From assembly GCA_030595125.1 (NCBI GenBank), contig JAUVDV010000018.1, positions 1 through 64,000 on the forward strand: a stretch of DNA of 64,000 bases, written 5' to 3'. Below are positions 1 through 64,000 of the stretch, piece after piece; position 1 is the stretch's first letter, and each line of letters opens with the position of its first letter. The stretch is from Deltaproteobacteria bacterium. GTDB lineage: Bacteria > Myxococcota_A > Polyangia > JAAYKL01. The notes beneath the pieces are model-generated. The model saw nothing but the letters and a program-made list of their open reading frames with translations. It made no database searches and was not told the DNA's origin. A program made the position numbers and the translations under genes.

Positions 1-1
1 G

Positions 2-292
2 GAGCAGGGGATCCTCATCGCCTCGGGCATGATGGCCGGCGCAGCGATCTTCGGCATCATCACGGCGGTCCTCCGATTGACCGATATCGGCGCGCCGATC
101 CAGTACATCACCGTCGGCGTGGATCTCGCAGTCAAAGAGGGGATGCTGAAAGAAGTCGCAGAGGCCGGCTACTACGAGCACTACGGCCAGATCATCTCCT
201 TCCTGGCGATAATCGCCCTCGCGTTCGGGTGCTTCCTGCTCGCCCGCTGGGGAGCCAAGGGCGCCATCCGCGAAGAAGACGAAATTTCCTAA
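2..292 (+). CDS. OPT-family oligopeptide transporter, C-terminal end (partial)
   Basis: Only the last 96 codons are in the window; the reading frame is open from base 2 and stops at TAA 290-292. The peptide begins EQGILIASGMMAG, which resembles the last conserved membrane region of OPT/YSL-type transporters (G-I-L-x-A-S-G-x-x-x-G). It then has a short periplasmic or cytoplasmic loop and one final hydrophobic helix (about residues 67-85), ending in a charged cytoplasmic tail, REEDEIS. OPT proteins import oligopeptides or metal chelates across the inner membrane. Family assignment rests on this short motif and the membrane topology, so another polytopic transporter is possible. It converges with vsr, with 64 bp between the stops. 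Confidence 0.55.
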   Translation, partial: EQGILIASGMMAGAAIFGIITAVLRLTDIGAPIQYITVGVDLAVKEGMLKEVAEAGYYEHYGQIISFLAIIALAFGCFLLARWGAKGAIREEDEIS

Positions 293-356
293 CCTGCCCG
301 ATCATAAGCCGGAAAAAGGATTTCGATCTTACGTCTTTTAGAAAGGCGGGGAAACT

Positions 357-773
357 TCAGGTGACGCGATGTCGCACAATCTCGGAGATTCTACCGACAA
401 CGATATCAACGTCTTCCTTTATCTCATGCCCCCACACACGGACGGAAAGCCAGCCGATGGCCATCAGCTCTTTGTCGATTTTCCGATCTCGTGCAATGTT
501 GGCTTTAATTTTTTTCTTCCAGAACTCAGCATTGGTCTTCGGTTGGGTATGATGTTTTGGGCAACCGTGCCAGAAACAGCCATCCACAAAAACGGCGACC
601 CTTGCACCTTTGAATACGATATCAGGTTTGCCGAGCAACCTGGACTTCAGATGATAACGTAGGCCTCTTGACCAAAGGGCTTTCCGTAGCGTTGTTTCAA
701 GCGAGGTATTTGAAGAACGTACTCTCGACATCTGTTCGGATTTCGAGAGCTTTTTTCTTTGGTATCGAGGCAT
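357..773 (-). CDS. vsr: Very-short-patch repair endonuclease Vsr
   Basis: 138 residues, the usual Vsr length. Vsr nicks 5' of the T in T:G mismatches left by deamination of 5-methylcytosine and so accompanies C5-cytosine methyltransferases; one is encoded at 1170-2360. Visible signatures are the N-terminal SKSEQMSRVRSSNTSLE segment, GKPDIVF carrying the catalytic Asp (D51), DGCFWHGCP (D64-P72) with the conserved His69 and zinc-ligand Cys, FWKKKIKANIARD, and the GW..VRVWGHE strand. The gene runs divergently from the C-protein gene, so the 150 bp between them must hold both promoters. The start at 773 has no strong ribosome-binding site; Met15 is a less likely alternative because the N-terminal arm belongs to the family pattern. 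Confidence 0.93.
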   Translation of the reverse strand: MPRYQRKKLSKSEQMSRVRSSNTSLETTLRKALWSRGLRYHLKSRLLGKPDIVFKGARVAVFVDGCFWHGCPKHHTQPKTNAEFWKKKIKANIARDRKIDKELMAIGWLSVRVWGHEIKEDVDIVVGRISEIVRHRVT

Positions 774-889
774 CTGTTGTGAAGGTACAGCAGAGACCCA
801 CGGGTATCAACGCGGCAACCGGAACCGAACTATCAAGCAAAAAACGAAAGGCTTGCATCGCAGAAAATACTTGAACATTAACACAGTAG

Positions 890-919
890 TTGCTACTTAT
901 AGTCTGTCGACTTATAGTG
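890..919 (+). promoter_or_regulatory. Controller-protein operator (C-box pair) in front of the C-protein gene
   Basis: Two direct copies of ACTTATAGT (895-903 and 910-918), spaced 15 bp centre to centre, lie just before the start codon of the small HTH gene. The ACTTATAGTC half-site and this spacing match the C-boxes used by restriction-modification controller proteins such as C.PvuII. A near-identical 18-bp block is present upstream of the restriction gene (3280-3297). A possible -35 (TTGAAC, 871-876) precedes the boxes, placing them where a bound C protein could activate or repress. Confidence 0.7.
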
Positions 920-922
920 TTC

Positions 923-1168
923 ATGGGTGCTACTTGGTTTCCCATGGAACCGAGGGCCATTTCTCGAAGTTTGGGTATTGTTGTAAGGCAATTACGTTTA
1001 GAAAAAGGACTGTCTCAGGAGGAATTGGCCTTTTCATGTGGCCTTCACCGGACGTACATCGGATCGGTGGAAAGGGGTGAACGGAACTTGTCTCTCGAAA
1101 ACATCGTCAGGATTGCGGAAGCTCTTGACGCTACCGCTGCTGAACTACTGAAAAGCGCGGAGCTATAG
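923..1168 (+). CDS. Restriction-modification controller (C) protein, XRE-type HTH
   Basis: 81 residues from ATG 923; an alternative start is ATG 944 (74 residues), closer to typical C proteins. The protein is essentially one XRE helix-turn-helix: LGIVVRQLRLEKGLSQEELA, then a recognition helix around HRTYIGSVERGERNLSLENI, then ALDATAAELL. This R-x-x-x-G-x-S-Q-E-x-L-A ... Y-I-x-x-x-E-R-G-x-R-N-x-S pattern is typical of C proteins of type II systems, which bind their own promoter and delay expression of the endonuclease until DNA is methylated. The methyltransferase starts one base after this stop codon, so the two are co-transcribed. Tandem C-boxes directly upstream support autoregulation. Confidence 0.85.
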   Translation: MGATWFPMEPRAISRSLGIVVRQLRLEKGLSQEELAFSCGLHRTYIGSVERGERNLSLENIVRIAEALDATAAELLKSAEL

Positions 1169-1169
1169 T

Positions 1170-2360
1170 ATGCCTTCATCTAATGAGATCCTAAACAACT
1201 TGGGCTTGGGCGAATCAGAGACGCACAAGTATAGCAAGGCTGCATCGGAGAGTCGTTACAAGGTGATAGAGTCATTTTCCGGGCCGGGTGGAATGTCACT
1301 GGGCCTGGAGATGGCGGGTTTCGACGTTGTGCTTGCTTTTGACAACGCTCCCAAGGCTGTCGAAACGCACTGTAGTAATCTGGGGAATCGGTGCTTTGAA
1401 GCTGACGCGGTGGCTTTGTCCGGCACCGATCTTCGGAAACGCGCCGGTCTGACGGATTCCGAACTCGATTTGTTCACCGGCGGTCCGCCTTGCCAAGGGT
1501 TTTCAAAACAGAAAAGGGGCGCACATCTTGGCGATGCTAGAAATGATTTGATTCTGGAATACGTTAGGCTTGTTAGTGAGCTTTCCCCGAGGTTCTTTTT
1601 ATTCGAAAACGTAGCTATATTCGGACAAAAGCGGGGGAGAAATTATCTTCGTGAAATGGAAAAGCGTCTCGATAACTACGTGCTGACGTCACACTTCTAC
1701 AACAGCGCCGACTACGGTCTTGCTCAGACACGAAAGAGGTTTATCCTCGTTGGCCGGAGAGAGGATCTTCGATGTGGATTCCGCATCCCGGCGCCGACTA
1801 GTACGCAATGGCTCACGGTGGGTGAATCTCTTGCAGGATTGCCTGAACCACCTGATGACTACTCGGTTCACCCTGACTACCCTAATCACCAGAGGACGAA
1901 AGTTACACCAATCAATATCGAGCGGTTTTCCCACGTACCCGAAGGTGGTGGCTGGCAAGATATTCCGTACCATCTGAGACTCAAGTGTCACCAGAATGTA
2001 GATAAATCTTCCGGCGGTTGGCCTGATGTCTACGGACGCCTCGAATGGAATGGCCAGTGCCCCACGATCACGGGAGGATTCGACAGTTTCACTCGCGGCA
2101 GGTATGGACATCCGCAATCCGACCGGCCGCTAACGCCAAGAGAAGCAGCAAGATTACAGGGCTTTCCCGACGATTTTGGTTTCAAGGGAAACCGCGGGGA
2201 TGTGAGATCACAGATTGGTAATGTCGTTCCACCACCTCTGGCAAAAGCTGTAGGAATGGAGATCCTTCGAAGCTTGCTGGTCGCTGACGCAACCATTGAG
2301 CCGGGGAATTGGGACATTCAAAGCAAACTGAGTTCGCAACGACAACTTGCGCTTCTCTAG
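1170..2360 (+). CDS. C5-cytosine DNA methyltransferase (type II modification enzyme)
   Basis: 396 residues. It transfers a methyl group from S-adenosylmethionine to C5 of cytosine in a specific site. Motif I is FSGPGGMSLGLEMAGF (36-51), motif IV GGPPCQGFSKQ (104-114) with catalytic Cys108, motif VI ENV (146-148), motif VIII QTRKRFILVG (near 187), and motifs IX-X RLQGFPDDF ... QIGNVVPP. The region around residues 200-310 is the target-recognition domain; its target cannot be read from sequence. Start ATG 1170 has GGAG eight bases upstream inside the C gene. The gene converges on the restriction gene with a 4-bp CTAG overlap of stop codons. Orientation with C, R and Vsr marks a complete type II restriction-modification locus. 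Confidence 0.93.
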   Translation: MPSSNEILNNLGLGESETHKYSKAASESRYKVIESFSGPGGMSLGLEMAGFDVVLAFDNAPKAVETHCSNLGNRCFEADAVALSGTDLRKRAGLTDSELDLFTGGPPCQGFSKQKRGAHLGDARNDLILEYVRLVSELSPRFFLFENVAIFGQKRGRNYLREMEKRLDNYVLTSHFYNSADYGLAQTRKRFILVGRREDLRCGFRIPAPTSTQWLTVGESLAGLPEPPDDYSVHPDYPNHQRTKVTPINIERFSHVPEGGGWQDIPYHLRLKCHQNVDKSSGGWPDVYGRLEWNGQCPTITGGFDSFTRGRYGHPQSDRPLTPREAARLQGFPDDFGFKGNRGDVRSQIGNVVPPPLAKAVGMEILRSLLVADATIEPGNWDIQSKLSSQRQLALL

Positions 2361-3223
2361 TCCTCGAAGTTCACCAAACCCGGAAGATCCTCGGAGAGCA
2401 GTGTCCCCACTGTGTCAACCGGAACAAGAGATGAAACGTCATTATCCAAATACCGTTGTGGTGGATCGAGGTAGTAAATACCGGTCAATTTCGCCAGGTG
2501 CGATTGAAACAGCCTTATCGTCCCAGGAACACAGATGGCATTCGCAGCTTCTTCACCAGCCCTTTGCATTTCACTAACGCAAACCAAAACGGATCTGAAC
2601 GAACCTTCTCCAAATACCGAATCCAATATCCTCTGGTGCGCGTAGGGTTGAACGATGCGTTCCCTAGTAGTGATTTTTACAGGGACAACAAGACCCGTCT
2701 TCTGCTCTCCACGAAAGAAAACGATGTCAGTCGAAACGTTCTCGGTTTGACCGGGTATGATGACGTGTCCCCTTCGGGTGAAACGCTTCAAGACAGGTTG
2801 CATAAGCGTGCCGAGTAGGACCTCAAAAAACGTACCGGGGGTCTTGCGGCTCTTGGGTTTCCATAGATCGTAACAAACGCAAAACGATGTCATCGCCGTG
2901 TATAGAACTCTGTCGATTGCTTCTTTCTCCAAGTCGTATCGTTCTTCGGCGGGAAGTGCGGCATCAACCAACGTCTTCCATTCCCGGGAAAACTCGTCAG
3001 AGGAATGTATGTATAAATCTGGAAGAAAAGGCCTGGACAACTCTTCATCAGCGGCCCAAACGTGGTAGCTCTTGTCGTCACAATCGCCCTGTTCATGGTA
3101 ATCAGCGCCCTCGGAGAGCAGATCCATGGCCCTTACTATGACTTCTTCCGCACCATCAAGATCAACTCCTCCCTTGGAGTACCTTTTCTTCAGGCGATCC
3201 AGTAGCTTGGCCAGTTCTTTCAT
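2357..3223 (-). CDS. Putative type II restriction endonuclease (PD-(D/E)XK-like)
   Basis: 288 residues from ATG 3223, which has GGGAG seven bases upstream; the frame stays open to a GTG at 3274 that overlaps the C-box-like site, so that longer start is less likely. Function is inferred mainly from position: the gene is convergent with a C5 methyltransferase, and its upstream region repeats the C-protein operator. The only enzyme-like motif is STDIVFF followed by GLVVPVKITTRERIVQPYAHQR. This fits the D-(x)n-(E/x)-x-K core of PD-(D/E)XK nucleases, with TRER-x-x-Q after the Lys as in several type II enzymes (NgoMIV/Cfr10I-like and BsaWI-like groups). Cleavage site unknown. Confidence 0.7.
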   Translation of the reverse strand: MKELAKLLDRLKKRYSKGGVDLDGAEEVIVRAMDLLSEGADYHEQGDCDDKSYHVWAADEELSRPFLPDLYIHSSDEFSREWKTLVDAALPAEERYDLEKEAIDRVLYTAMTSFCVCYDLWKPKSRKTPGTFFEVLLGTLMQPVLKRFTRRGHVIIPGQTENVSTDIVFFRGEQKTGLVVPVKITTRERIVQPYAHQRILDSVFGEGSFRSVLVCVSEMQRAGEEAANAICVPGTIRLFQSHLAKLTGIYYLDPPQRYLDNDVSSLVPVDTVGTLLSEDLPGLVNFED

Positions 3224-3279
3224 CAAACGCTCCCGGTTGCGGTAAACCAAGATCGTTCCGTTAAAATGAACCACAAGCT

Positions 3280-3297
3280 ACAGACTATAGGTAGCAA
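3280..3297 (-). promoter_or_regulatory. Second C-box-like operator upstream of the restriction gene
   Basis: Read on the minus strand, these bases are TTGCTACCTATAGTCTGT, identical at 17 of 18 positions to 890-907 in front of the C gene. The downstream half-site is degenerate here. Such asymmetry is expected if the controller protein binds the restriction promoter more weakly or differently than its own. Confidence 0.6.
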
Positions 3298-3930
3298 CGA
3301 AACAAACGGCCGGTTAAGACTGACTCATCTTAAGGGAATGAGACCGGGACCTTGGAGGCAGGGAAGTGAGAAGGCCGCCCACCGACTCCCCAAACGCTCA
3401 CGACGGCCATATTTTCGCTTTTTGCGATCCCCCGGATCCTCGGAACAGGCGAATTAATGCGTTTCAGCCTTCCGGGAAGGGGGTCGGAGGATCCCGCAAT
3501 GCTTCTCACCGACTACACTTACGGGGGTCGATCACTCCACAAAGGGGGTCAAATAACGAAGTAAACCCCGGAACGGGCGAAGTAATGCGTTTTCGATCCG
3601 TTCCGTGCCCACCCGGGCGTGTCAGCGGCGTCAATCGGCCCTTTCCGTCGCTCAGGAACCCTTGCCGAGGGTCCAGGGGTCAGATTTTGACCTCTCTGCT
3701 TCGGTGCCGTGGGTTCAGGGGTCGGCTAGAGGGTTGGATATGTGATCCAGACCCACATGGGGAGCGGTGCCATCATATTTGGCACGGGTTTGCGGGCTTT
3801 TGGGGTTTGCTGGTTCTTTGCCCCCGTCGAATGTCCCTTAGACCCAATATGAAAGGATCATCGCCTGTTGATTACAGTTTCATCGCGGTCTATCATTTCG
3901 TAGTCCACTTCATATCAAACGGGGGGCCTC
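3298..3930. other. Gene-poor scar region, about 630 bp
   Basis: No convincing gene on either strand. Translations of the open frames here are low-complexity and Pro/Arg-rich and have no ribosome-binding site. The stretch contains the 24-bp direct repeat pair described separately and a small palindrome GGTCAgattttTGACC near 3677-3692. Composition is closer to the surrounding genome than to the AT-rich KAP gene that follows. It probably represents remnants at the junction of transferred segments. Confidence 0.5.
3441..3592. repeat. Pair of 24-bp direct repeats
   Basis: Copies at 3441-3464 and 3569-3592 begin CGGAAC and end TAATGCGTTT, with two mismatches, 128 bp apart. They lie in the non-coding region between the restriction gene and the truncated nuclease gene and may be traces of insertion or recombination. 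Confidence 0.6.
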
Positions 3931-4287
3931 TTGCCTGCAAACGAATTCAACGCGTTGTCGGAAAAATACAGCGAGCTGTATTTTTCAGGCCGCGTCGACG
4001 AGCATCGCAAAGCGAGCGCAGTCAACCTCATGTGGCCTCTGTGTTCTGCGGACGATGGAAATGACGGCTCCTACCACCACGACGGCAAGTACCTCATCCT
4101 CGACCAGATCCTCGTCTCCAGAGGCCTCATCGGCAGCGGCCCCCTGAAAATCGACAGAGACTCGGTAGCCGTCGTCCGGCTCCCCGCAATGGAACAAGGC
4201 AAAAAGAAGAAACCCCACCGCTTCGGAAGGCCCTCCAGAGGGAATCTGGATCTGGATGGGTATAGTGACCACTTTCCGTTGGTGTGA
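3931..4287 (+). pseudogene. C-terminal remnant of an endonuclease/exonuclease/phosphatase-family gene
   Basis: The last 118 codons of a reading frame ending at TGA 4285-4287. The peptide contains GKYLILDQILVSRGLI, then a basic linker, and ends GNLDLDGYSDHFPLV. The L-D-x-(I/V)-L-(V/x)-S ... G-x-S-D-H-x-P-(V/L) pattern is the C-terminal signature of the EEP (DNase I/exonuclease III-like) fold, including the catalytic Asp-His pair near the end. The N-terminal half with the metal-binding Asn and Glu is missing; upstream sequence shows no matching frame. The fragment ends 33 bp before the KAP gene. I read it as a broken host gene at the island edge. Confidence 0.6.
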
Positions 4288-4320
4288 GGGTGGGGGAGTG
4301 ATGAGCAGAAAGGCAATGCC

Positions 4321-6606
4321 ATGAGTATGAAGCTCTTCAGCCACGAGCCAATCAAGACATCTGATCAAGATCTTCTAGGCCACAGGGACGTTGCTGAACT
4401 ACTAGATGTGGCGCTCTCAAAATGTGATGGCGGTTCAGTAATCGGTCTAGTAGGTGATTGGGGTTCTGGAAAGTCAGGCATTTCCTATCTCCTCCAAGAG
4501 AGGAATGAAGATTTGGAGGTGGAAGTAATTGAGTTATGGCCAGCTGCTGGAGAGAACTTCCAATATTTACTCTATGAAAAGACAGCTTATGCTCTTTTGG
4601 ACAAAGAATCCGCGGAGAAGAAGATTGGGCTTCTCTATGATAGTCATAGCATTAGCGTTTCTTACAATTTATTCAGTGTCTGGCTGTGCATCGGCTTTGC
4701 CCTACTTGCTGCGATATTCCTAGCCTTTCTGTTTGTGCTGAATGAAAATATTGAGCTAATCGGGTTATTCTCAGGGTTAATAAGCCTGGCAGCTTTTCTT
4801 GTAATTACATACGCAATAATGAAGACAAAGACTGTTATTTATCCTGGTTTGAAAAACCGGGGTTTGCAAATCCAAGATGGACTTAATGATATAATATCAA
4901 TGGCAAAAGAAAAGGGGAAAGACAAGACAGAGAAGCAACTTATCCTCTGGTTTGACAACATTGACAGATGCACCCCCGACATCCTCGCATCAACAATCTC
5001 TCAGTTCAGAATGTCATTGAGCAAAAAAGCTAAATACGTAATCGCCGCAGATGAATCCGTGATCAGGCATGCCTTCTCAAGTGTTGTTGCACCGGGCTAT
5101 CCTGTTGATGACATCCCAAGAAAGTTGTTTGATCATACCATAGTTGTTCCTACGCTAAGAAGAGTGCAAATAACTAAGTTTATTAGTGACATCCTATCCA
5201 AGAACGATCTTGAATATCCAATGGAAGCCAAGTCAGCTATATGGCAAGCAAAAATTCGCAATCCACGATTGATAAAGAAAATCATTGAGAGGATTGAGAT
5301 TAATCGAACTCTTGTAAAACAACGAACTTCGGTCGGAATAGACACTATTTCTGCCTTGTACAACAATGATGATTACCTGCCTGTCCATGCGCGCCTTGCA
5401 GTTATTTCAGAGAAATGGCCGAGTTTCTTCTCCGCATGTCAGGCCAATATTGGTCTTCTCGATGAATTGGATGATGAGGTAAGAAGGGGGGATGGAGATC
5501 AGGCGGAGAGCACTTTGGCACAGACCTGCAATGACAATAACATAATTGGCCAAATGGAGGAAATCAAGCAGTATCTATTTAGCACCACCCCGGCATATGT
5601 AGGAATATGCGAGAAGTTAATTTCATGTTGCGGTACTGTTCCAGAAAGGAGTGCTGTCAACGAAGACATTCTTTATTCATTTCTGGTCAACGGGGAAGTG
5701 AAGGAATCAACCGACTATTTAGAAAGAATTTCAGATGGTGACTCGGCGGAACTTCTCCGTTGGATTGAGCAACTGGTTGGTGATTGCAGGGAAATGCGTG
5801 TCGGACAGAATGATAGCAAGAAATCAACATTTATAACTGTTCTTATGAACTTGTGGGGGTATCTCAGAACTTGGGATGACAGAAGGAACGAGGAACTCTT
5901 TGGGAAAGTCACATCTGAGATAAGGTTTGCTGCTGGAAGGAACTATAAACTTCTAACGGGTATTGATCTGGTTTTGCTAGCTGAAGTAATTGGTGAAACG
6001 TCATTGGCAGAATGGCAATCCGATCAGCGGAACGGAATACGGAGTCTTTTTATTGAAAGACTTATAGAGAATGAACAAAGAGTAATAGTTCTGGAAATTC
6101 TTTCAAATAGTATCGAATTTAGAAAAATCATTGGGTCGGATGTACTCTCGAAAGTATCGATAGTTCTTGGGAATGAATACTTGGCAAAGACTAGGGGGGG
6201 GGGCGTATTGATATGGTTTGATAAACTATGCAATAGCGAATTGATATTTGATATAACGGAAGTTACTGGCAACTGTGCTAAGTCAATCAATAGTTTTACA
6301 GATAATGGACGTGAACTCGAACTATGGGAAACAATAGCTCCTTTTGCCACAGATGATCAGCGAAGAAAGATTGCAGAGAGGTTCTCGGAATGGCTAGATA
6401 GGTTAATAAGGAGTGGGGATACATTAGCCCGTGCAGAAAAAGAGTTCTACAAAATAGGGGAATTCTGGAAAGAGAAAGACCTTAAATTTATTGAAAGAAA
6501 AACAGACCAATTGAAAATGGCGGCAAAAAACGAACGGCAACGGCAAATGCTGGATGGATTTAAGGAGAAAATACGAACTTGCAAAGAAAAAAAGGTGGTC
6601 AGGTGA
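4321..6606 (+). CDS. KAP-family P-loop NTPase with membrane segments
   Basis: 761 residues. Walker A is GDWGSGKS (45-52). Two hydrophobic helices (about 118-140 and 146-167) sit between it and Walker B, LILWFDNID (207-215), the arrangement that defines KAP NTPases. A conserved RNPR..KK segment follows (about residues 314-320). The C-terminal 400 residues are helical with no motif I recognise. KAP proteins are membrane-associated NTPases that occur sporadically in bacteria; some function in phage exclusion (PifA of plasmid F). The gene is much more AT-rich than its neighbours and lies beside a restriction-modification locus, suggesting horizontal transfer and a defence role, which is inference. 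ATG 4321 and ATG 4327 are both possible starts. Confidence 0.82.
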   Translation: MSMKLFSHEPIKTSDQDLLGHRDVAELLDVALSKCDGGSVIGLVGDWGSGKSGISYLLQERNEDLEVEVIELWPAAGENFQYLLYEKTAYALLDKESAEKKIGLLYDSHSISVSYNLFSVWLCIGFALLAAIFLAFLFVLNENIELIGLFSGLISLAAFLVITYAIMKTKTVIYPGLKNRGLQIQDGLNDIISMAKEKGKDKTEKQLILWFDNIDRCTPDILASTISQFRMSLSKKAKYVIAADESVIRHAFSSVVAPGYPVDDIPRKLFDHTIVVPTLRRVQITKFISDILSKNDLEYPMEAKSAIWQAKIRNPRLIKKIIERIEINRTLVKQRTSVGIDTISALYNNDDYLPVHARLAVISEKWPSFFSACQANIGLLDELDDEVRRGDGDQAESTLAQTCNDNNIIGQMEEIKQYLFSTTPAYVGICEKLISCCGTVPERSAVNEDILYSFLVNGEVKESTDYLERISDGDSAELLRWIEQLVGDCREMRVGQNDSKKSTFITVLMNLWGYLRTWDDRRNEELFGKVTSEIRFAAGRNYKLLTGIDLVLLAEVIGETSLAEWQSDQRNGIRSLFIERLIENEQRVIVLEILSNSIEFRKIIGSDVLSKVSIVLGNEYLAKTRGGGVLIWFDKLCNSELIFDITEVTGNCAKSINSFTDNGRELELWETIAPFATDDQRRKIAERFSEWLDRLIRSGDTLARAEKEFYKIGEFWKEKDLKFIERKTDQLKMAAKNERQRQMLDGFKEKIRTCKEKKVVR

Positions 6607-6610
6607 AGAC

Positions 6611-6641
6611 AAGGGGTCTGGCCCTGACAGTTGACAGATAG
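6611..6641. repeat. Solo REP-like repeat related to the 16716-16825 element
   Basis: These 31 bases start AAGGGGTCTGGCC and end TTGACAGATAG. They have the same length and layout (GGGGTC ... CCCT ... TTGACA ... ATAG) as each arm of the inverted-repeat element at 16716-16825. The copy begins five bases after the KAP stop codon. No inverted partner is adjacent. Confidence 0.45.
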
Positions 6642-6664
6642 CTCTTTCCGGCCGGGGGTGTAAC

Positions 6665-6689
6665 GCCCTTCCAGGGCTTTCCTTTTTTT
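6665..6689 (+). terminator. Rho-independent terminator after the KAP gene
   Basis: GCCCT-TCC-AGGGC (6665-6677) is a perfect 5-bp stem with a 3-base loop, immediately followed by a T-rich tract (6678-6689). It lies 58 bp after the KAP stop codon. The same stem read from the other strand lacks a T tract, so it serves the plus-strand gene. Confidence 0.6.
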
Positions 6690-6792
6690 GTATCCACGAT
6701 CCCCGGGGCGGTGCCCTTTGGTTTGTCCGCCTCCGCAGACTACGGCGGGATCTTGGACCTTGGATGACGATCAAAACGACTACCTTTTTTGT

Positions 6793-8490
6793 CTACTGAC
6801 GTGACCAGATCATGTCCCTCAGGCCGGAGAACCTGGCGACGGTGGTGAGAATCGCCTCGCGTACAACCTCCCTCGCAGCGTAGACGGTCAGGCTCCTTTT
6901 TGCCCTTGTCACCGCTGTGTACAGTAGCTCTGCGGTCAATACTGGAGATAACTTTTGGGGCAACACCAGCGCCACATGGTCGAACTCGGATCCCTGGGAT
7001 TTGTGCACCGTGAGAGCAAAAGCCGTCTTCAACTCCCCCAGGCGAGCTGGTGAGATGAGCCTCACGCCGCCCTGTGATTCGAATGCCACCCCCATGTCGT
7101 CGCCACCGCCTTTTGCGCACAGAACACCCATGTCACCGTTGAACAACCTCAGCTTGTAGTCATTACTGGTGATCATCACCGGCCTTCCGTCGTACCATCC
7201 ATCCCGGGCTCTCACCCTGTCGCGCCACAACACCTCATGCTCAATCAATCTATTGATCTCATCCGCGCCCATGGGCCCATTCCTCAGGCCGCACAGAACG
7301 CCGTAATCCTTCAGCATCGCCAGTCGTCTCGCCGGATCGCCTTCATCCAACAGCGCCCTTCGTCTGCCGATAACCTCGTTGGCTATGGAGCGCACCAGGC
7401 TCGCCGGGTTCGGCGTGTTGATCAATTCGACGTCGTCGAACCGATCGCTCTGAAGGATGTCCAGAGCCTCGTCCGGATTCCGGGAATTGATCGCCCTCGC
7501 CAGGTTCCCTATCCCGCTGTTTTCGTCAAATCTGTAGTTGTGAACCAGATGGACGATGGACTTCGATAACTCGGTATTCACACGGTCTCCATCGCCCTCA
7601 CGACCACCCGCATTGCAGATGTCCCCGAGCACAGAGCCGGCCTCCACGGACGCGAGCTGATCCTTGTCTCCGATCAGGATCAACCTGGCTTCCTTCGGCA
7701 CAGCCTCGACGAGCTTGGTCATCAGGGCCAGATCGATCATCGACGCCTCATCCGCCACCACCACGTCGGCGCCAAGCGGGTTGTCCGCGTGGTGGAAAAA
7801 CCGGGTAGGGTCGACGGAGGACCACCCGAGCGCCCGGTGAACGGTGAACGCCTCCTCGGGTATGCGTTCGATCACACTCTCTTCGCACTCGATCGCCGCG
7901 TCCCCTGTCGCTCGCTTTGCCTCGACGATGGAGTCCCTCAGTCGGGCGGCGGCCTTTCCGGTGGGCGCGACGAGCAGAACCCGTGGAGGATCTTCACGGC
8001 GTTCGTCGGCTGTCTGTATCAACCGGGCGAGTATTCCCGCCACCATGTAGGTCTTGCCTGTTCCAGGCCCGCCGGAGATAACCATGAATCGAGATCCGTG
8101 CGCCATCTCCATGATTCTCTGCGCCAGACGTCGCTGGTATTCCCAGTACCGAAACAGGTAGAGCCTTCCATGGTCATCCAGTATCAGCGGCTTGTAGTCT
8201 TCGCGGCTCCCCACAATGGGGCTGCTCGCCAGCGTCTCCAGCCATGCCCCGGGCTCGGGCAATACGAGCCCCTCGAGAGATCCCGCCCCGAACCAGCGAG
8301 CGCCGTCTTTCGCGACGGCGTTCAGATCCGCGCAGGTGTGTCCCTGACCAGCGAGGTTGCTGACAATTGCCGCCGCGAGAACGACCTCGTCGCGATCCTC
8401 CCCCGACAGCCGACAGACGGACCGGGCAAAGCCTTCATCGATGGGGCGAAACACACCGGCATCCATGAACTGGTCCATGACAGATTTCAT
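6793..8490 (-). CDS. recD: RecBCD exonuclease V, alpha subunit RecD
   Basis: 565 residues, normal for RecD1. RecD is the 5'-3' helicase of the RecBCD complex, which resects double-strand ends and degrades linear foreign DNA. The N-terminal region (1-100) is the RecC-binding part. Walker A is GGPGTGKT (140-147), motif II is VVADEASMIDL, a GDKDQLASVEAGSVLGD motif III follows, and the C-terminus has the LTVHKSQGSEFDHV motif V and YTAVTRAK motif VI. The start ATG overlaps the recB stop (ATGA), showing translational coupling. The gene is last in the recC-recB-recD order. Confidence 0.96.
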   Translation of the reverse strand: MKSVMDQFMDAGVFRPIDEGFARSVCRLSGEDRDEVVLAAAIVSNLAGQGHTCADLNAVAKDGARWFGAGSLEGLVLPEPGAWLETLASSPIVGSREDYKPLILDDHGRLYLFRYWEYQRRLAQRIMEMAHGSRFMVISGGPGTGKTYMVAGILARLIQTADERREDPPRVLLVAPTGKAAARLRDSIVEAKRATGDAAIECEESVIERIPEEAFTVHRALGWSSVDPTRFFHHADNPLGADVVVADEASMIDLALMTKLVEAVPKEARLILIGDKDQLASVEAGSVLGDICNAGGREGDGDRVNTELSKSIVHLVHNYRFDENSGIGNLARAINSRNPDEALDILQSDRFDDVELINTPNPASLVRSIANEVIGRRRALLDEGDPARRLAMLKDYGVLCGLRNGPMGADEINRLIEHEVLWRDRVRARDGWYDGRPVMITSNDYKLRLFNGDMGVLCAKGGGDDMGVAFESQGGVRLISPARLGELKTAFALTVHKSQGSEFDHVALVLPQKLSPVLTAELLYTAVTRAKRSLTVYAAREVVREAILTTVARFSGLRDMIWSRQ

Positions 8491-11400
8491 GGATCGACCT
8501 CCATCATCGATCCCTCCTCGAAAAAGACGGAAAGCTCCTCCACCAGATCTCTCGTCGGCCTGTCCGCAAATACGCCCAACCGGGTTCCGGGTCGCGGTGT
8601 CATCCCGCGAATGAATAGGTAAAACACCTCCCCAAAGTGTTTATCGTAGCTATAATCCGGGATCCGGTAGCGCAGGTACCGGTGCAGGGCGGCAACGTAC
8701 AAGTGATACTGCAAGTAGTAGTGATGCTTCGCCATTGCCGAGCGCAACGAGATGGAGGAGTAGTCGCTCACCGAATCGCCGAGATGGTTGGATTTGTAGT
8801 CCACGAGGAACCACTTGCCACCGTGCTCGAACACGAGATCGATGAACCCCTTGAAGAAACCCTTCATCTGTCGAAATCCGAGGCCTGCTACTCGCTCGGT
8901 GTAACCCTCCGGCAATCTGTCCTTCATGTTCCTCGACAGGATATCGGCCAGGCGCGCTCCGTCCATCGAAGAGGTTTCACTCACGGGCAGCAGAAACTCC
9001 AGCTCCGTGAGGCGCCTGTCCAGGCCCACCTTCCTCAAAGAGAGATCGTTCTTGTCCTCTCCAAGGGGCGCATCCAGAACGGCTCCCACCGCCTCACACA
9101 CAGGCTCCTTCCAGTCGTCCGCACGGAACCCGTACTTCTCCAACCCGGTCGCCACGACGCCGGAAAAAGCCTCACCCCTGGCGTTCGTGAAATCGAGTCG
9201 CTCGAATATTTCGTGAAGACAGCTTCCCGCATTCGCAGAGGCCTCGAAGTCGTGCAACAACGCGTCTTTCGAACCCACATGAGTTTCCATACCTCCAGCC
9301 GGCGGGATCCCCTCCAGAGACGTGGGATGGAAATCGGCGTGATCCGGACCATCGATCAGATCCTCCGGCAGGTACTCGACGCGCGAGGTCATGCCGGAGA
9401 AACTGGATAGATATCGGGCCCGGGATATATCGCCGTCAAAACGCCTGCACTCGAGAGACGGAGGCTCGACGGAAACCGAACCCTTCGTAAAAACCTCGTC
9501 TCCTTCCAGCGGGCAGACGCAAATCGCTCCGTCGGACCGTGTCTCCAGATCGTGAAGCTGCCGTGCAATGGCGTCGTCGTCCAGACTCCCGACGTGGGCG
9601 AACACCTCGTCGAGGCTCGCGCCGTCTTTTGGATTATGAAGCAGGTATCCCAGCGGACTGGATCCGAAGCTGTTGAAACCGCCCCAGACAACCTTGCAGA
9701 GATGCTGCGCCCGCGTGAGCGCCACGTACAGAAGCCGCAGGTTCTCCGCCATCTCTTCGCGGCGGGCGATCAGTTTTCGCGCGGCAAGGCTCTCGGTTCC
9801 CAGATCGTAGCGAGGTCGGTTATTCAGTGCAGGATCATGAAACCTTGCCTGTGCGCCCTTTTGCGTCCGCAGCGCGCCGTCCCACAGGTACGGCAGATAG
9901 ACCACCGGATACTGCAACCCCTTGCTCTTGTGAATTGTGACGATCTTCACCGCATCGTCATCGCTCTCCAGTCTGATCTGCGCAGAGTCCCCGAACTCAC
10001 CGCCGGTCGCGCGTTGCTGCTCGAACCACCTGGACAGCTCCAGTATCCCTAAGTTCTCCTCCTGGCTCTTGCCGTGGAGAAGCTCGGCCAGGTGCAACCA
10101 GTTCGTTATCTTTCTCTCTCCGTGCGGACCGATAAGCAACAATGAGCTCGCCGATATGGACTCTTCGTCCCGGCGAAAATCCAGCAAGCTGCGCATCATC
10201 CGAATGAACCCTCGCGACGCCCATTCGCTCCGCCAGTCCGAGAAGCGTTCCACCCAGGCGTTCCACGCGGACTCGTCTTTATCGAGATCGTAAAGATCCC
10301 GCGATCCCAGCCCGAACATATCGGTGCTCAGTGCGCCCTTGATCTTCGCGGCGCTCGACGGGAAGGCTATGCCTGCCATCACCTGCGCCAGATCGGCGGC
10401 CTCCCCTGTCTGAAATACGCTGTCATCGCTCCACCGGATGCTCGCGATGCCCTGCTTGCGCAATTCATCCTGCACTACGAGGGCCTGCCTGTTCTGCGGC
10501 ACCAGTACCGCAATGTCCCGGGGAACTATCTCGGGTCGGTCCCTGTCCTCAATAATCGCATCTCCCTCAAGCAACCGCGCAATGTCCCTCGCAACGAGAT
10601 CCGCCACGCCGGGCACCGCCCACGTCTTGGTGATCTTTCCGCCGGTGGTGGGGCGCGAGTCGCGCCGCACAAACAGTATTTGCATCGGAGCCGGCCGCTC
10701 GTCTCCCAACCGCGCTCTGTCTTTCGAATCCACGCGAGGGGAGACAGTGGGAAAATCGATCTTTTCGTAAATGAAGGGGTTGTCCACGTGCCCGAACAGC
10801 TCTGTGACCGCCCTCACCAGTCCGGGATCGGAGCGCCAGTTCACGTCCAGGGTAAAGGTTTTGGTCTCGGGCTCGCCGGCGGCTTCGAGGTACGTGAATA
10901 TGTCACCGCCACGAAACGCGTAGATGGATTGTTTGGGATCGCCGATCAGGAAGAGCGGCACATCTCCGCCCCCGAAGAGGCGCTTGAAGATCCGGTATTG
11001 CACGCGATCCGTATCCTGAAACTCATCGATCAGGACTCCCCTGAACCTGGTCGACACCTCCCGCACCACCCGATCTCCGAATGGACCACGCAACGCGCGA
11101 TCGAGCCTGTGCAGGAGATCGTCGAAGGATTGAACCCCCATTCGCTCGTTGCGCGCGGGAAGCTCTTCGCGGGCGTAATCGATCAACCTCTTTTTGAAGG
11201 CCATGATCTCGCCGTCCATCTTCGCGCCGGTCTCAATGAGTTCCTGGCCGGCGCCAAAGAACCTGTGCTCCGGCGGCTCGTGACCCTTCTTTGTGCTGTC
11301 CGCCAGCCTGCGCGTCGAGAAGGCCACTACGCCGTCACGGGATTTGCCGTTTGTCTGTAACCGGTCGGGCACCGCGCGAGGCTCGTCATGGGAAAAGTAG

Positions 11401-12167
11401 TGATCCACCTTCTCGATCCAACCCGCGAGGCTTGCTCTCCTGTACTTGTTTCGGTTCAGGCCGGAAGACTCGCTCACGAGATCCCCGATGGCCTCGCGGT
11501 CGGCCAGCCATATCTCGCGCGCCGTGGCGAACGCCCGTTCAAACTCGTCGATGTTCCACTTGTTCTCGTCCGTCAGCACCTCCAGGTCAGGTTGGGACGT
11601 CGTCGTGGCAACGAGGTCGGCGAGTGATTCCGGGCTGACTCCAGCGTCATTGAGAGCCTCCACCAACACCGAAGGAGCGTTGTACGTCTCGCGAGCCCAG
11701 TAGTCCCGGGCGATATCCAGATAGGTGGGAGCCTGTTCGCCAATCAGCTCCACGGAGAAAGGCGTCCCGCACTCGAACGCGTTCTCTTCGAGAATACGTT
11801 TGCAAAACCCGTGAATTGTCGAGACGGACGCCTGGTCGAAATCACGGAGCGCCCGCTCGATTCTGGCGCCGGCCTCCTCCACGCGCCCATCCAGGCTCGC
11901 CACGAACTGGGCCATGAGTTCGTTCGACTCGCCCTGTGACGCGAGAGCCCGCCTGGCCTCCTTGAGCCTCTCCCGAAGCTCGGATCTCAACTCGGCGGTG
12001 GCCGCCTCCGTAAAAGTGACCACCAGCACCTGGTTCACATCGAGCCCCACCTCGACGATAAGCCGCAGGAACAAGAACGTGATATTGAACGTCTTGCCGG
12101 TTCCGGCGCTCGCCTCTATCAGGTTGAGCCCCGTCAGATCCATGCCCGGGAGATCGAGTTTCTTCAC
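8487..12167 (-). CDS. recB: RecBCD exonuclease V, beta subunit RecB
   Basis: 1226 residues from GTG 12167; the open frame reaches further upstream but lies inside recC, while the GTGA overlap with the recC stop, preceded by a G-rich ribosome-binding site, fits the VKKLDLPGMDLTGLNLIEASAGTGKT start of the family. RecB is a UvrD/Rep-like 3'-5' helicase with a C-terminal nuclease domain. Walker A is EASAGTGKT (18-26); IDEFQDTDRVQY is motif II; GDPKQSIYAFRGGDI is motif III; VKIVTIHKSKGLQYPVVYLPY is motif V. The nuclease core shows in F-I-D-L-V ... FLVDYKSNHLGD near the C-terminus, including the D-Y-K catalytic pair. Confidence 0.96.
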   Translation of the reverse strand: MKKLDLPGMDLTGLNLIEASAGTGKTFNITFLFLRLIVEVGLDVNQVLVVTFTEAATAELRSELRERLKEARRALASQGESNELMAQFVASLDGRVEEAGARIERALRDFDQASVSTIHGFCKRILEENAFECGTPFSVELIGEQAPTYLDIARDYWARETYNAPSVLVEALNDAGVSPESLADLVATTTSQPDLEVLTDENKWNIDEFERAFATAREIWLADREAIGDLVSESSGLNRNKYRRASLAGWIEKVDHYFSHDEPRAVPDRLQTNGKSRDGVVAFSTRRLADSTKKGHEPPEHRFFGAGQELIETGAKMDGEIMAFKKRLIDYAREELPARNERMGVQSFDDLLHRLDRALRGPFGDRVVREVSTRFRGVLIDEFQDTDRVQYRIFKRLFGGGDVPLFLIGDPKQSIYAFRGGDIFTYLEAAGEPETKTFTLDVNWRSDPGLVRAVTELFGHVDNPFIYEKIDFPTVSPRVDSKDRARLGDERPAPMQILFVRRDSRPTTGGKITKTWAVPGVADLVARDIARLLEGDAIIEDRDRPEIVPRDIAVLVPQNRQALVVQDELRKQGIASIRWSDDSVFQTGEAADLAQVMAGIAFPSSAAKIKGALSTDMFGLGSRDLYDLDKDESAWNAWVERFSDWRSEWASRGFIRMMRSLLDFRRDEESISASSLLLIGPHGERKITNWLHLAELLHGKSQEENLGILELSRWFEQQRATGGEFGDSAQIRLESDDDAVKIVTIHKSKGLQYPVVYLPYLWDGALRTQKGAQARFHDPALNNRPRYDLGTESLAARKLIARREEMAENLRLLYVALTRAQHLCKVVWGGFNSFGSSPLGYLLHNPKDGASLDEVFAHVGSLDDDAIARQLHDLETRSDGAICVCPLEGDEVFTKGSVSVEPPSLECRRFDGDISRARYLSSFSGMTSRVEYLPEDLIDGPDHADFHPTSLEGIPPAGGMETHVGSKDALLHDFEASANAGSCLHEIFERLDFTNARGEAFSGVVATGLEKYGFRADDWKEPVCEAVGAVLDAPLGEDKNDLSLRKVGLDRRLTELEFLLPVSETSSMDGARLADILSRNMKDRLPEGYTERVAGLGFRQMKGFFKGFIDLVFEHGGKWFLVDYKSNHLGDSVSDYSSISLRSAMAKHHYYLQYHLYVAALHRYLRYRIPDYSYDKHFGEVFYLFIRGMTPRPGTRLGVFADRPTRDLVEELSVFFEEGSMMEVDP

Positions 12168-15100
12168 TTGCCCCCCCCTGCCCGCAGGGCATCGATCAAC
12201 GGCTTGTACACGGTCCACGAGAGCTTCGCGAAACCCGCCTCGGGCCTCTTTGGATCCCCGCCGAGAGGATCTGCGCCCCGAAACGCCAGTCGCACCGCCG
12301 GGCTGGTCGCCTCGCTGGAGTCGCTCCACTCGCCGATGACTCGATCCATCGCATCTTTCGCCGGATCGGGTCCGTCACTCCTGTCTGCGGCCGATGCGTA
12401 TCTGTATGAAGCGCCCGGGAAAAAGCGAAGAGGCTCTCGCCGGCCCATCCAGTACAGCCGCACCAGGCTCTCTAGCAATGGGCGCGCGGCGGGACCCATG
12501 GGCTCAAAAATCAAAGTCTGTACACCGGCGTCCCTCCCCTTCTGAGGCCTCCCGATCAACACACTCGTTTCGGGATGTGTTCTCGAGGCGGCGCAATTCA
12601 ACGCCAGGTGAGAGATCCAGCTCCTGAGCCTTTTGGCGTCGTTGACCCTGACGTAACCGCAAAGAACCCTGCCCCCCTCGTAAAGATCCGAGATCCTGCC
12701 GATAAGCCTCGTTCGCTCCACGCCGGACCCGAACTCCAGATCCAGGTCGAGGGGTTCCAACCGATCTCCCCACCGATCATCCAGCCTGGCCGTCGCGATG
12801 GGCGCGACCATCTGCGCTACCCTGTCAAATGCCGAGCGACCCGGCGTGCCGAGCGGCAGGATCCCCTGCGCCCGGAGTGAAGACATGGAGTCCTCTATCG
12901 GATCCCCCGCAAGCATCCCTTCCAGAATACCGGACCCGGCCTCATAACCGACAAGCGGGCTCAGGTCGAAGGGTTCCCTGTCTTCGAGCACGTCGGCCTC
13001 TCCGGGCAGGGACACTCCCAGGAGCCTTCGCACGAAGTACGCGCACGGCATGTCGAAGAACCCGATCAAATCCGCGAGACTCACGGTGCGAGTTTCATCC
13101 GCGTCCGAAGGAAGAAGCGAATCCATGAAGCTCCTGCCCGACGCCTCCCCCACGGAATCCGCGACGACTCTCGCTCCCTCCAGGTAGCTTGACGCGTAGC
13201 TGAACAGCTTCGGATTCTTCCCGTCATAGTAACGCGCGCTGAAGGGCTGTAGCGGATGATGCACAACCACGGACTCCGTCGCCGAACCTGCTCCCCCGGC
13301 GACCTCGTAACTCTCGTCGATCACGTCGATCAACTCGCTCACCGGCACCGAGGGCGGAATCTCGCGGTTGCTCTGAACGCTGCGACCCACGTACGAGATG
13401 TACAGTCTGCTGTGTGCCGCCAGGATCGATTCCAGAAACAGGGAAAGATCGTCGTTTCGCACCGAGCGATCTCCCGGTCTCGGGCTCCGCGCCATGAGGT
13501 CGAATCCGGGCGCAACTCGAAAACGGGGAAAATCGCCATCGTTCATTCCCAGCAGGCAGACCACCTTGAAGGGGATGCTTCGAACAGGAAGAAGGTCGGA
13601 AAAACTGACTCCTCCCAGGAGGCCACGGAAAGGTTTTCTCTCCTCCAGGTTGTTCAAAAGGGCGTCGCGAACAATCTCGAGTTCCACCTCCCCGGTGAAC
13701 CCGGCGTCGCTGCACGTTTCGACCAGCTTGAAGAGTGCTTCGCGAACGACCTGATGCTGATGAGCGTTCTTCCAGTTCGCGTGGATCAGGCGTTCAACGG
13801 CGCGTGAAAGCGCGTCCTTCCACTGTGGGATACTTCGCGAGGCGGTCAGGGGAGCGACCGTATCGAAAAGAACCGTACGGAACCGGGCCACGCGTCCGAG
13901 CACCTCTGCCTCAAGTCCCTCCACCCGATCGAAGGGCGCAACTCCCTTGAAGGTTTTCGAACCAACGGCTCGGAGGGCGTAGCCGAGCATCAGGCGATCG
14001 AACCCGAACTGCCAGGTGTTCTCATTGAAACCGGGCTGTCCCTGCTCCTCACGGTGAACGCTGTCGATCCCCCACCTGATCCCGCTGTCCACTACCCATT
14101 CCCGAGCCACCTCCACCTCCGAAAGGCTCAGATCGAACTGCGATCGCACAGGTTCCATCTGAAGGAAGTCGAACACCTCCTGCACGGTCATCCGCGCACG
14201 CGGCATTTTCAACAGTGCAAGCAGCGCGTCGATCACCGAGTTATCCGCCGCCGAGCCACCGACGTTCACCCGATACGGAATGGCGGGATGATCGCCCGAT
14301 CCACCTGAAAAGACCGCCTCGACCAGCGGAGCATACCGCTTCATGTCAGGCGCCACGACAACCACGTCCTGCGGTCGCAAGCCAAGCGACCGATCGTCGA
14401 ACATGGAGAGGAGCCGGTCCTTCAGCACCTCCACTTCCCGCATGGGGCTGTGGCAAACGTGGATTGAAATCGACTTGTCATCTGGATCCAGCGTCAATAC
14501 CTTTGCTGCGATATCTCCTTCTCCAACTTGGCCTTCGCGGCGAACCTGCAGGTTGAGGATGTCCGACTGAATCGTTGATAAGATGTTTTTCGTCGGGTGT
14601 TCGGAGTCCCGATACAAATCTATAAATTCGATCTCCCTGTCACCGTCGACATCCAGCATCGCTACCTGGAAATCCCGCGTGAGGCGCCCCAAAGACGCGA
14701 GCAACGGGTTCCCCTCTCGCCGGCCTTCTTCGTGCTCTCCCCCCTTCTTGCGAATGTCCGCGAAGTATTCCCTTGATGGGCTCTGGACGAACAGGTTCAC
14801 CTCGATGTTCGCGGGAAGTCCCGCAAAAATCTCCAGGTGCGCCGGCGGCAACATGGAGATCCCGAACAGGGACAGCCTTTTCGGCAAGGTCCCATCATCG
14901 ATCTGCCCCGCGTCGGATGCCTCCATGAATCGCCTGCACAACGACGCAAAATGATCCGATCCCAGCTTGCTCACCAACTCGCGAAAAAGGACCGGCTGCC
15001 AGTCTCTTCCTTCGCCCTCCTGCCAGTCGAGTACCATCTTCGGACGGTAGAGAATGTACTCGTCGAACGCCTCTCCTATCCGCTTGCCGAGCTGATAGCC

Positions 15101-15469
15101 CTTGTCACCCCGGGGGTCGCCCGCGAGATACGCCTTCAGCGGAGCAAACTCGCTACGCCCGATCATCGCCGGAAGGATCTCCATGATGGACCAGGCCATG
15201 ACATCCGGCGAAAAGGAGTCCGCAGATCCACTCCCGGGGTCGACTACCTTCCTGAACAGTTCATCCACAAGTGTCCTGGGAAACACCAGCCTGGTGTTGG
15301 ACAAGATTCCAAGGCGCTGCGACAGCTCCATGCCGAGCCACGATCGCATCCCGGCGCTCTGCACGGCGATTCGCTCATTGTCAAAAGGAGTACCCACCGG
15401 AGATCGGAGCTTGATCGCCAGCTCATCGACCAGGACCTCCAGACGGTTGCTCAGGTAAACCTTCAACAT
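12164..15469 (-). CDS. recC: RecBCD exonuclease V, gamma subunit RecC
   Basis: 1101 residues, typical of RecC. The subunit has an inactive helicase and nuclease fold, threads the unwound strands and recognises Chi. The N-terminus MLKVYLSNRLEVLVDELA and the QSAGMRSWLGMELSQRLGI block are RecC hallmarks; DVVVVAPDMKRYAPLVEAVF and VVCLLGMNDGDFPRF are further family blocks. It is the first gene of the operon, separated by 64 bp from the converging end of the vapC gene's neighbourhood, and overlaps recB by 4 bp. Whether the Chi-binding channel residues are kept cannot be judged by eye. Confidence 0.95.
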   Translation of the reverse strand: MLKVYLSNRLEVLVDELAIKLRSPVGTPFDNERIAVQSAGMRSWLGMELSQRLGILSNTRLVFPRTLVDELFRKVVDPGSGSADSFSPDVMAWSIMEILPAMIGRSEFAPLKAYLAGDPRGDKGYQLGKRIGEAFDEYILYRPKMVLDWQEGEGRDWQPVLFRELVSKLGSDHFASLCRRFMEASDAGQIDDGTLPKRLSLFGISMLPPAHLEIFAGLPANIEVNLFVQSPSREYFADIRKKGGEHEEGRREGNPLLASLGRLTRDFQVAMLDVDGDREIEFIDLYRDSEHPTKNILSTIQSDILNLQVRREGQVGEGDIAAKVLTLDPDDKSISIHVCHSPMREVEVLKDRLLSMFDDRSLGLRPQDVVVVAPDMKRYAPLVEAVFSGGSGDHPAIPYRVNVGGSAADNSVIDALLALLKMPRARMTVQEVFDFLQMEPVRSQFDLSLSEVEVAREWVVDSGIRWGIDSVHREEQGQPGFNENTWQFGFDRLMLGYALRAVGSKTFKGVAPFDRVEGLEAEVLGRVARFRTVLFDTVAPLTASRSIPQWKDALSRAVERLIHANWKNAHQHQVVREALFKLVETCSDAGFTGEVELEIVRDALLNNLEERKPFRGLLGGVSFSDLLPVRSIPFKVVCLLGMNDGDFPRFRVAPGFDLMARSPRPGDRSVRNDDLSLFLESILAAHSRLYISYVGRSVQSNREIPPSVPVSELIDVIDESYEVAGGAGSATESVVVHHPLQPFSARYYDGKNPKLFSYASSYLEGARVVADSVGEASGRSFMDSLLPSDADETRTVSLADLIGFFDMPCAYFVRRLLGVSLPGEADVLEDREPFDLSPLVGYEAGSGILEGMLAGDPIEDSMSSLRAQGILPLGTPGRSAFDRVAQMVAPIATARLDDRWGDRLEPLDLDLEFGSGVERTRLIGRISDLYEGGRVLCGYVRVNDAKRLRSWISHLALNCAASRTHPETSVLIGRPQKGRDAGVQTLIFEPMGPAARPLLESLVRLYWMGRREPLRFFPGASYRYASAADRSDGPDPAKDAMDRVIGEWSDSSEATSPAVRLAFRGADPLGGDPKRPEAGFAKLSWTVYKPLIDALRAGGGK

Positions 15470-15533
15470 GGAATCACAATGTATGGAAGGTTACACCCCA
15501 ACCAAACAGTGTCACAGTCTTTTTGGGGAATGA

Positions 15534-15923
15534 CTACCAGAGCGTCGGGACTGCCCTGGCGCGGCGGAGCAGTTTGTCAGACGTAACTACTCTGGTGCGA
15601 TGGACGATAGCCGTCGCCGCGATGATGCGGTCGGCGGGATCGCCGTGGAGATCCAATGACGAGGAGAGCGCGGCGATCTCGACAGAGATGGGAAGAATCT
15701 GGATCTTGCGCGCGGTAAGCGCGAGGCGCAAGAACTCGTCGACACCCGTCCCCACTTCCAGCCTCCCATGGCGCACGAGCATTGCCGTTTCCCAAAGAGA
15801 GATGTCGCTCAATGCGAGATCTCCCTCGATGTCAGCAGACTCGATGGATGCCCGGGCCTTCCTGGAGAGTTTGCGCGGAGTGAGCGCGTCATAAATCAGC
15901 GCACAGGTATCAAGCAGGAGCAT
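15534..15923 (-). CDS. PIN-domain ribonuclease toxin, VapC type
   Basis: 129 residues from ATG 15923, giving the family start MLLLDTCALIYDAL. PIN-domain toxins cleave RNA using a cluster of acidic residues; visible here are the Asp in LLLDTCALI, the Glu in SDISLWETAML, and the Asp pair in DLHGDPADRIIAATA, followed by VVTSDKLLRRA. The phrase ISLWE and the GDPADR motif are usual for the VapC subgroup paired with Phd/YefM antitoxins. The start overlaps the end of the antitoxin gene by 14 bp, so the pair is translationally coupled. Confidence 0.9.
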   Translation of the reverse strand: MLLLDTCALIYDALTPRKLSRKARASIESADIEGDLALSDISLWETAMLVRHGRLEVGTGVDEFLRLALTARKIQILPISVEIAALSSSLDLHGDPADRIIAATAIVHRTRVVTSDKLLRRARAVPTLW

Positions 15924-16146
15924 CGGCGTGCCAGTGCAGGTCGAGGGGACTGTCCACGTCATCCACACGAGCCGTATCGCGCAATAGAGTGAGCTCGTCA
16001 CGAGCTCGCCCACGCTGGTCAGAAGGCGGGCTCAACACTGCCATGACGCGACCATGACGCAAGATCCGAATCTCTTCGCCCCGCTTTACTCGGGCGAGAT
16101 AGTCCGGAAGCCTGGACCTGAATTCGGTAACGTTGACATCAGTCAT
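15910..16146 (-). CDS. Phd/YefM-family antitoxin
   Basis: 78 residues from ATG 16146, preceded by AGGTG. The protein starts MTDVNVTEFRSRLPDYLARV and continues KRGEEIRILRHGRVMAVLSPP, the standard Phd/YefM DNA-binding fold that also forms the toxin-neutralising C-terminal extension. The C-terminal 35 residues are acidic and unstructured-looking, as expected for the part that wraps the PIN toxin. Pairing of a Phd-type antitoxin with a VapC toxin is common. An upstream palindrome is a probable autoregulatory operator. Confidence 0.88.
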   Translation of the reverse strand: MTDVNVTEFRSRLPDYLARVKRGEEIRILRHGRVMAVLSPPSDQRGRARDELTLLRDTARVDDVDSPLDLHWHADAPA

Positions 16147-16159
16147 TACATTCACCTTT

Positions 16160-16178
16160 TGTACATAATAAATGTACA
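16160..16178. promoter_or_regulatory. Palindromic operator for the Phd/VapC pair
   Basis: TGTACAT (16160-16166) and ATGTACA (16172-16178) form a perfect 7-bp inverted repeat around AATAA, 14 bases before the antitoxin start. Toxin-antitoxin operons of this class are repressed by the antitoxin or the complex binding such palindromes. Confidence 0.6.
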
Positions 16179-16230
16179 TTATTGGTGGCATATTGTCAAT
16201 ATCCACAGCCCTGGATCCCTGGCAATTGGG

Positions 16231-16725
16231 CTAGCTTCTTCGGCGGCGTACCGCGAAAAGAAACCCCATACCCACGAGAGCCATAAACGCCGCCAGACCG
16301 ATCTCTGAAGCCCCGCCTACCGAGGAAATCGAACAAGAAGATGAATCCAGGCACGGGTCGTTCACCGGCTCCAGATCAAAAATGTGGAAGGCCAATTCGG
16401 CATCAATGGGTATACCGTTTTCGTCCAGCTCGTATTCATCAAATGTGGACTCGTCCCACAAGCTGTACATCACATGATCCGAGGCCACACATTCATCGAC
16501 AAAATGATACCGATAGGCTGTTCCACAAATCCCCCCGCACTCGTACACTCCGTCACCATCGCAGTCTTCTGCGGCCTCATAGGGAAAAAGGCTGATGCAA
16601 CCGATCTCGATCACTTCATCCGCATTTTCTTTCTTAAATTTCTTCTCTTTGAAAATAACCTCATAATCGTCACCCCCGGCCAACATGAAGGTCGTGTCAA
16701 AATTGGGAGAGCCACATGGGGTCAA
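16231..16725 (-). pseudogene. 5'-truncated secreted protein with a MYXO-CTERM-like tail
   Basis: About 164 codons, the first available start being a TTG inside the left arm of the 110-bp inverted-repeat element, so the native signal peptide appears lost. The body contains ECGGICGTAYRYHF and acidic, Cys-containing segments with no family I know. The C-terminus is a sorting-signal type: Cys-rich CLDSSSCSISSVGG, a hydrophobic helix GLAAFMALVGMGFLFAV and an RRRRS end. This Cys / helix / Arg-cluster layout resembles MYXO-CTERM or Synergist-type CTERM domains that anchor proteins at the cell surface. The frame stays open through the arm up to a TAA inside the element, so the element may also have been captured as coding sequence. 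Confidence 0.5.
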
Positions 16726-16825
16726 AACCCTCCACTTGACATATAGACTCTGCTCTGCCCCTGATTCAATAAAAAAAAGAGGTTAGCAGGGCCTCTATAT
16801 GTCAAGTGGAGGGTTTTGACCCCAT
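16716..16825. mobile_element. 110-bp element with perfect 31-bp terminal inverted repeats (MITE/REP-like)
   Basis: Bases 16716-16746 and 16795-16825 are exact reverse complements (31 of 31) around a 48-bp spacer. Each arm reads outward as GGGGTC-AAAA-CCCT ... TTGACA-TATAG. The left arm sits at the truncated start of the CTERM gene; the right arm supplies the last seven codons and stop of the glycosylase gene. A related single arm occurs at 6611-6641. No transposase is encoded and no clear target-site duplication is visible. A strong hairpin in RNA is also predicted. Confidence 0.65.
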
Positions 16826-17536
16826 CCGTAGTATTCCCAGTTCTTGAAGCTGTCGGTCGACCTGGGGGGCCCATCCCCGATTGGCGGCGGGGCTTGCCGG
16901 GCTGGGGTGGAGGATCCTGCCGATGCGAACGTCCGTCGATTCAAACGCATCGCGGCATCTCGCCTCGGCAAAGACACCTATCCCGATAACCATGCTCGAC
17001 CCAAGCGCGCTAAGGGTCTTCCTCAGCGCGTCATCACACACAGGAAACAGGGCATCGCGCTCATGACGAGGCAACTTGTCCGGGGTCCGATTTCTCCCGC
17101 TGCCCTCCAAAAAAACCAGCGGGCAATAATTGACAACGAAGAACCGCTGAAAAAATTTCTCCGCCGAACCGAACCTGTACTTGGCCCAGGTCCACACCCG
17201 GGTTCCGCTCACCTCGCCACGACTGCATGCGAAGCCATCTATCCGGCGCTTTGGATGCTCAGCGCTCGGTTTGCCGACCGCTCCCTCTATACCGAGAAAT
17301 TCCCTCGCCATCGTGACATCGCCAAATGGAACGCCCGTCTGCGCCATTCCGAAAGGGCCCGGATTCATGCCCACCAGTATTGCCTCGGGCCTCCCCGATC
17401 CAAATTTCTCCAGGTATTTCTCGTGTGGCTCCCGCGCGTAGATCAGCGGGTTGTACACATGGGCCACCGGCGCCTCAAACTTCAACCCGTCCACCTTGCG
17501 CGCCAGATCGCGAGAGATCTTTGTAAGCTGATTCAT
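16802..17536 (-). CDS. SMUG1-type uracil-DNA glycosylase
   Basis: 244 residues from ATG 17536. The enzyme removes uracil and related bases from DNA to start base-excision repair. The motif MNPGPFGMAQTGVPFG (57-72) is the SMUG1 active-site signature, distinct from family 1 UNG; a second signature, HPSPASPAANRGW, carries the catalytic His loop near residue 220. YNPLIYA near the N-terminus and VNYCPLVFLE in the middle also fit the family. The last residues (MGSKPST) and the stop are encoded by the inverted-repeat element, so the native C-terminus may be slightly altered. It is separated from the CAP-domain gene by 16 bp on the same strand. Confidence 0.92.
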   Translation of the reverse strand: MNQLTKISRDLARKVDGLKFEAPVAHVYNPLIYAREPHEKYLEKFGSGRPEAILVGMNPGPFGMAQTGVPFGDVTMAREFLGIEGAVGKPSAEHPKRRIDGFACSRGEVSGTRVWTWAKYRFGSAEKFFQRFFVVNYCPLVFLEGSGRNRTPDKLPRHERDALFPVCDDALRKTLSALGSSMVIGIGVFAEARCRDAFESTDVRIGRILHPSPASPAANRGWAPQVDRQLQELGILRMGSKPST

Positions 17537-17552
17537 GGTTCCAGAGGAATCT

Positions 17553-18593
17553 TCAGGGACAATCGGTGACGTGCACCGAGTAGGAGATGGTTGGGCTGAT
17601 GCCTGTGATCTCCACCTCGTAGGTGGTATTCGCCTCCACATCCCAGCCCTGTGGAATCATTGATATGGCGTAGGTGCTGCCGTAGTTGCCCGCCAGGTTG
17701 GTGACGGTCATCGGCTTGTTTACGCTCCCCGCAGTGATCGACACGTTGGCCCCTGACAGGCTGATGGAGTCGCTCTGGACAGTCCAGCCGGTATCGTCCA
17801 TCGAGGTCCACGAAACACTATCGGGTGAAAACGCCTCCAGCGGCACCACACCGGGCGAGGGCCACGCGGTCCAGGAAGCACCCGCGCTGCCGCTGCCGCC
17901 CAGAACCTTCATGCACGAATAGGAGTCTGTGGAGCCCAGGCCTATGGGCCCCAGGCTGTTGGAGAGGATCCAGCGCCGATGGCCGAGGGTGGAAGAGTTA
18001 CCGGGATCCACCATGTATAGATCCACCCCCTGAACCCCGGGGGTCGTCGAGATGTTACTCGCGCCGGCTCCGGTCGACCCGTCCGCCGTGTAGCAGGTCC
18101 AGGTGGTCGGTGGGTAGTGACTCAGGCTGTTGTTGGCGTCCATGAGCAGGGAGCAGGCCTGGGCCAAATTGTTATTGGTTGTGGAATGAGTCACGGCGGG
18201 GAGGCCGGCCAGCCAGCGGTAAAGGTTAACCAGCTTGAGGGCGTTTTCCCGTCCGGTGCTGGAGATATCGCCCTGTACGCAACCGGCCACGCTCCCGCTC
18301 CAGGACCCCTCGGACATATCGGCCCTGTCACCATTCCAGCGATCACATACCTCATCGGTATCCCATTCAGTATCGGTGTCGCTGTCGGAGTCGGTATCCG
18401 AATCGGTATCGGAATCTGTATCGGAGTCGGAGTCGGAATCTGTATCGGAGTCGGAATCGGAATCCGAGTCGGAATCGGAATCACTGTCGCTGTTCGCCAC
18501 CCAGTCATCATCATCCGAGCAACCGGCCAGAACCGGTACGAAACCCAGCGCGAGCGCCAGCAAAGAGATCGTGAAAAAACTCCGGTACAACAT
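17553..18593 (-). CDS. Lipoprotein with Ser/Thr-Asp linker and CAP (SCP/PR1) domain
   Basis: 346 residues from ATG 18593, chosen because GGGAG lies five bases upstream; an ATG at 18611 is in frame but lacks one. A signal peptide ends in the lipobox LAGC, followed by DDDD and about 45 residues of SDSDSD/TDSD repeats acting as a surface spacer. The globular part begins VCDRWNGD. NLYRWLAGLPAVTH, LAQACSLLMDAN..LSHYPP and GHRRWIL match the CAP superfamily of secreted proteins; the two His of the cavity are plausible in LSHYP and LGHRRW. The C-terminal 100 residues are beta-rich. CAP proteins have varied extracellular roles, so no specific function is claimed. It follows the OmpA-like gene with a 16-bp offset. 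Confidence 0.82.
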   Translation of the reverse strand: MLYRSFFTISLLALALGFVPVLAGCSDDDDWVANSDSDSDSDSDSDSDSDTDSDSDSDTDSDTDSDTDSDSDTDTEWDTDEVCDRWNGDRADMSEGSWSGSVAGCVQGDISSTGRENALKLVNLYRWLAGLPAVTHSTTNNNLAQACSLLMDANNSLSHYPPTTWTCYTADGSTGAGASNISTTPGVQGVDLYMVDPGNSSTLGHRRWILSNSLGPIGLGSTDSYSCMKVLGGSGSAGASWTAWPSPGVVPLEAFSPDSVSWTSMDDTGWTVQSDSISLSGANVSITAGSVNKPMTVTNLAGNYGSTYAISMIPQGWDVEANTTYEVEITGISPTISYSVHVTDCP

Positions 18594-18607
18594 GCTATCT
18601 CCCTTCA

Positions 18608-20431
18608 TCACTGATCGGTGATATGAAACTCGACACGCCGGTTGGTCGCGCGTCCGGCCTTGGTGGCATTGGAACTGATGGGCTCGTCCGGTCCGAGGCC
18701 CACGGGTTTCATGCGCTCGCCGTCGACACCCTTCTTTTCCAGGTAACGCTTGACCGACCTGGCCCGGCGTTTCGACAGCTTCATATTGTGCTTGCGCTTA
18801 CCTCTGGTATCGGTGTGACCCTCGATACGAACCTTCATCCCCTGGTCGGCGTCGAGCACAGCGAACACCGCATCGAGAATTTCGAAAGACCTGCCCCCGA
18901 CTATCTTGTCAGAGTTGGTCGCGAACTGGATCTTCTCATTGATCTGGATCTTGTCCTTCTTGACCTCGACGAGTTGCGCGCCCTTGTCCGGACAACCGTC
19001 CTCGTCCTCGAACCCGTTGAAGACCTCTTTCTCGTTGGGACATTTGTCATCGACATCCAGGATGCCGTCACCGTCGTTGTCCGGGTCCGGGCAACCGTCC
19101 GCATCCTCGAATTCGTCAACGTCCTCAGGATCTGTCGGGCATTTGTCATCGGCATCCAGAACGCCGTCGCCGTCGTTGTCCGGGTCCGGGCAACCGTCCG
19201 CATCCTCAAACCCGTCAACGTCCTCCGGATCCGTCGGACAATTGTCATCGGCATCCAGAACGCCGTCACCGTCATTGTCCGGGTCCGGACAACCGTCCTC
19301 GTCTTCGAACCCGTCAACGTCCTCCGGATCCATCGGGCACTCGTCGTCCTCGTCCTCTATTCCGTCGCCATCGTTGTCCGGGTCCGGGCAACCGTCCGCA
19401 TCCTCGAATCCATCTGCATCCTCCGGATCCGTCGGGCAGCTGTCCTCCTCGTTCAGTATACCGTCTGCGTCCTTGTCGGTGTTTTGAGGAGCCCACATGA
19501 GCCCCAGGAATGCGCGCGCACGTGGAGTACCCACACCCGCCAATATTCCGGCGCCGCCGCCGACCGTCATGGCAACACCGCTGTCGAACCGGTACCGAAG
19601 CGCTCCATTGGCCTCGAGTGGCATATCGGTGGCGTCGTAGGGCACTCCGCTCTGTCCGAACGCCTCCACAATGCCGCTCAGGTGATCCGTCATGGATACC
19701 TCCATTGCGCCACCGAAGGATATCCGATTGCCCACACTGGCCATGTGAAACTCCTTGGCCTTTCGAATGAGATATCCCCCGTTCAGACCAAATCGAACAC
19801 GCCCTGCGCGCGCGCCGAAGGCCAACTTGGGATGGAAGGTCATGAACGAATCTCCGGTAAACGAGCTGTCGGAAACGGCGTTTCCCACCGGAAACGAGAC
19901 GACCGGAACCAATGCCAGCGAGACAGCGTCACCATCGTAACCGAAAACCCCGTGCAACAGATCCAGCTTGAGGTGTAGCCGAATGTCCTCGAGGCCCGCA
20001 ACATTGGCGGGAGCATCGATTCCCGGAGTCGTGGTCGTCCCGGCGACATCGTCTCCTTCCTGGTAGAGCACGGCGGGAACCACCAGGCCGGCCTCGAACA
20101 CTCCCCCCAGGGACAGGGCCATCATGGCCTCCAGCATCAGGTGATGCTTGACGATGGCTGTTTCCTCGTCCGACCATGCCGTACACTCTCCGCCGACAAC
20201 CTCGTCACAACCGCGAATCACCAGTGGTTTGTACTGATACACCGCCATGGCGCCCAGCCGAAAGCCGACCTTCTGGCGATCCACTGCGGCTCCCTCCACT
20301 GTGAGGAAGCCGTCGTGCCCCGGCGACGACTGGAAATTCTGCGCACTGAAACCACTCTCGTCCTGGGCATGAGCCTGTATCGACGAGAACAAGACAACCA
20401 CGATTGCCAATAAGATGAGTGACTTTTTCAA
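18608..20431 (-). CDS. OmpA-family outer-membrane protein with thrombospondin type-3 repeats
   Basis: 607 residues from TTG 20431 with AGGAG eight bases upstream; the ATG at 20488 would put 19 hydrophilic residues before the signal peptide KKSLILLAIVVVLFSSIQAHAQ. The first 290 residues look like a beta-barrel. Residues of about 300-460 hold calcium-binding type-3 repeats of the form D-x-D-x-D-G-I-x-D-x-x-D-x-C-P, repeated with DPEDVDGFEDADGCPDPDNDGDG. The C-terminus is an OmpA peptidoglycan-binding domain: IQFATNSDKI, RIEGHTDTRGKRKHNMKLSKRRA and ATNRRVEF. Together these span outer membrane, periplasm and peptidoglycan. This OmpA-TSP3 architecture is frequent in Myxococcota. Confidence 0.9.
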   Translation of the reverse strand: MKKSLILLAIVVVLFSSIQAHAQDESGFSAQNFQSSPGHDGFLTVEGAAVDRQKVGFRLGAMAVYQYKPLVIRGCDEVVGGECTAWSDEETAIVKHHLMLEAMMALSLGGVFEAGLVVPAVLYQEGDDVAGTTTTPGIDAPANVAGLEDIRLHLKLDLLHGVFGYDGDAVSLALVPVVSFPVGNAVSDSSFTGDSFMTFHPKLAFGARAGRVRFGLNGGYLIRKAKEFHMASVGNRISFGGAMEVSMTDHLSGIVEAFGQSGVPYDATDMPLEANGALRYRFDSGVAMTVGGGAGILAGVGTPRARAFLGLMWAPQNTDKDADGILNEEDSCPTDPEDADGFEDADGCPDPDNDGDGIEDEDDECPMDPEDVDGFEDEDGCPDPDNDGDGVLDADDNCPTDPEDVDGFEDADGCPDPDNDGDGVLDADDKCPTDPEDVDEFEDADGCPDPDNDGDGILDVDDKCPNEKEVFNGFEDEDGCPDKGAQLVEVKKDKIQINEKIQFATNSDKIVGGRSFEILDAVFAVLDADQGMKVRIEGHTDTRGKRKHNMKLSKRRARSVKRYLEKKGVDGERMKPVGLGPDEPISSNATKAGRATNRRVEFHITDQ

Positions 20432-20504
20432 TTGGAGTTCTCCTGGAAAAGCAGTGCGTGCCTTCTTTGGTTTAAAAAGAAACATCAATAGTCCCCGCGT
20501 AATC

Positions 20505-23500
20505 TCAAATGCCCAGGTTCATGAGAGTGAGCAGAAGTCCCGTATCACGACCATCCGCCCCTGCCCCGTTGAGGTTGCAACTGACGAGCGCTCCGGATCC
20601 GGTGGCGCCGTATATCTTGACGTCGGTATCGGTTTGCGTATCCGTGTCCGAATCGGTGTCAATATCCGTGTCGGTATCGACATCCGTGTCGATATCGATG
20701 TCCGTATCGGTGTCGACATCCGTATCCGTGTCCGGTCCGGAGTCCACCCCGGCGTCCTCATCATCATCGCAAACATCGCCGATGTCATCCGAATCCGAAT
20801 CCTCCTGCCCCGGGTTGTAGTCGTCCGGACAGTTGTCGCAAACGTCGCCCACGATGTCGGAATCCGAATCCTCCTGCCCCGGGTTGTAGTCGTCCGGGCA
20901 GTTGTCGTAGTCGTCGGGAATACCGTCACCATCCGTATCGGTGGGCGCCACATCGTCCGTCGGATCGTCGGGATCGGTCTCCCCCGCATCGATGGCCCCG
21001 TCGAGGTTCCAGTCCTCCACCCCGTCGGGAACACCGCCGTAGTCGGTGTCCGGATTCACCATGCTCGTAGTGGTGGAAGGATCTGCATCGGGAACGAAGA
21101 ACCCGGCGGTTACATCAGTGTCCGGGCCCAGATCTGCCGTCGTAATTCCCATTTCCGTTCCGTCGAAGAGGCCGTCCCCGTCGCTGTCAGGATCCATTGC
21201 GTTGATGAGCCCGTCCCCATCCGTATCGTCCGCAAAGTTGTGCTCGTCTCCGTCGAGAACACCGTCGTTGTCGCTATCCGCGTTGTACGGATCCGTTCCA
21301 ATCGTGAGTTCCAATTCGTCGGAAAGTCCGTCCCCGTCCGTATCGACGCTCGCCACGTCATCACTCGCATCGTTGGGATCGGTCTCTCCCGCGTCGATGG
21401 CCCCGTTCAGGTTCCAGTCCTCCGCCCCGTCAGGCACACCGCCGGAATCTGTATCCGCGTCGACCATGCTGGTTGTGGTGGTGGGATCCGCATCCGGGAC
21501 AAAATGCCCTGCGGAAACATCCGTGTCCGGATCCAGATCGGCCGTGGTGATCCCCATCTCGGTGCCATCGTAGAGACCATCGTCGTCACTGTCGGGATCC
21601 AGGGCGTTGATGAGCCCGTCTCCGTCTGTGTCGACATCGTAATCAACCTCGTCCCCGTCGATCACGCCGTCATCGTCGCTGTCCGCGTCGTTCGGGTCCG
21701 TGCCTATCAGGATCTCCAGATCATCGCAGATACCGTCGCCATCCGTGTCGCCGGTGGAATCGTCACCGTCGCAAAGATCGGTGAGATCGCAGATGCCATC
21801 CCCATCCGAATCCGTCCCGTCATCGGCCGGATCGAAGTCCGACAACGGACCGAAGCCGTCGGTTCCCACCGAGCAATCGTCGCAGGTGTCTCCATCCAGA
21901 TCCTGGCATTGATACGGATCAAGGGGATCCACATCGCCGGTGTCGAGCACACCGTCGTTGTCGTCATCAGTGTCCATATCATTGCAGATGCCGTCGCCGT
22001 CCGTGTCGCCGGTGGAATTATCCCCAGCGCAAATATCGGTCAAATCGCAGACACCATCCCCATCGGTATCTGTACCATCATTGGCCGGATCGAAATCCGA
22101 CAACGGACCAAAGCCGTCGGTTCCCACCGAGCAATCGTCGCAACCGTCCGCATCCAGATCCTGGCACAACGTCGGATCGAGAGGATCAGAGTCGGCGGTA
22201 TCGAGCACGCCGTCGTTGTCGTCATCAGTGTCCGTATCATTGCAGATACCGTCGCCGTCCGTGTCGCCGGTGGAATTATCCCCGTCGCACAGATCGGTCA
22301 GATCGCAGATACCATCGCCGTCCGTATCCGGGCCGTCATCGGCCGGATCGAAGTCCGGCAACGGACCAAAGCCGTCGATTCCCACCGAGCAATCGTCGCA
22401 ACCGTCCGCATCCAGATCCTGGCACAATGTCGGATCGAGAGGATCAGAGTCGGCGGCGTCGAGCACGCCATCGTTGTCGTCGTCCGTGTCCGTATCATTG
22501 CAGATGCCGTCGCCATCCGTGTCGCCCGTGGAATCGTCACCGTCGCAAAGATCGGTCAGATCGCAGACACCATCGCCGTCCGTATCCAGACCATCGTCGA
22601 GCGGATCGAAGTCCGACAACGGACCAAAGCCGTCAGTTCCCACCGCGCAATCGTCGCAGGTGTCCCCATCCAGATCCTGGCACAATGTCGGATCGAGGGG
22701 ATCAGAGTCGGCGGTGTCGAGCACGCCGTCGTTGTCGTCATCAGTGTCCGTGTCATTGCAGATGCCGTCGCCGTCCGTGTCGCCCGTGGAATCGTCTCCG
22801 TCGCAAAGATCGGTGAGATCGCAGATACCGTCCCCGTCTGTATCCAGGCCGTCATCGAACGGATCGAAGTCCGGCAACGGACCGAAACCGTCAGTACCCA
22901 CCGCGCAATCGTCGCAGGTGTCCCCATCCAGATCCTGGCACAATGTTGGATCGAGAGGAGCCGAATCGGCGGTGTCGATCACTCCGTCGTTGTCGTCATC
23001 TGTGTCCGTATCATTGCAGATGCCGTCGCCGTCCGTGTCGCCGGTGGAATTATCCCCGAGACAAAGATCGGTGAGATCGCAGATACCATCCCCGTCCGTA
23101 TCTGCGCCGTCATCGGCCGGATCGAAGTCCGGCAACGGACCAAAGCCGTCGGTTCCCACCGCGCAATCGTCACAACCGTCCGCATCCAGATCCTGGCACA
23201 ATGTCGGATCGAGGGGATCAGAGTCGGCGGCGTCGAGCACGCCATCGTTGTCGTCATCCGCATCGCAAACGTCTCCGATCAGATCTCCGTCGGTGTCCGT
23301 CTGAGGCGGGTTCCAGTCGGCTGGACAGTTGTCCTCGCCGTCGCAAATCGTATCGAAGTCCGCATCCGGGCAATGGGATCCGTTGCGAATACTGAACCTC
23401 CACACGCCCACATCACCGACATTGCTGGTGGTGCACAGGTCAATAATGGCCGGCGTCATGGAATCCGGATGATCCCAGTAGTCGGTGCCGTTCCCCGAAT

Positions 23501-24155
23501 CCATGCCCATGGAACCGTGAACCCCTCCGCTCGCGGTACCGAGGGTGAACTCGCAGAGGTTGTAGCGATACTCGACATCGAAATCACCGGCGTTGATGTC
23601 GTCCCGATTGGTAATTATTCCCTGAAACGAGTTCCTGAGACTCGGGTTGCTGTTGTAATAACCGACTTCATACCATGTGGCGATCAGGCGACCTCCCACC
23701 AGATCCTGATGATAGTAAATAGTGTCATCCGGTCCCGGAGAGGCAGCCCTGAGATCGACGTCCACCCACCAGGGCGCGATCATGGGAAATGCCCCGATCG
23801 TTGTGACGGGAGCCGGCGACGGATACCACTGCACCAGATTGTTATTGAAGGTGAAGTTCCCGTTGTCGTTTATCCACACCTGATTGAGCCAGTCGCCCGG
23901 CCCGTACTGAATGCCGCTCGGGAACAAGGCACCCAGGTTGATTGGACCCGCGAAAACATCGTCGGCATCGTCGAGCTCGTCCACGCCGAACCCGACAGCT
24001 CCGCCGAAGCCGTCCAGCAAGGTGGCCTGAGCTGCGGCACTGCTCGCAGCCAGCCACAACGCCAGGAAAGTCACCAGAGCAAATACAAACCGCCTGGAAT
24101 TACGTGCCGTCCGGCGTTCATTGCGACGCCCCATTCTCAATGCAAAAAGGTGCAT
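20505..24155 (-). CDS. Giant secreted protein with NIDO-like domain and calcium-binding TSP3 repeats
   Basis: 1216 residues from ATG 24155 with AGGAG six bases upstream. The N-terminal signal peptide ends near AASSAAAQA. Residues of about 50-255 resemble a nidogen (NIDO) domain: NDNGNFTFNN, FPMIAPWWVDVDLR, FQGIITN and GVWRFSIRNGS. The rest is Asp-rich: EDNCP-type TSP3 repeats, then six units of 86 residues beginning CQDLD, then variant repeats with GTDPNDADSDDDGV-type loops, and a TDTD tail. The expected hydrophobic C-terminal anchor is weak: the protein ends SGALVSCNLNGAGADGRDTG and LLLTLMNLGI, as if a MYXO-CTERM were cut before its Arg cluster. A role in adhesion or calcium-dependent surface layers is inferred. 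Confidence 0.82.
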   Translation of the reverse strand: MHLFALRMGRRNERRTARNSRRFVFALVTFLALWLAASSAAAQATLLDGFGGAVGFGVDELDDADDVFAGPINLGALFPSGIQYGPGDWLNQVWINDNGNFTFNNNLVQWYPSPAPVTTIGAFPMIAPWWVDVDLRAASPGPDDTIYYHQDLVGGRLIATWYEVGYYNSNPSLRNSFQGIITNRDDINAGDFDVEYRYNLCEFTLGTASGGVHGSMGMDSGNGTDYWDHPDSMTPAIIDLCTTSNVGDVGVWRFSIRNGSHCPDADFDTICDGEDNCPADWNPPQTDTDGDLIGDVCDADDDNDGVLDAADSDPLDPTLCQDLDADGCDDCAVGTDGFGPLPDFDPADDGADTDGDGICDLTDLCLGDNSTGDTDGDGICNDTDTDDDNDGVIDTADSAPLDPTLCQDLDGDTCDDCAVGTDGFGPLPDFDPFDDGLDTDGDGICDLTDLCDGDDSTGDTDGDGICNDTDTDDDNDGVLDTADSDPLDPTLCQDLDGDTCDDCAVGTDGFGPLSDFDPLDDGLDTDGDGVCDLTDLCDGDDSTGDTDGDGICNDTDTDDDNDGVLDAADSDPLDPTLCQDLDADGCDDCSVGIDGFGPLPDFDPADDGPDTDGDGICDLTDLCDGDNSTGDTDGDGICNDTDTDDDNDGVLDTADSDPLDPTLCQDLDADGCDDCSVGTDGFGPLSDFDPANDGTDTDGDGVCDLTDICAGDNSTGDTDGDGICNDMDTDDDNDGVLDTGDVDPLDPYQCQDLDGDTCDDCSVGTDGFGPLSDFDPADDGTDSDGDGICDLTDLCDGDDSTGDTDGDGICDDLEILIGTDPNDADSDDDGVIDGDEVDYDVDTDGDGLINALDPDSDDDGLYDGTEMGITTADLDPDTDVSAGHFVPDADPTTTTSMVDADTDSGGVPDGAEDWNLNGAIDAGETDPNDASDDVASVDTDGDGLSDELELTIGTDPYNADSDNDGVLDGDEHNFADDTDGDGLINAMDPDSDGDGLFDGTEMGITTADLGPDTDVTAGFFVPDADPSTTTSMVNPDTDYGGVPDGVEDWNLDGAIDAGETDPDDPTDDVAPTDTDGDGIPDDYDNCPDDYNPGQEDSDSDIVGDVCDNCPDDYNPGQEDSDSDDIGDVCDDDEDAGVDSGPDTDTDVDTDTDIDIDTDVDTDTDIDTDSDTDTQTDTDVKIYGATGSGALVSCNLNGAGADGRDTGLLLTLMNLGI
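21722..23198 (-). repeat. Six tandem 258-bp coding repeats
   Basis: Each unit encodes 86 residues, starts CQDLDxDxCDDCxVG and contains DGFGPLxDFDP, two DTDGDGxC loops and DTDDDNDGV. Five units are full length; the sixth diverges after about 62 residues. Differences between units are mostly single substitutions, so unequal crossing-over between units is likely. Confidence 0.8.
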
Positions 24156-24317
24156 TTTCTTCTCCTGAATCCAAATAAAGTAGGATGTTTAGAAATCAAC
24201 ACTGACCGTGCCCCGATAAAAAATAGTTAATCGAATCCAATATCATTATCGCTGCATTAATGATTGCTCGCAAGCATGTCGGTTGTGAATCTTTGCAAAC
24301 AGGCCCGGGAGCTAGCG

Positions 24318-24989
24318 CTAGGAGCCTATCTCGATGGACATGCCCGTCGACCGCCATTCGACAATTCCATCCGCGCATCGCAGAGCTTGGAATCCGGCCT
24401 CTTGAAGCAGGTCCACCGCCCGGTCTGCCAGCTTGCAGTACGGACCTCGACAAAAAGCTACAACGGGTTTGCCCCGGGGCAACTTTTCGATTTGACCATT
24501 CAAGTCCTCTTCGGGCACTGACAGAGCGCCGGGCAGGTGACCGCTCGCATATTCTTGCGCGGGTCTGACATCGATGACCACCACTCGCTTGTGTGCAAGG
24601 AGACGCGCAAGGTGTTCCGACGTGATGCCCTCTCCAAACTGATCTGCGGAAATCGGGCTCGTGGGCGCCGACAGTTGATGGGTGAATTGTCTCAACGTGG
24701 ACCAGAATGACAGGATCGCATCATTTGAAATGGAATACAGGGCACGACGGCCGAGTTTTACCCGGTCAACAAGTCCTGCTCCGAGAAGTTTTTGAAGGTG
24801 ATGGGAAACATTCTTGAGCGGCAAACCACAGATCTGCGCCAGGGAATCCACCGTGCGTGAATCTTGTGCGAGGGCATCGAGAAGCTCTAGTCGTATTGGG
24901 TCCGAAAAGAGCTTGGCCATATTGGCCGCCTTGACATAACCCTGCAAATCCTTGTCCTTCGCGATACTTCTTGCCTCGTTGGCGTTCAT
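24318..24989 (-). CDS. ArsR-type transcription regulator fused to a rhodanese domain
   Basis: 223 residues. The N-terminal half is an ArsR winged helix: AANMAKLFSDPIRLELLDAL, then SLAQICGLPLKNVSHHLQKLLGAGLVDRVKLGRRALYSI. The classical metal-binding CVC motif is absent. Residues 125-220 form a rhodanese domain, VVVIDVRPAQEYASGHLPGALSV, with the persulfide-forming Cys180 in the loop CRGPYC and a second Cys at 185. Such fusions are thought to sense reactive sulfur through the rhodanese cysteine. The start overlaps the stop of the flavoprotein gene upstream (ATGA), so the two form an operon, facing the molybdoenzyme genes. It is the best candidate to bind the tandem repeat at 26614-26669. Confidence 0.9.
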   Translation of the reverse strand: MNANEARSIAKDKDLQGYVKAANMAKLFSDPIRLELLDALAQDSRTVDSLAQICGLPLKNVSHHLQKLLGAGLVDRVKLGRRALYSISNDAILSFWSTLRQFTHQLSAPTSPISADQFGEGITSEHLARLLAHKRVVVIDVRPAQEYASGHLPGALSVPEEDLNGQIEKLPRGKPVVAFCRGPYCKLADRAVDLLQEAGFQALRCADGIVEWRSTGMSIEIGS

Positions 24990-26386
24990 TGTTCCTGCCC
25001 CCTCGAGACCGCCAGAGTGGCCGCCTCTACAATGGCGTTTCGCGCTGGAAAAAACGTCTGCCAGGGCTGCGCGCTGTAACTGAGTTCCGACAGTTCCGAA
25101 GCTGTGACTCCACGCTGAATTGCAAAAGTGAGCAGATCGATCCGCTCGGCAACAGCCTCCGTGCCCAGCACCTGTGCCCCCACGAGACGATCGCTCTCCT
25201 TTTCGAAAATCAACTTTATCTTGATACTTCCAGCATCCGGCATCATCGGGAACCTGGCAGTGGTGGTTACATCGGACGTATACACTTTCATGCCCCGGCT
25301 GTTGGCAAAGGTCTCGGTGAATCCGGTCCCTCCAACACGCAGGTTCCCGACAATCGTGGCGGCGCCATTAAAAAAACCGGGGTAGACGGCGGGGGTTCCC
25401 ATCATGTTTCTGGCAGCTACCTTTGCCATGGGAACAGCGTTGGTGGCGAGCTTGCCTCCCAGGTGCTCGCCGTCGATTCCAGAGAGATAGCTCACGCAGT
25501 CCCCCGCAGCCCAGACATCAGGCGCGCTGGTTTTCATATATTTGTCGACCACCAGACCATCAGAGACCTGCTCAAATTCGAAGGCATCCAGAAAATCAAT
25601 TACCGGTGTCATTCCGATTGAAATGACCACAAAGTCCTGTTTCGGGTCCAGATCGATGATTTTGTCTCCCGAAAGATGAACCCTCGTTATGCGTTGATCT
25701 CCCTCGAGTGACTCGAGTCTGGTGCCCTGGTGCAGATGCACCCCGGCCTGTACCAGCTGCTCCGCCACCGGACCGGCCATATCCGCGTCTATGAGATGCG
25801 GAAGCACATGATTCTGCATTTCGATCAGGTGAACTTCCAGCTGGTTGGCTCGGTAAGCCAGGGCCTGCTCGATGCCGATTGCCCCTGCGCCGATCACGAT
25901 TGCCTTTTGTGGCTTCCTCGACAGGGTGGCCGGATCCAGAGTGTCGCATTGTGCGTTTCTTGTGAGCTGAGACAGTATTTTTCTGGTGTCCGCCTCGGTT
26001 TTTACCGTGAATACGTTTTGGGCGTTGATCCCGGGCATGGGCGGTCGAAAAGGCGTTGCTCCCGTAGCAACAAGCATCTTCCCGTAGGCGATCTCCCGAC
26101 CATCCTCCAGTATCGCGATGTGGTCTCTCACATTGACCGACCTGACCGTTCCCCTGAGCAGTTCGGCCCCGGAATCAGTTACCAACGAGTCTTTCTTGAA
26201 TGTCTTTTCGAGGGGTATGAGACCTTCTATGGCGTAGGGAATGGCGCAATAGACCATCGAGTAGTCCTCGGGCCGCACCACGTGAACACTGGGCTTCGAT
26301 TTTGAAGTACGAAGCATGCGCGAGGCCTGAATGCCGACAGGCCCGCCGCCAATTATCAATACGTCTGTCTCGATGTTCTTTTTCAT
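24986..26386 (-). CDS. CoA-disulfide/persulfide reductase-like FAD oxidoreductase
   Basis: 466 residues. A pyridine nucleotide-disulfide oxidoreductase: FAD motif IIGGGPVGIQAS (11-22), a single redox Cys47 in MVYCAIPYAIEG as in CoA-disulfide reductase and NADH peroxidase relatives, ATG motif LVATGATPFRPP, NAD(P) motif VIGAGAIGIEQA, and the second FAD motif VWAAGDCV. The C-terminal dimerisation domain contains GAQVLGTEAVAERIDLL and AQPWQTFFPARNAI. These enzymes reduce disulfides, persulfides or oxygen with NAD(P)H in the cytoplasm. Coupling to a rhodanese-containing regulator favours a persulfide or polysulfide substrate, but NADH oxidase activity is possible. First gene of a two-gene minus-strand operon. 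Confidence 0.88.
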   Translation of the reverse strand: MKKNIETDVLIIGGGPVGIQASRMLRTSKSKPSVHVVRPEDYSMVYCAIPYAIEGLIPLEKTFKKDSLVTDSGAELLRGTVRSVNVRDHIAILEDGREIAYGKMLVATGATPFRPPMPGINAQNVFTVKTEADTRKILSQLTRNAQCDTLDPATLSRKPQKAIVIGAGAIGIEQALAYRANQLEVHLIEMQNHVLPHLIDADMAGPVAEQLVQAGVHLHQGTRLESLEGDQRITRVHLSGDKIIDLDPKQDFVVISIGMTPVIDFLDAFEFEQVSDGLVVDKYMKTSAPDVWAAGDCVSYLSGIDGEHLGGKLATNAVPMAKVAARNMMGTPAVYPGFFNGAATIVGNLRVGGTGFTETFANSRGMKVYTSDVTTTARFPMMPDAGSIKIKLIFEKESDRLVGAQVLGTEAVAERIDLLTFAIQRGVTASELSELSYSAQPWQTFFPARNAIVEAATLAVSRGQEQ

Positions 26387-26700
26387 TTTTGTCCCTCTTT
26401 CGCAGGAAATCGCATGTGATATTCAGATTGTGAAAGCGACCCTATTGCCCAACGCTCGTTGGACCTTTTTATGACCTGCTAGCAACTTGTCAATACTTTT
26501 CGAGGAATTTCAGCGCACTCAACCCTGTACTGTCCAAAGCACGCAGGTTTATAGAAGGGTGTAATCTCGTAAGATAAAAGAAAAACAAAAGTGACTGGCA
26601 CCGTTTCAGGGGGTCATCAAAATTGATGAATATGGGAAATATCATCGAAATTAATGACTAGGGGAAATATCTTCAAGACAGAAATGTTGAAGAAAATGTC
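26387..26700. other. Divergent intergenic region between the two sulfur-redox operons
   Basis: About 310 bp without a gene, AT-rich towards the right. It must contain promoters for both operons. The only structure seen is the tandem 28-bp repeat (26614-26669) and, just left of it, AAAGTGACTGGCACCG (about 26588-26603), which resembles short REP-like sequence. Confidence 0.6.
26614..26669. promoter_or_regulatory. Tandem 28-bp repeats, probable operator pair
   Basis: Bases 26614-26641 and 26642-26669 are head-to-tail copies with 24 of 28 identities. Each contains an imperfect palindrome, TCATC-AAAATT-GATGA in the first copy, followed by GGGAAATA. They end 31 bases before the molybdoenzyme start, an operator-like position. 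Confidence 0.55.
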
Positions 26701-29070
26701 ATGAAAAGACGGGAATTACTCAAGGCTCTCGGCACGGCGGCTATCGCTCCCTCAATAGTACCCACTATTGCGCGGGCCGGTTCTCCCGATCTCGGGAAGG
26801 ATCGAACCACAATCGAACCGGCCGAAGAGATCCCGTCACTATGCGACATGTGCCTCTGGCGATGCGGTATTCTGGCCAAAGTCCGCGACGGTGAAATAAT
26901 CCGGGTCCGGGGCAATCCGGACCATCCCAGGAATAAGGGAAAGCTATGCGCCAGGGGCATTGCAGGCCGGTATCAGGTCACAGATCCAGACCGGTTGAAA
27001 TATCCCCTCCTCAGGGCAGGAAAAAGGGGTGAGGGAAAATGGAAGCGGATCTCCTGGGACGAAGCGCTTGATCTGTGGGCCTCCAAAACCGCAGAGACTA
27101 TTGAAAAACACGGGCCGGGATCGATAGGGCTTTTCTCCCACGGTCTCTCCTCCAGGTTCATGAACGCCTTCATGCTCCACATTGGCAATCCGAACCGCGC
27201 TGTCCCGTCGTTTGGGCAGTGCCGCGGTCCGCGCGATGTGGGCTTCGAACTCACGTTCGGCGAAGGGCCCGGATCCCCCGAGCGACACGACATGGCCCGA
27301 AGCAAGATGATTGTCCTCGTCGGCTCGCACATCGGCGAGAACATCCAGACCGGCCAGGTGGCCGAGTTCTCCGAGGCAATAGACAACGGCGCCAGGCTCG
27401 TGGTCGTGGATCCACGCATGTCCGTCTCGGCCAGCAAGGCCGACAGTTGGCTCAGCATCCGACCCGGTACGGACACGGCCCTTTTACTCGCCTGGATCAA
27501 TTTGCTCCTCACCGAAGAGTTGTACGACAAGGACTATATCGACCGGTATGCCACCGGCCTCGATGAACTTCGCCGATCGGTTCATTGCTACACGCCGGAC
27601 TGGGCCGCAGATACAACCCAGATTCCGCGCGACGTGATCGTAGCCGAAGCCCGGGAAATGGCCCGGAGGAAACCTGATGTGCTGATCCACTGCGGTCGCT
27701 TCAGCGCGTGGTACGGCAACGACACTCAGCGGAGTCGGGCCATGGCCATCCTCGTAGCGCTCCTTGGTTCGTGGGGACGACCAGGCGGCTACTATCTCCG
27801 ATCGGACATCGATCTCGGACCCTTGCCCTGCCCGAAAAGGCATGGAGAAATGGCCGAGAGCGTGGCAACCGGACAACATGCGTTCACGCGTTTCGGGGTG
27901 GCTTCCCAGGAGATAGTCGAGGCCAGCCTCGGCGAGGACGCGCGCATCAAGCAGTGGGTGCTCTACGGGGTCAACCCGATCCAGTCCCTGCCCGACCCCC
28001 GAAAAACCAGAGAGGCGATGCAAAAGGTCGACTTCATCACCATGGTCGACATCGCCCCGACCGAAGGCGCGCTCTGGGCCGATCTGATCCTGCCGGAAGC
28101 GACATACCTGGAACGCCATGACGATATCCTGGCGGTAAAGGATCACCCACAACCCTTTGTTGCGTTGCGCCAACCGGTTGTGCCCCCGCGCTTCGAGGCA
28201 AAGGATCCCTACTGGATCGCCCGCCGGCTGGCCCACCGTCTGGGCCACACCGACTGTTTCGTCCACCCGGATGTAAAGGAATATCTGGATGCCACCCTGG
28301 CGCCGTTGGGAATAAGCCGCGCACAGCTTGCGCAAAAAGGAATCCACCTCCTGGACGAGCAACACCCGTACATAAACCTCGGTGAGGAGATTCGTTTCAA
28401 AACCCCGAGCGGAAAGATCGAGCTGTACTCGGAAATCATGCAACGCAAGGGTTATCACCCGGTGCCGATCTTCGAGCCGGTCTCGCAGCCGCCCATGGGA
28501 TGGTTCAGGCTTGTCGCCGGACGAAGCCCGTATCACTCCTTTGCCCGCACTCAGAACATCGAGCGGTTGATGCGCAAGGATCCCCAAAACGTGCTGTGGG
28601 TCAACGAGGGGGTTGTCAGAGCCAAGGGGCTCTCCGACGGAGACGAAGTCTTCATCGAGAACAAGGACGGTGTTCGCACGGGACCAATCCGTATTCTGGC
28701 CACGCCGGCCATCCGCACCGACGCAGTCTATTCGGTGCACGGATTCGGATGCCAGTCCCATGCGATGAAGCGCGCGCATGGGCGGGGAATCTCGGACAAC
28801 TCCCTGACAAGACGATTCAAGGCCGATCCGCCCACCGGGAGCACGGGATTCAGAGTGAATTTCGTGCGGTTTACCACCAGAGATGGAAAGGAGATAAAGG
28901 GAGAAACCGACGCGTGTCGCGTCGAGAGATCCACTTTCAAGACGCCGCTCAACGAGGAGGAATTATTTCCTGCTCCCAGGCATGTCGACAGCCCCAAAAA
29001 GGACAATTCCTTGTGCGAACCCGAAAAGGACACGCTCGAGTTCGAATGGGACATGAAGGATAGCTGCTGA
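26701..29070 (+). CDS. Molybdopterin oxidoreductase, thiosulfate/polysulfide reductase-like catalytic subunit
   Basis: 789 residues. A twin-arginine signal (MKRRELLKALGTAAIAPSIV) predicts export as a folded protein. The [4Fe-4S] cluster site is CDMCLWRCG (48-56) with the fourth Cys in KLCARG (83). GQCRGPRD supplies a probable Cys ligand to molybdenum (Cys174), as in the Psr/Phs/Nap branch. Further family blocks are GANI-like SHIGENIQTGQ, WYGNDTQRSRAMAIL..LGSWGRPGG, ILPEATYLERHD and a C-terminal molydopterin dinucleotide-binding region with GRSPYHSFARTQN. Length matches PhsA and PsrA (about 760). The substrate is not certain: thiosulfate, polysulfide, tetrathionate or arsenic oxyanions are all used by this clade. 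It overlaps the next gene (TGATG). Confidence 0.85.
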   Translation: MKRRELLKALGTAAIAPSIVPTIARAGSPDLGKDRTTIEPAEEIPSLCDMCLWRCGILAKVRDGEIIRVRGNPDHPRNKGKLCARGIAGRYQVTDPDRLKYPLLRAGKRGEGKWKRISWDEALDLWASKTAETIEKHGPGSIGLFSHGLSSRFMNAFMLHIGNPNRAVPSFGQCRGPRDVGFELTFGEGPGSPERHDMARSKMIVLVGSHIGENIQTGQVAEFSEAIDNGARLVVVDPRMSVSASKADSWLSIRPGTDTALLLAWINLLLTEELYDKDYIDRYATGLDELRRSVHCYTPDWAADTTQIPRDVIVAEAREMARRKPDVLIHCGRFSAWYGNDTQRSRAMAILVALLGSWGRPGGYYLRSDIDLGPLPCPKRHGEMAESVATGQHAFTRFGVASQEIVEASLGEDARIKQWVLYGVNPIQSLPDPRKTREAMQKVDFITMVDIAPTEGALWADLILPEATYLERHDDILAVKDHPQPFVALRQPVVPPRFEAKDPYWIARRLAHRLGHTDCFVHPDVKEYLDATLAPLGISRAQLAQKGIHLLDEQHPYINLGEEIRFKTPSGKIELYSEIMQRKGYHPVPIFEPVSQPPMGWFRLVAGRSPYHSFARTQNIERLMRKDPQNVLWVNEGVVRAKGLSDGDEVFIENKDGVRTGPIRILATPAIRTDAVYSVHGFGCQSHAMKRAHGRGISDNSLTRRFKADPPTGSTGFRVNFVRFTTRDGKEIKGETDACRVERSTFKTPLNEEELFPAPRHVDSPKKDNSLCEPEKDTLEFEWDMKDSC

Positions 29071-30506
29071 TGTCGTCACAACAGGCGATGATAATCGACA
29101 TGGACAGATGCGTGGGCTGCGGCGCCTGTGTGATCGCGTGCCAGGAGGAATGGGACCTGCCGGAGGATTTATGCCGAAACTGGGTCCGTCCCATGCCGCC
29201 TTCCTCTTCGCAATCGAGTATCATGTTCACGCACTACGTGGGCCTGTGCGGACACTGCGAGGACGCGCCGTGTCTGGACGTCTGCCCGGTAGGAGCCACC
29301 TTTCGAGACAACTGCGGCAGGATCATCGTGGATCCGGGAACCTGCATCGGGTGCGGGTACTGCATCGAAGCTTGCCCCTTTGGCGCCCGGATGTATCGCA
29401 AGGATCTCGGCCGCGTCGAAAAATGCGACTTCTGCGCTCCGAGAGTAGACGCCGGGCAGCAACCGGCGTGCGTCGCCACCTGCCCGGCCGGATCCCGGAT
29501 ATTCGGCGACCTGGACGACAAGGATAGCGCTGTCTCGCGATATCTGTCGACTCACCACGTCGCCAAACTGGAAACCGACGAGGTGAAAACAAAACCAAAT
29601 GTCTTTCACGCCGGAAAAAAAGAGGTGCTGGACCTGATCTTTTCCGAGAACCCACCCGATCCCAAAAAACTGCAATCTCCGATCGAGGGAAAGATCCTCG
29701 CAAGCGTTGTAAGTCCGGGTTCGATGGGGCTGATTGGACTTGTCATCACGGGGGCGGTGATCTCTTTTTTTCGTCAATTATTGAAAAGAAAACAAAAAGA
29801 AGCCGACGACATGGAGCCCGGGGGCGAGGAGCTTTCGGCCAGGCCGACGCTGAAGCGTCACGACAAACCCGTAATCGCGCTGCACTGGTTCAACGCGCTC
29901 ATCTGGCTCTTTCAACTCGTAACGGGAATCGGCCTGCTCGGGGCCAGCAAGTACAGGGTCACGCCCGATTTAGTAAACAACGCCCTGCTCTCCATGTTCG
30001 GATCTCGTCAGGCAATGCTCCAATTGCATTTTATCATCGGCGCCGTCTGGCTATTGGTTCTTCTTATCTTCGGTCTTTTCGGCATGAGGCGGTACTTGAT
30101 TCCTTTCCTCAGCGAGCTCGCGCTGAACCGCGCAGATCTTCGATGGCTCAGGCTCAAGCCGAGGGAAATGTTTCTGAGCTCAAAAACAGAACTGCCTCCC
30201 CAGGGGAAATACAACGCTGGACAGAAACTGTTCGGCATCGGGATCGCCGTGCTGATCGTGCTGATAGTGGGAAGCGGATTGGTTATCACACTCGCGCCGG
30301 GCAGCGAGGAGATCATTCGCTGGGCCATAACCGTGCACTTTGCCGCGGTCATGACGGCCGTGGCCTTTCTTGTCTTGCATATCTACATGACTGTCTTCAA
30401 CTCGACAGAACGCCCCGCGTTCTTCTCCATGCTGAGCGGTCGCGTATCCGAAAGCTACGCGCGCGAGCACAATCGCCTGTGGTGGGAAAAGACAAGGCCG
30501 CGCTAG
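29070..30506 (+). CDS. Fused electron-transfer subunit: four-cluster ferredoxin plus cytochrome b
   Basis: 478 residues. Residues 1-150 are a DmsB/PsrB/FdnH-type ferredoxin with four Cys groups: CVGCGACVIAC, CGHCEDAPCLDVCP, CIGCGYCIEACP and CDFC ... CVATCP. A single membrane helix follows (about 212-232), as in FdnH. After a charged linker comes a four-helix cytochrome b of the FdnI type, HDKPVIALHWFNALIWLFQL, LQLHFIIGAVWLLVL and ITVHFAAVMTAVAFLVLHIYM, whose His residues are likely haem ligands. Normally beta and gamma subunits are separate genes; here they are one chain. The protein would carry electrons between the quinone pool and the exported molybdoenzyme encoded immediately upstream. 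Start overlaps that gene's stop. Confidence 0.87.
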   Translation: MSSQQAMIIDMDRCVGCGACVIACQEEWDLPEDLCRNWVRPMPPSSSQSSIMFTHYVGLCGHCEDAPCLDVCPVGATFRDNCGRIIVDPGTCIGCGYCIEACPFGARMYRKDLGRVEKCDFCAPRVDAGQQPACVATCPAGSRIFGDLDDKDSAVSRYLSTHHVAKLETDEVKTKPNVFHAGKKEVLDLIFSENPPDPKKLQSPIEGKILASVVSPGSMGLIGLVITGAVISFFRQLLKRKQKEADDMEPGGEELSARPTLKRHDKPVIALHWFNALIWLFQLVTGIGLLGASKYRVTPDLVNNALLSMFGSRQAMLQLHFIIGAVWLLVLLIFGLFGMRRYLIPFLSELALNRADLRWLRLKPREMFLSSKTELPPQGKYNAGQKLFGIGIAVLIVLIVGSGLVITLAPGSEEIIRWAITVHFAAVMTAVAFLVLHIYMTVFNSTERPAFFSMLSGRVSESYAREHNRLWWEKTRPR

Positions 30507-31024
30507 TACCGCTTCAAACCCAACTCCACTACCTCGCCGAATCCCCGATTCGTGCGAAACCCCCACCCTCGCCTCCTTTCAAAACGAGATCGGAACATGG
30601 CCCGCCGGGTGTCGTCGTCATCTTCCTCGAAAGCGAGGGCAGCCTGGGATTGCAACGTGGAGGCCACATTTCGGGCCAGCGTGTAGATCCTGTCCCTGAC
30701 GGCCACCACCGCTTGTACGCACTCGCCATGTTCGCCTTCCCCTGCAAGGAGCGCCCTGGCCTGCCGGATCGCCTCCGCCGACTGCAGGGCGAACAGGAGC
30801 TTCTTGAAAGTCTCCACTTCATCCTCAGTGGCCCCGGCGACCGCGATGGCCGGAAAGTGCTCCCGGCAACCTATCAACATGAGGAACCCTTCCTCGACAA
30901 AGCGAGACACGGATCCTTTCGGACCGAATACCTCCTCGACCGCAAGAGAGTCGGTCAGATGCCTGACCTCCGCAATCCTCGCCTGGTGAAAATCGTAGGT
31001 GACCGGTGGCTTATCATCGGGCAT
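30503..31024 (-). CDS. Conserved-looking hypothetical protein
   Basis: 173 residues, with a good ribosome-binding site (AAGGAG seven bases before ATG 31024). I do not recognise a family. The N-terminal 75 residues look globular (FGPKGSVSRFVEEGFLMLIGCREHFPAIAVAG), followed by helices rich in Ala, Glu and Gln, an acidic patch EEDDDDTRR and a basic Arg-rich C-terminus. No signal peptide or membrane segment. It converges on the ferredoxin/cytochrome gene with a 4-bp stop overlap. Confidence 0.65.
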   Translation of the reverse strand: MPDDKPPVTYDFHQARIAEVRHLTDSLAVEEVFGPKGSVSRFVEEGFLMLIGCREHFPAIAVAGATEDEVETFKKLLFALQSAEAIRQARALLAGEGEHGECVQAVVAVRDRIYTLARNVASTLQSQAALAFEEDDDDTRRAMFRSRFERRRGWGFRTNRGFGEVVELGLKRY

Positions 31025-31129
31025 TTATTCGCTCCTTTCTGTCCCTGGGAATCCACTTCCCCTTTGCCCTCTTTAATCGGTCACTAAACTCAACAGTTGC
31101 GAATAAAATGGAGCTATACTGTCTTCACC

Positions 31130-33721
31130 ATGAAAACATTGAAGATTATTTTTGCAGCGTGTGCCGTTACGCTGATCCTCGGATGCGGAAGATCTGACAT
31201 CGTAGACTCGTACACAGCGCCCACCGGCCCGGAGTCTTCCGACGAAATCTGTGATGGTCTGGACAATAATCTGAACGGCACAGTAGACGAACCATTCCTC
31301 GACGAGAACGGGCTGTACCTGCACGTGGATCATTGCGGCGCGTGTGAAAACCCGTGCGTCGCCGACGACGTTACGGTTTCCCTGGATTGCGGACTCCTGC
31401 ACTGGGCTCCCCAGTGTCTGGCGACCTCCTGTATCGAGGGCTACACGGTTTCCAACTCGCAGACATGCGTAAACCGCGGCGAGCGCCTCTGTCGCAGCTG
31501 CCTCGAAGACCAGGAATGCGGCGACTTCGACGACGCCCTTTGCGCCAATATCGGCGGCGAGCCCAGGTGCACCCTGTCCTGTTCGACCGAGGCGTGTCCA
31601 ACAAGCTACACCTGCAATGAGGACAAGATATGCGTCCCGCCATCCGGGATATGCCAGTGCACGCCCGGCGACACCTTCTTCATGTTCTGCGAGATCCCGG
31701 TGGGCACGGAGATCTGCTATGGAACAGCCTGGTGCGATGACGGCATGATGGGCGCCTGTGAGGGAAGCGATGAGATCTGCGACGCCCAGGACAACGACTG
31801 CAACGGCATCGTTGACGATCCCTTCGTAAACACTCTCGGCATGTACGGAGTCGACATCTACAATTGCGGTGGATGCGGTATCGACTGCACCCTGAATCCA
31901 CTTCCCGTGGGAGATCTGATATGCGGCGGTCCGGCGACCGATCCCCTTTGCGCAATGCTCTGCGTGGACATTCTCGACGGGCTACATGTTGGAGATCACA
32001 TGGACGCCGACCTGCAGATCGCCACAGGCTGCGAATGCATACTCCAATCCCTCTTCGATAACCCGGGCCCGGCGATGGCTTCACCGACAGACGTTGATCC
32101 CAACTGTGACGGCGCGGACGGTATCGTGGCGCAGAGCTTCTACGTCACTCCCGGCGGCGACGACACGGCACCCGGCTCCCACCTGAACCCCATGGAAACA
32201 ATTCAGGCCGCCGTCGACGCCGCCTACGCCTCACTGTCCACGGTTAGCCCGAGACCACACGTCTTCGTGGCGGCCGGCTCGTACGAGGAAGTACTCACCC
32301 TTCGGGAGGGGGTAAAGATACATGGCGGCTACGCCCCCGATTACCTCACCCTGGATCCGAACTCCTTCGTGACAGAAGTCCACACGCCATCGTGGGTCTC
32401 GGCACCTGGCGGCGCCGCTCTGGTAGCGGATGGAATCGGCATTTCAGATGACACGTCTGTGGATGGAATCTATTTCAGGGGCGCCTCGGCGCCCGGCCCG
32501 GGGCTGCCCTCTTTTGGAGCCTACCTGTTGAACTGCGGCAGTTTGCTATCGATCACCCATTCGATTTTCGAGGCAGGTGAAGGGGTGGACGGTATCGACG
32601 GCACGAACGGAACAAGCGGAACATCTCCTGCAGGCACGGGTACTGTGGGCGACCTTCCACGGGAGGCTATTGAAAACTCCTCTCACAACTGCACATCTAC
32701 CGCCGCCAATACAGTTCACGGCGGCGCCGGGCAATCCTTGACCTGTGGCAGCATTGTGGTGAGCGGAGGAAATGGCGGAGACAGCTCTTGCCCCGGCAAC
32801 CCCACTACCACTCAACCGGACGGCCAGGACGGGAACGGCCCTTCCTCGACACCCGGAGGTGACGGCGGCAGCGGCGGATGGAACGCGCGCGGGCCCATGC
32901 TCCCGTCGGAAGGCTGCCCCATATCCGCTTGTTGCGGACTGGCGCATTTCATAGTGTCGGGTGACTACGAAGTCGCCGGCGATGGCGAGCCCGGGCTCCC
33001 GGGACAAGACGGCATCGGTGGCTCAGGATGTACCAGCCCGCTGGGATTGCTTCAGGCATCCCTCTGGTCCCCTGGATTGGGCTACGACGGAACCAACGGC
33101 GCTCCCGGCTCCGGGGGTGGCGGTGGTGGCGCGGGCGGTGGCGCGTTGTTCGAGTGGACTCCACCGGATTGCGAATACGTCGATGGGCTTGGCGGTGGCG
33201 GCGGTGGCGGTGGCGCCGGTGGTTGCACGGGAACGGCGGGTCAGTCCGGAACTTCGGGGGGACCGTCCATCGGGATAGTGATCTCCCTGGGCGGAACGAC
33301 TCCCTTGCCGACTCAGGCGCCCATCATTCAGAATGTGGTCGTCCGCACCGGCGACGGCGGTGACGGCGGCAACGGTGGAGTTGGCGGCAGCGGCGGAACG
33401 GGAGGCCCCGGTGGGGCGGGCGGCAGTCTCGCTCCGCAAGATCAATCCATCCCCCCCCTGGCGGGATCTTCGTCCGGCGGTCACGGCGGTCACGGTGGTT
33501 CGGGCGGCGGCGGCGGGGGCGGCGGCGGAAGTTGTGGAGGCTCGACTGTCGGGTTCTGGCTGGACGTGGATTCATCGGGATATCCGGGCGCGGCGGCAGC
33601 GTATCAATTCTATAACACCTTCTACCTTGGAACCTCCGGCGACGGCGGCGACGGCGGGGGCGGAAGCACCATGGGGTATGACGGTGCCGACGGGGAGGCG
33701 CACAATGTCTATCAAATGTAG
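31130..33721 (+). CDS. Gly-rich surface lipoprotein with MopE-like motifs (paralogue 1)
   Basis: 863 residues. The start at 31130 gives a short lipoprotein signal, MKTLKIIFAACAVTLILGC. Two MopE-like metal-binding motifs, DEICDGLDNNLNGTVDEPF and EICDAQDNDCNGIVDDPF, flank Cys-rich segments. Residues of about 345-480 resemble the start of DUF1565/pectin-lyase-like beta-helix proteins: FYVTPGGDDTAPGSHLNPMETIQAAVDAA, then VFVAAGSYEEVLTLREGVKIHGGY. The last 350 residues are GG-rich repeats (GGDGGxGG, GGGGGGAGG), superficially like PGRS domains. A sister gene with the same architecture begins before this stop (17-bp overlap). Function unknown; surface location is inferred. Confidence 0.8.
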   Translation: MKTLKIIFAACAVTLILGCGRSDIVDSYTAPTGPESSDEICDGLDNNLNGTVDEPFLDENGLYLHVDHCGACENPCVADDVTVSLDCGLLHWAPQCLATSCIEGYTVSNSQTCVNRGERLCRSCLEDQECGDFDDALCANIGGEPRCTLSCSTEACPTSYTCNEDKICVPPSGICQCTPGDTFFMFCEIPVGTEICYGTAWCDDGMMGACEGSDEICDAQDNDCNGIVDDPFVNTLGMYGVDIYNCGGCGIDCTLNPLPVGDLICGGPATDPLCAMLCVDILDGLHVGDHMDADLQIATGCECILQSLFDNPGPAMASPTDVDPNCDGADGIVAQSFYVTPGGDDTAPGSHLNPMETIQAAVDAAYASLSTVSPRPHVFVAAGSYEEVLTLREGVKIHGGYAPDYLTLDPNSFVTEVHTPSWVSAPGGAALVADGIGISDDTSVDGIYFRGASAPGPGLPSFGAYLLNCGSLLSITHSIFEAGEGVDGIDGTNGTSGTSPAGTGTVGDLPREAIENSSHNCTSTAANTVHGGAGQSLTCGSIVVSGGNGGDSSCPGNPTTTQPDGQDGNGPSSTPGGDGGSGGWNARGPMLPSEGCPISACCGLAHFIVSGDYEVAGDGEPGLPGQDGIGGSGCTSPLGLLQASLWSPGLGYDGTNGAPGSGGGGGGAGGGALFEWTPPDCEYVDGLGGGGGGGGAGGCTGTAGQSGTSGGPSIGIVISLGGTTPLPTQAPIIQNVVVRTGDGGDGGNGGVGGSGGTGGPGGAGGSLAPQDQSIPPLAGSSSGGHGGHGGSGGGGGGGGGSCGGSTVGFWLDVDSSGYPGAAAAYQFYNTFYLGTSGDGGDGGGGSTMGYDGADGEAHNVYQM

Positions 33722-36293
33722 ACCACTCCCCGTTCTTGCAATCGGCCTCTTTACGTTGATCGCGGCCTTCTCTCTTGTCGGATGTCATGAGAGCGCGGGG
33801 GGAACCGACGAGATCTGCAACTACACGGACGACAACTGGGACGGCATCGTCGACGATCCATTCGTGGACGCCCTGGGACGATATATTTCCGTGATGCACT
33901 GCGGTGATTGCGGGGTTAACTGTGCCGAGGTCTTCCCTCTCGCCACTGCGGTAGAATGCTTCGTTCCGGAATCCTCGGACTCAAAACCTTTGTGCCGCAT
34001 TACGGACTGTCCCGACGGCACTCACCTGGTCGGTTCGGCCTGCGTGCAGGACGAGGGACTCCTTTGCCTGCCCTGCGAAACCGATAACGACTGCGCCATA
34101 GCCGATCCCGGAGCACTGTGCGTCACTCTTCCAAACGGCGACACCCGTTGCGGTACACCCTGCGATCTCGGCGACGACCAGTGTCTTGCCGGTTTCGAGT
34201 GTACGGAGCCTGGAAACACTCCACAGTGCACTCCCATCAGCGGGAGTTGCGCGTGTACGCCCGAGCACGAGGGACAGGTCTTCGGGTGCTGGATCGACAG
34301 CCCGGACGGCGAAACCGCCTGCCCGGGCCGGCAGATCTGCGAGGGAACCAGCTTGACCGAATGTGAACCGGTCCTCGAGGACATCTGTGACGGCAAGGAT
34401 AACGACTGCAACGGAACGATCGATGATGATTTCCTTACGGGCGACCTCTACATCGATGACGACCACTGCGGCGCGTGTAATCACCCGTGCGTCCCGCCGG
34501 CGGCCAACATGGAATCACACTGCATCTACGATGGAAGCTCTCCGGGCTGTGTTTTTAGTTGTCTCTTCGGTTTCGTCGATCTGGATGGAGTATCTCTGAA
34601 CGGCTGCGAATGCGAAATGACTGCGGGCTCCTGGCCTCCCACCGCCCACGGAGGAGACGGAAACTGCGACGGCACCCTGGATGACATGAGTACGTACATT
34701 TACGTATCCAAAAACGGAAACGACGGCAATCCGGGCACCCTGGCCGCCCCCGTGCTCACTATCGGCCAGGGTATCGTGCTCGCCGCACCCACGGGAAAGA
34801 CCGTCTTCGTCGCTCAGGGCGTGTACGACGAGGATGTCCATCTTTCTCCGGGAGTCTCACTCTTTGGAGGATACAACGCGGATTTCTCCGATCGCGATAC
34901 CGTGATCTTCCCGGTCGTGTTGACCAACACATCCGCCACGACGGGACACCCGGTTCTCTACGCAAACGGAATCCAGACGTCGACGGAGGTAGCCGGATTC
35001 GACATAGAGGGCACAAACGCAGCATCCCCCGGAGCCGGATCCACAACAGTACTCATCAAGAACTGCGGTCCCGATCTGTTCATCTGGGATCTCACTGTGA
35101 TCGCCGGACAGAGCGCGGATGGAATTGATGGAGATTCATCGGCGGAGATCCTCGCCGACATGGGTATCCCCTCGCCTGCTCAGCTGGACGGCACGTCCGG
35201 CACCAATGGGGCCGGCGGGTTTGACGCCAATACCATCTATTGCTTCGGGCAATTTGCTAACGGGGGCAACGGCGGCAACAAGACATGCCCGGTCTCCATG
35301 GCAAATGTCGGCGGAGGATACGGAGGTGATTCCTCCTGTCCCAACACCGGCTGTTCAATCGGATCTCCATGCGGAAACGCCGGCTGTAGCGACTACATGG
35401 TCGGCAGTGTTTGCGACTACGCGGCTGTGTACGCGGCAGCCGTGCCGAATCCGGCCGCAGGTAACGGCTTCGGACCCGGCGCGGGCTCAGGTGGCGACCT
35501 GACCTACGACGCGCCGACGACCATGCCCGGGATCAGTTTCTGTGACGACAACCCCACCCTCAGGCGTGAGGGCGGTCCGGGAGGAAACGGCGCGGGTGGC
35601 ACCAGCGGCGCGGGCGGAATCGGATTCACGGATCCCGACGGGTACTTCAATATCTTGACGGGTATCTGGACCGCAGGAGACGGCACGGACGGTGGAGATG
35701 GTACCAACGGAGGAGGAGGTGGCGGTGGCACGCAGGGCAACGGCTACGACATGCTCCCGGGGGTGGGCGGCTTCTATGACGATCACCTCGGCGGCGCCGG
35801 CGGGGGCGGAGGATCAGGCGGATGCGGACCTCCGGCGGCAACCGGCGGAACCGGCGGTGGAAGCTCTATAGGAATAGTGATCGTTCTCACCTCCTCCAAT
35901 ACGGGTCCTGTCTTCGATCAGGTTCGCATCGTTCCGGCAGGCGCCGGTGACGGTGGGAACGGCGGCATCGGGCTCGCCGGAGGCACACCTGGTACCGGAG
36001 GTCTGGGCGGGGACGGCAATTTCTGGTGCGCCAGGCACGGGGGCAAGGGAGGAGACGGCGGAAGCGGTGGAGCCGCCGGCGGAGGCGGTGGTGGCGCCGG
36101 TGGATCGATCTCCGGCTTCCACGTCATCCCGGGAGCCCCCGCAACACCTGTCGCCTACATGCTCGCTCTGACGGCCGCCAACAGCGTCGATCCCCTCCCC
36201 GCGCCCGGCAGCGCGGGCGCCACCGGATACTCACCCGGCAATTCCGGATCGGCGGGAGTAGCAGGAACCGCACTGGCATTCAGGATCTACTGA
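33705..36293 (+). CDS. Gly-rich surface lipoprotein with MopE-like motifs (paralogue 2)
   Basis: 862 residues from ATG 33705, which has GGGGAGG six bases upstream and overlaps the previous gene by 17 bp; the frame is open further upstream but only as the shadow of paralogue 1. Lipobox LVGC after MSIKCRPLPVLAIGLFTLI. Domain order repeats paralogue 1: NYTDDNWDGIVDDPFVDALG, Cys-rich region, ICDGKDNDCNGTIDDDF, then IYVSKNGNDGNPGTLAAPVLTIGQGI and VFVAQGVYDEDVHLSPGVSLFGGY, then GG-rich repeats. The final segment, ATGYSPGNSGSAGVAGTALAFRIY, recurs as a fragment at 37281-37379, showing there was once a third copy nearby. Confidence 0.8.
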   Translation: MSIKCRPLPVLAIGLFTLIAAFSLVGCHESAGGTDEICNYTDDNWDGIVDDPFVDALGRYISVMHCGDCGVNCAEVFPLATAVECFVPESSDSKPLCRITDCPDGTHLVGSACVQDEGLLCLPCETDNDCAIADPGALCVTLPNGDTRCGTPCDLGDDQCLAGFECTEPGNTPQCTPISGSCACTPEHEGQVFGCWIDSPDGETACPGRQICEGTSLTECEPVLEDICDGKDNDCNGTIDDDFLTGDLYIDDDHCGACNHPCVPPAANMESHCIYDGSSPGCVFSCLFGFVDLDGVSLNGCECEMTAGSWPPTAHGGDGNCDGTLDDMSTYIYVSKNGNDGNPGTLAAPVLTIGQGIVLAAPTGKTVFVAQGVYDEDVHLSPGVSLFGGYNADFSDRDTVIFPVVLTNTSATTGHPVLYANGIQTSTEVAGFDIEGTNAASPGAGSTTVLIKNCGPDLFIWDLTVIAGQSADGIDGDSSAEILADMGIPSPAQLDGTSGTNGAGGFDANTIYCFGQFANGGNGGNKTCPVSMANVGGGYGGDSSCPNTGCSIGSPCGNAGCSDYMVGSVCDYAAVYAAAVPNPAAGNGFGPGAGSGGDLTYDAPTTMPGISFCDDNPTLRREGGPGGNGAGGTSGAGGIGFTDPDGYFNILTGIWTAGDGTDGGDGTNGGGGGGGTQGNGYDMLPGVGGFYDDHLGGAGGGGGSGGCGPPAATGGTGGGSSIGIVIVLTSSNTGPVFDQVRIVPAGAGDGGNGGIGLAGGTPGTGGLGGDGNFWCARHGGKGGDGGSGGAAGGGGGGAGGSISGFHVIPGAPATPVAYMLALTAANSVDPLPAPGSAGATGYSPGNSGSAGVAGTALAFRIY

Positions 36294-36308
36294 GGGTTTT
36301 TAGTCGGG
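36217..36308 (+). repeat. 92-bp repeat, copy 1 (end of paralogue 2)
   Basis: Covers the last 25 codons of paralogue 2 and 15 bp after its stop. It matches 37303-37394 with only a few third-position differences and no gaps. The two copies are in the same orientation and enclose the methyltransferase gene. Confidence 0.85.
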
Positions 36309-36348
36309 TTTCGTCCACAGAGGCAGAATCAATTGATTCGTCCAAAAT

Positions 36349-37227
36349 TTAACCTGTGCCCGCTTTTTTAAGCACGCAATGCGGATACTCACCGCCTTCT
36401 TCGTCACTCATGTAAAGCACATCAAACCCCGCGTCCTCAGCGAGCTTTCGAATCTCCGCGTTGCTGAATTGGTGACCAAAACCGATGTGAGTGAAAAACC
36501 TGTCGTTGATTTCGTTGCCACAGGCGCGACGCAAAGTGGTCTTTGATATATCGAATACCCGGCGCGACGCCGACCTTGAACCTGTTGATTGTTGGGGGGA
36601 TCCAAAATAGCTGGCAAGCATACATCCCCCTGGTGTGAGCATCCTGTAACACTCGGCAAACAGTAATTGCCTATCTCGCGCATTGCGAACATGGGTCAGG
36701 CTTCCCCATCCCAGCAAAATGGTATCGAAAATCCCCAGACTCGATGAGTGTGGTAGTTGCGGCACAGCACAGGCCGGGAGAGCGTTAGGCTCCTCCCTAC
36801 CGATGAACTGCTCATAACCGCCAGCATAAACTTTCATGTCGAATTCACGCTCTCGCGCTTGACGAAACATCTGCTCAACCAGGTGCACAGCCGGTTCAAA
36901 AGCAGTTACGCTATAACCTCGACGACAAAGATCAAACGCCTCGCGACCACCGCCCGCTCCGCCTATGAGCACACGAGCAGGTGCCGGTGGAAAGTACTTC
37001 TCGATGGCATCGATCTCCCACTTGAATAATCGTTCACGAAAACTGGAAGAAAGCGGAGCATAAGACCGCGACCTGCTGTATGCGACCTCATTGTACGCTC
37101 GAAAGAACGCGTCGTTTCCCAGCAGCAAGAGCAGTTCTTCCCGAGTTCGAAGGTAAAGATCCCACAACTTGTCGGCGCGATTCATCCGATAGCAGATCTT
37201 CGCAAGGTAGTGAGGTATTCTTGACAT
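36349..37227 (-). CDS. Class I SAM-dependent methyltransferase
   Basis: 292 residues from ATG 37227 (no strong ribosome-binding site; ATG 37185 is an alternative). The SAM-binding motif I is ARVLIGGAGGGREAFDLCRRG, followed by a motif II-like acidic end, YSVTAFEP. FDTILLGWGSLTHVRNARDRQLLFAECYRMLTPGGCMLASYF corresponds to motifs post-I to IV, and the C-terminus has ELAEDAGFDVLYM-like sequence. The target could be small molecule, peptide or protein. It lies in the same direction as the RiPP operon, 138 bp beyond the peptidase stop, but is boxed between two 92-bp repeats, so membership of the operon is uncertain. Confidence 0.78.
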   Translation of the reverse strand: MSRIPHYLAKICYRMNRADKLWDLYLRTREELLLLLGNDAFFRAYNEVAYSRSRSYAPLSSSFRERLFKWEIDAIEKYFPPAPARVLIGGAGGGREAFDLCRRGYSVTAFEPAVHLVEQMFRQAREREFDMKVYAGGYEQFIGREEPNALPACAVPQLPHSSSLGIFDTILLGWGSLTHVRNARDRQLLFAECYRMLTPGGCMLASYFGSPQQSTGSRSASRRVFDISKTTLRRACGNEINDRFFTHIGFGHQFSNAEIRKLAEDAGFDVLYMSDEEGGEYPHCVLKKAGTG

Positions 37228-37280
37228 TTCAATACGGTTATCAAATTGGGAGGCTTTGCTCAATTTCAAAACTACCCAGA

Positions 37281-37379
37281 GGCAATGGGGGAGACGGAAG
37301 CGGCGCCACCGGATACTCACCCGGCAATTCCGGATCGGCAGGAGTAGCAGGAACCGCGCTGGCGTTCAGGATCTACTGA
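37281..37379 (+). pseudogene. 3' fragment of a third Gly-rich lipoprotein gene
   Basis: In frame, the bases encode GNGGDGSGATGYSPGNSGSA followed by GVAGTALAFRIY and a stop, the C-terminus of paralogue 2. Nothing upstream continues the gene: the sequence before 37281 belongs to the methyltransferase leader. Silent differences from copy 1 show it is an old paralogue rather than a fresh duplication. Confidence 0.75.
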
Positions 37380-37394
37380 GGGTTTTTAGTCGGG
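37303..37394 (+). repeat. 92-bp repeat, copy 2
   Basis: Direct copy of 36217-36308. Its right end runs into the antisense 3' end of the signal-peptidase-like gene, which takes its last nine codons and stop from it. Confidence 0.85.
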
Positions 37395-37851
37395 ATCCCG
37401 CCACAATAACCAGCCTTGCCGCCCTTGCAGCCGTTCTCACCAGCTGCGGCGTGAAGAGAGTCAACCGAGCCACTCCCTTCCCGACGGTGCTGTCAGTCTC
37501 GTACGAAAACGGACCAACGGAAACCCGCGCCACGACACCAAGGACGGCCTCCGGCTCAACGAGCTCACACCCATCGAGAGCGTCTCCGCGTATTTCCAGC
37601 AGACGTTTCCCGTCGCGCAGTTTAAACCCGACTATCCTGTGCGCCACGAACTTCGAGTCCGTACCGAGGTAACAAACGATCTCCCCGATCCCCAACTCGT
37701 TCTCTTTACTAATCTCTTTAAGGTGCAACCTGCTCCCGGGCGGGACAAAGGGCAACATTGAGGAGCCAGCGGTTCTCCACTCCTCATCCAGTGTCGATGA
37801 CTCCTCGACACACGGACGGAAGTACTCAGCCATCATCACCGCCGTCTTCAC
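37366..37851 (-). CDS. Soluble S24/S26 signal-peptidase-like protein (Ser-His type)
   Basis: 161 residues from GTG 37851 (GAGG seven bases upstream). The box TAGSSMLPFVPPGSRLHL carries the nucleophile Ser31 of the S-M-x-P motif. In bacterial SPase I the general base is Lys, but here the second box reads KFVAHRIVGF (67-76), with His71 as in SipW/Sec11 (ER-type) enzymes. LEIRGDALDG is a third family box. Unusually there is no membrane helix. The last residues, SRLKTLSRS, come from the antisense of the 92-bp repeat, so the native C-terminus (possibly a membrane anchor) may be missing. It overlaps the radical SAM gene by 26 bp; leader removal from the modified peptide is a plausible job. Confidence 0.75.
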   Translation of the reverse strand: MKTAVMMAEYFRPCVEESSTLDEEWRTAGSSMLPFVPPGSRLHLKEISKENELGIGEIVCYLGTDSKFVAHRIVGFKLRDGKRLLEIRGDALDGCELVEPEAVLGVVARVSVGPFSYETDSTVGKGVARLTLFTPQLVRTAARAARLVIVAGSRLKTLSRS

Positions 37852-38905
37852 GCCATATCCTCGCGTGAGCGCGGGCCACCTCGCAGTCCACCGTTGCCGC
37901 TGCGGTGAAAGAACCGTGTTCCTTGAATGCCTCGCCCGGACATCGCTGGCAAAATCGATTGTCCTCGCAGGTCATGCATTTCTCCGAATCGCCCCATGTG
38001 AGCCCGATGACTTGCTTTCGGAGTTCGGATTCAGTCCAGATTTCATAAAGAGAACGATCGCGAATATTGCCCAGAGAAACGGGCATTGCCGGACACAGCC
38101 AGACCTCGCCGGTAGGCTTTATGTACACCGACGTGATTCCCGCCAGACACAGCTGGTCGCCCGGTCCCTTGACAGGCCTTCGCTGCCTGGCGTTGGGAAG
38201 GTTTTTCATCGCCTCCAGCTGAGTGTCCCCCGAGGCCCTCAGGCCCACCACGGCATCACCTCCATCATCGGCAAGAAGCACCTTCGCGTCGGCAACAAGG
38301 TTCCATCCTCTTTCCTCGCACATGTTCTTGAGCGGAGCGATCGCGCCGGTGTTCCAGTCCATGATCACCGTACTCATATTGGATATCCCGCCAATATCGC
38401 TGAAGGTCTCCAGCGCAGACATCGCACGTCTCCAGGCGCCTTTCCGACCGACGAACTCGTCATGCTTTTCGGGTTCAATGTGGTACAGGCTTACAGACAA
38501 GCTGGAAAGCCCGTTCTCCCTTAACTTTATTATGTCCTGCTTGTTCAAAAGCGCCGCAGTTGTCTTCAGCGAAACAAGAAACTTTCGCTTCCACGCAGCC
38601 TCTACTATCTGATGCAAATCATCTCGCAATGCGGGTTCTCCGCCGGTAATCGAGAAGCGAAAAACGCCCAGAGCGGCAAGCTGATCCAGGAGATCCTCTA
38701 TCTCTTCAAAATCCAGTTCCCCTCTACCTGTTCGTTCGGTTTGATAGCAGTGGGCGCATTTCATGCAGCAGCGCTCGGTAGCGCAGAACAACGCTATCAG
38801 CGGAAAATCCGACTCGTCCTGAAGACGCTCCCAGAAGGATCCGGGCCTTACCTCGCAATCACTCACTTGCTCAATAGTAGTCGCGTCTCTGGGTTTGATA
38901 ACCAA
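37826..38905 (-). CDS. Radical SAM/SPASM peptide-modifying enzyme
   Basis: 359 residues from TTG 38905, five bases after the PqqD gene, with AGGA upstream. The radical SAM cluster motif is C46-x3-C50-x2-C53 (CCMKCAHC); FSITGGEPALRDDL is the SAM-binding GGEP block. The C-terminal SPASM region shows Cys groups LCLAGITSVYIKPTGEVWLCP and CMTCEDNRFCQRCPGEAF that would hold auxiliary [4Fe-4S] clusters. Such enzymes install thioether or carbon-carbon crosslinks in ribosomal peptides. Neighbours are a PqqD-like protein and a Cys-containing small peptide, the usual partners. The exact crosslink cannot be read from sequence. Confidence 0.92.
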   Translation of the reverse strand: MVIKPRDATTIEQVSDCEVRPGSFWERLQDESDFPLIALFCATERCCMKCAHCYQTERTGRGELDFEEIEDLLDQLAALGVFRFSITGGEPALRDDLHQIVEAAWKRKFLVSLKTTAALLNKQDIIKLRENGLSSLSVSLYHIEPEKHDEFVGRKGAWRRAMSALETFSDIGGISNMSTVIMDWNTGAIAPLKNMCEERGWNLVADAKVLLADDGGDAVVGLRASGDTQLEAMKNLPNARQRRPVKGPGDQLCLAGITSVYIKPTGEVWLCPAMPVSLGNIRDRSLYEIWTESELRKQVIGLTWGDSEKCMTCEDNRFCQRCPGEAFKEHGSFTAAATVDCEVARAHARIWREDGGDDG

Positions 38906-38910
38906 TTCCG

Positions 38911-39195
38911 TTATTCCTGATTCTGTTGCTCGACCAATCCTCGCTTTTTCATATCCTCCAGGAAATCGCGCACATCTGACAGCGCTTCCTCTTGCGACAC
39001 GTCGAATACCTCTCGAACATGGGCCGCCACTTCATTGATATCCCGACCATCGAGACACGACCATATCTCGGAGCCAGTCTCGTTGAGCTTGAGAATATTG
39101 TTGTCTTCGATGTTCACCAGAACGAAACGCTCACCGATCTTTCGGTAGGCCACCCGCGGGTTTGGTATATACACGGTCGAATCCTCTCGTTTCAT
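38911..39195 (-). CDS. PqqD-like peptide recognition element (RRE)
   Basis: 94 residues with GGGGAG six bases before ATG 39195. The sequence NPRVAYRKIGERFVLVNIEDNNILKLNETGSEIWSCLDG and VRDFLEDMKKRGLVE is the PqqD winged-helix fold: a three-strand sheet then helices, with L-N-x-T-G-x-x-I-W as the hallmark. PqqD proteins bind leader peptides and present them to radical SAM enzymes. It sits between the kinase and the radical SAM gene in one operon with 12-bp and 5-bp gaps. Confidence 0.93.
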   Translation of the reverse strand: MKREDSTVYIPNPRVAYRKIGERFVLVNIEDNNILKLNETGSEIWSCLDGRDINEVAAHVREVFDVSQEEALSDVRDFLEDMKKRGLVEQQNQE

Positions 39196-39207
39196 CCGTC
39201 ACTCCCC

Positions 39208-40041
39208 TTATAATAGCGCCTCTTCAATGAGAGGCCAGAAGCGATCGTTCTTTTCAAACTTGAGACTGTAGGAAAGATCGAGATCGACCAACTTGCCGAT
39301 AGCCTCCATGGTGCGATTCACGGAAACAGCGCTGCGGGAAAAGGTAATTGTCTGACCGAGTATGCTTCTGGTGGCCTCCCACGAAGTCATTGAAAGAACT
39401 CGGTGTTCATCAGCCTGTTCAATGAAAAAAATGCCCGACAACTGAGCCCGATCGGTCTTCAATACTGAACGATCCCGATCACCAAGAGGCGTAGAGTACG
39501 CAATCGCCATGCCGCCCGGATCAAATGCAATGAGTGTCTTGTCTACGCTCAGAACGTCTTTCCCTTCACTCAACTCCTCGACGATGGTCGTCTTTCCCGC
39601 TCCGCCCGGACCCGAAAAGAGAACTGCCCTGCCATCCTTCAAAACAGCGGAAGAATGGACAAGCAAGTTTCCGCTCTCCTCGCACACAAAAGACAGACCC
39701 ATGCTGACTGCCCCATCAATGACCTCAGGAGTGTCTCCGTTCAGCCTGAAACGCCCTTCAAAACCGTTGTCGACGCGCTCAATGACGCCGCTCGCAACCA
39801 CCTTGTCCACAAGAACTCTCTGGACTGTTCCGTCCCTTTCCTCGAATCTCACGTCTTTTTCCCGATCCTCATTCATCCAACCCGGCTCGAGATTCAACTC
39901 CAGCCGCAGATCGGGAGGACGAGAAGACCCATCTGCTACCAGATGAGAGTCTACGTACGAACCCCACTTTGTGCTGATCGTCTCCGAACCGGTGACGAGT
40001 ATTTCTAGCTCGTAATCACCGATTCGTAGCGTGTACTTCAT
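39208..40041 (-). CDS. HPr kinase-like peptide kinase
   Basis: 277 residues. The C-terminal half is HprK-like: LLVHSSAVLKDGRAVLFSGP then GGAGKTT (Walker A, GPGGAGKTT, 144-152), DVLSVDKTLIAF as the acidic strand, and GDRD after it. The N-terminal 110 residues have no obvious match. HprK-like proteins next to PqqD genes occur in RiPP loci; in paeninodin-type lasso clusters (PadeK, ThcoK) they phosphorylate the C-terminal Ser of the precursor. The precursor gene here ends in Ser and lies 36 bp upstream. Related HprK-like proteins are also part of the SynChlorMet-type radical SAM cassette, so the substrate remains inference. Confidence 0.8.
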   Translation of the reverse strand: MKYTLRIGDYELEILVTGSETISTKWGSYVDSHLVADGSSRPPDLRLELNLEPGWMNEDREKDVRFEERDGTVQRVLVDKVVASGVIERVDNGFEGRFRLNGDTPEVIDGAVSMGLSFVCEESGNLLVHSSAVLKDGRAVLFSGPGGAGKTTIVEELSEGKDVLSVDKTLIAFDPGGMAIAYSTPLGDRDRSVLKTDRAQLSGIFFIEQADEHRVLSMTSWEATRSILGQTITFSRSAVSVNRTMEAIGKLVDLDLSYSLKFEKNDRFWPLIEEALL

Positions 40042-40077
40042 TGGAATGTAGTGTTTATAATAAGAAAGGGAACCGAT

Positions 40078-40257
40078 CTAACTACCAGTGGGTGCACCCG
40101 CGCACAAGTCGGGGCCACCCGATTTCAAACCGCAAGTGAGAACCACGCATGTCTTGTATAGTTCCTCTTCGGCGATGGCCGGTTTCTCATATGGCCTCTT
40201 CTCGCTCGCGCCCAACGAACCGTTGCCGTGTTCTCTCATTGTTATATTTTTTTTCAT
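40078..40257 (-). CDS. RiPP precursor peptide with YxxPxI leader and three-Cys core
   Basis: 59 residues from ATG 40257 (GGAG six bases upstream). The leader, residues 1-36, is hydrophilic and contains KRPYEKPAIAEEEL; Y23-x-x-P26-x-I28 resembles the YxxPxL motif that lasso and related leaders use to bind PqqD-type recognition elements. The probable core begins around residue 37 and has Cys37, Cys42 and Cys52 in CVVLTCGLKSGGPDLC, then AGAPTGS, ending in Ser59. It is first in the operon, followed by kinase, PqqD, radical SAM and peptidase genes. No Gly-Gly leader cleavage site and no signal peptide. Identification as a precursor rests on size, Cys pattern, leader motif and context. Confidence 0.8.
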   Translation of the reverse strand: MKKNITMREHGNGSLGASEKRPYEKPAIAEEELYKTCVVLTCGLKSGGPDLCAGAPTGS

Positions 40258-40353
40258 CTCATTCTCCACACGCAAGATGAACCAAACTGTTACATTAGTC
40301 GCAGTAGATGTCCATTGCGTTCATAAATCAATACGATCCAGAATAACTATCAC

Positions 40354-42063
40354 TCACGGCGCCCAGGTCATGCCGGTCGGACAGGTTGAGAATACTCCCG
40401 AAGGAGCAGTATCCGAAGTGCCCAAGGGGTTGCACCTGAAATACCCGGTCAACGGCGGTTGATCCGTGATATTGATCCACCCGCACTCCATGCCATATAC
40501 GGCGCAATCGAGATCCATTGGGGCTCCAAAAGCTGCCGTGTGCAGCATGGTTCCCTCGCAACAGCCATGCAGGAGATCGTCGTAGTACTCCGCACAGGTT
40601 CCCCATTGATATTCTTCACACACATGGGTGGTACCGAGTCCCGGGCAAAGGGAATCACAGTTGATAGTGCCGCTGCACCCGTCATCCCAGGTACCGCAGG
40701 TGTTGCCGAGATAAGCACATGTGTCGCACCCGGGCCCCGTGGAGGCAATATTAAGATCGTATGAGTTTCGCACAAAGGCTCCCGCCCCTCGTATCTCCAC
40801 GAGATATCTACCGGCTTCTCCCGATGCCACGGTATGGGTCAGGCTCTCGTTATCGTTCGAGCTGTAGCTATAGGCCCTGCTCTGATCCCAGGACGGCGTG
40901 GAGTCGTACAGATACCAGAGATACAAATCGACATCACCATCCGAAGAATGGGTAAAGGTTACCGACACATCAATGACATCGGTCTCGGCCAGATATATAG
41001 CAAACCAATCCTTATCGGACCCGCAAAGAGCAAGGCCGCTCGCCGAGAAATCATCGGACAACAGATGTGCAATTGAATCGTAATCGTTCTCTTCGTAGGC
41101 ATCCTCGGTGCAAACATCGCAGGAGACTACACCCTCCCACCCGGTGTCACAATCGCAGTACGCCACGCCGGTTTCGTCGCAGGTGCCGTGGTCTCCGCAG
41201 TCAACTCCCCACAGGGTGCAGCCCATATCGCAGGTGGCTCCGTGGTCGTTGAAGCCGGTGACGCACTCGCAGTGCGGCAGCGTGGTGTTGGCGGCGGTAC
41301 ACGTGCAAATCGCATACCCTCCGACCACCGCACAGGTGCCGTGTCCGTTGCATGGATCAGGAGTGCAGGTTTCGTCTACTACACAGGAGCCTCCATCCTC
41401 ATGGTAGCCCGATGCGCAGGTGTAGCAGAACGTTGCGGGATCCCAGTTGCCGGTGCATGTGCAGCTGACCACACCGCCGGTGTCGCTGCACGTGCCTCCG
41501 TTGGCGCAAGACGTGGACGAGCACACCTGATCGATAACGCAACTCCCTGCGTCATTGTGAAAACCCGGAGCGCAACCATCGCATAGATCGCCACCCCAAC
41601 CGGTTTCGCAGGCGCATTGCGCCTCGCCAAGAACCACACTGCAGGTTCCGTGGTCGCAAGGATCGGGGGTGCAGGTCTCGTCCATGACACAATCCGAACC
41701 GCTTGCATGGTAACCCGTGTCGCACTCGTTGCAGTAGTCACCGTCGTATCCGGTGTCGCAGGTGCACATTATCCCCCCGTCGGCATCGACACATGTTCCG
41801 TGGTCCCCACACGGATCGATATCCTCGCAGCTCAAGCTCGTATCGGTGTCCGTGTCGGTGTCCGTGTCGGTGTCGGTATCCGAATCGGTGTCGGTATCGG
41901 TGTCCGAATCGGTGTCCGTGTCAGTGTCCGCGTCGGTGTCCGCGTCGGTGTCCGTGCTGGTCGAACCATCCGGTGGATCCGCCGGCATTGACGAACTACA
42001 ACCGAAAAGCATAACCATTGCCAACAATCCCAAAAGGAACGTACTCAAAAAACGGTCGTTCAT
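40354..42063 (-). CDS. Lipoprotein with Thr-Asp linker, EGF-like repeats and PPC-like domain
   Basis: 569 residues with AGGTG five bases before ATG 42063. Signal peptide ends in lipobox LFGC; then about 50 residues of TDTDAD/SDTD repeats. Residues of about 80-330 are at least five EGF-like modules (C-x-x-x-x-C ... HGTC ... C-x-C-x-x-G), with DPCGDHGTCVDADGG and DPCNGHGTCAVVGG the clearest. Residues of about 335-440 look like a bacterial pre-peptidase C-terminal domain (EENDYDSIAHLL, DKDWFAIYLAETDVIDVSV, YLVEIRG). The C-terminus is Cys-rich with no family I recognise. Outer-surface location is expected. It lies upstream of the RiPP operon, same strand, 96 bp from the precursor start, and is probably unrelated in function. 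Confidence 0.82.
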   Translation of the reverse strand: MNDRFLSTFLLGLLAMVMLFGCSSSMPADPPDGSTSTDTDADTDADTDTDTDSDTDTDTDSDTDTDTDTDTDTDTSLSCEDIDPCGDHGTCVDADGGIMCTCDTGYDGDYCNECDTGYHASGSDCVMDETCTPDPCDHGTCSVVLGEAQCACETGWGGDLCDGCAPGFHNDAGSCVIDQVCSSTSCANGGTCSDTGGVVSCTCTGNWDPATFCYTCASGYHEDGGSCVVDETCTPDPCNGHGTCAVVGGYAICTCTAANTTLPHCECVTGFNDHGATCDMGCTLWGVDCGDHGTCDETGVAYCDCDTGWEGVVSCDVCTEDAYEENDYDSIAHLLSDDFSASGLALCGSDKDWFAIYLAETDVIDVSVTFTHSSDGDVDLYLWYLYDSTPSWDQSRAYSYSSNDNESLTHTVASGEAGRYLVEIRGAGAFVRNSYDLNIASTGPGCDTCAYLGNTCGTWDDGCSGTINCDSLCPGLGTTHVCEEYQWGTCAEYYDDLLHGCCEGTMLHTAAFGAPMDLDCAVYGMECGWINITDQPPLTGYFRCNPLGTSDTAPSGVFSTCPTGMTWAP

Positions 42064-42205
42064 TTGCTCACCTCGTTATTTGATCCCAATCAAATTATTT
42101 TACCATGAACCCAACCCTGTACAAGACTATATTCTCGACCCCTACTTTGACATCGGAACGAGCCTTTGAATGTTAAGTGTTCTCAGAAAGGAAAAAAGTT
42201 CAGGA

Positions 42206-42619
42206 TCAACTATTATCGACTGCGTTTTGCCTGGCACGAGCCCATTTCAGGTTGACATTGAGATCATCCCAGGATGCGTCACCTTCGCCAAGTTCGCTCA
42301 ATTCTTTTTCTATTTCTTCGATTTCCTCGACTACCCTGGAGATGTCGATGTCGGAAACCCGGATGCAACGCTGGGTGAGAACATTGACATGGTCGGGCCC
42401 TCCCTCCAAGAAGCCGCTGTCTGTCACGAAATCGTCGCTCCCGCCATCCGAACGCTTTACGAGGAGCCTGCCCGCGCCAAGGGCGGCGAGAATGGGCCTG
42501 TGCTCGGGGAGAACGCAAAACTCGCCTAGCTGCTCGGAACAGGCCGTAACAGAGATCGCTTCCTCATCGAGGATCGGTCCGTCGGGCGTTACCACCTTCA
42601 AGCGAAGGATTTCTCCCAT
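42206..42619 (-). CDS. atpC: ATP synthase F1 epsilon subunit
   Basis: 137 residues. MGEILRLKVVTPDGPILDEEAISVTACSEQLGEFCVLPEHRPILAALGAG is the beta-sandwich domain of epsilon, with the L-P-x-H-x-P-x-x-x-x-L-x-x-G block. The C-terminal helices hold SDIDISRVVEEIEEIEKEL. Epsilon couples rotation to the central stalk and regulates ATP hydrolysis. ATG follows the atpD stop directly (TAGATG), with GGAGG inside the atpD end. Last gene of the operon; no clear terminator hairpin was found beyond it. Confidence 0.95.
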   Translation of the reverse strand: MGEILRLKVVTPDGPILDEEAISVTACSEQLGEFCVLPEHRPILAALGAGRLLVKRSDGGSDDFVTDSGFLEGGPDHVNVLTQRCIRVSDIDISRVVEEIEEIEKELSELGEGDASWDDLNVNLKWARARQNAVDNS

Positions 42620-44086
<1,467 letters not shown>

Positions 44087-44956
44087 CTAGTCGTTCAGCG
44101 CCTCGGCGCCGCCCACGATGTCCAGTAATTCATTGGTGATCGCGCCTTGCCTCGCCCGATTGTAGACCAGGGTAAGGGACTCGATCATGTCCTGCGCGTT
44201 GTTCGTTGCCGTCTCCATTGCTATCATTCTCGCAGCGTGCTCTGCCGCTAGTGACTCCAGCAGCGCCCGGTAAATCTCAACCTCCACGTATCTCGGCAGC
44301 AATTGCCCCAGAAGCTCTTTCCGCCTGGGATCGAAGATAAATCCCACCGGCCCGAGGACATCCTCTTTTTCCTCGACCTGAATCGGCGGGGCGATCGGCA
44401 GCAGCTGCTTTACAACCGGCTTCTGGCTCGCCAGGGAGATCATCTCGTTGAAGGCCAGATCTATTCGATCCACTTCGCCTTGCGCAAACGCAGACGAGAG
44501 TTCCCTCGCCACTCGCGCCGCCGCGTCGAAACCCGGCCCGTCGTATATGTCGGAATAGGTGTGATGTATGGTTACTGTTCTTCTCTTGAAGTAGGCATGG
44601 GATTTCTTGCCGATAATCGCCAGTTCCGGTTCCGGATCGGCAGTCGCAACGTGATCCGTCACCAATCGGTTGAGATTGGAATTGAAACCACCGCACAGTC
44701 CCCGATCGGATGAGATGACCAGAACCAGAGAGCGCTTGGGCTCGCGCCGCTCGAGCAGGGGATGATCTTTCTTGGACGCTCCCGATGCAACCTCGGCCAG
44801 CACGGATGACATGAGATCCGCATAGGAGCGGAAGTTCTCCGTAGCCTCCTGGGCCTTTCGCAGCTTCGCCGCAGCGACCATTCTCATGGCGCGGGTGATC
44901 TTCTGCGTTCCCTTGACGGATCCGATCCGCCTTCTGATTTCCTTTAGGTTAGCCAT
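44087..44956 (-). CDS. atpG: ATP synthase F1 gamma subunit
   Basis: 289 residues. The coiled-coil ends are plain: MANLKEIRRRIGSVKGTQKITRAMRMVAAAKLRKAQ at the N-terminus and AARMIAMETATNNAQDMIESLTLVYNRARQGAITNELLDIVGGAEAL at the C-terminus. VISSDRGLCGGFNSNL is the central family motif. Gamma is the rotor shaft inside the alpha3-beta3 ring. Spacing to atpA is 22 bp and to atpD 18 bp. Confidence 0.97.
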   Translation of the reverse strand: MANLKEIRRRIGSVKGTQKITRAMRMVAAAKLRKAQEATENFRSYADLMSSVLAEVASGASKKDHPLLERREPKRSLVLVISSDRGLCGGFNSNLNRLVTDHVATADPEPELAIIGKKSHAYFKRRTVTIHHTYSDIYDGPGFDAAARVARELSSAFAQGEVDRIDLAFNEMISLASQKPVVKQLLPIAPPIQVEEKEDVLGPVGFIFDPRRKELLGQLLPRYVEVEIYRALLESLAAEHAARMIAMETATNNAQDMIESLTLVYNRARQGAITNELLDIVGGAEALND

Positions 44957-44978
44957 CTTTAACCAGCGTCATGTGCTC

Positions 44979-46487
44979 CTAAGCTGAAAAAATCCCGGCA
45001 AACTCATCGAGGGCCTTCTTGATGCTTCCCTCGACCTCATCGTCCAGCACCTTCTTTTCCTCGATCAACCTGATGAGGCCTGCGGCAGTGCTATCAACGT
45101 GTTCGTAAAGTTCCTTCTCCCACCTGCCCACCATATCCACGGGAACCTTGTCCAGATAACCGTTGACCCCGGCGTAGATGGCGAGGATCTGTCTGCCCAC
45201 CGACAGCGGGGAATATTGACCTTGCTTGAGCAGCTCCTCGAGGCGATATCCGCGCTCGAGCTGCGCCCGAGTAGCAGCGTCAAGATCGGACGCGAACTGG
45301 GCGAACGCCTTCATCTCCCGAAAGCGCGCCATCTCCAGTCGAAGGGGACCGGCGATCTTTTTCATGGACTTGATCTGAGCGTTGCCGCCGACGCGGGAAA
45401 CCGAGATACCCACGTTGATGGCGGGCCGCTGACCGGCGAAGAAGAGGTCGGGCTCCAGGTAGATCTGCCCGTCGGTGATGGAAATGACATTTGTGGGGAT
45501 ATACGCCGAGACATCTCCCGCCTGCGTTTCGATGATCGGCAGGGCCGTGAGGGAGCCTCCCCCGAGGTCGTCGTGCATCTTGGCCGCGCGCTCCAGAAGA
45601 CGGCTGTGAATGTTGAACACGTCACCGGGGAACGCCTCTCGTCCGGGCGGCCGACGCAACAGCAACGACACCTGGCGATAGGCGACCGCCTGCTTGGAGA
45701 GATCGTCATATACCACCAGAGCGTGCATCCCGTTGTTGCGGAAGTACTCGCCCATGGCGGCGCCCGTGTACGGCGCAAGGAACTGCAACGGGGCCATATC
45801 GGACGCGGTGGCGGAGATCACCGTTGTGTACTCCATGGCCCCCGCGGCCTCCAGCCGGGCCACAACCTGCGCAACCGTGGACTGCTTTTGCCCTATGGCA
45901 ACATAGATGCAAAACACATCGGTTTCGCGCTGGTTGATGATGGCGTCCACCGCGATGGCGGTCTTGCCCACACCCCGGTCTCCGAGGATGAGTTCACGCT
46001 GGCCGCGCCCGATGGGAATCATCGCATCCACCGACTTGAGACCGGTCTGAAGAGGTTCTTGCACCGGCTGTCGCTGTACGATACCCGGCGCCTTGACCTC
46101 GATACGCGAACGCTCCTTGGAGTTGATCGGCCCCTTGCCGTCGATGGGTTGTCCCAGGGAGTCGACCACCCGTCCGAGAAGCTCTTTCCCGACCGGCGTA
46201 TCCGCAATGCGCCCGGTTCGCTTGACGAGGTCACCCTCCCGAAGCGCGGAATCCTCGCCGAAGAGGATCACTCCGACGTTGTCCTCCTCCAGGTTGAGCA
46301 CCATCCCCATGACGTTGTGCGGGAACTCGATCAGTTCGCCCGCCATGGCTCCATCCATACCGTAGACCCTCGCAATACCGTCACCGACGGTGAGGATGGT
46401 GCCGGTCTCCATCACCTCCACCGCCTGATCGTATTGCTCGATCTGTTCTTTTATGATCCTGCTGATCTCTTCTGCTCGAAGCTGCAT
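44979..46487 (-). CDS. atpA: ATP synthase F1 alpha subunit
   Basis: 502 residues. [44 protein letters not shown] is the N-terminal domain; Walker A is [70 protein letters not shown] and [17 protein letters not shown] are conserved blocks. Alpha provides non-catalytic nucleotide sites and binds the peripheral stalk. The gene lies 67 bp after atpH. Confidence 0.97.
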
Positions 46488-46554
46488 GTTCCGCTCACCC
46501 GTGTATCGGCTCCGCTATCGCGAAGCCTGGTATTGTGGTCCGCCGGGATGGGGT

Positions 46555-47103
46555 TCAACCGCTCCGACCCAGCATCCCCTCCTTCATTCTCGAAAGCCTT
46601 GTTCTGATGGACCCGTCGTACATCAGATCCCCCACTCGCGTTATCACTCCACCTATGATGGAAGGATCCTCGCGCGTGGTCATCATAACCGCCTTGCCGG
46701 TACTTCGTTGAAGCGCCGATCTCAACCTGGTCACCACACCTTCGCTCACCGGAACCGCGCCGATTACCTCGGCTCGCAACCGGTTGTCCTTGTTGTCAAC
46801 GAGCACCGCAAGCTCGCGGGCGATACCCGCCAACTCGGTTAACCTGGCCTTGTCGAACAGGAGCATCAGGAAGTTCTTTCCCAGCCTGGACGCGCCGATG
46901 CGCCTGACAAGCGAATCCCACACCGCGAGCCTCGCCCTCGCGTCGATCAGGGGGTTGGTCATGGTATCGCGAAGCTCCTCGCTGTCCATCCACGCGTCGG
47001 CGGCCCGCTGCACTTCCTTGAGAAGGCCCAGGAGGTTGCCGTGCTCCTCGCCGATGGCAAAAAGCGCCCTTGCCCATCTACGCGCTATGCTTCCGCTAAT
47101 CAT
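46555..47103 (-). CDS. atpH: ATP synthase F1 delta subunit
   Basis: 182 residues. ARRWARALFAIGEEHG is the N-terminal helical start of delta/OSCP, with LLFDKARLTELAGIARELAVLVDNKDNRLRAEVIGAVPVSEG in the centre and the C-terminal DPSIIGGVITRVGDLMYDGSIRTRLSRMKEGM motif. Delta joins the b/b' peripheral stalk to the top of F1. It is placed between atpF and atpA, as expected, with a 10-bp gap to atpF. Confidence 0.94.
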   Translation of the reverse strand: MISGSIARRWARALFAIGEEHGNLLGLLKEVQRAADAWMDSEELRDTMTNPLIDARARLAVWDSLVRRIGASRLGKNFLMLLFDKARLTELAGIARELAVLVDNKDNRLRAEVIGAVPVSEGVVTRLRSALQRSTGKAVMMTTREDPSIIGGVITRVGDLMYDGSIRTRLSRMKEGMLGRSG

Positions 47104-47113
47104 TCTTAAGGCC

Positions 47114-47674
47114 TCACTGCTCCTTCGCGGGCGAGGTTATCTCGTTCATCGACTTCGTGTAGTCCTCGGCCAGGCGATCATGATCCGAAGCCTGGATTTT
47201 CTCTGAAATGACGCGCTGCGCGGTGGACGTGACTGCATCGACTACCTCCCGTCGGATCTCGACGGACATGCGAGCCACTTCCTGCTTCAGCAGGGCTGCG
47301 GATTCGTCCTCCATTCTCTTGAGGCGGCGCTCCGCTTCCTCGCTGATGTGACGGGCTTCGGCTAAACCGGCGTCAAGGATGTCTTCGCGGATTCTTGCCA
47401 TCTCCAGATCGAGGGCATCCGTTCTCTCTTTCGCCGAGCGCAGCGCCTTTTGCGCTTCCTCTCGAAGCTCGTTGGCTTCTCTGAGCGCCTCCTCCAGGCC
47501 TTCCTTGCGCGCCGTGACCATATTGGAGATGGGTTTACGCATGATCATGTAAACAATTACCAAAAGTAGCACGAAGTTGATGATCATGAACCCGAGCGCC
47601 GGATCTTCCTTGTTGCCCCAATCGAACCAGTTCAACCCGTGGGCTTCATGGGTTTCGTGGGTTTTGTGATCCAT
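47114..47674 (-). CDS. atpF: ATP synthase F0 b subunit
   Basis: 186 residues if translation begins at ATG 47674 (AGGAGG twelve bases upstream); ATG 47686 touches the ribosome-binding site and is less likely. One membrane helix, ALGFMIINFVLLLVIVYMIM, precedes a long charged coiled coil rich in Glu, Ala, Arg and Lys (EEALREANELREEAQKALRSAKERTDAL). This is the peripheral-stalk b chain. A His-rich N-terminal lead (HKTHETHEAHG) is unusual. It follows the b' gene with a small overlap of control signals. Confidence 0.9.
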   Translation of the reverse strand: MDHKTHETHEAHGLNWFDWGNKEDPALGFMIINFVLLLVIVYMIMRKPISNMVTARKEGLEEALREANELREEAQKALRSAKERTDALDLEMARIREDILDAGLAEARHISEEAERRLKRMEDESAALLKQEVARMSVEIRREVVDAVTSTAQRVISEKIQASDHDRLAEDYTKSMNEITSPAKEQ

Positions 47675-47690
47675 CGCTGTTCCCATCCTC

Positions 47691-48155
47691 CTAGAAAGAC
47701 TGCCCCAGGATCCGGGTTGCCACGCCCGTGGCAAGGGTCTCCACCTCTGCCTCGAGCTCCTTCCTCACTATCTCACCGTCCCTCTTCATCTGTTCTCTGG
47801 CGGCCTGCGTTGCATTCTGGGACTTCTCCCTCGCCGCTGCCATCTGATCGCGATCCCGACGCCTGGCCTGCTCGATCATGCGGTCCCGCTCGAGAATTGC
47901 GGCGCTCTTGATATCGAGGATCTGTCGATCGACCTCGTCGCTGAACCCCTCCGCCTCTTTCCTCATCGCGATCGCCCTCTCCTTTGTGCCATCCGTGGCC
48001 TCACGTCTGGCCTCAATGAGCCTGATCGCAGGGCGGAACAGCGCGAGGTAAAGAAAGACAAACATGAAAAGAAACAGGCCGAGTTGTATAAAAAAGGTAC
48101 CGTCGAGGTCGACGAGAGCTCCCCCTGAAGATATTGCGAGCAGATGTGGGCTCAT
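47691..48155 (-). CDS. atpF': ATP synthase F0 b' subunit
   Basis: 154 residues from ATG 48155; GGAGG lies eleven bases upstream, and a GTG ten codons earlier is a weaker choice. DLDGTFFIQLGLFLFMFVFLYLALFRPAIRLIEARREATDG is the b/b' membrane helix plus the conserved R-P-x-x-x-x-I-x-x-R segment, followed by a coiled coil. The presence of both b and b' is usual in cyanobacteria, alphaproteobacteria and deltaproteobacteria. This is the first gene of the operon; genes for a and c are not in the window. Confidence 0.9.
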   Translation of the reverse strand: MSPHLLAISSGGALVDLDGTFFIQLGLFLFMFVFLYLALFRPAIRLIEARREATDGTKERAIAMRKEAEGFSDEVDRQILDIKSAAILERDRMIEQARRRDRDQMAAAREKSQNATQAAREQMKRDGEIVRKELEAEVETLATGVATRILGQSF

Positions 48156-48362
48156 CTTTTCAGTCGCCTCCAAGAACCGTGTCACCGTAAACCGCAGGAA
48201 CCGCTAAATGGCAAAAGCCCATTAAATATCGCATGGTTATTTAGCAAAACCTCCCGATAACGTCAAGAGTTCTTGAGGCTTTGCATTCTTTTTACAATTC
48301 TTTTGCCAACGCTCGAACAACTATTTCTGCGCTCCTTCGTATCATCAACAAAGGGTAGCAAG

Positions 48363-48380
48363 ACCGCCGCAGTTGGCGGT
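48363..48380 (+). other. Short hairpin in the VWA gene leader
   Basis: ACCGCC (48363-48368) pairs with GGCGGT (48375-48380) around GCAGTT. There is no T tract after it, and the GGGAG ribosome-binding site follows 11 bases later, so it more likely shapes the 5' leader than terminates transcription. Confidence 0.4.
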
Positions 48381-48400
48381 ATTAAGAAAGGGAGCAAAAA

Positions 48401-49738
48401 ATGACATCTCCAAAAACAAGAAGCCGTGTGACACTGGCCGCGGTCGCAATCATTTTCATCATGCTCGGCAGCGCCGTTGCGAGCGCGGACCGGGTTCGCC
48501 TGGACGTGGAGCTGAGCACTCCCGTCATGCTCGAGCGAACCGTGCAGACCGCATATCTCAAGATCGGCCTAACCGGGTTCGAAATCCGGGAAGGAGATAC
48601 CCGGACACCGGTGAACGTGGCCATCGTACTGGACCGCTCGGGCTCGATGAGCGGACAGAAGATGAGGAAGGCCAAGGAAGCGGCCATCATGGCGGTGGAC
48701 CGGCTGGGCCCGGACGACATTGTATCGATAGTCGCATACAACCACACTGTTAAGGTCCTCATTCCGGCCACCAAGGTTCGAAATCGTTCCGAGATCTACC
48801 GCCAGATCAACAGCCTCCACTCCTCGGGGAACACCGCGCTGTTCGCGGGAGTCAGCAAGGGGGCCTACGAGGTACGGAAATTCATCGAGCGCAATCGCGT
48901 CAACCGCGTGATCCTCGTATCCGACGGGCTCGCCAACGTGGGACCGAGCAGCTCCGGAGAGCTGGGCAGCCTCGGCTGGTCTCTCGCCAAGGAGGGCATC
49001 TCCGTGACCACCATCGGCCTGGGACACGATTACAACGAAGACCTCATGTTCAATCTGGCCAGGCAAAGCGACGGCAACCACGCCTTCGCCGAGAATGCAA
49101 CGGATCTCGCCAGGATCTTCTCCTACGAATTCGGTGATGTTCTCTCGGTTGTGGCCCGGGAAGTAGTCGTCAAGATCAGGTGCGCCCCGGGGATCCGACC
49201 CATCCGTGTTCTGGGCCGTCACGCGGAGATCAACGGACGGGAGATCATCGCCAATCTCAATCAGATCTACTCAAATCAGGAGAAATTCCTCCTTGTGGAG
49301 GTCGAGATTCCCTCGCGGTCTGCGGGAACCAATCAGGAAGTGGCGACAATTGACGTTCATTATGCGAATACGGTATCGCAGACCACGGACATGCTGGGCA
49401 ATACCGTAATTGCGAGCTTCTCCAACTCCCGGGCGCTTGTAGAAAAGCGCCGGAACAAAAGCGTAATGGTCACCAGCATCGATCTTCTCGCCAACGAGAA
49501 CAACAAGAACGCGCTGGCTCTGCGGGACCAGGGCAAGATAGCCGAGGCAGAGCAGGTATTGGAGGACAACTACAACTATCTCAATAAAGAGGCCTCGAAA
49601 TACAAATCCAAGAAACTCAAGAAACGCGCCAGGGCCAACTTTGACGACAAGGCCAACCTGGCGCCGAGCAGGTGGAAGAAGCAGCGCAAGTCGATGCGCG
49701 ACAATCAATTCGAGGCCGATATGCAGCAGGCCTGGTAA
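48401..49738 (+). CDS. Secreted von Willebrand factor A (VWA) domain protein
   Basis: 445 residues with GGGAG seven bases before ATG 48401. An N-terminal signal peptide (to about residue 29, SAVASA) is followed by the VWA domain: VNVAIVLDRSGSMSGQKM has the complete MIDAS motif D78-x-S80-x-S82, with SSGNTALFAGV and VNRVILVSDGLANVG giving the Thr and Asp. The C-terminal part contains a VEVEIPS beta domain and a helical, Lys-rich tail. Metal-dependent adhesion or complex assembly in the periplasm is usual for such proteins. It is 21 bp upstream of a histidine kinase gene, so it may form an operon with, and possibly feed into, the two-component system. Confidence 0.9.
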   Translation: MTSPKTRSRVTLAAVAIIFIMLGSAVASADRVRLDVELSTPVMLERTVQTAYLKIGLTGFEIREGDTRTPVNVAIVLDRSGSMSGQKMRKAKEAAIMAVDRLGPDDIVSIVAYNHTVKVLIPATKVRNRSEIYRQINSLHSSGNTALFAGVSKGAYEVRKFIERNRVNRVILVSDGLANVGPSSSGELGSLGWSLAKEGISVTTIGLGHDYNEDLMFNLARQSDGNHAFAENATDLARIFSYEFGDVLSVVAREVVVKIRCAPGIRPIRVLGRHAEINGREIIANLNQIYSNQEKFLLVEVEIPSRSAGTNQEVATIDVHYANTVSQTTDMLGNTVIASFSNSRALVEKRRNKSVMVTSIDLLANENNKNALALRDQGKIAEAEQVLEDNYNYLNKEASKYKSKKLKKRARANFDDKANLAPSRWKKQRKSMRDNQFEADMQQAW

Positions 49739-49759
49739 CACAATGCACAGGACCCACCC

Positions 49760-51385
49760 TTGAAACCCAAACTCGCAATCATCTTTTCCGTGTTGATTCT
49801 GGTGCCGCTGGCGGCCATGGCGTGGATGGGAATGAAGATAGCCCGGGACGAGAGGGCGATGGTTTCTCACAGATTCGATGAGCTTCTGTCCCAGAGGCTT
49901 GCAGACGTAAACGCCATCGTGTCCAAGGTAGTGGAATCCCGAGCGAGAAACCTCCAGAAGATAACCGATATGGGGAAGATCGATCACTCGACAATCAGGG
50001 ATGTAGTCAGGGCGGAACGCACGGTCCGCCAGATCTTCGTTCTCGATGTCGATGGAAAGATGATCCACCCTCCCCTGAACGCACCGAGGAACCAGTCGGA
50101 GGAGGAGTTCCTCGCGCGCACCAGTCACATCTGGGAATCCGGAGAATCGTTCTTCCGTCCGAGCGATCCGGCCGCGCCCTCCCCGGTGAAGAAGACCCGC
50201 AAAGGCAAGGAGAAGACAAACTCCGAAGTGACCACGAATGGAGAAGATCGCGGCTGGTACACATGGTACTGGGGCAGCGGCATCAACTTCATCTTCTGGC
50301 GACAGGATAACAAAGGCAGGGTGATCGGCGCGGAGCTGGACAGGCTCACACTCATGGCGGACATCGTCGGCGAACTCCCCGAAACGAACCCCGGCGAATC
50401 GGGCCTGGCCGACGGCCGGATACAGCTCGTGGACTCGGACGGACAACCTGTGTACGTGTGGGGCAGATACGAGCCGGCAAAGGGCGAGAGACCTCGCGTG
50501 ATTCGAGATCTCGACTCGCCCCTGGGCGCGTGGAGACTGCGCTATTTCGCCTCTCTGGTAACCGTCGGGGACAAGATCGGCGGCGGTATCGTCTTCGGCA
50601 CGCTCATCAGCATCGGCGCCCTGGCGCTGATCATGTTCGCCCTCGCCTTCTATTTTGTGAGGGAGAGCGGGCGAGAGGCCCGAGAAGCAAAGAAACGGGT
50701 TACCTTCGTCAACCAGGTCTCCCACGAACTGAAAACACCGCTTACCAACATACGGATGTACGCGGAGCTCCTGGAGGATCGAATCGACGAGGACGACGAT
50801 CAGCCGCGAAGCTATCTCGACGTCATAGTATCCGAAAGCCAGCGTCTGAGCAGGCTCATCGGAAACGTGCTGACCTTTGCGGCAAGCCACAAAAACAAAC
50901 TGGTGGTCCGACCGGTGACGGGCAAGATCGACGACACCGTACGTTCGGTCATCGACCAGTTCCGCCCGAGCCTCGAGGCCGACGGATTCGAGATAGTCGT
51001 CGAACTCACGGGTGAGGGAGCCTCGCGTTTCGATGCGGACGCCATCGGTCAGATACTGAGCAACCTGATAGGAAACGTGGAAAAGTACGCGATGCAGGCC
51101 GGCTGGATAAAAATCTGCGCCGAACGAGACGGAAACAAGCTGGCAGTCTCGGTCGAAGATCGGGGACCCGGCATTCCCGCATCCGCCAAAAAGCGTATTT
51201 TCCAGCCGTTCGTCCGGCTCTCGCAGCGAGTTGCGGACGGAACGTCGGGAACGGGCATCGGACTCAACATCTCGCGGGAGCTCGCGCGCCTCCACGGTGG
51301 CGATCTCACGCTTGAACCGGCGAAGAACGGCGCGCTTTTCAGGGCCGTTATTCTCGCTCCACTCGATGAAGGGGAATCATCATGA
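49760..51385 (+). CDS. Membrane sensor histidine kinase
   Basis: 541 residues from TTG 49760. Two membrane helices (about residues 5-25 and 275-300) bracket a periplasmic sensor of about 250 residues with a basic, Pro-containing insert (PVKKTRKGKEKTNSE). Cytoplasmic HisKA: VSHELKTPLTNIRMYAELL with the phosphorylated His; HATPase_c: N box LIGNVEKYA, G1 EDRGPGIP, F box and G2 GTSGTGIGLNISRELARLHGG. The ATGA overlap with the response-regulator gene shows translational coupling. No HAMP domain is obvious between the second helix and HisKA. Confidence 0.92.
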   Translation: MKPKLAIIFSVLILVPLAAMAWMGMKIARDERAMVSHRFDELLSQRLADVNAIVSKVVESRARNLQKITDMGKIDHSTIRDVVRAERTVRQIFVLDVDGKMIHPPLNAPRNQSEEEFLARTSHIWESGESFFRPSDPAAPSPVKKTRKGKEKTNSEVTTNGEDRGWYTWYWGSGINFIFWRQDNKGRVIGAELDRLTLMADIVGELPETNPGESGLADGRIQLVDSDGQPVYVWGRYEPAKGERPRVIRDLDSPLGAWRLRYFASLVTVGDKIGGGIVFGTLISIGALALIMFALAFYFVRESGREAREAKKRVTFVNQVSHELKTPLTNIRMYAELLEDRIDEDDDQPRSYLDVIVSESQRLSRLIGNVLTFAASHKNKLVVRPVTGKIDDTVRSVIDQFRPSLEADGFEIVVELTGEGASRFDADAIGQILSNLIGNVEKYAMQAGWIKICAERDGNKLAVSVEDRGPGIPASAKKRIFQPFVRLSQRVADGTSGTGIGLNISRELARLHGGDLTLEPAKNGALFRAVILAPLDEGESS

Positions 51386-52071
51386 TCAAAGTGCTTATTG
51401 CCGAAGATGATCAGAACATCCGCAGGGGATTGGCCGACATCCTCGCCTCAGAGGGATATTCCACGGTGGAGGCCGCCGACGGCGACGAGGCGATGACGCT
51501 CTTCGAATCCGAAAAACCCGATTTCGTCTGCCTGGACATCATGATGCCCGGAAGGAGCGGTTATGACGTCTGTCGGGATATCCGCGCATCGGGATCGGAC
51601 ACTCCCATCATCTTCATCAGCGCCAAGTCCGAGGAGATCGACAAGGTCGTGGGGCTGGAGCTCGGCGCCGACGACTTCATCGTCAAGCCGTTCGGCGTGA
51701 AGGAGGTCGTGGCCCGGATAAGGGCGGTCACGCGCCGGTGCTTCGCCACGAAAATACCGGACGACCTGCCGAGCGAGTTTTCCATCGGAGATCTCCATGT
51801 CTCGCCGTCGGAGCTTCGGGCTCGCAGGGACGGCAAGACGATCGATCTCTCCTTGCGGGAGGTGAAAATCCTCGACCTCTTCTCCAGAAACCCCGGCGCG
51901 GTGCTGGACAGATCGATGATCTTCGACCACTGCTGGGGTGACAAGTACTTCCCCTCGAGCAGGACCCTCGACCAGCATATCGCCAAGCTGCGAAAGAAGA
52001 TCGAATCCGACCCAAAGAACCCGTCGATCATCCAGACTGTCCACGGCGTCGGATACCGCTTCGACGGCTGA
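51382..52071 (+). CDS. OmpR/PhoB-family response regulator
   Basis: 229 residues. Receiver domain: LIAEDDQNIRRGLADIL with acidic pair, phospho-acceptor Asp52 in VCLDIMMPG, Thr/Ser and Lys in FISAKSEE and IVKPFG. The C-terminal winged helix shows DLSLREVKILDLFSRNPGAVLDRSMIFDHCWG and SRTLDQHIAKLRKKIE..IIQTVHGVGYRF. It would activate transcription when phosphorylated by the kinase encoded just upstream. Targets are unknown; the VWA gene upstream is a candidate. Confidence 0.95.
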   Translation: MIKVLIAEDDQNIRRGLADILASEGYSTVEAADGDEAMTLFESEKPDFVCLDIMMPGRSGYDVCRDIRASGSDTPIIFISAKSEEIDKVVGLELGADDFIVKPFGVKEVVARIRAVTRRCFATKIPDDLPSEFSIGDLHVSPSELRARRDGKTIDLSLREVKILDLFSRNPGAVLDRSMIFDHCWGDKYFPSSRTLDQHIAKLRKKIESDPKNPSIIQTVHGVGYRFDG

Positions 52072-52089
52072 GGGGAGAAAACAGCATCA

Positions 52090-52764
52090 ATGCTCAAAAC
52101 CGAGACAATCGATCGCGCGGTAATGAGTGACGGCACTGAATTCGTGCTCGCCCGTCACGACGACGAATGGATGGTCCGCGTCGGCGAGCGAATGCTCATG
52201 TCGAGCCGCATGCACGATTCGGAGGAAGCTCTGGCGGATCGCGCAATCGAACGCGCCCCCGATCCGGGTACCGTGCTGGTCGGAGGCCTGGGACTTGGAT
52301 TCACACTGCGCGCGGTCCTGGATCTCGTTTCTGTGGACACGGAGGTCACCGTTGTCGAACTCGTGCCGAGTCTCGTCGACTGGAATCGCGATCATGTCGG
52401 CATCCTTACCGATCATCCGCTTGACGACCCGCGCTGTGAGGTGGTGGTTGGAGATGTTTACGACACCATCAAGGGGTCGAAACGTCAGTTCGACGTCATT
52501 CTGCTCGATGTGGACAACGGTCCGGAGGCGTTGTCGAGCACCGGGAATCAACGTCTCTACAGCGAGTCCGGCGTGCGTGCGTGCTATTCCGCATTGCGCC
52601 AAAACGGTGTTCTGGCCGTCTGGTCGTCCGGGACCAACGCGCGTTTCGAGCGCAGGCTGGCGAATGCGGGCTTTGACGTCGAGATTGTACGCGTGGCGGC
52701 ACACCACGGATCGCGAGCCCGCTACGTCCTGTTTCTCGCGCAACGCCCTGCGCACAAGCGATGA
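52090..52764 (+). CDS. Spermidine synthase-like methyltransferase-fold protein
   Basis: 224 residues. VLVGGLGLGFTLRAVLDL is the SAM-type motif I, EVTVVELVPSLVDWNRDHVG motif II, and FDVILLDVDNGPEALSS the D-x-D-N/D segment typical of spermidine synthase-like proteins; NQRLYSESGVRACYSALRQNGVLAVWSSG follows. It lacks the N-terminal beta-strand domain of true spermidine synthases and is shorter than SpeE, so an uncharacterised member is the safer call. It follows the response regulator by 18 bp and may share its transcript. Confidence 0.75.
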   Translation: MLKTETIDRAVMSDGTEFVLARHDDEWMVRVGERMLMSSRMHDSEEALADRAIERAPDPGTVLVGGLGLGFTLRAVLDLVSVDTEVTVVELVPSLVDWNRDHVGILTDHPLDDPRCEVVVGDVYDTIKGSKRQFDVILLDVDNGPEALSSTGNQRLYSESGVRACYSALRQNGVLAVWSSGTNARFERRLANAGFDVEIVRVAAHHGSRARYVLFLAQRPAHKR

Positions 52765-52821
52765 CCCAGTAATAGTGTGTCTGATATAGCTGTGCTATTC
52801 TTTCTCCTGAGGAGGCGAGAT

Positions 52822-52965
52822 ATGAAACTGAATGTCGTTATACACGAGGCCGAAGAGGGCGGATTCTGGGCGGAAGTCCCGGCTATTCCCGGCTGCGCGA
52901 CGCAGGGCGATACCTTTGAGGAGCTCCTGGCAAATATTTACGAGGCCGTGGAAGGCTGCCTTTAA
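52822..52965 (+). CDS. Solitary HicB-like small protein (possibly truncated)
   Basis: 47 residues with a strong GGAGG site six bases before ATG 52822. [47 protein letters not shown] is the HicB partial-RNaseH fold (V-P-x-x-P-G-C-x-T-x-G-D-T). HicB antitoxins usually continue 20 or more residues to a DNA-binding part and are encoded next to hicA; neither is found here. Solo HicB-like proteins of similar size do exist, so it may be a complete orphan or a remnant. Confidence 0.7.
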
Positions 52966-53132
52966 CGCCACTTCTAGGAAGAACGAAAAAACATTTTGCC
53001 TCCCGCCGAATGTCCCTGATTCCATCCTTAGTCGCCCCCACCCAGTCCCTCCCCCGGTGGACTGGCAAATATCCTTTTACGGACAATTCATCGGAACGGG
53101 CGTGCAAGAGTCGTCTAGGTTGTCGTGAATTA

Positions 53133-54272
53133 CTACGGTCCACTGTCAACCCCAGCGTCATAACCAGGGCAATTACCCGGCACAGGGGTGCATGTGTCGT
53201 CGAGGTTGTCGTGGACTTCGATGTCAGCAGGCACACTGGTGAGTTGGTCCAGAATATCGCATGCCTCGCAGTCGGGGAGTATGTCGTTGAAATAGACCCA
53301 AAACTCACTACCACCCACCGAGGTGAGTCCACTCAGACCGTCAAGGTCAGTGAGGGCGCCGTTGTAGAGAATGAAAAAGTACAAACCCACCGAGGTGAGG
53401 GCGCTCAGGCCGTCAAGGTTTGTGAGGGCGGCGTTGTAGCTGATGCCCAAGTAGTTGCCCACCGAGGTGATGGCGCTCAGACCGTCTAGATTCGCGAGGA
53501 CAGTGTTATCTTGAATGGCCAACGCCCCACCCAACGAGCCGCTTATTCCGCTCAGCCCGTCCAGGTTCGTCAGGGCGTCGTTGTGCCAAATACTCAAGCC
53601 CCCGCCCAACGAAGTGAGGGCGTTCAGACCGGCAATATTGGTGATGGCGTCATTGTCGCGAATGAACAACCACCCACCCACCGAGGTAATTCCGCTCAGG
53701 CCATCCAGGTTTGTCAGGGCGTCGTTGCCAAAGATCACCAAGTTCCCGCCCACAGAGGAGAGAGTGCTCAGCCCGTCCAGGTTCGTCAGGGCGTGGTTGC
53801 CGAACCAATTTCCTATCTCCAAGTAGTCGCCCACCGAGGTGATGGCGCTCAGACCGTCCAAGTTGGGTAGGGCGTCATTGTCGTCGATCTCCAAGTGACC
53901 ACCCACTGAGGTGAGGCAAATCAACTCGCTCAAATCGTTGCATGAAGGGCAAGTAATACTCAGGTGTCCCGCGATAGAGGTGTATCCCGCGAGGGTTGCA
54001 ACGTCCGATTGTGTGCCGATCGTAAAATCGCCGCTGTACGCCCCTAGATTGCAATCGAGGCCGGTGTCCGTGTCGGTATCTGTGTCGGTATCGGTATCAG
54101 AGTCCGAGTCGGTATCCGAGTCGGTATCGGTATCAGAATCCGAGTCGGTGTCCGTATCGTTATCAGAGTCTGAGTCGGACGTCCCACCGTCACTGCTCGA
54201 CGAGCTTTCCGAGCAACCGGCGGCTGCCACGGCCAGCATCAGACCCAGTAGAAGATATTTGATATCAATCAT
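53133..54272 (-). CDS. Lipoprotein with Ser/Thr-Asp linker and LRR/receptor-L-like repeats
   Basis: 379 residues with GGAGG nine bases before ATG 54272. Lipobox AAGC after MIDIKYLLLGLMLAVA, then about 45 residues of SDSDTD linker. From about residue 75 there are roughly ten repeats of 22-26 residues of the form L-T-N-L-D-G-L-S-x-I-T-S-V-G-G-x-L-x-I-x-x-N-x-A, a leucine-rich-like solenoid resembling receptor L domains. Two Cys-containing caps enclose it (LDCNLG..., CEACDIL and CTPVPGNCPG). Probably an outer-membrane recognition or adhesion protein. Confidence 0.82.
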   Translation of the reverse strand: MIDIKYLLLGLMLAVAAAGCSESSSSSDGGTSDSDSDNDTDTDSDSDTDTDSDTDSDSDTDTDTDTDTDTGLDCNLGAYSGDFTIGTQSDVATLAGYTSIAGHLSITCPSCNDLSELICLTSVGGHLEIDDNDALPNLDGLSAITSVGDYLEIGNWFGNHALTNLDGLSTLSSVGGNLVIFGNDALTNLDGLSGITSVGGWLFIRDNDAITNIAGLNALTSLGGGLSIWHNDALTNLDGLSGISGSLGGALAIQDNTVLANLDGLSAITSVGNYLGISYNAALTNLDGLSALTSVGLYFFILYNGALTDLDGLSGLTSVGGSEFWVYFNDILPDCEACDILDQLTSVPADIEVHDNLDDTCTPVPGNCPGYDAGVDSGP

Positions 54273-54339
54273 CTTGGCCCACCTCCATTTAGGGGGAAGA
54301 TCATATCATCTTTTAAGGATGTTTATCGTTTGACGTTTG

Positions 54340-54371
54340 TCCTGCTTCGCTCGCCAGCGAGCTTCGCAGGA
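54340..54371. other. Imperfect hairpin between divergent genes
   Basis: TCCTGCTTCGCTCG (54340-54353) and CGAGCTTCGCAGGA (54358-54371) are inverted copies with a three-base mismatch in the middle. It lies between the LRR lipoprotein (minus) and the glycosyltransferase (plus), so it is not a terminator of either; a short repeat element or regulatory structure is more likely. Confidence 0.4.
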
Positions 54372-54464
54372 TGATCAAAATCCCTGATTTTCATCGGCGT
54401 TGACACCGAACATGCCTGTCGGTACGCTCCGGCAACTCGTTGCCTTCAGGGAGTTGCGTCTTAC

Positions 54465-57011
54465 ATGAAACACAAGATCCGAGGAGCCCTGATCACCGTA
54501 TTGGCCAGCTTTGCGCTGGGATTCCTCATGTTCTACCCGAGGGTGCTCGGGTTCGGCGTGGGTCTGGGTGTCGGACTGCTCGCGGTCGTGCTGGTAGGCC
54601 TGCTCGACTTCTTTGGAACTCTGCAAATAGAGCGCGGCGGGATGGGGTCACCATCGGACAAACCGTCTTCGTCGTTTGATCCAGATAACGCAACCCGGTG
54701 GATGCTTTTCCTTTCGGGCTTCAACATACGCGTCCTGTGGATCGGCCTCGCGCTGCTCGTCGCCGGCGCATGCAGGGTCTCCGTGATCGGCACCATGGGC
54801 GCCGCCGCTCCCTGGTCGGGTCCGCTCCTGTTCGGGCTGGGTCTGGCAGCCATACTCGTGGCCCGGGTCAAGCGGCCACGGCCCTTCGACGGCAACCTTC
54901 ACCAGGGTTTTCTCGTATTCGCCGTCGCCACCGCATCCATCATGGCGACCCTTGGCAGCCAGGGCCTGTGGGACTGCTGGGAAACCCATTACGGCGAAGT
55001 CGCCAGGAGACAGCTGGAGCAGGACGACTGGATCAGCCTCTTCTGGGATAGCAAATGGTTCTACTCCAAGCCAATCCTCATCTTCTGGATGATGAACCTG
55101 GGGATGGCTCTCTTCGGGGTCCGGGTGACCCCCGACGAAATATCTCCACACGCCGAGTGGGGCATTCGCTTTTTCGTGGCGGCCCTGGCGATCATGGTCA
55201 TCTGGGCCGTCTACCAGCTCCTCGCCCGGAGGATCTCAAAGAGAGCCGGGCTCTTCGCGGCGGTGGTTATCGGCACCATGCCGCTATATGCTTTCATGGC
55301 CCGCCAGGCCATCACCGACCTTCCGTTCGTGGGCCTCATGACCCTGGCCGTCGTGCTATTTCTCCTGGGAATAACCGTGAAGCCGGGCGCGGAGGTTCGC
55401 CCCTTCGCGCTGCCCCTCGGTAAGGGCCGAAAGCTTCCTCTTTCCGGTTTTCATGCGGTCGTCGCCGGGTACGTCCTCGTGGCGGTTCCGCAATTCATCT
55501 ACCTCGCCACGCGCAGCACCGTCTTCACCCACGGCAACCTGGGCAGGGGCAACGTCAGGGCGGTCAACTCGCATCTCTCCATTCTCAAAACAAACCTCTC
55601 CGATGTGATCCCATCCATTTTCGGAACCAGGCTCGGCGCACAAACCGATATCTCGCTCGACTGGCTACTGCTCGGAATGGCGTATACCGTTCCGTTCCTG
55701 ATCCTGCTGTTCACCCTTCGCAACGAGCGTCGGATCTCCCGACTGTGCTTCCACGGGATGTACCTCTGCCTGGCGCTCTCGGTCATGGCCAAGGGGATGC
55801 CGGGACTGCTGATGCCCATCCTGGGCCTTTTCGGTCTATGGATTTTTGCCACTCCCTGGAAGATCATCCCGGAGAAACGAGGGTTTCGCCTCTTCATCGG
55901 CTGGCACTGGGACAAGGTCAAGCGCCTCGACATGGGGAGAGGCATCGCTCTGTTCCTCCTGGTCGCTTCTCCCTGGTACGTGGCCATGTTCTTCCGCCAC
56001 GGGATGAGCTTTATAAATCGCTTCTTCATCCACGACCACATCAAGCGCCTCTCCGTGGGAGTCCACGGCGACAACGGGACGTTTCAATACTTTATTCAGC
56101 AGCTCGGATATGCCGTATTCCCATGGGTCGCCTTCCTTCCGTTCGCTCTGGTCGCCTGGTACAGGTGGCGCAGCGACCCGAAGTCCAATAGCGAGACATC
56201 GACCTTCGACAATAACCGCATGATCCGTTCCTTCTGCGCCAGCTGGGGAATTCTGTCATTCGGACTGCTGGCGATGATGGTGACAAAATTCCATCACTAC
56301 GTTTTCCCGTTGATCCCGCCCGTGGCGATACTCATCGGCCTCTTCCTGGATGACATCTGGGAAGGTCGCGTCAAAAAGCTCGGTCCAGTGTCGCTCATCG
56401 GAGTAGCCATCCTGGCGCTGGTGGCGCAGGATCTTATTGCTCCGGCGGGCAAGGGGGTGCTCCACGGCTATACCCAGATCGTAGGGCTATTCATCTATAA
56501 ATACTCGCGCCCGTACCCCGACGGCCCCCAGTACGATATCTCCATGCCAATTCTTGTCTTCACGGCTGGATTTTCACTGTTGATGGCGGGCATGGCCAGC
56601 GCCCGCCTGCGACGTGGAGCCGTGGTGGCGACGCTGCTTCTTGCGCTCGTGATGGGACACTGGCTCACCCAGCATCATATGGTCAAGCTGGCGCCCCACT
56701 GGACGCAGAAACACCTCGTGGAGGAGTACTACGCCACGAGGAAGTCGCCCGCGGAGAGACTGGTTGCGTTTCAGATGAACTGGAAGGGCGAAAACTTCTA
56801 CACGGGCAACCGGGTTGTCATCCACGTCTCCACCAAGAACAAGAACTTCGAGAAGTGGATCGACAAGCACCGGGGCGAGCGGCATTTCTTCATCACCGAG
56901 TACAAGCGTTTCAAGAGGATGTCGAGCAGGGCGAAGGCAGCCAGCGGCCCCCTGAAACCATTCGCGGATACCTGCAATAAATACAAAGCCGGCTGGGCGG
57001 ACAAACTTTAA
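54465..57011 (+). CDS. ArnT-like membrane glycosyltransferase (GT83/PMT superfamily)
   Basis: 848 residues with many membrane helices. The first periplasmic loop has WETHYGEVARRQLEQDDWISLFWDSKWFYSKPILIFWM: the D/E-x-x-Y ... E-x-x-R ... KPPL/KPILxFW pattern of ArnT and protein O-mannosyltransferases. These enzymes transfer a sugar from an undecaprenyl-phosphate carrier to lipid A or other acceptors on the periplasmic side. The protein is longer than ArnT (about 550), with extra membrane helices in front (residues 1-130) and between the conserved blocks. The start has GGGAG eleven bases upstream. Acceptor unknown. Confidence 0.8.
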   Translation: MKHKIRGALITVLASFALGFLMFYPRVLGFGVGLGVGLLAVVLVGLLDFFGTLQIERGGMGSPSDKPSSSFDPDNATRWMLFLSGFNIRVLWIGLALLVAGACRVSVIGTMGAAAPWSGPLLFGLGLAAILVARVKRPRPFDGNLHQGFLVFAVATASIMATLGSQGLWDCWETHYGEVARRQLEQDDWISLFWDSKWFYSKPILIFWMMNLGMALFGVRVTPDEISPHAEWGIRFFVAALAIMVIWAVYQLLARRISKRAGLFAAVVIGTMPLYAFMARQAITDLPFVGLMTLAVVLFLLGITVKPGAEVRPFALPLGKGRKLPLSGFHAVVAGYVLVAVPQFIYLATRSTVFTHGNLGRGNVRAVNSHLSILKTNLSDVIPSIFGTRLGAQTDISLDWLLLGMAYTVPFLILLFTLRNERRISRLCFHGMYLCLALSVMAKGMPGLLMPILGLFGLWIFATPWKIIPEKRGFRLFIGWHWDKVKRLDMGRGIALFLLVASPWYVAMFFRHGMSFINRFFIHDHIKRLSVGVHGDNGTFQYFIQQLGYAVFPWVAFLPFALVAWYRWRSDPKSNSETSTFDNNRMIRSFCASWGILSFGLLAMMVTKFHHYVFPLIPPVAILIGLFLDDIWEGRVKKLGPVSLIGVAILALVAQDLIAPAGKGVLHGYTQIVGLFIYKYSRPYPDGPQYDISMPILVFTAGFSLLMAGMASARLRRGAVVATLLLALVMGHWLTQHHMVKLAPHWTQKHLVEEYYATRKSPAERLVAFQMNWKGENFYTGNRVVIHVSTKNKNFEKWIDKHRGERHFFITEYKRFKRMSSRAKAASGPLKPFADTCNKYKAGWADKL

Positions 57012-57056
57012 GGAAGCGTCGACGCGATCGCGACAACCAGTGCCTCGTCAGAGGTA

Positions 57057-58934
57057 CTACCTTTTCCTCTTCTTCTTTTTCTTCTTGGGCTTGGCGGAGC
57101 CTTTGCCTGCGGCGGCCTGTTTGGCCGTGGGGGTCTCGGTCGCGGTCTTCTTGGTGGGTTTCGCTGCCGCCCTGGACTTCTTTCCCGACGCCTTGGCCTT
57201 GGCCTTTGCCTTTACCGTTGCCGTTGCCGTTGCCGTCGCCATCGCCGTCGCCGGCTTCTTCTCCGCGGGCTTTTTACTGGCCCTGGCCTTTTTCTTTGGC
57301 GGGGCCTTCTTGGCCGGCAGGAACTCGGCAAAATCCTTGTCGCTGAAATCCGCCTCGCGAGACGGGAGCGACGTATCGATATACTCGCCCACCGCTCCAG
57401 CTATGTATGAGAGAACGTTGGCCTCGGATTGAAGGAACCCGGATTCACGCGGGCTGTTGATCAACTCGACGGCACCGATGGTCTTTCCCTCGTACTGAAT
57501 CGGAGCACACACTATGCTGCGGGTGATAAAACCGCTCAGCTGGTCGAATTCCGCATGGAACCGCGGATCGTTTTTGGGATCCGAAACCGTTATCACTGCG
57601 CCGGCCCTGGTGGCGAACCCGACGATTCCCTTTGTGAGTGACAGCTTTTTGCCCATCAACTTGCTCGCCGCATCACCCTGCGCCGCAGCCACGTACAATT
57701 CGTATTTCCCCGGAGTGATGAGCATTGCGCTGGCCGCCTCACAGTCGATGAACTCTCTGGCCAGATTGAGCGCAAACAGGGCCGCGTCATCGTGCCGTGT
57801 AACCGAATAGATATCTTGCATCCGCTCGAAGGCTCTCACTATGGCGTCGTCCACCGCCAGCTCCCGCGAGGGTATCTTCTTTTTTTCCACGGTCTCGGGC
57901 TTGGCGACCGGCGCCTGAGTGACCGGAACCAATGGAATTGGGTCCGGCTTGCGGACGGGTGCCGCCGGAGTATGTGGCTGCTCGATCAATTCGGACAGGA
58001 TCGCGGGTGCTGAAACGGGTTCCGGCACCGGCTGCGCCTGAATAACAGGCTTCTCGATAACTTTTGGCTGCAGCACCGGCTGCGGCACCGGCTGCGCCTG
58101 AATAACAGGCTTCTCGACAACTTTTGGCTGCAGTTCCAGCACCGGCTCCGCCGCTGCGACGATCGGCGGCTGGGGCATCCGGCTGAGTCTGATCCCCTCG
58201 TCTTCCGTCAACGGAAACTGGACACTGGCCTTCTTGGGGCTCCACGCTTTCCATGAGAGGGCAGCGATGGCCGGTCTCACAGACCTCTTTTGAAATTCGT
58301 GATCGTAAATCTGAACACTAATGACGAGCTTGGTTCCCTCATCGGAACCCATTGCCTTCAATCGATGGTAGTACTCGACAGCGATCTTGGCGGCCGCGTC
58401 CTTGTTGGTTCCCGGCGCAACGAAAATCAACCGTTCCCGGTCATAAATCGCGCTGCCATCGTCATGCGCGTTGTCTTTCCAGTAGAAAACCTTATGCACC
58501 GGAAGATCTGATGATATCTGGGAGACCACCCCCTTCGCCGGTGCCACGGGGACAACGGGTTGGGGCATTGCCATCGGCACGGCCTTCGGTTCGGCCCTTC
58601 GCGCCGCTTTCGTGGGGGCCTTCGGTTCGGCCCTTCGCGCCGCTTTCGCGGGGGCCTTCGGCTCGGACCTGGGAGGCTGAGACGCCTGCGCCTTCGGTTG
58701 AGCGCTTTCTTCACCCATTGGCCGCAGCATGTACACCTTGCGAGTCACGAAATCGGTCACGTGAACGCTGCGATCAGGCTTGATATCGCAAGTGATATTG
58801 GAAACACCCTGGCCATCCAGCCCGTGCTTGGTCAGCCCACTGCGCAATGCCGAAAACCAGTTGTCCGCTTCCACGGTGATCGAAGCTGCTTGTGCTTCTT
58901 CATCATCGTCGGGAACGATCACCTCCCAAAGCAT
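57057..58934 (-). CDS. GAF-domain protein with Pro/Ala linkers and a Lys/Ala-rich tail
   Basis: 625 residues from ATG 58934, chosen because AGGAGG lies upstream at normal distance and MLWEVIVPDDDEEAQAASITVEADNWFSALRSGL starts a compact domain; the frame is open 35 codons further. Residues of about 75-130 are KAPxKAARRAEP repeats; 135-235 a second folded part (VHKVFYWKDNAHDDG..); 245-345 Pro/Val/Gln repeats; about 360-520 a GAF domain (IVRAFERMQDIYSVTRHDDAALFALNLAREFI, LTKGIVGFATRAGAVITVSD, SIVCAPIQYEGKTIGAVELIN). The last 85 residues are almost all Lys, Ala, Pro and Thr, like a histone H1 tail. It may be a signal-sensing, DNA- or membrane-associated protein; ligand unknown. Confidence 0.82.
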   Translation of the reverse strand: MLWEVIVPDDDEEAQAASITVEADNWFSALRSGLTKHGLDGQGVSNITCDIKPDRSVHVTDFVTRKVYMLRPMGEESAQPKAQASQPPRSEPKAPAKAARRAEPKAPTKAARRAEPKAVPMAMPQPVVPVAPAKGVVSQISSDLPVHKVFYWKDNAHDDGSAIYDRERLIFVAPGTNKDAAAKIAVEYYHRLKAMGSDEGTKLVISVQIYDHEFQKRSVRPAIAALSWKAWSPKKASVQFPLTEDEGIRLSRMPQPPIVAAAEPVLELQPKVVEKPVIQAQPVPQPVLQPKVIEKPVIQAQPVPEPVSAPAILSELIEQPHTPAAPVRKPDPIPLVPVTQAPVAKPETVEKKKIPSRELAVDDAIVRAFERMQDIYSVTRHDDAALFALNLAREFIDCEAASAMLITPGKYELYVAAAQGDAASKLMGKKLSLTKGIVGFATRAGAVITVSDPKNDPRFHAEFDQLSGFITRSIVCAPIQYEGKTIGAVELINSPRESGFLQSEANVLSYIAGAVGEYIDTSLPSREADFSDKDFAEFLPAKKAPPKKKARASKKPAEKKPATAMATATATATVKAKAKAKASGKKSRAAAKPTKKTATETPTAKQAAAGKGSAKPKKKKKKRKR

Positions 58935-59187
58935 ACCAATAACTCCTCCTTGGTTTTCGAGTCCGGCATCAGATTGCATCGCCTTTCCGCGAGCGTGACG
59001 AACACTAGAATACGAATAATCACTCGTCAAGTTCGACATTAATATGACCTCATTTCATCGAAAATCCAGAGTAATTCTTTTTCGGTTACTAAGTGTCGTC
59101 ATCATTAAAAAGAGACCACAATAAAAAGAAACCACTACTAAAATGTACATTCGTGGCCAATTGAGGCAGATTCGTGCCCAATTGACG

Positions 59188-60177
59188 ATGAAACCAGTGC
59201 TTGCAATTACAATGGGGGATCCTTCCGGTATCGGGCCGGAGATTATTGCAAGTTGCCTGGAATCCGCCTCGCGGATCTCACGCCCGATTGTGTTCGGCCA
59301 CTGGCCCACGTTGCAACAGGCTCTCAACGACCTCGGCGCCAATCCGCAAATTCAACTCATGGAGCGGGCGAAACCGGCCGAACCCGGCATCATCGCGGTA
59401 GTCCCCACCGGGCAGGACGGGCCGCCGATTGACGAACAGGGAGATCGATCATCGAGAGCCCAGGCAGAAGCTCTTGAAAAAGCCGTGGACTCGGCGCTGG
59501 AAGGCACGTGCGATTGCCTGGCGACGGGACCGGTTTCCAAGGAGCAGATCTCCCGCATCTCACCGGGTTTCATCGGACATACCGAGTATCTGGCCGAGCG
59601 CTGCGGCCTGGCCCGCGACGATGTGACCATGATTTTCATGTCCGAGAAGCTCACGGTGGGGCTGCTGGCGACTCACGTTCCCATGGATCGAATTGCTCAG
59701 ACCGTCACGACCGAACGTTACGAACGAACGACCGGTCACATGGTCGCCTTGTTGAAAGAGATGCACCCGGACAAACGCCCGCGAATAGCAATAGCCGCCT
59801 TCAATCCACACGCCGGCGAGGGAGGGTTGCTCGGAAGCGAGGAGACCGAGATCCTGGAGCCCTTCTGTCGGGATATCCGTGAAAGAGTCGACGCGGAGAT
59901 CACGGGTCCCACCCCGGCCGATACGGTGTTCCGCGATGCCATGAGCGGACGATACGACGGAGTGATCGCCGCCTACCACGACCAGGCGATGATCCCGCTG
60001 AAGCTGATGGGCGCCGGTCAAACCGTCAACATCACCATGGGGCTTCCGTTCGTGCGCACCAGCCCCGATCACGGAACCGCGCACGACATCGCCAGAACCG
60101 GAGTCGCCGACCCTGCGGGCATGCGCCTTGCAATAGATGCTGCGGTAAAATTATGGCGCGCAAGGGCGAGTGGTTAG
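59188..60177 (+). CDS. pdxA: 4-hydroxythreonine-4-phosphate dehydrogenase
   Basis: 329 residues from ATG 59188, giving the family start MKPVLAITMGDPSGIGPEI; an ATG at 59143 would add 15 residues not found in PdxA. Blocks CLATGPVSKEQI, GFIGHTEYLAERCG, LLATHVPM, AAFNPHAGEGGLLGSEE, GPTPADTVFRDAMSGRYDGVIAAYHDQAMIPLKLMG and VRTSPDHGTAHDIA include the three metal-binding His. PdxA oxidises 4-phosphohydroxy-L-threonine in the DXP-dependent vitamin B6 pathway. The ribosome-binding site is weak. Confidence 0.95.
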   Translation: MKPVLAITMGDPSGIGPEIIASCLESASRISRPIVFGHWPTLQQALNDLGANPQIQLMERAKPAEPGIIAVVPTGQDGPPIDEQGDRSSRAQAEALEKAVDSALEGTCDCLATGPVSKEQISRISPGFIGHTEYLAERCGLARDDVTMIFMSEKLTVGLLATHVPMDRIAQTVTTERYERTTGHMVALLKEMHPDKRPRIAIAAFNPHAGEGGLLGSEETEILEPFCRDIRERVDAEITGPTPADTVFRDAMSGRYDGVIAAYHDQAMIPLKLMGAGQTVNITMGLPFVRTSPDHGTAHDIARTGVADPAGMRLAIDAAVKLWRARASG

Positions 60178-60216
60178 TACCTTCGAAAAATGAGTCCGGC
60201 ACACTTCGCAAAGTGA

Positions 60217-60222
60217 TATAAT
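60217..60222 (+). promoter_or_regulatory. Candidate -10 box for the membrane-protein gene
   Basis: A perfect TATAAT at 60217-60222 lies 28 bases before ATG 60251. No good -35 was found at the right distance, and a small hairpin CACTT-CGCA-AAGTG just precedes it, so this is tentative. Confidence 0.35.
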
Positions 60223-60250
60223 TTCATTATCCACCATGGGAGGGTGCGCC

Positions 60251-61354
60251 ATGAAACGTTCAGCCCGCCTCCGCCCGCGGCGTGAACACCGCGGCAACGA
60301 TACCTGCCGATCTGAATCGGGCTTCCATGTCCATCGGCAAGCCCTGCGGGCTGATTCGGGCGCGAGGCCGCACGGCCTTGCGGCGCAGCCGCATCGTTGC
60401 CGCGTCGTTCACGGCGCGGTGCTGTGTTTCGCGATCTGTCTGACAGTTTGCGAAGCGGCAATGGGCGCGGTTTCAACCTCGAAATGTAGCGGGGATATTT
60501 CGCACCAGACCGCCAGCTATATAGACAGTTCTCTTCGAGCTTTCGTGTCGGAGTTGCCGGCCGATGAACTCGTAGAATGTGTTTTTGAAACCCACGGCGA
60601 AAAGAACCCGGGTGGAATTTCTTTGCGGGTGAAACTGGTTTGTGAGGACGAGGGGACCTTTGAAGAAACCCGGATTGTCACCTCCGCCTCAGGCGCTGCG
60701 CAGGCCCGAACCATGGCTCGCAGTTTGTTGAAAGAGCGTGAGGATTTTTGGAAAAACAGGCCGACCACGGTTGAGATTCACAGCCTTGGGCTCGTCGCGG
60801 AAAATGTAGGTTACAAAGCCAGAGCGTGGCGGGGGATGATCGCTGGGTACGTAATAGCGATATCGGGACTGACCAGTTTCTTTATTGCGCCAATGGTGGC
60901 GACGTTTTCGGACAGCGACATAGACCTGAAAATAATAAATGTATCCGGAGGCATCGTTATACTGGGTAACATTGTCATATTTTCGGCGTATGCGACCCGA
61001 CATCGGGCATATCACGACGCAGAGCGAAGGGTGCGCGCATACCCGGCTATTCTCACCGGGCTTTTCAACGCTCTTCATGCCGGCCTATACGTAGATTCCC
61101 TGATCGAGTTTTCAAAACCAATCGATCCGGATGACTGGTTTCAAATAAGCTTCAAGGGTATTGCTTTGGCGTGTAGTGCCTGGTTGGTTGAAATCATCAA
61201 CCTGGCAGCTTGCACAAATCTGTGGAGAAGAGAGTTTCGTCAGACGGACACCGGCACAAATCTTCGCGTTTCGGTTGCCCCGCTCATTTTCAGGAATCGC
61301 GTGGGCGATACCCGATCGGTCGCACCGGGCCTGGGTGTCGTGGGCATGTTCTGA
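60251..61354 (+). CDS. Membrane protein of unknown function with repeat-encoded N-terminus
   Basis: 367 residues from ATG 60251, which has GGGAGG seven bases upstream. Residues of about 9-56 are Arg/His-rich and are encoded by a palindromic element (60275-60419). A signal-like helix follows (VLCFAICLTVCEAAMGA), then a periplasmic-type domain with one Cys pair (KCSGD and VECVF) to about residue 175, and four or five membrane helices (GMIAGYVIAISGLTSFFIAPMVA, IVILGNIVIFSAYA, FKGIALACSAWLVEIINLAA). The C-terminus is hydrophilic. I recognise no family. If the element were removed, a normal signal peptide would follow the start closely. Confidence 0.65.
   Translation: MKRSARLRPRREHRGNDTCRSESGFHVHRQALRADSGARPHGLAAQPHRCRVVHGAVLCFAICLTVCEAAMGAVSTSKCSGDISHQTASYIDSSLRAFVSELPADELVECVFETHGEKNPGGISLRVKLVCEDEGTFEETRIVTSASGAAQARTMARSLLKEREDFWKNRPTTVEIHSLGLVAENVGYKARAWRGMIAGYVIAISGLTSFFIAPMVATFSDSDIDLKIINVSGGIVILGNIVIFSAYATRHRAYHDAERRVRAYPAILTGLFNALHAGLYVDSLIEFSKPIDPDDWFQISFKGIALACSAWLVEIINLAACTNLWRREFRQTDTGTNLRVSVAPLIFRNRVGDTRSVAPGLGVVGMF
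60275..60419. repeat. Palindromic element inside the membrane-protein gene
   Basis: Arms 60275-60301 (starting CCGCGGCGTGAAC) and 60393-60419 are inverted copies with 24 of 27 matches. The 91-bp middle contains further partial inverted matches, for example GAATCGGGCTT against AAGCCCTGCGGGCTGATTC. The element is in frame and open, so it is translated. Confidence 0.6.
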
Positions 61355-61400
61355 TAGTACACAAAAAAGGTGCCTGCCTCCTTCTGCAAAGACGATAAAA

Positions 61401-61485
61401 TACAATATACATGTTGTACGGCAAAGCTTTACACACAATAAATATATTGTTTTTTATTGACCGCAGTACAATATACATGTTGTAC
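61401..61485. promoter_or_regulatory. Triple operator array of the HTH/Fic pair
   Basis: TACAATATACATGTTGTAC occurs twice without mismatch (61401-61419 and 61467-61485), 66 bp apart. Each is an imperfect palindrome with TACAA/TTGTA ends. A third palindrome, ACAATA-AATA-TATTGT, lies between them at 61435-61450. TTGACC (61457-61462) could be a -35. The array ends 49 bases before the start of the HTH gene and fits an autoregulated toxin-antitoxin promoter. Confidence 0.6.
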
Positions 61486-61534
61486 TATCTGGCGGTCGGC
61501 AGAATGATTCGACAACTTAATTAATAGAAGTGCA

Positions 61535-61999
61535 ATGATGAAAAAGAACAAACTGATCAGAGAACAACTCGATGCTTCGCTCCAACGTTTCAGCCCCCTG
61601 CTTGACGTCACTGCACCTCCTAAAGGTTGGATTCGGGCTATCCGTGACGCACTGGGAATGACTGCCAGACAGTTGGCCAATCGACTCGGTGTCGCTCAAC
61701 AAGCTGTGGCACGTATTGAGAAACAAGAGCTGGCGGGCTCGGTCACCATCAAGACCATGCGCCGGATCGCAGAGCATCTCGATTGCGTATTTGTATATGG
61801 ATTCGTGCCACGCACAAGCCTTGAAGAGACTGTTGCCCGCCAAGCGAAAAAAGTCGCGGCCCAGCACCTGGACCAAGCTTCTCAAACCATGAGCCTGGAA
61901 AACCAATCACTCAGCAGGAGAGATAACGAGCAGACATTATCGGACTTGGTTGACGAACTCATACGCGTGGCTCCTTCAAATTTGTGGAACAAGTCATGA
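61535..61999 (+). CDS. Mobile mystery protein A (XRE-type HTH, probable antitoxin)
   Basis: 154 residues. The HTH core is WIRAIRDALGMTARQLANRLGVAQQAVARIEKQE (32-65), followed by TIKTMRRIAEHLDCVFVYGFVPR. This is the TIGR-defined 'mobile mystery protein A' pattern, always found next to a Fic protein (protein B). Near residue 118 the sequence TMSLEN fits the (S/T)-x-x-x-E-(G/N) inhibitory motif of class I Fic antitoxins such as VbhA, suggesting one protein both represses the operon and blocks the Fic active site. It overlaps the Fic gene by 16 bp. ATG 61538 is an equally possible start. Confidence 0.85.
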   Translation: MMKKNKLIREQLDASLQRFSPLLDVTAPPKGWIRAIRDALGMTARQLANRLGVAQQAVARIEKQELAGSVTIKTMRRIAEHLDCVFVYGFVPRTSLEETVARQAKKVAAQHLDQASQTMSLENQSLSRRDNEQTLSDLVDELIRVAPSNLWNKS

Positions 62000-62583
62000 T
62001 TGATTTCAAATATCCTGAGGGAGCCACACCCATTGATCCGAATGAGGCGGAAGGCCTGCTGCTCACTCACATAACGATGCAGGATGAACTGAATCGATGG
62101 GAACAAGACAACATAGTTGAGGCGCTGGCCTGGGTAGACAAGAAAAGACCAGCGAATATTCTCAACGAGAAGTTCATCAAGCAATTGCACAAGAAAATGT
62201 TTTGTAATGTCTGGAGATGGGCGGGGCAATTCCGTCGGTCTGACAAGAACATCGGTGTACCATGGCATCAGGTTTCGATGTGCCTCAAAGACCTGTGCGA
62301 TGATATTCCCGTATGGATACAGGCCAAAAACGAATCCCATGAGGAATTGGCTGTGCGTTTTCATCATCGGTTGGTGTGGATTCATCCCTTTCCCAATGGC
62401 AACGGACGTCACGCACGTCTCATGGCAGATATTTTTCTGGAGAACGTCCTGCACAACGCGCCGTTTACCTGGGGTAACCGAGATTTGTCCAATCCAAGCG
62501 AACACAGGAGCATATACATCAATGCTCTTCATGAAGCGGACAATGGGAACTACATTCCCCTCCTGGAGTTCGCAAAATCTTGA
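61984..62583 (+). CDS. Mobile mystery protein B (Fic-domain AMP-transferase, probable toxin)
   Basis: 199 residues. The Fic motif is complete: HPFPNGNGRHAR (130-141), matching H-x-F-x-x-G-N-G-R-x-x-R, with the catalytic His130. FIKQLHKKMFCNVWRWAGQFR and NIGVPWHQV form the conserved flap region. Fic proteins transfer AMP (or other phosphate-containing groups) from nucleotides to target hydroxyls, and solitary toxins of this kind stop growth. No inhibitory helix of its own is evident at either end, consistent with inhibition in trans by protein A. The target is unknown. Confidence 0.92.
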   Translation: MEQVMIDFKYPEGATPIDPNEAEGLLLTHITMQDELNRWEQDNIVEALAWVDKKRPANILNEKFIKQLHKKMFCNVWRWAGQFRRSDKNIGVPWHQVSMCLKDLCDDIPVWIQAKNESHEELAVRFHHRLVWIHPFPNGNGRHARLMADIFLENVLHNAPFTWGNRDLSNPSEHRSIYINALHEADNGNYIPLLEFAKS

Positions 62584-62595
62584 GAGAGCGAGATA

Positions 62596-63273
62596 CTAGT
62601 TTCTGCTCTTGACCGGGCGGTAGGGATGCAGGAACGCGGCGAGGGATGACGGGCTGCGGGTCTGGGCGTAGATCATCCCCTGACCCGAAAACTTGGCCAC
62701 GAGGCCTTCACCACCGAAGAACAACGACTTGATGCCGCCGACCTTGGTGATCCCGTACTGCACCGTGTCCTGGAAGGCGACAATGTGGTCAGTGTCGACA
62801 ATGTACTCCCCGTCGCACTTCTTGGGATAGATTGCGCCGTAAGACGCAACGAACACCGTCCCGGGCCCGGTGGCCTTGAGAAGGAACATCCCCACTCCGG
62901 AGAAGAAACCTTTTGCGCCGCCCCACTTGGTGTCGAGCTTTACGTCGGGTGTCGCGGCCACGTACGCCGCCGACTGGATCATGAGCGACCGTTCCGCCTC
63001 CAGCTCGAAGGCGATGATGTCACCCGGCGATCCGGGAGCCAACATCACGTTGCCCTCACCACCTTCCGCAGTGAACGTATTCTGGAAGATGGACTCGCCG
63101 CCGAGCAGCTTGCGCTTGGCCGCCGCCAGGATCCCGCCGCGCGCCTCGGTTTTCATTTTGACGTTGGAGGACATGCACACCATCGCCCCCGACTCCGCCA
63201 CTACCGAATCGCCGTCGGCTAAATTGCAGTCGATGATCGCAAAATCCGGTGAACTCTTTATTTCGTATTGCAT
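62596..63273 (-). CDS. AIM24/TIGR00266-family protein
   Basis: 225 residues with GAGGAGG before ATG 63273. MQYEIKSSPDFAIIDCNLADGDSVVAESGAMVCMS, GGEGNVMLAPGSPGDIIAF and KWGGAKGFFSG are the repeating beta-prism blocks of the AIM24 family, and LVAKFSGQGMIYAQTRSPSSLAAFL is its usual end. Mitochondrial AIM24 shares the fold; the bacterial function is not established. The gene is 12 bp downstream of a homologue, so the two form a tandem operon. Confidence 0.88.
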   Translation of the reverse strand: MQYEIKSSPDFAIIDCNLADGDSVVAESGAMVCMSSNVKMKTEARGGILAAAKRKLLGGESIFQNTFTAEGGEGNVMLAPGSPGDIIAFELEAERSLMIQSAAYVAATPDVKLDTKWGGAKGFFSGVGMFLLKATGPGTVFVASYGAIYPKKCDGEYIVDTDHIVAFQDTVQYGITKVGGIKSLFFGGEGLVAKFSGQGMIYAQTRSPSSLAAFLHPYRPVKSRN

Positions 63274-63285
63274 CTGATCACCTCC

Positions 63286-63972
63286 TCAAGCGCTTCTCGG
63301 CGGAAGCTTGGCTCCCACCAGCGAGCCGAACTCGACCGGGTTTCGTGTCTGGATAAACAGTTTGCCATGACCCTCGAACCGACAGACCAGGCCCTCGGAC
63401 GAGAAGAAAGTAGAGAACCACGAACCAACTCGTTTGATGCTGAAATCCAGGGTCGGCTCGAACGCCACGATGTGACCCGTGTCGATGATGAAAGAACCGT
63501 CCACCTGAATTTCCTTGATGGCCCCAAAAGCGTTGAGAGCGAGCGGACCGTTTCCAAAAGCCTTTATCCAGAACATTCTTCCCTCGCCGAAGAAGCTCTT
63601 GAAACCGCCCCACTTGGTTTCGATCTCCACCGTGGTGGCAGAGGCCAGGTATGAGGACTGCTGCACGATCAGATCCTGACCCTGCATCTCGTAGATCATG
63701 GTGTCGCCGGGCAGGCTGGGCGCGAAGGTGACCTCACCGGGCGCGTTGTCCGCGTGAAAAGTGTTCCGAAAGAACGACTCCCCCAGGAACATCTTTCGCC
63801 CCAGGCCCTTGAGAAATCCACCGACTCCCTTGCCTGCCGAAGCGGATGTTTCCATCCGCACATGAGCGTCCTGTGTAACCATGGCGCCGGCCTCGGCCAT
63901 GACCTTGTCGCCCTGTTCCAGCCGCGTGATCGTCAGGGTGTACGCGGGATTAAAAACCGTTTCAAAATGCAT
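63286..63972 (-). CDS. AIM24/TIGR00266-family protein (paralogue)
   Basis: 228 residues. MHFETVFNPAYTLTITRLEQGDKVMAEAGAMVTQDAHVRMETSA, SFFRNTFHADNAPGEVTFAPSLPGDTMIYEMQG and TKWGGFKSFFGEGRMFWIKAFG parallel the neighbouring gene block by block; it ends LVCRFEGHGKLFIQTRNPVEFGSL. It contains a Gly-rich loop (SASAGKGVGGFLKGLGRK) absent or altered in the other copy. Identity between the two is low enough to suggest an old duplication and perhaps a heteromer. Confidence 0.88.
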   Translation of the reverse strand: MHFETVFNPAYTLTITRLEQGDKVMAEAGAMVTQDAHVRMETSASAGKGVGGFLKGLGRKMFLGESFFRNTFHADNAPGEVTFAPSLPGDTMIYEMQGQDLIVQQSSYLASATTVEIETKWGGFKSFFGEGRMFWIKAFGNGPLALNAFGAIKEIQVDGSFIIDTGHIVAFEPTLDFSIKRVGSWFSTFFSSEGLVCRFEGHGKLFIQTRNPVEFGSLVGAKLPPRSA

Positions 63973-64000
63973 GGTTCGCCTCCCTATCCCCTCAGTTTGG

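Follow-up and report, generated by a model that had tools for sequence, protein, structure and literature searches.

A recurrent gene cassette predicted to make a radical-SAM-modified, C-terminally phosphorylated peptide, often encoded beside a surface lipoprotein

A tight run of five minus-strand genes in the window, the whole 64,000-nucleotide stretch of DNA analysed here, very likely directs the synthesis of a short Cys-containing peptide that is modified by a radical SAM enzyme and, as judged from sequence, is probably phosphorylated at its last serine. The genes encode, in order, a small precursor, an HprK/PEPCK-fold kinase, a PqqD protein, a radical SAM/SPASM enzyme and an S26 peptidase that lacks a transmembrane segment, and relatives of this set occur in over 60 genomes of the same phylum. 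On balance, a RiPP-type pathway for one small peptide is favored, most likely one that also involves the surface lipoprotein encoded just upstream. This reading is built on gene linkage, homology, conserved residues and phylogeny; the chemistry of each step, the position of cleavage, the way the peptide is exported and its partnership with the lipoprotein are extrapolated from these.

An initial annotation had placed the five genes at 37366-40257 and read them as a RiPP operon with no adjacent transporter. All five open reading frames were confirmed (Table 1), with gaps of 36, 12, 5 and -26 bp from the precursor to the S26 gene, and no transporter was seen next to them in the window. The proposed boundary encloses the five genes and appears too narrow, since the lipoprotein gene is a probable sixth part of the cassette. 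That each part is recognizable held for PqqD, Radical_SAM (3.8e-20) and SPASM (6e-10), which gave strong Pfam matches, whereas the kinase and the S26 protein are weak by sequence and were placed by fold and profile searches. The phylum-wide spread, the terminal serine pointing to a role for the kinase, and the upstream lipoprotein as a recurrent partner did not figure in that annotation. The methyltransferase gene listed in Table 1 gave a weak daptide methyltransferase match in the NCBIfam scan; it was discarded as a core component because a tblastn search of the family loci returned no homologue.

Table 1 Features of the cassette and neighboring genes in the window.
Feature	Coordinates	Strand	Basis and remarks
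Precursor, 59 aa	40078..40257	-	ATG start, GGAG upstream
HprK/PEPCK-fold kinase	39208..40041	-	AlphaFold, Foldseek, profile match to PEPCK
PqqD-family RRE protein	38911..39195	-	PF05402 6.5e-21
Radical SAM/SPASM maturase	37826..38905	-	TTG start; PF04055, PF13186
S26 signal-peptidase-like protein, no TM anchor	37366..37851	-	TIGR02228 8e-7 (below cut-off), SEC11A/C profile matches
Large surface lipoprotein, 569 aa, probable sixth component	40354..42063	-	EGF Pfam matches; recurs in relatives
Class I methyltransferase, uncertain lineage-specific accessory	36349..37227	-	ATG start about 37227; Methyltransf_25 1.8e-6

The precursor combines a leader that contains PYEKPAIAEEELY, bearing the YxxPx motif common to the precursors, with a predicted core, CGLKSGGPDLCAGAPTGS, that holds two cysteines and a C-terminal serine; the protein ends in TGS. 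Pro26, Cys42 and Cys52 are invariant in 14 aligned homologues, the proline lying within the YxxPx leader motif. All 15 precursors of the window's type carry two or three core cysteines, the first-to-second spacing being 6-11 residues and the stretch after the last cysteine mostly 6-9. A conserved leader and a Cys-containing core are therefore encoded beside an RRE protein and a modifying enzyme, the arrangement expected of a RiPP pathway.

The co-occurrence of the five genes proposed at the outset was borne out in the taxonomic family. The kinase was found in 10 of its 14 genomes, including all eight of the good ones, although one of the ten (G006) holds only a second, diverged kinase type. 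All eight relatives with a full kinase gene contain the cassette, seven of them with the S26 gene. Precursor homologues adjoin the gene set in each of the nine genomes of the family that encode a full kinase, and lie at the equivalent place in all eight relatives. The precursor, kinase, PqqD and radical SAM genes keep the same order in these eight, at 25-41% identity to the window; the S26 gene comes next in order, at a distance of about 1.2 kb in G010, except in G013, where none is adjacent. The precursor profile gave nine strong matches in the family, all within cassettes and none elsewhere, and full-score S26 copies are likewise confined to cassettes, the weaker matches lying mostly in second cassettes. 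A single family protein used as the query for related loci matched only its own genome. The cassette mostly sits at the same place after ATP synthase genes, which were seen upstream where the contig reaches (atpC was recognized by eye in several loci), and this points to vertical inheritance.

Across the phylum, the precursor profile matched 60 of 379 genomes. Iterated profiles yielded 80 distinct precursors; one or more cassette enzymes are encoded next to 77 of these, and a kinase within about 7 kb of 72. Such recurrence across many genomes rules out a chance association of the five genes. The set thus represents a large predicted RiPP family, present in roughly one-sixth of the phylum genomes sampled, and no curated precursor model in the scans covered it.

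The kinase carries a Walker A motif (GPGGAGKT), an upstream His129 and the aspartate of LSVDK, and is weakly recognized by sequence, its match to the ScmC model (1.8e-9) being below the cut-off. A Foldseek search with its AlphaFold model (pLDDT 90, nine homologues) retrieved HprK and PEPCK, the latter aligned over about 350 columns. The profile search led to PEPCK as well, and the P-loop is kept in the cassette kinases found. Lasso-peptide kinases homologous to HprK phosphorylate exactly the C-terminal serine (PMC8498205), and the terminal serine of the window's precursor predicts a corresponding role here. Ser or Thr stands in the last two residues of 68 of the 80 precursors, against 27% of background open reading frames, a fraction that may be somewhat inflated because the profiles that collected the precursors were partly built from Ser/Thr-ending ones; it is the very last residue in 59. 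At nine loci where the kinase is intact, neither of the final two precursor residues is Ser or Thr, which indicates that this kinase target is not universal. At the loci without a detected kinase, several of which are cut by contig ends, five of eight precursors still end in Ser/Thr; as a natural control, in which the terminal Ser would be expected to disappear along with the kinase, these loci do not discriminate.

The radical SAM enzyme contains the CxxxCxxC motif (Cys46, 50 and 53) and seven cysteines in the SPASM region (253, 271, 310, 313, 319, 322 and 341), all invariant in the family, and it is nearest to peptide maturases: the best solved relatives of its profile are SkfB, PqqE and 5v1q (SuiB). 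Its best NCBIfam match is NirJ2, far below the cut-off, and the PqqE model scored 97 bits against a cut-off of 381. A tree that included 13 true PqqE proteins and 30 NirJ2-profile matches, with sactipeptide maturases left out, was computed by a quick method with midpoint rooting. A branch with 99% SH-aLRT support sets the 70 cassette enzymes apart from PqqE and the NirJ2-like proteins; the sole row labeled as cassette that fell outside proved to be a neighboring non-cassette gene. Both a heme-type (NirJ2) assignment and a PqqE identity were rejected on this basis, and the enzyme does not group with a non-peptide clade. The window enzyme belongs to a family clade of 10 rows (99%); this clade is nested within a branch of 45 rows (81%), where most of the loci that have a large lipoprotein gene upstream are found.

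The pairing of PqqD with a radical SAM/SPASM enzyme, the vertical inheritance, and the presence of PqqE and the mycofactocin maturase among the profile matches would also suit a peptide-derived redox cofactor like PQQ or mycofactocin, in whose formation the peptide is consumed. This is extremely improbable, as the cores vary and share no conserved redox-active residue pair, their invariant residues being Cys and, mostly, the terminal Ser, and further cofactor enzymes were not recognized.

The S26 protein is the predicted leader peptidase. Its profile matches human SEC11A/C and places it in the SEC11/SPase I family, with a weak fold match. The catalytic candidates are Ser31 (in GSSM) and His71 (in VAHR), the Ser and His expected of a SEC11/SipW-type S26 fold, and a GD pair is conserved. 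G29, M32, P34, A70, H71, R72, G89 and D90 are invariant, and the serine is replaced by cysteine at two loci (L032 and L035). Cleavage before the first core cysteine agrees with the (-3,-1) pattern in 13 of 15 precursors, but so does cleavage after it in 14 of 15; the pattern is thus compatible with the former site without being unique to it.

The lipoprotein encoded in the window comprises a signal peptide, a lipobox (LFGC), a Thr-Asp linker and EGF-like repeats, and it occupies the position of FG-GAP lipoproteins at other loci. At 45 of the 80 loci, the precursor is preceded on its own strand by an open reading frame of at least 550 aa whose end lies no more than 150 bp away. These large proteins span 573-2641 aa and are mostly lipoproteins with an FG-GAP propeller; 39 have complete 5' ends, and 31 of those pass a strict lipobox pattern, nearly all others passing by eye. 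Among unique lipobox open reading frames of at least 700 aa across all loci, 31 of 38 adjoin a precursor. In all seven scanned lipoproteins of that type, Pfam found FG-GAP repeats, frequently accompanied by Ig-like domains. Within the family, an EGF or FG-GAP lipoprotein lies upstream of the precursor in seven of eight relatives (EGF proteins, with FG-GAP instead in two), and none in G013, which belongs to the same genus. The gene order is lipoprotein-precursor-kinase-rSAM-S26 in family f36, and kinase/PqqD-rSAM-lipoprotein-precursor, mostly with S26 next, in f3, f8 and f10, where the lipoprotein lies inside the cassette. These differing orders indicate that the lipoprotein-precursor pair is kept together while the enzymes move. 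No description of this gene link was found in the searchable papers. A large open reading frame directly upstream is missing at about 35 loci, the second cassette of the window's genome among them. It also counts against the partnership that the window lipoprotein is of the EGF rather than the FG-GAP type. At least 47 paralogues of its N-terminal type are encoded in the genome, which weakens the case for the EGF lipoprotein as a unique partner.

The recurrent link of the lipoprotein to the cassette could also mean that the small open reading frame is not the substrate, in which case the target of the radical SAM enzyme, the kinase and the S26 protein would be the lipoprotein or some other protein. 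This is very unlikely: cassettes without the lipoprotein still keep the small open reading frame beside the enzymes, the leader motif resembles the kind bound by PqqD-like proteins, and the modification enzymes are predicted to be cytosolic whereas the lipoprotein is exported. Alternatively, what these enzymes make may be secreted as a free natural product or signal, with the lipoprotein either no more than co-regulated or serving as its receptor. Standard RiPP logic argues for such a product, as do the strong differences between the cores of different precursor families and the second cassettes without a large upstream open reading frame (L038-L044). It is nevertheless rather unlikely, given the near-fixed place of the cassette in the family, a core in f36 that is conserved across genera, unlike that of most weapons, and the persistent lipoprotein-precursor pairing described above; nor was a transporter or immunity gene recognized near the window's set.

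In the favored pathway, in which the peptide is made for use with the lipoprotein, the PqqD-family protein, a predicted leader-binding chaperone, would bind the leader RPYEKPAIAEEE and deliver the peptide to the radical SAM/SPASM enzyme for modification of the core. In view of the two invariant core cysteines, this modification would most likely consist of one or two thioether crosslinks, the conserved Cys of the precursors being the only thioether-relevant feature observed. The HprK-like kinase would phosphorylate the hydroxyl of the C-terminal Ser/Thr, and the S26-type Ser/His peptidase would cut the leader off close to the first core cysteine, presumably releasing a mature product some 18 residues long (for the window, CGLKSGGPDLCAGAPTGS). 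The peptide may then act with the surface lipoprotein, or as its small subunit or ligand. In its most specific form, which is put forward tentatively and at less than even confidence, the product would not be a free natural product but a radical-SAM-crosslinked, C-terminally phosphorylated small subunit or ligand for a large FG-GAP or EGF surface lipoprotein, defining a class of RiPP-decorated surface proteins that extends across the phylum. The set unites radical-SAM chemistry with an S26-type leader peptidase and a predicted phosphorylation of the C-terminus; no paper describing this combination was found in the open-licence literature, which is weak evidence of novelty.

Several known systems share parts of this set. 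The SynChlorMet cassette (ScmA-ScmF), to which the initial annotation had related the locus, likewise brings together HprK-like, PqqD-like and radical SAM/SPASM proteins. It has two radical SAM proteins rather than one and is not known to include an S26 peptidase or a lipoprotein. The kinship was not upheld, as the window's proteins scored 37 (ScmC), 33 (ScmD), 57 (ScmE) and 54 bits (ScmF), far under the respective cut-offs of 125, 100, 400 and 400. The sactipeptide and ranthipeptide maturases SkfB, CteB and AlbA share the radical SAM/SPASM fold and a Cys-containing precursor, SkfB being the best solved relative; in comparison, the window set adds the HprK-like kinase, a separate S26 peptidase and the surface lipoprotein, and no dedicated exporter was seen at the window. 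The paeninodin, ThcoK and SyanK lasso clusters pair an HprK-homologous kinase with a PqqD-like B1 protein, as in the window (PMC8498205). Their precursors resemble the window's only in the C-terminal serine, and in place of cyclase and B2 the window has a radical SAM enzyme and an S26 peptidase: neither a lasso cyclase (Asn-synthetase-like) nor a B2 protease appeared in the Pfam/NCBIfam results for the window genes at 36349-42063.

The closest working analogy is QHNDH, with its crosslinked gamma subunit beside an exported partner. There, the radical SAM enzyme QhpD crosslinks the leader-bearing small subunit QhpC, the serine protease QhpE removes the leader, and QhpC joins larger exported subunits (PMC7876137). 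The systems differ in that QhpE is subtilisin-like, QhpF is an ABC exporter and the qhp operon has no HprK-like kinase or S26 protein, and no QhpA/QhpB-like Pfam match was found among the window's cassette genes. By analogy to QHNDH, the repeated pairing with a surface lipoprotein suggests a possible role for RiPP enzymes in the construction of surface proteins rather than of secreted antibiotics.

The genome that carries the window also contains a second, diverged cassette (L038), counterparts of which occur in relatives (L039-L044). The precursors encoded by these second cassettes have conserved cores of the ALMGxCK type and frequently end in GS. An additional precursor in another of the compared genomes (G007, contig C289; L102/L206) lies ~27 kb from the main cassette and is accompanied by PqqD and a radical SAM protein (rSAM); no kinase was found near this precursor, the C-terminal residues of which are PKS. 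A third precursor type, represented by loci L084, L085 and L089, exhibits the highly conserved core PDNCKMDxxxGGFGGxxGxCxQSSxPTVMCxNIGS, and the rSAM ORFs upstream of these precursors terminate in Cys/Gly-rich tails.

In the S26 proteins of loci L032 and L035, the presumed catalytic serine is replaced by cysteine (GCM, ECM). Both loci likewise carry LAAGC precursors and FG-GAP lipoproteins, with a PRMT-like methyltransferase downstream. In family f8 (L077-L080), a class I methyltransferase-like ORF is placed between PqqD and the kinase, and possibly provides an extra modification.

Features of the window and of the second cassette
Feature	Location	Strand	Content
Gly-rich ORF	33333-36293		
Repeat, first copy	36216-36319		
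Methyltransferase gene	36349-37227	minus	class I
Repeat, second copy	37302-37405		
S26 gene	37366-37851	minus	
Second cassette (L038)	G000, contig C154		PqqD, rSAM, precursor, kinase, S26

The methyltransferase gene of the window is flanked by a 104-nt direct repeat, the two copies of which are 93% identical. The second copy encompasses the S26 stop codon as well as a 3'-end remnant of the Gly-rich ORF, and the arrangement resembles a duplication or an insertion in the manner of a cassette.
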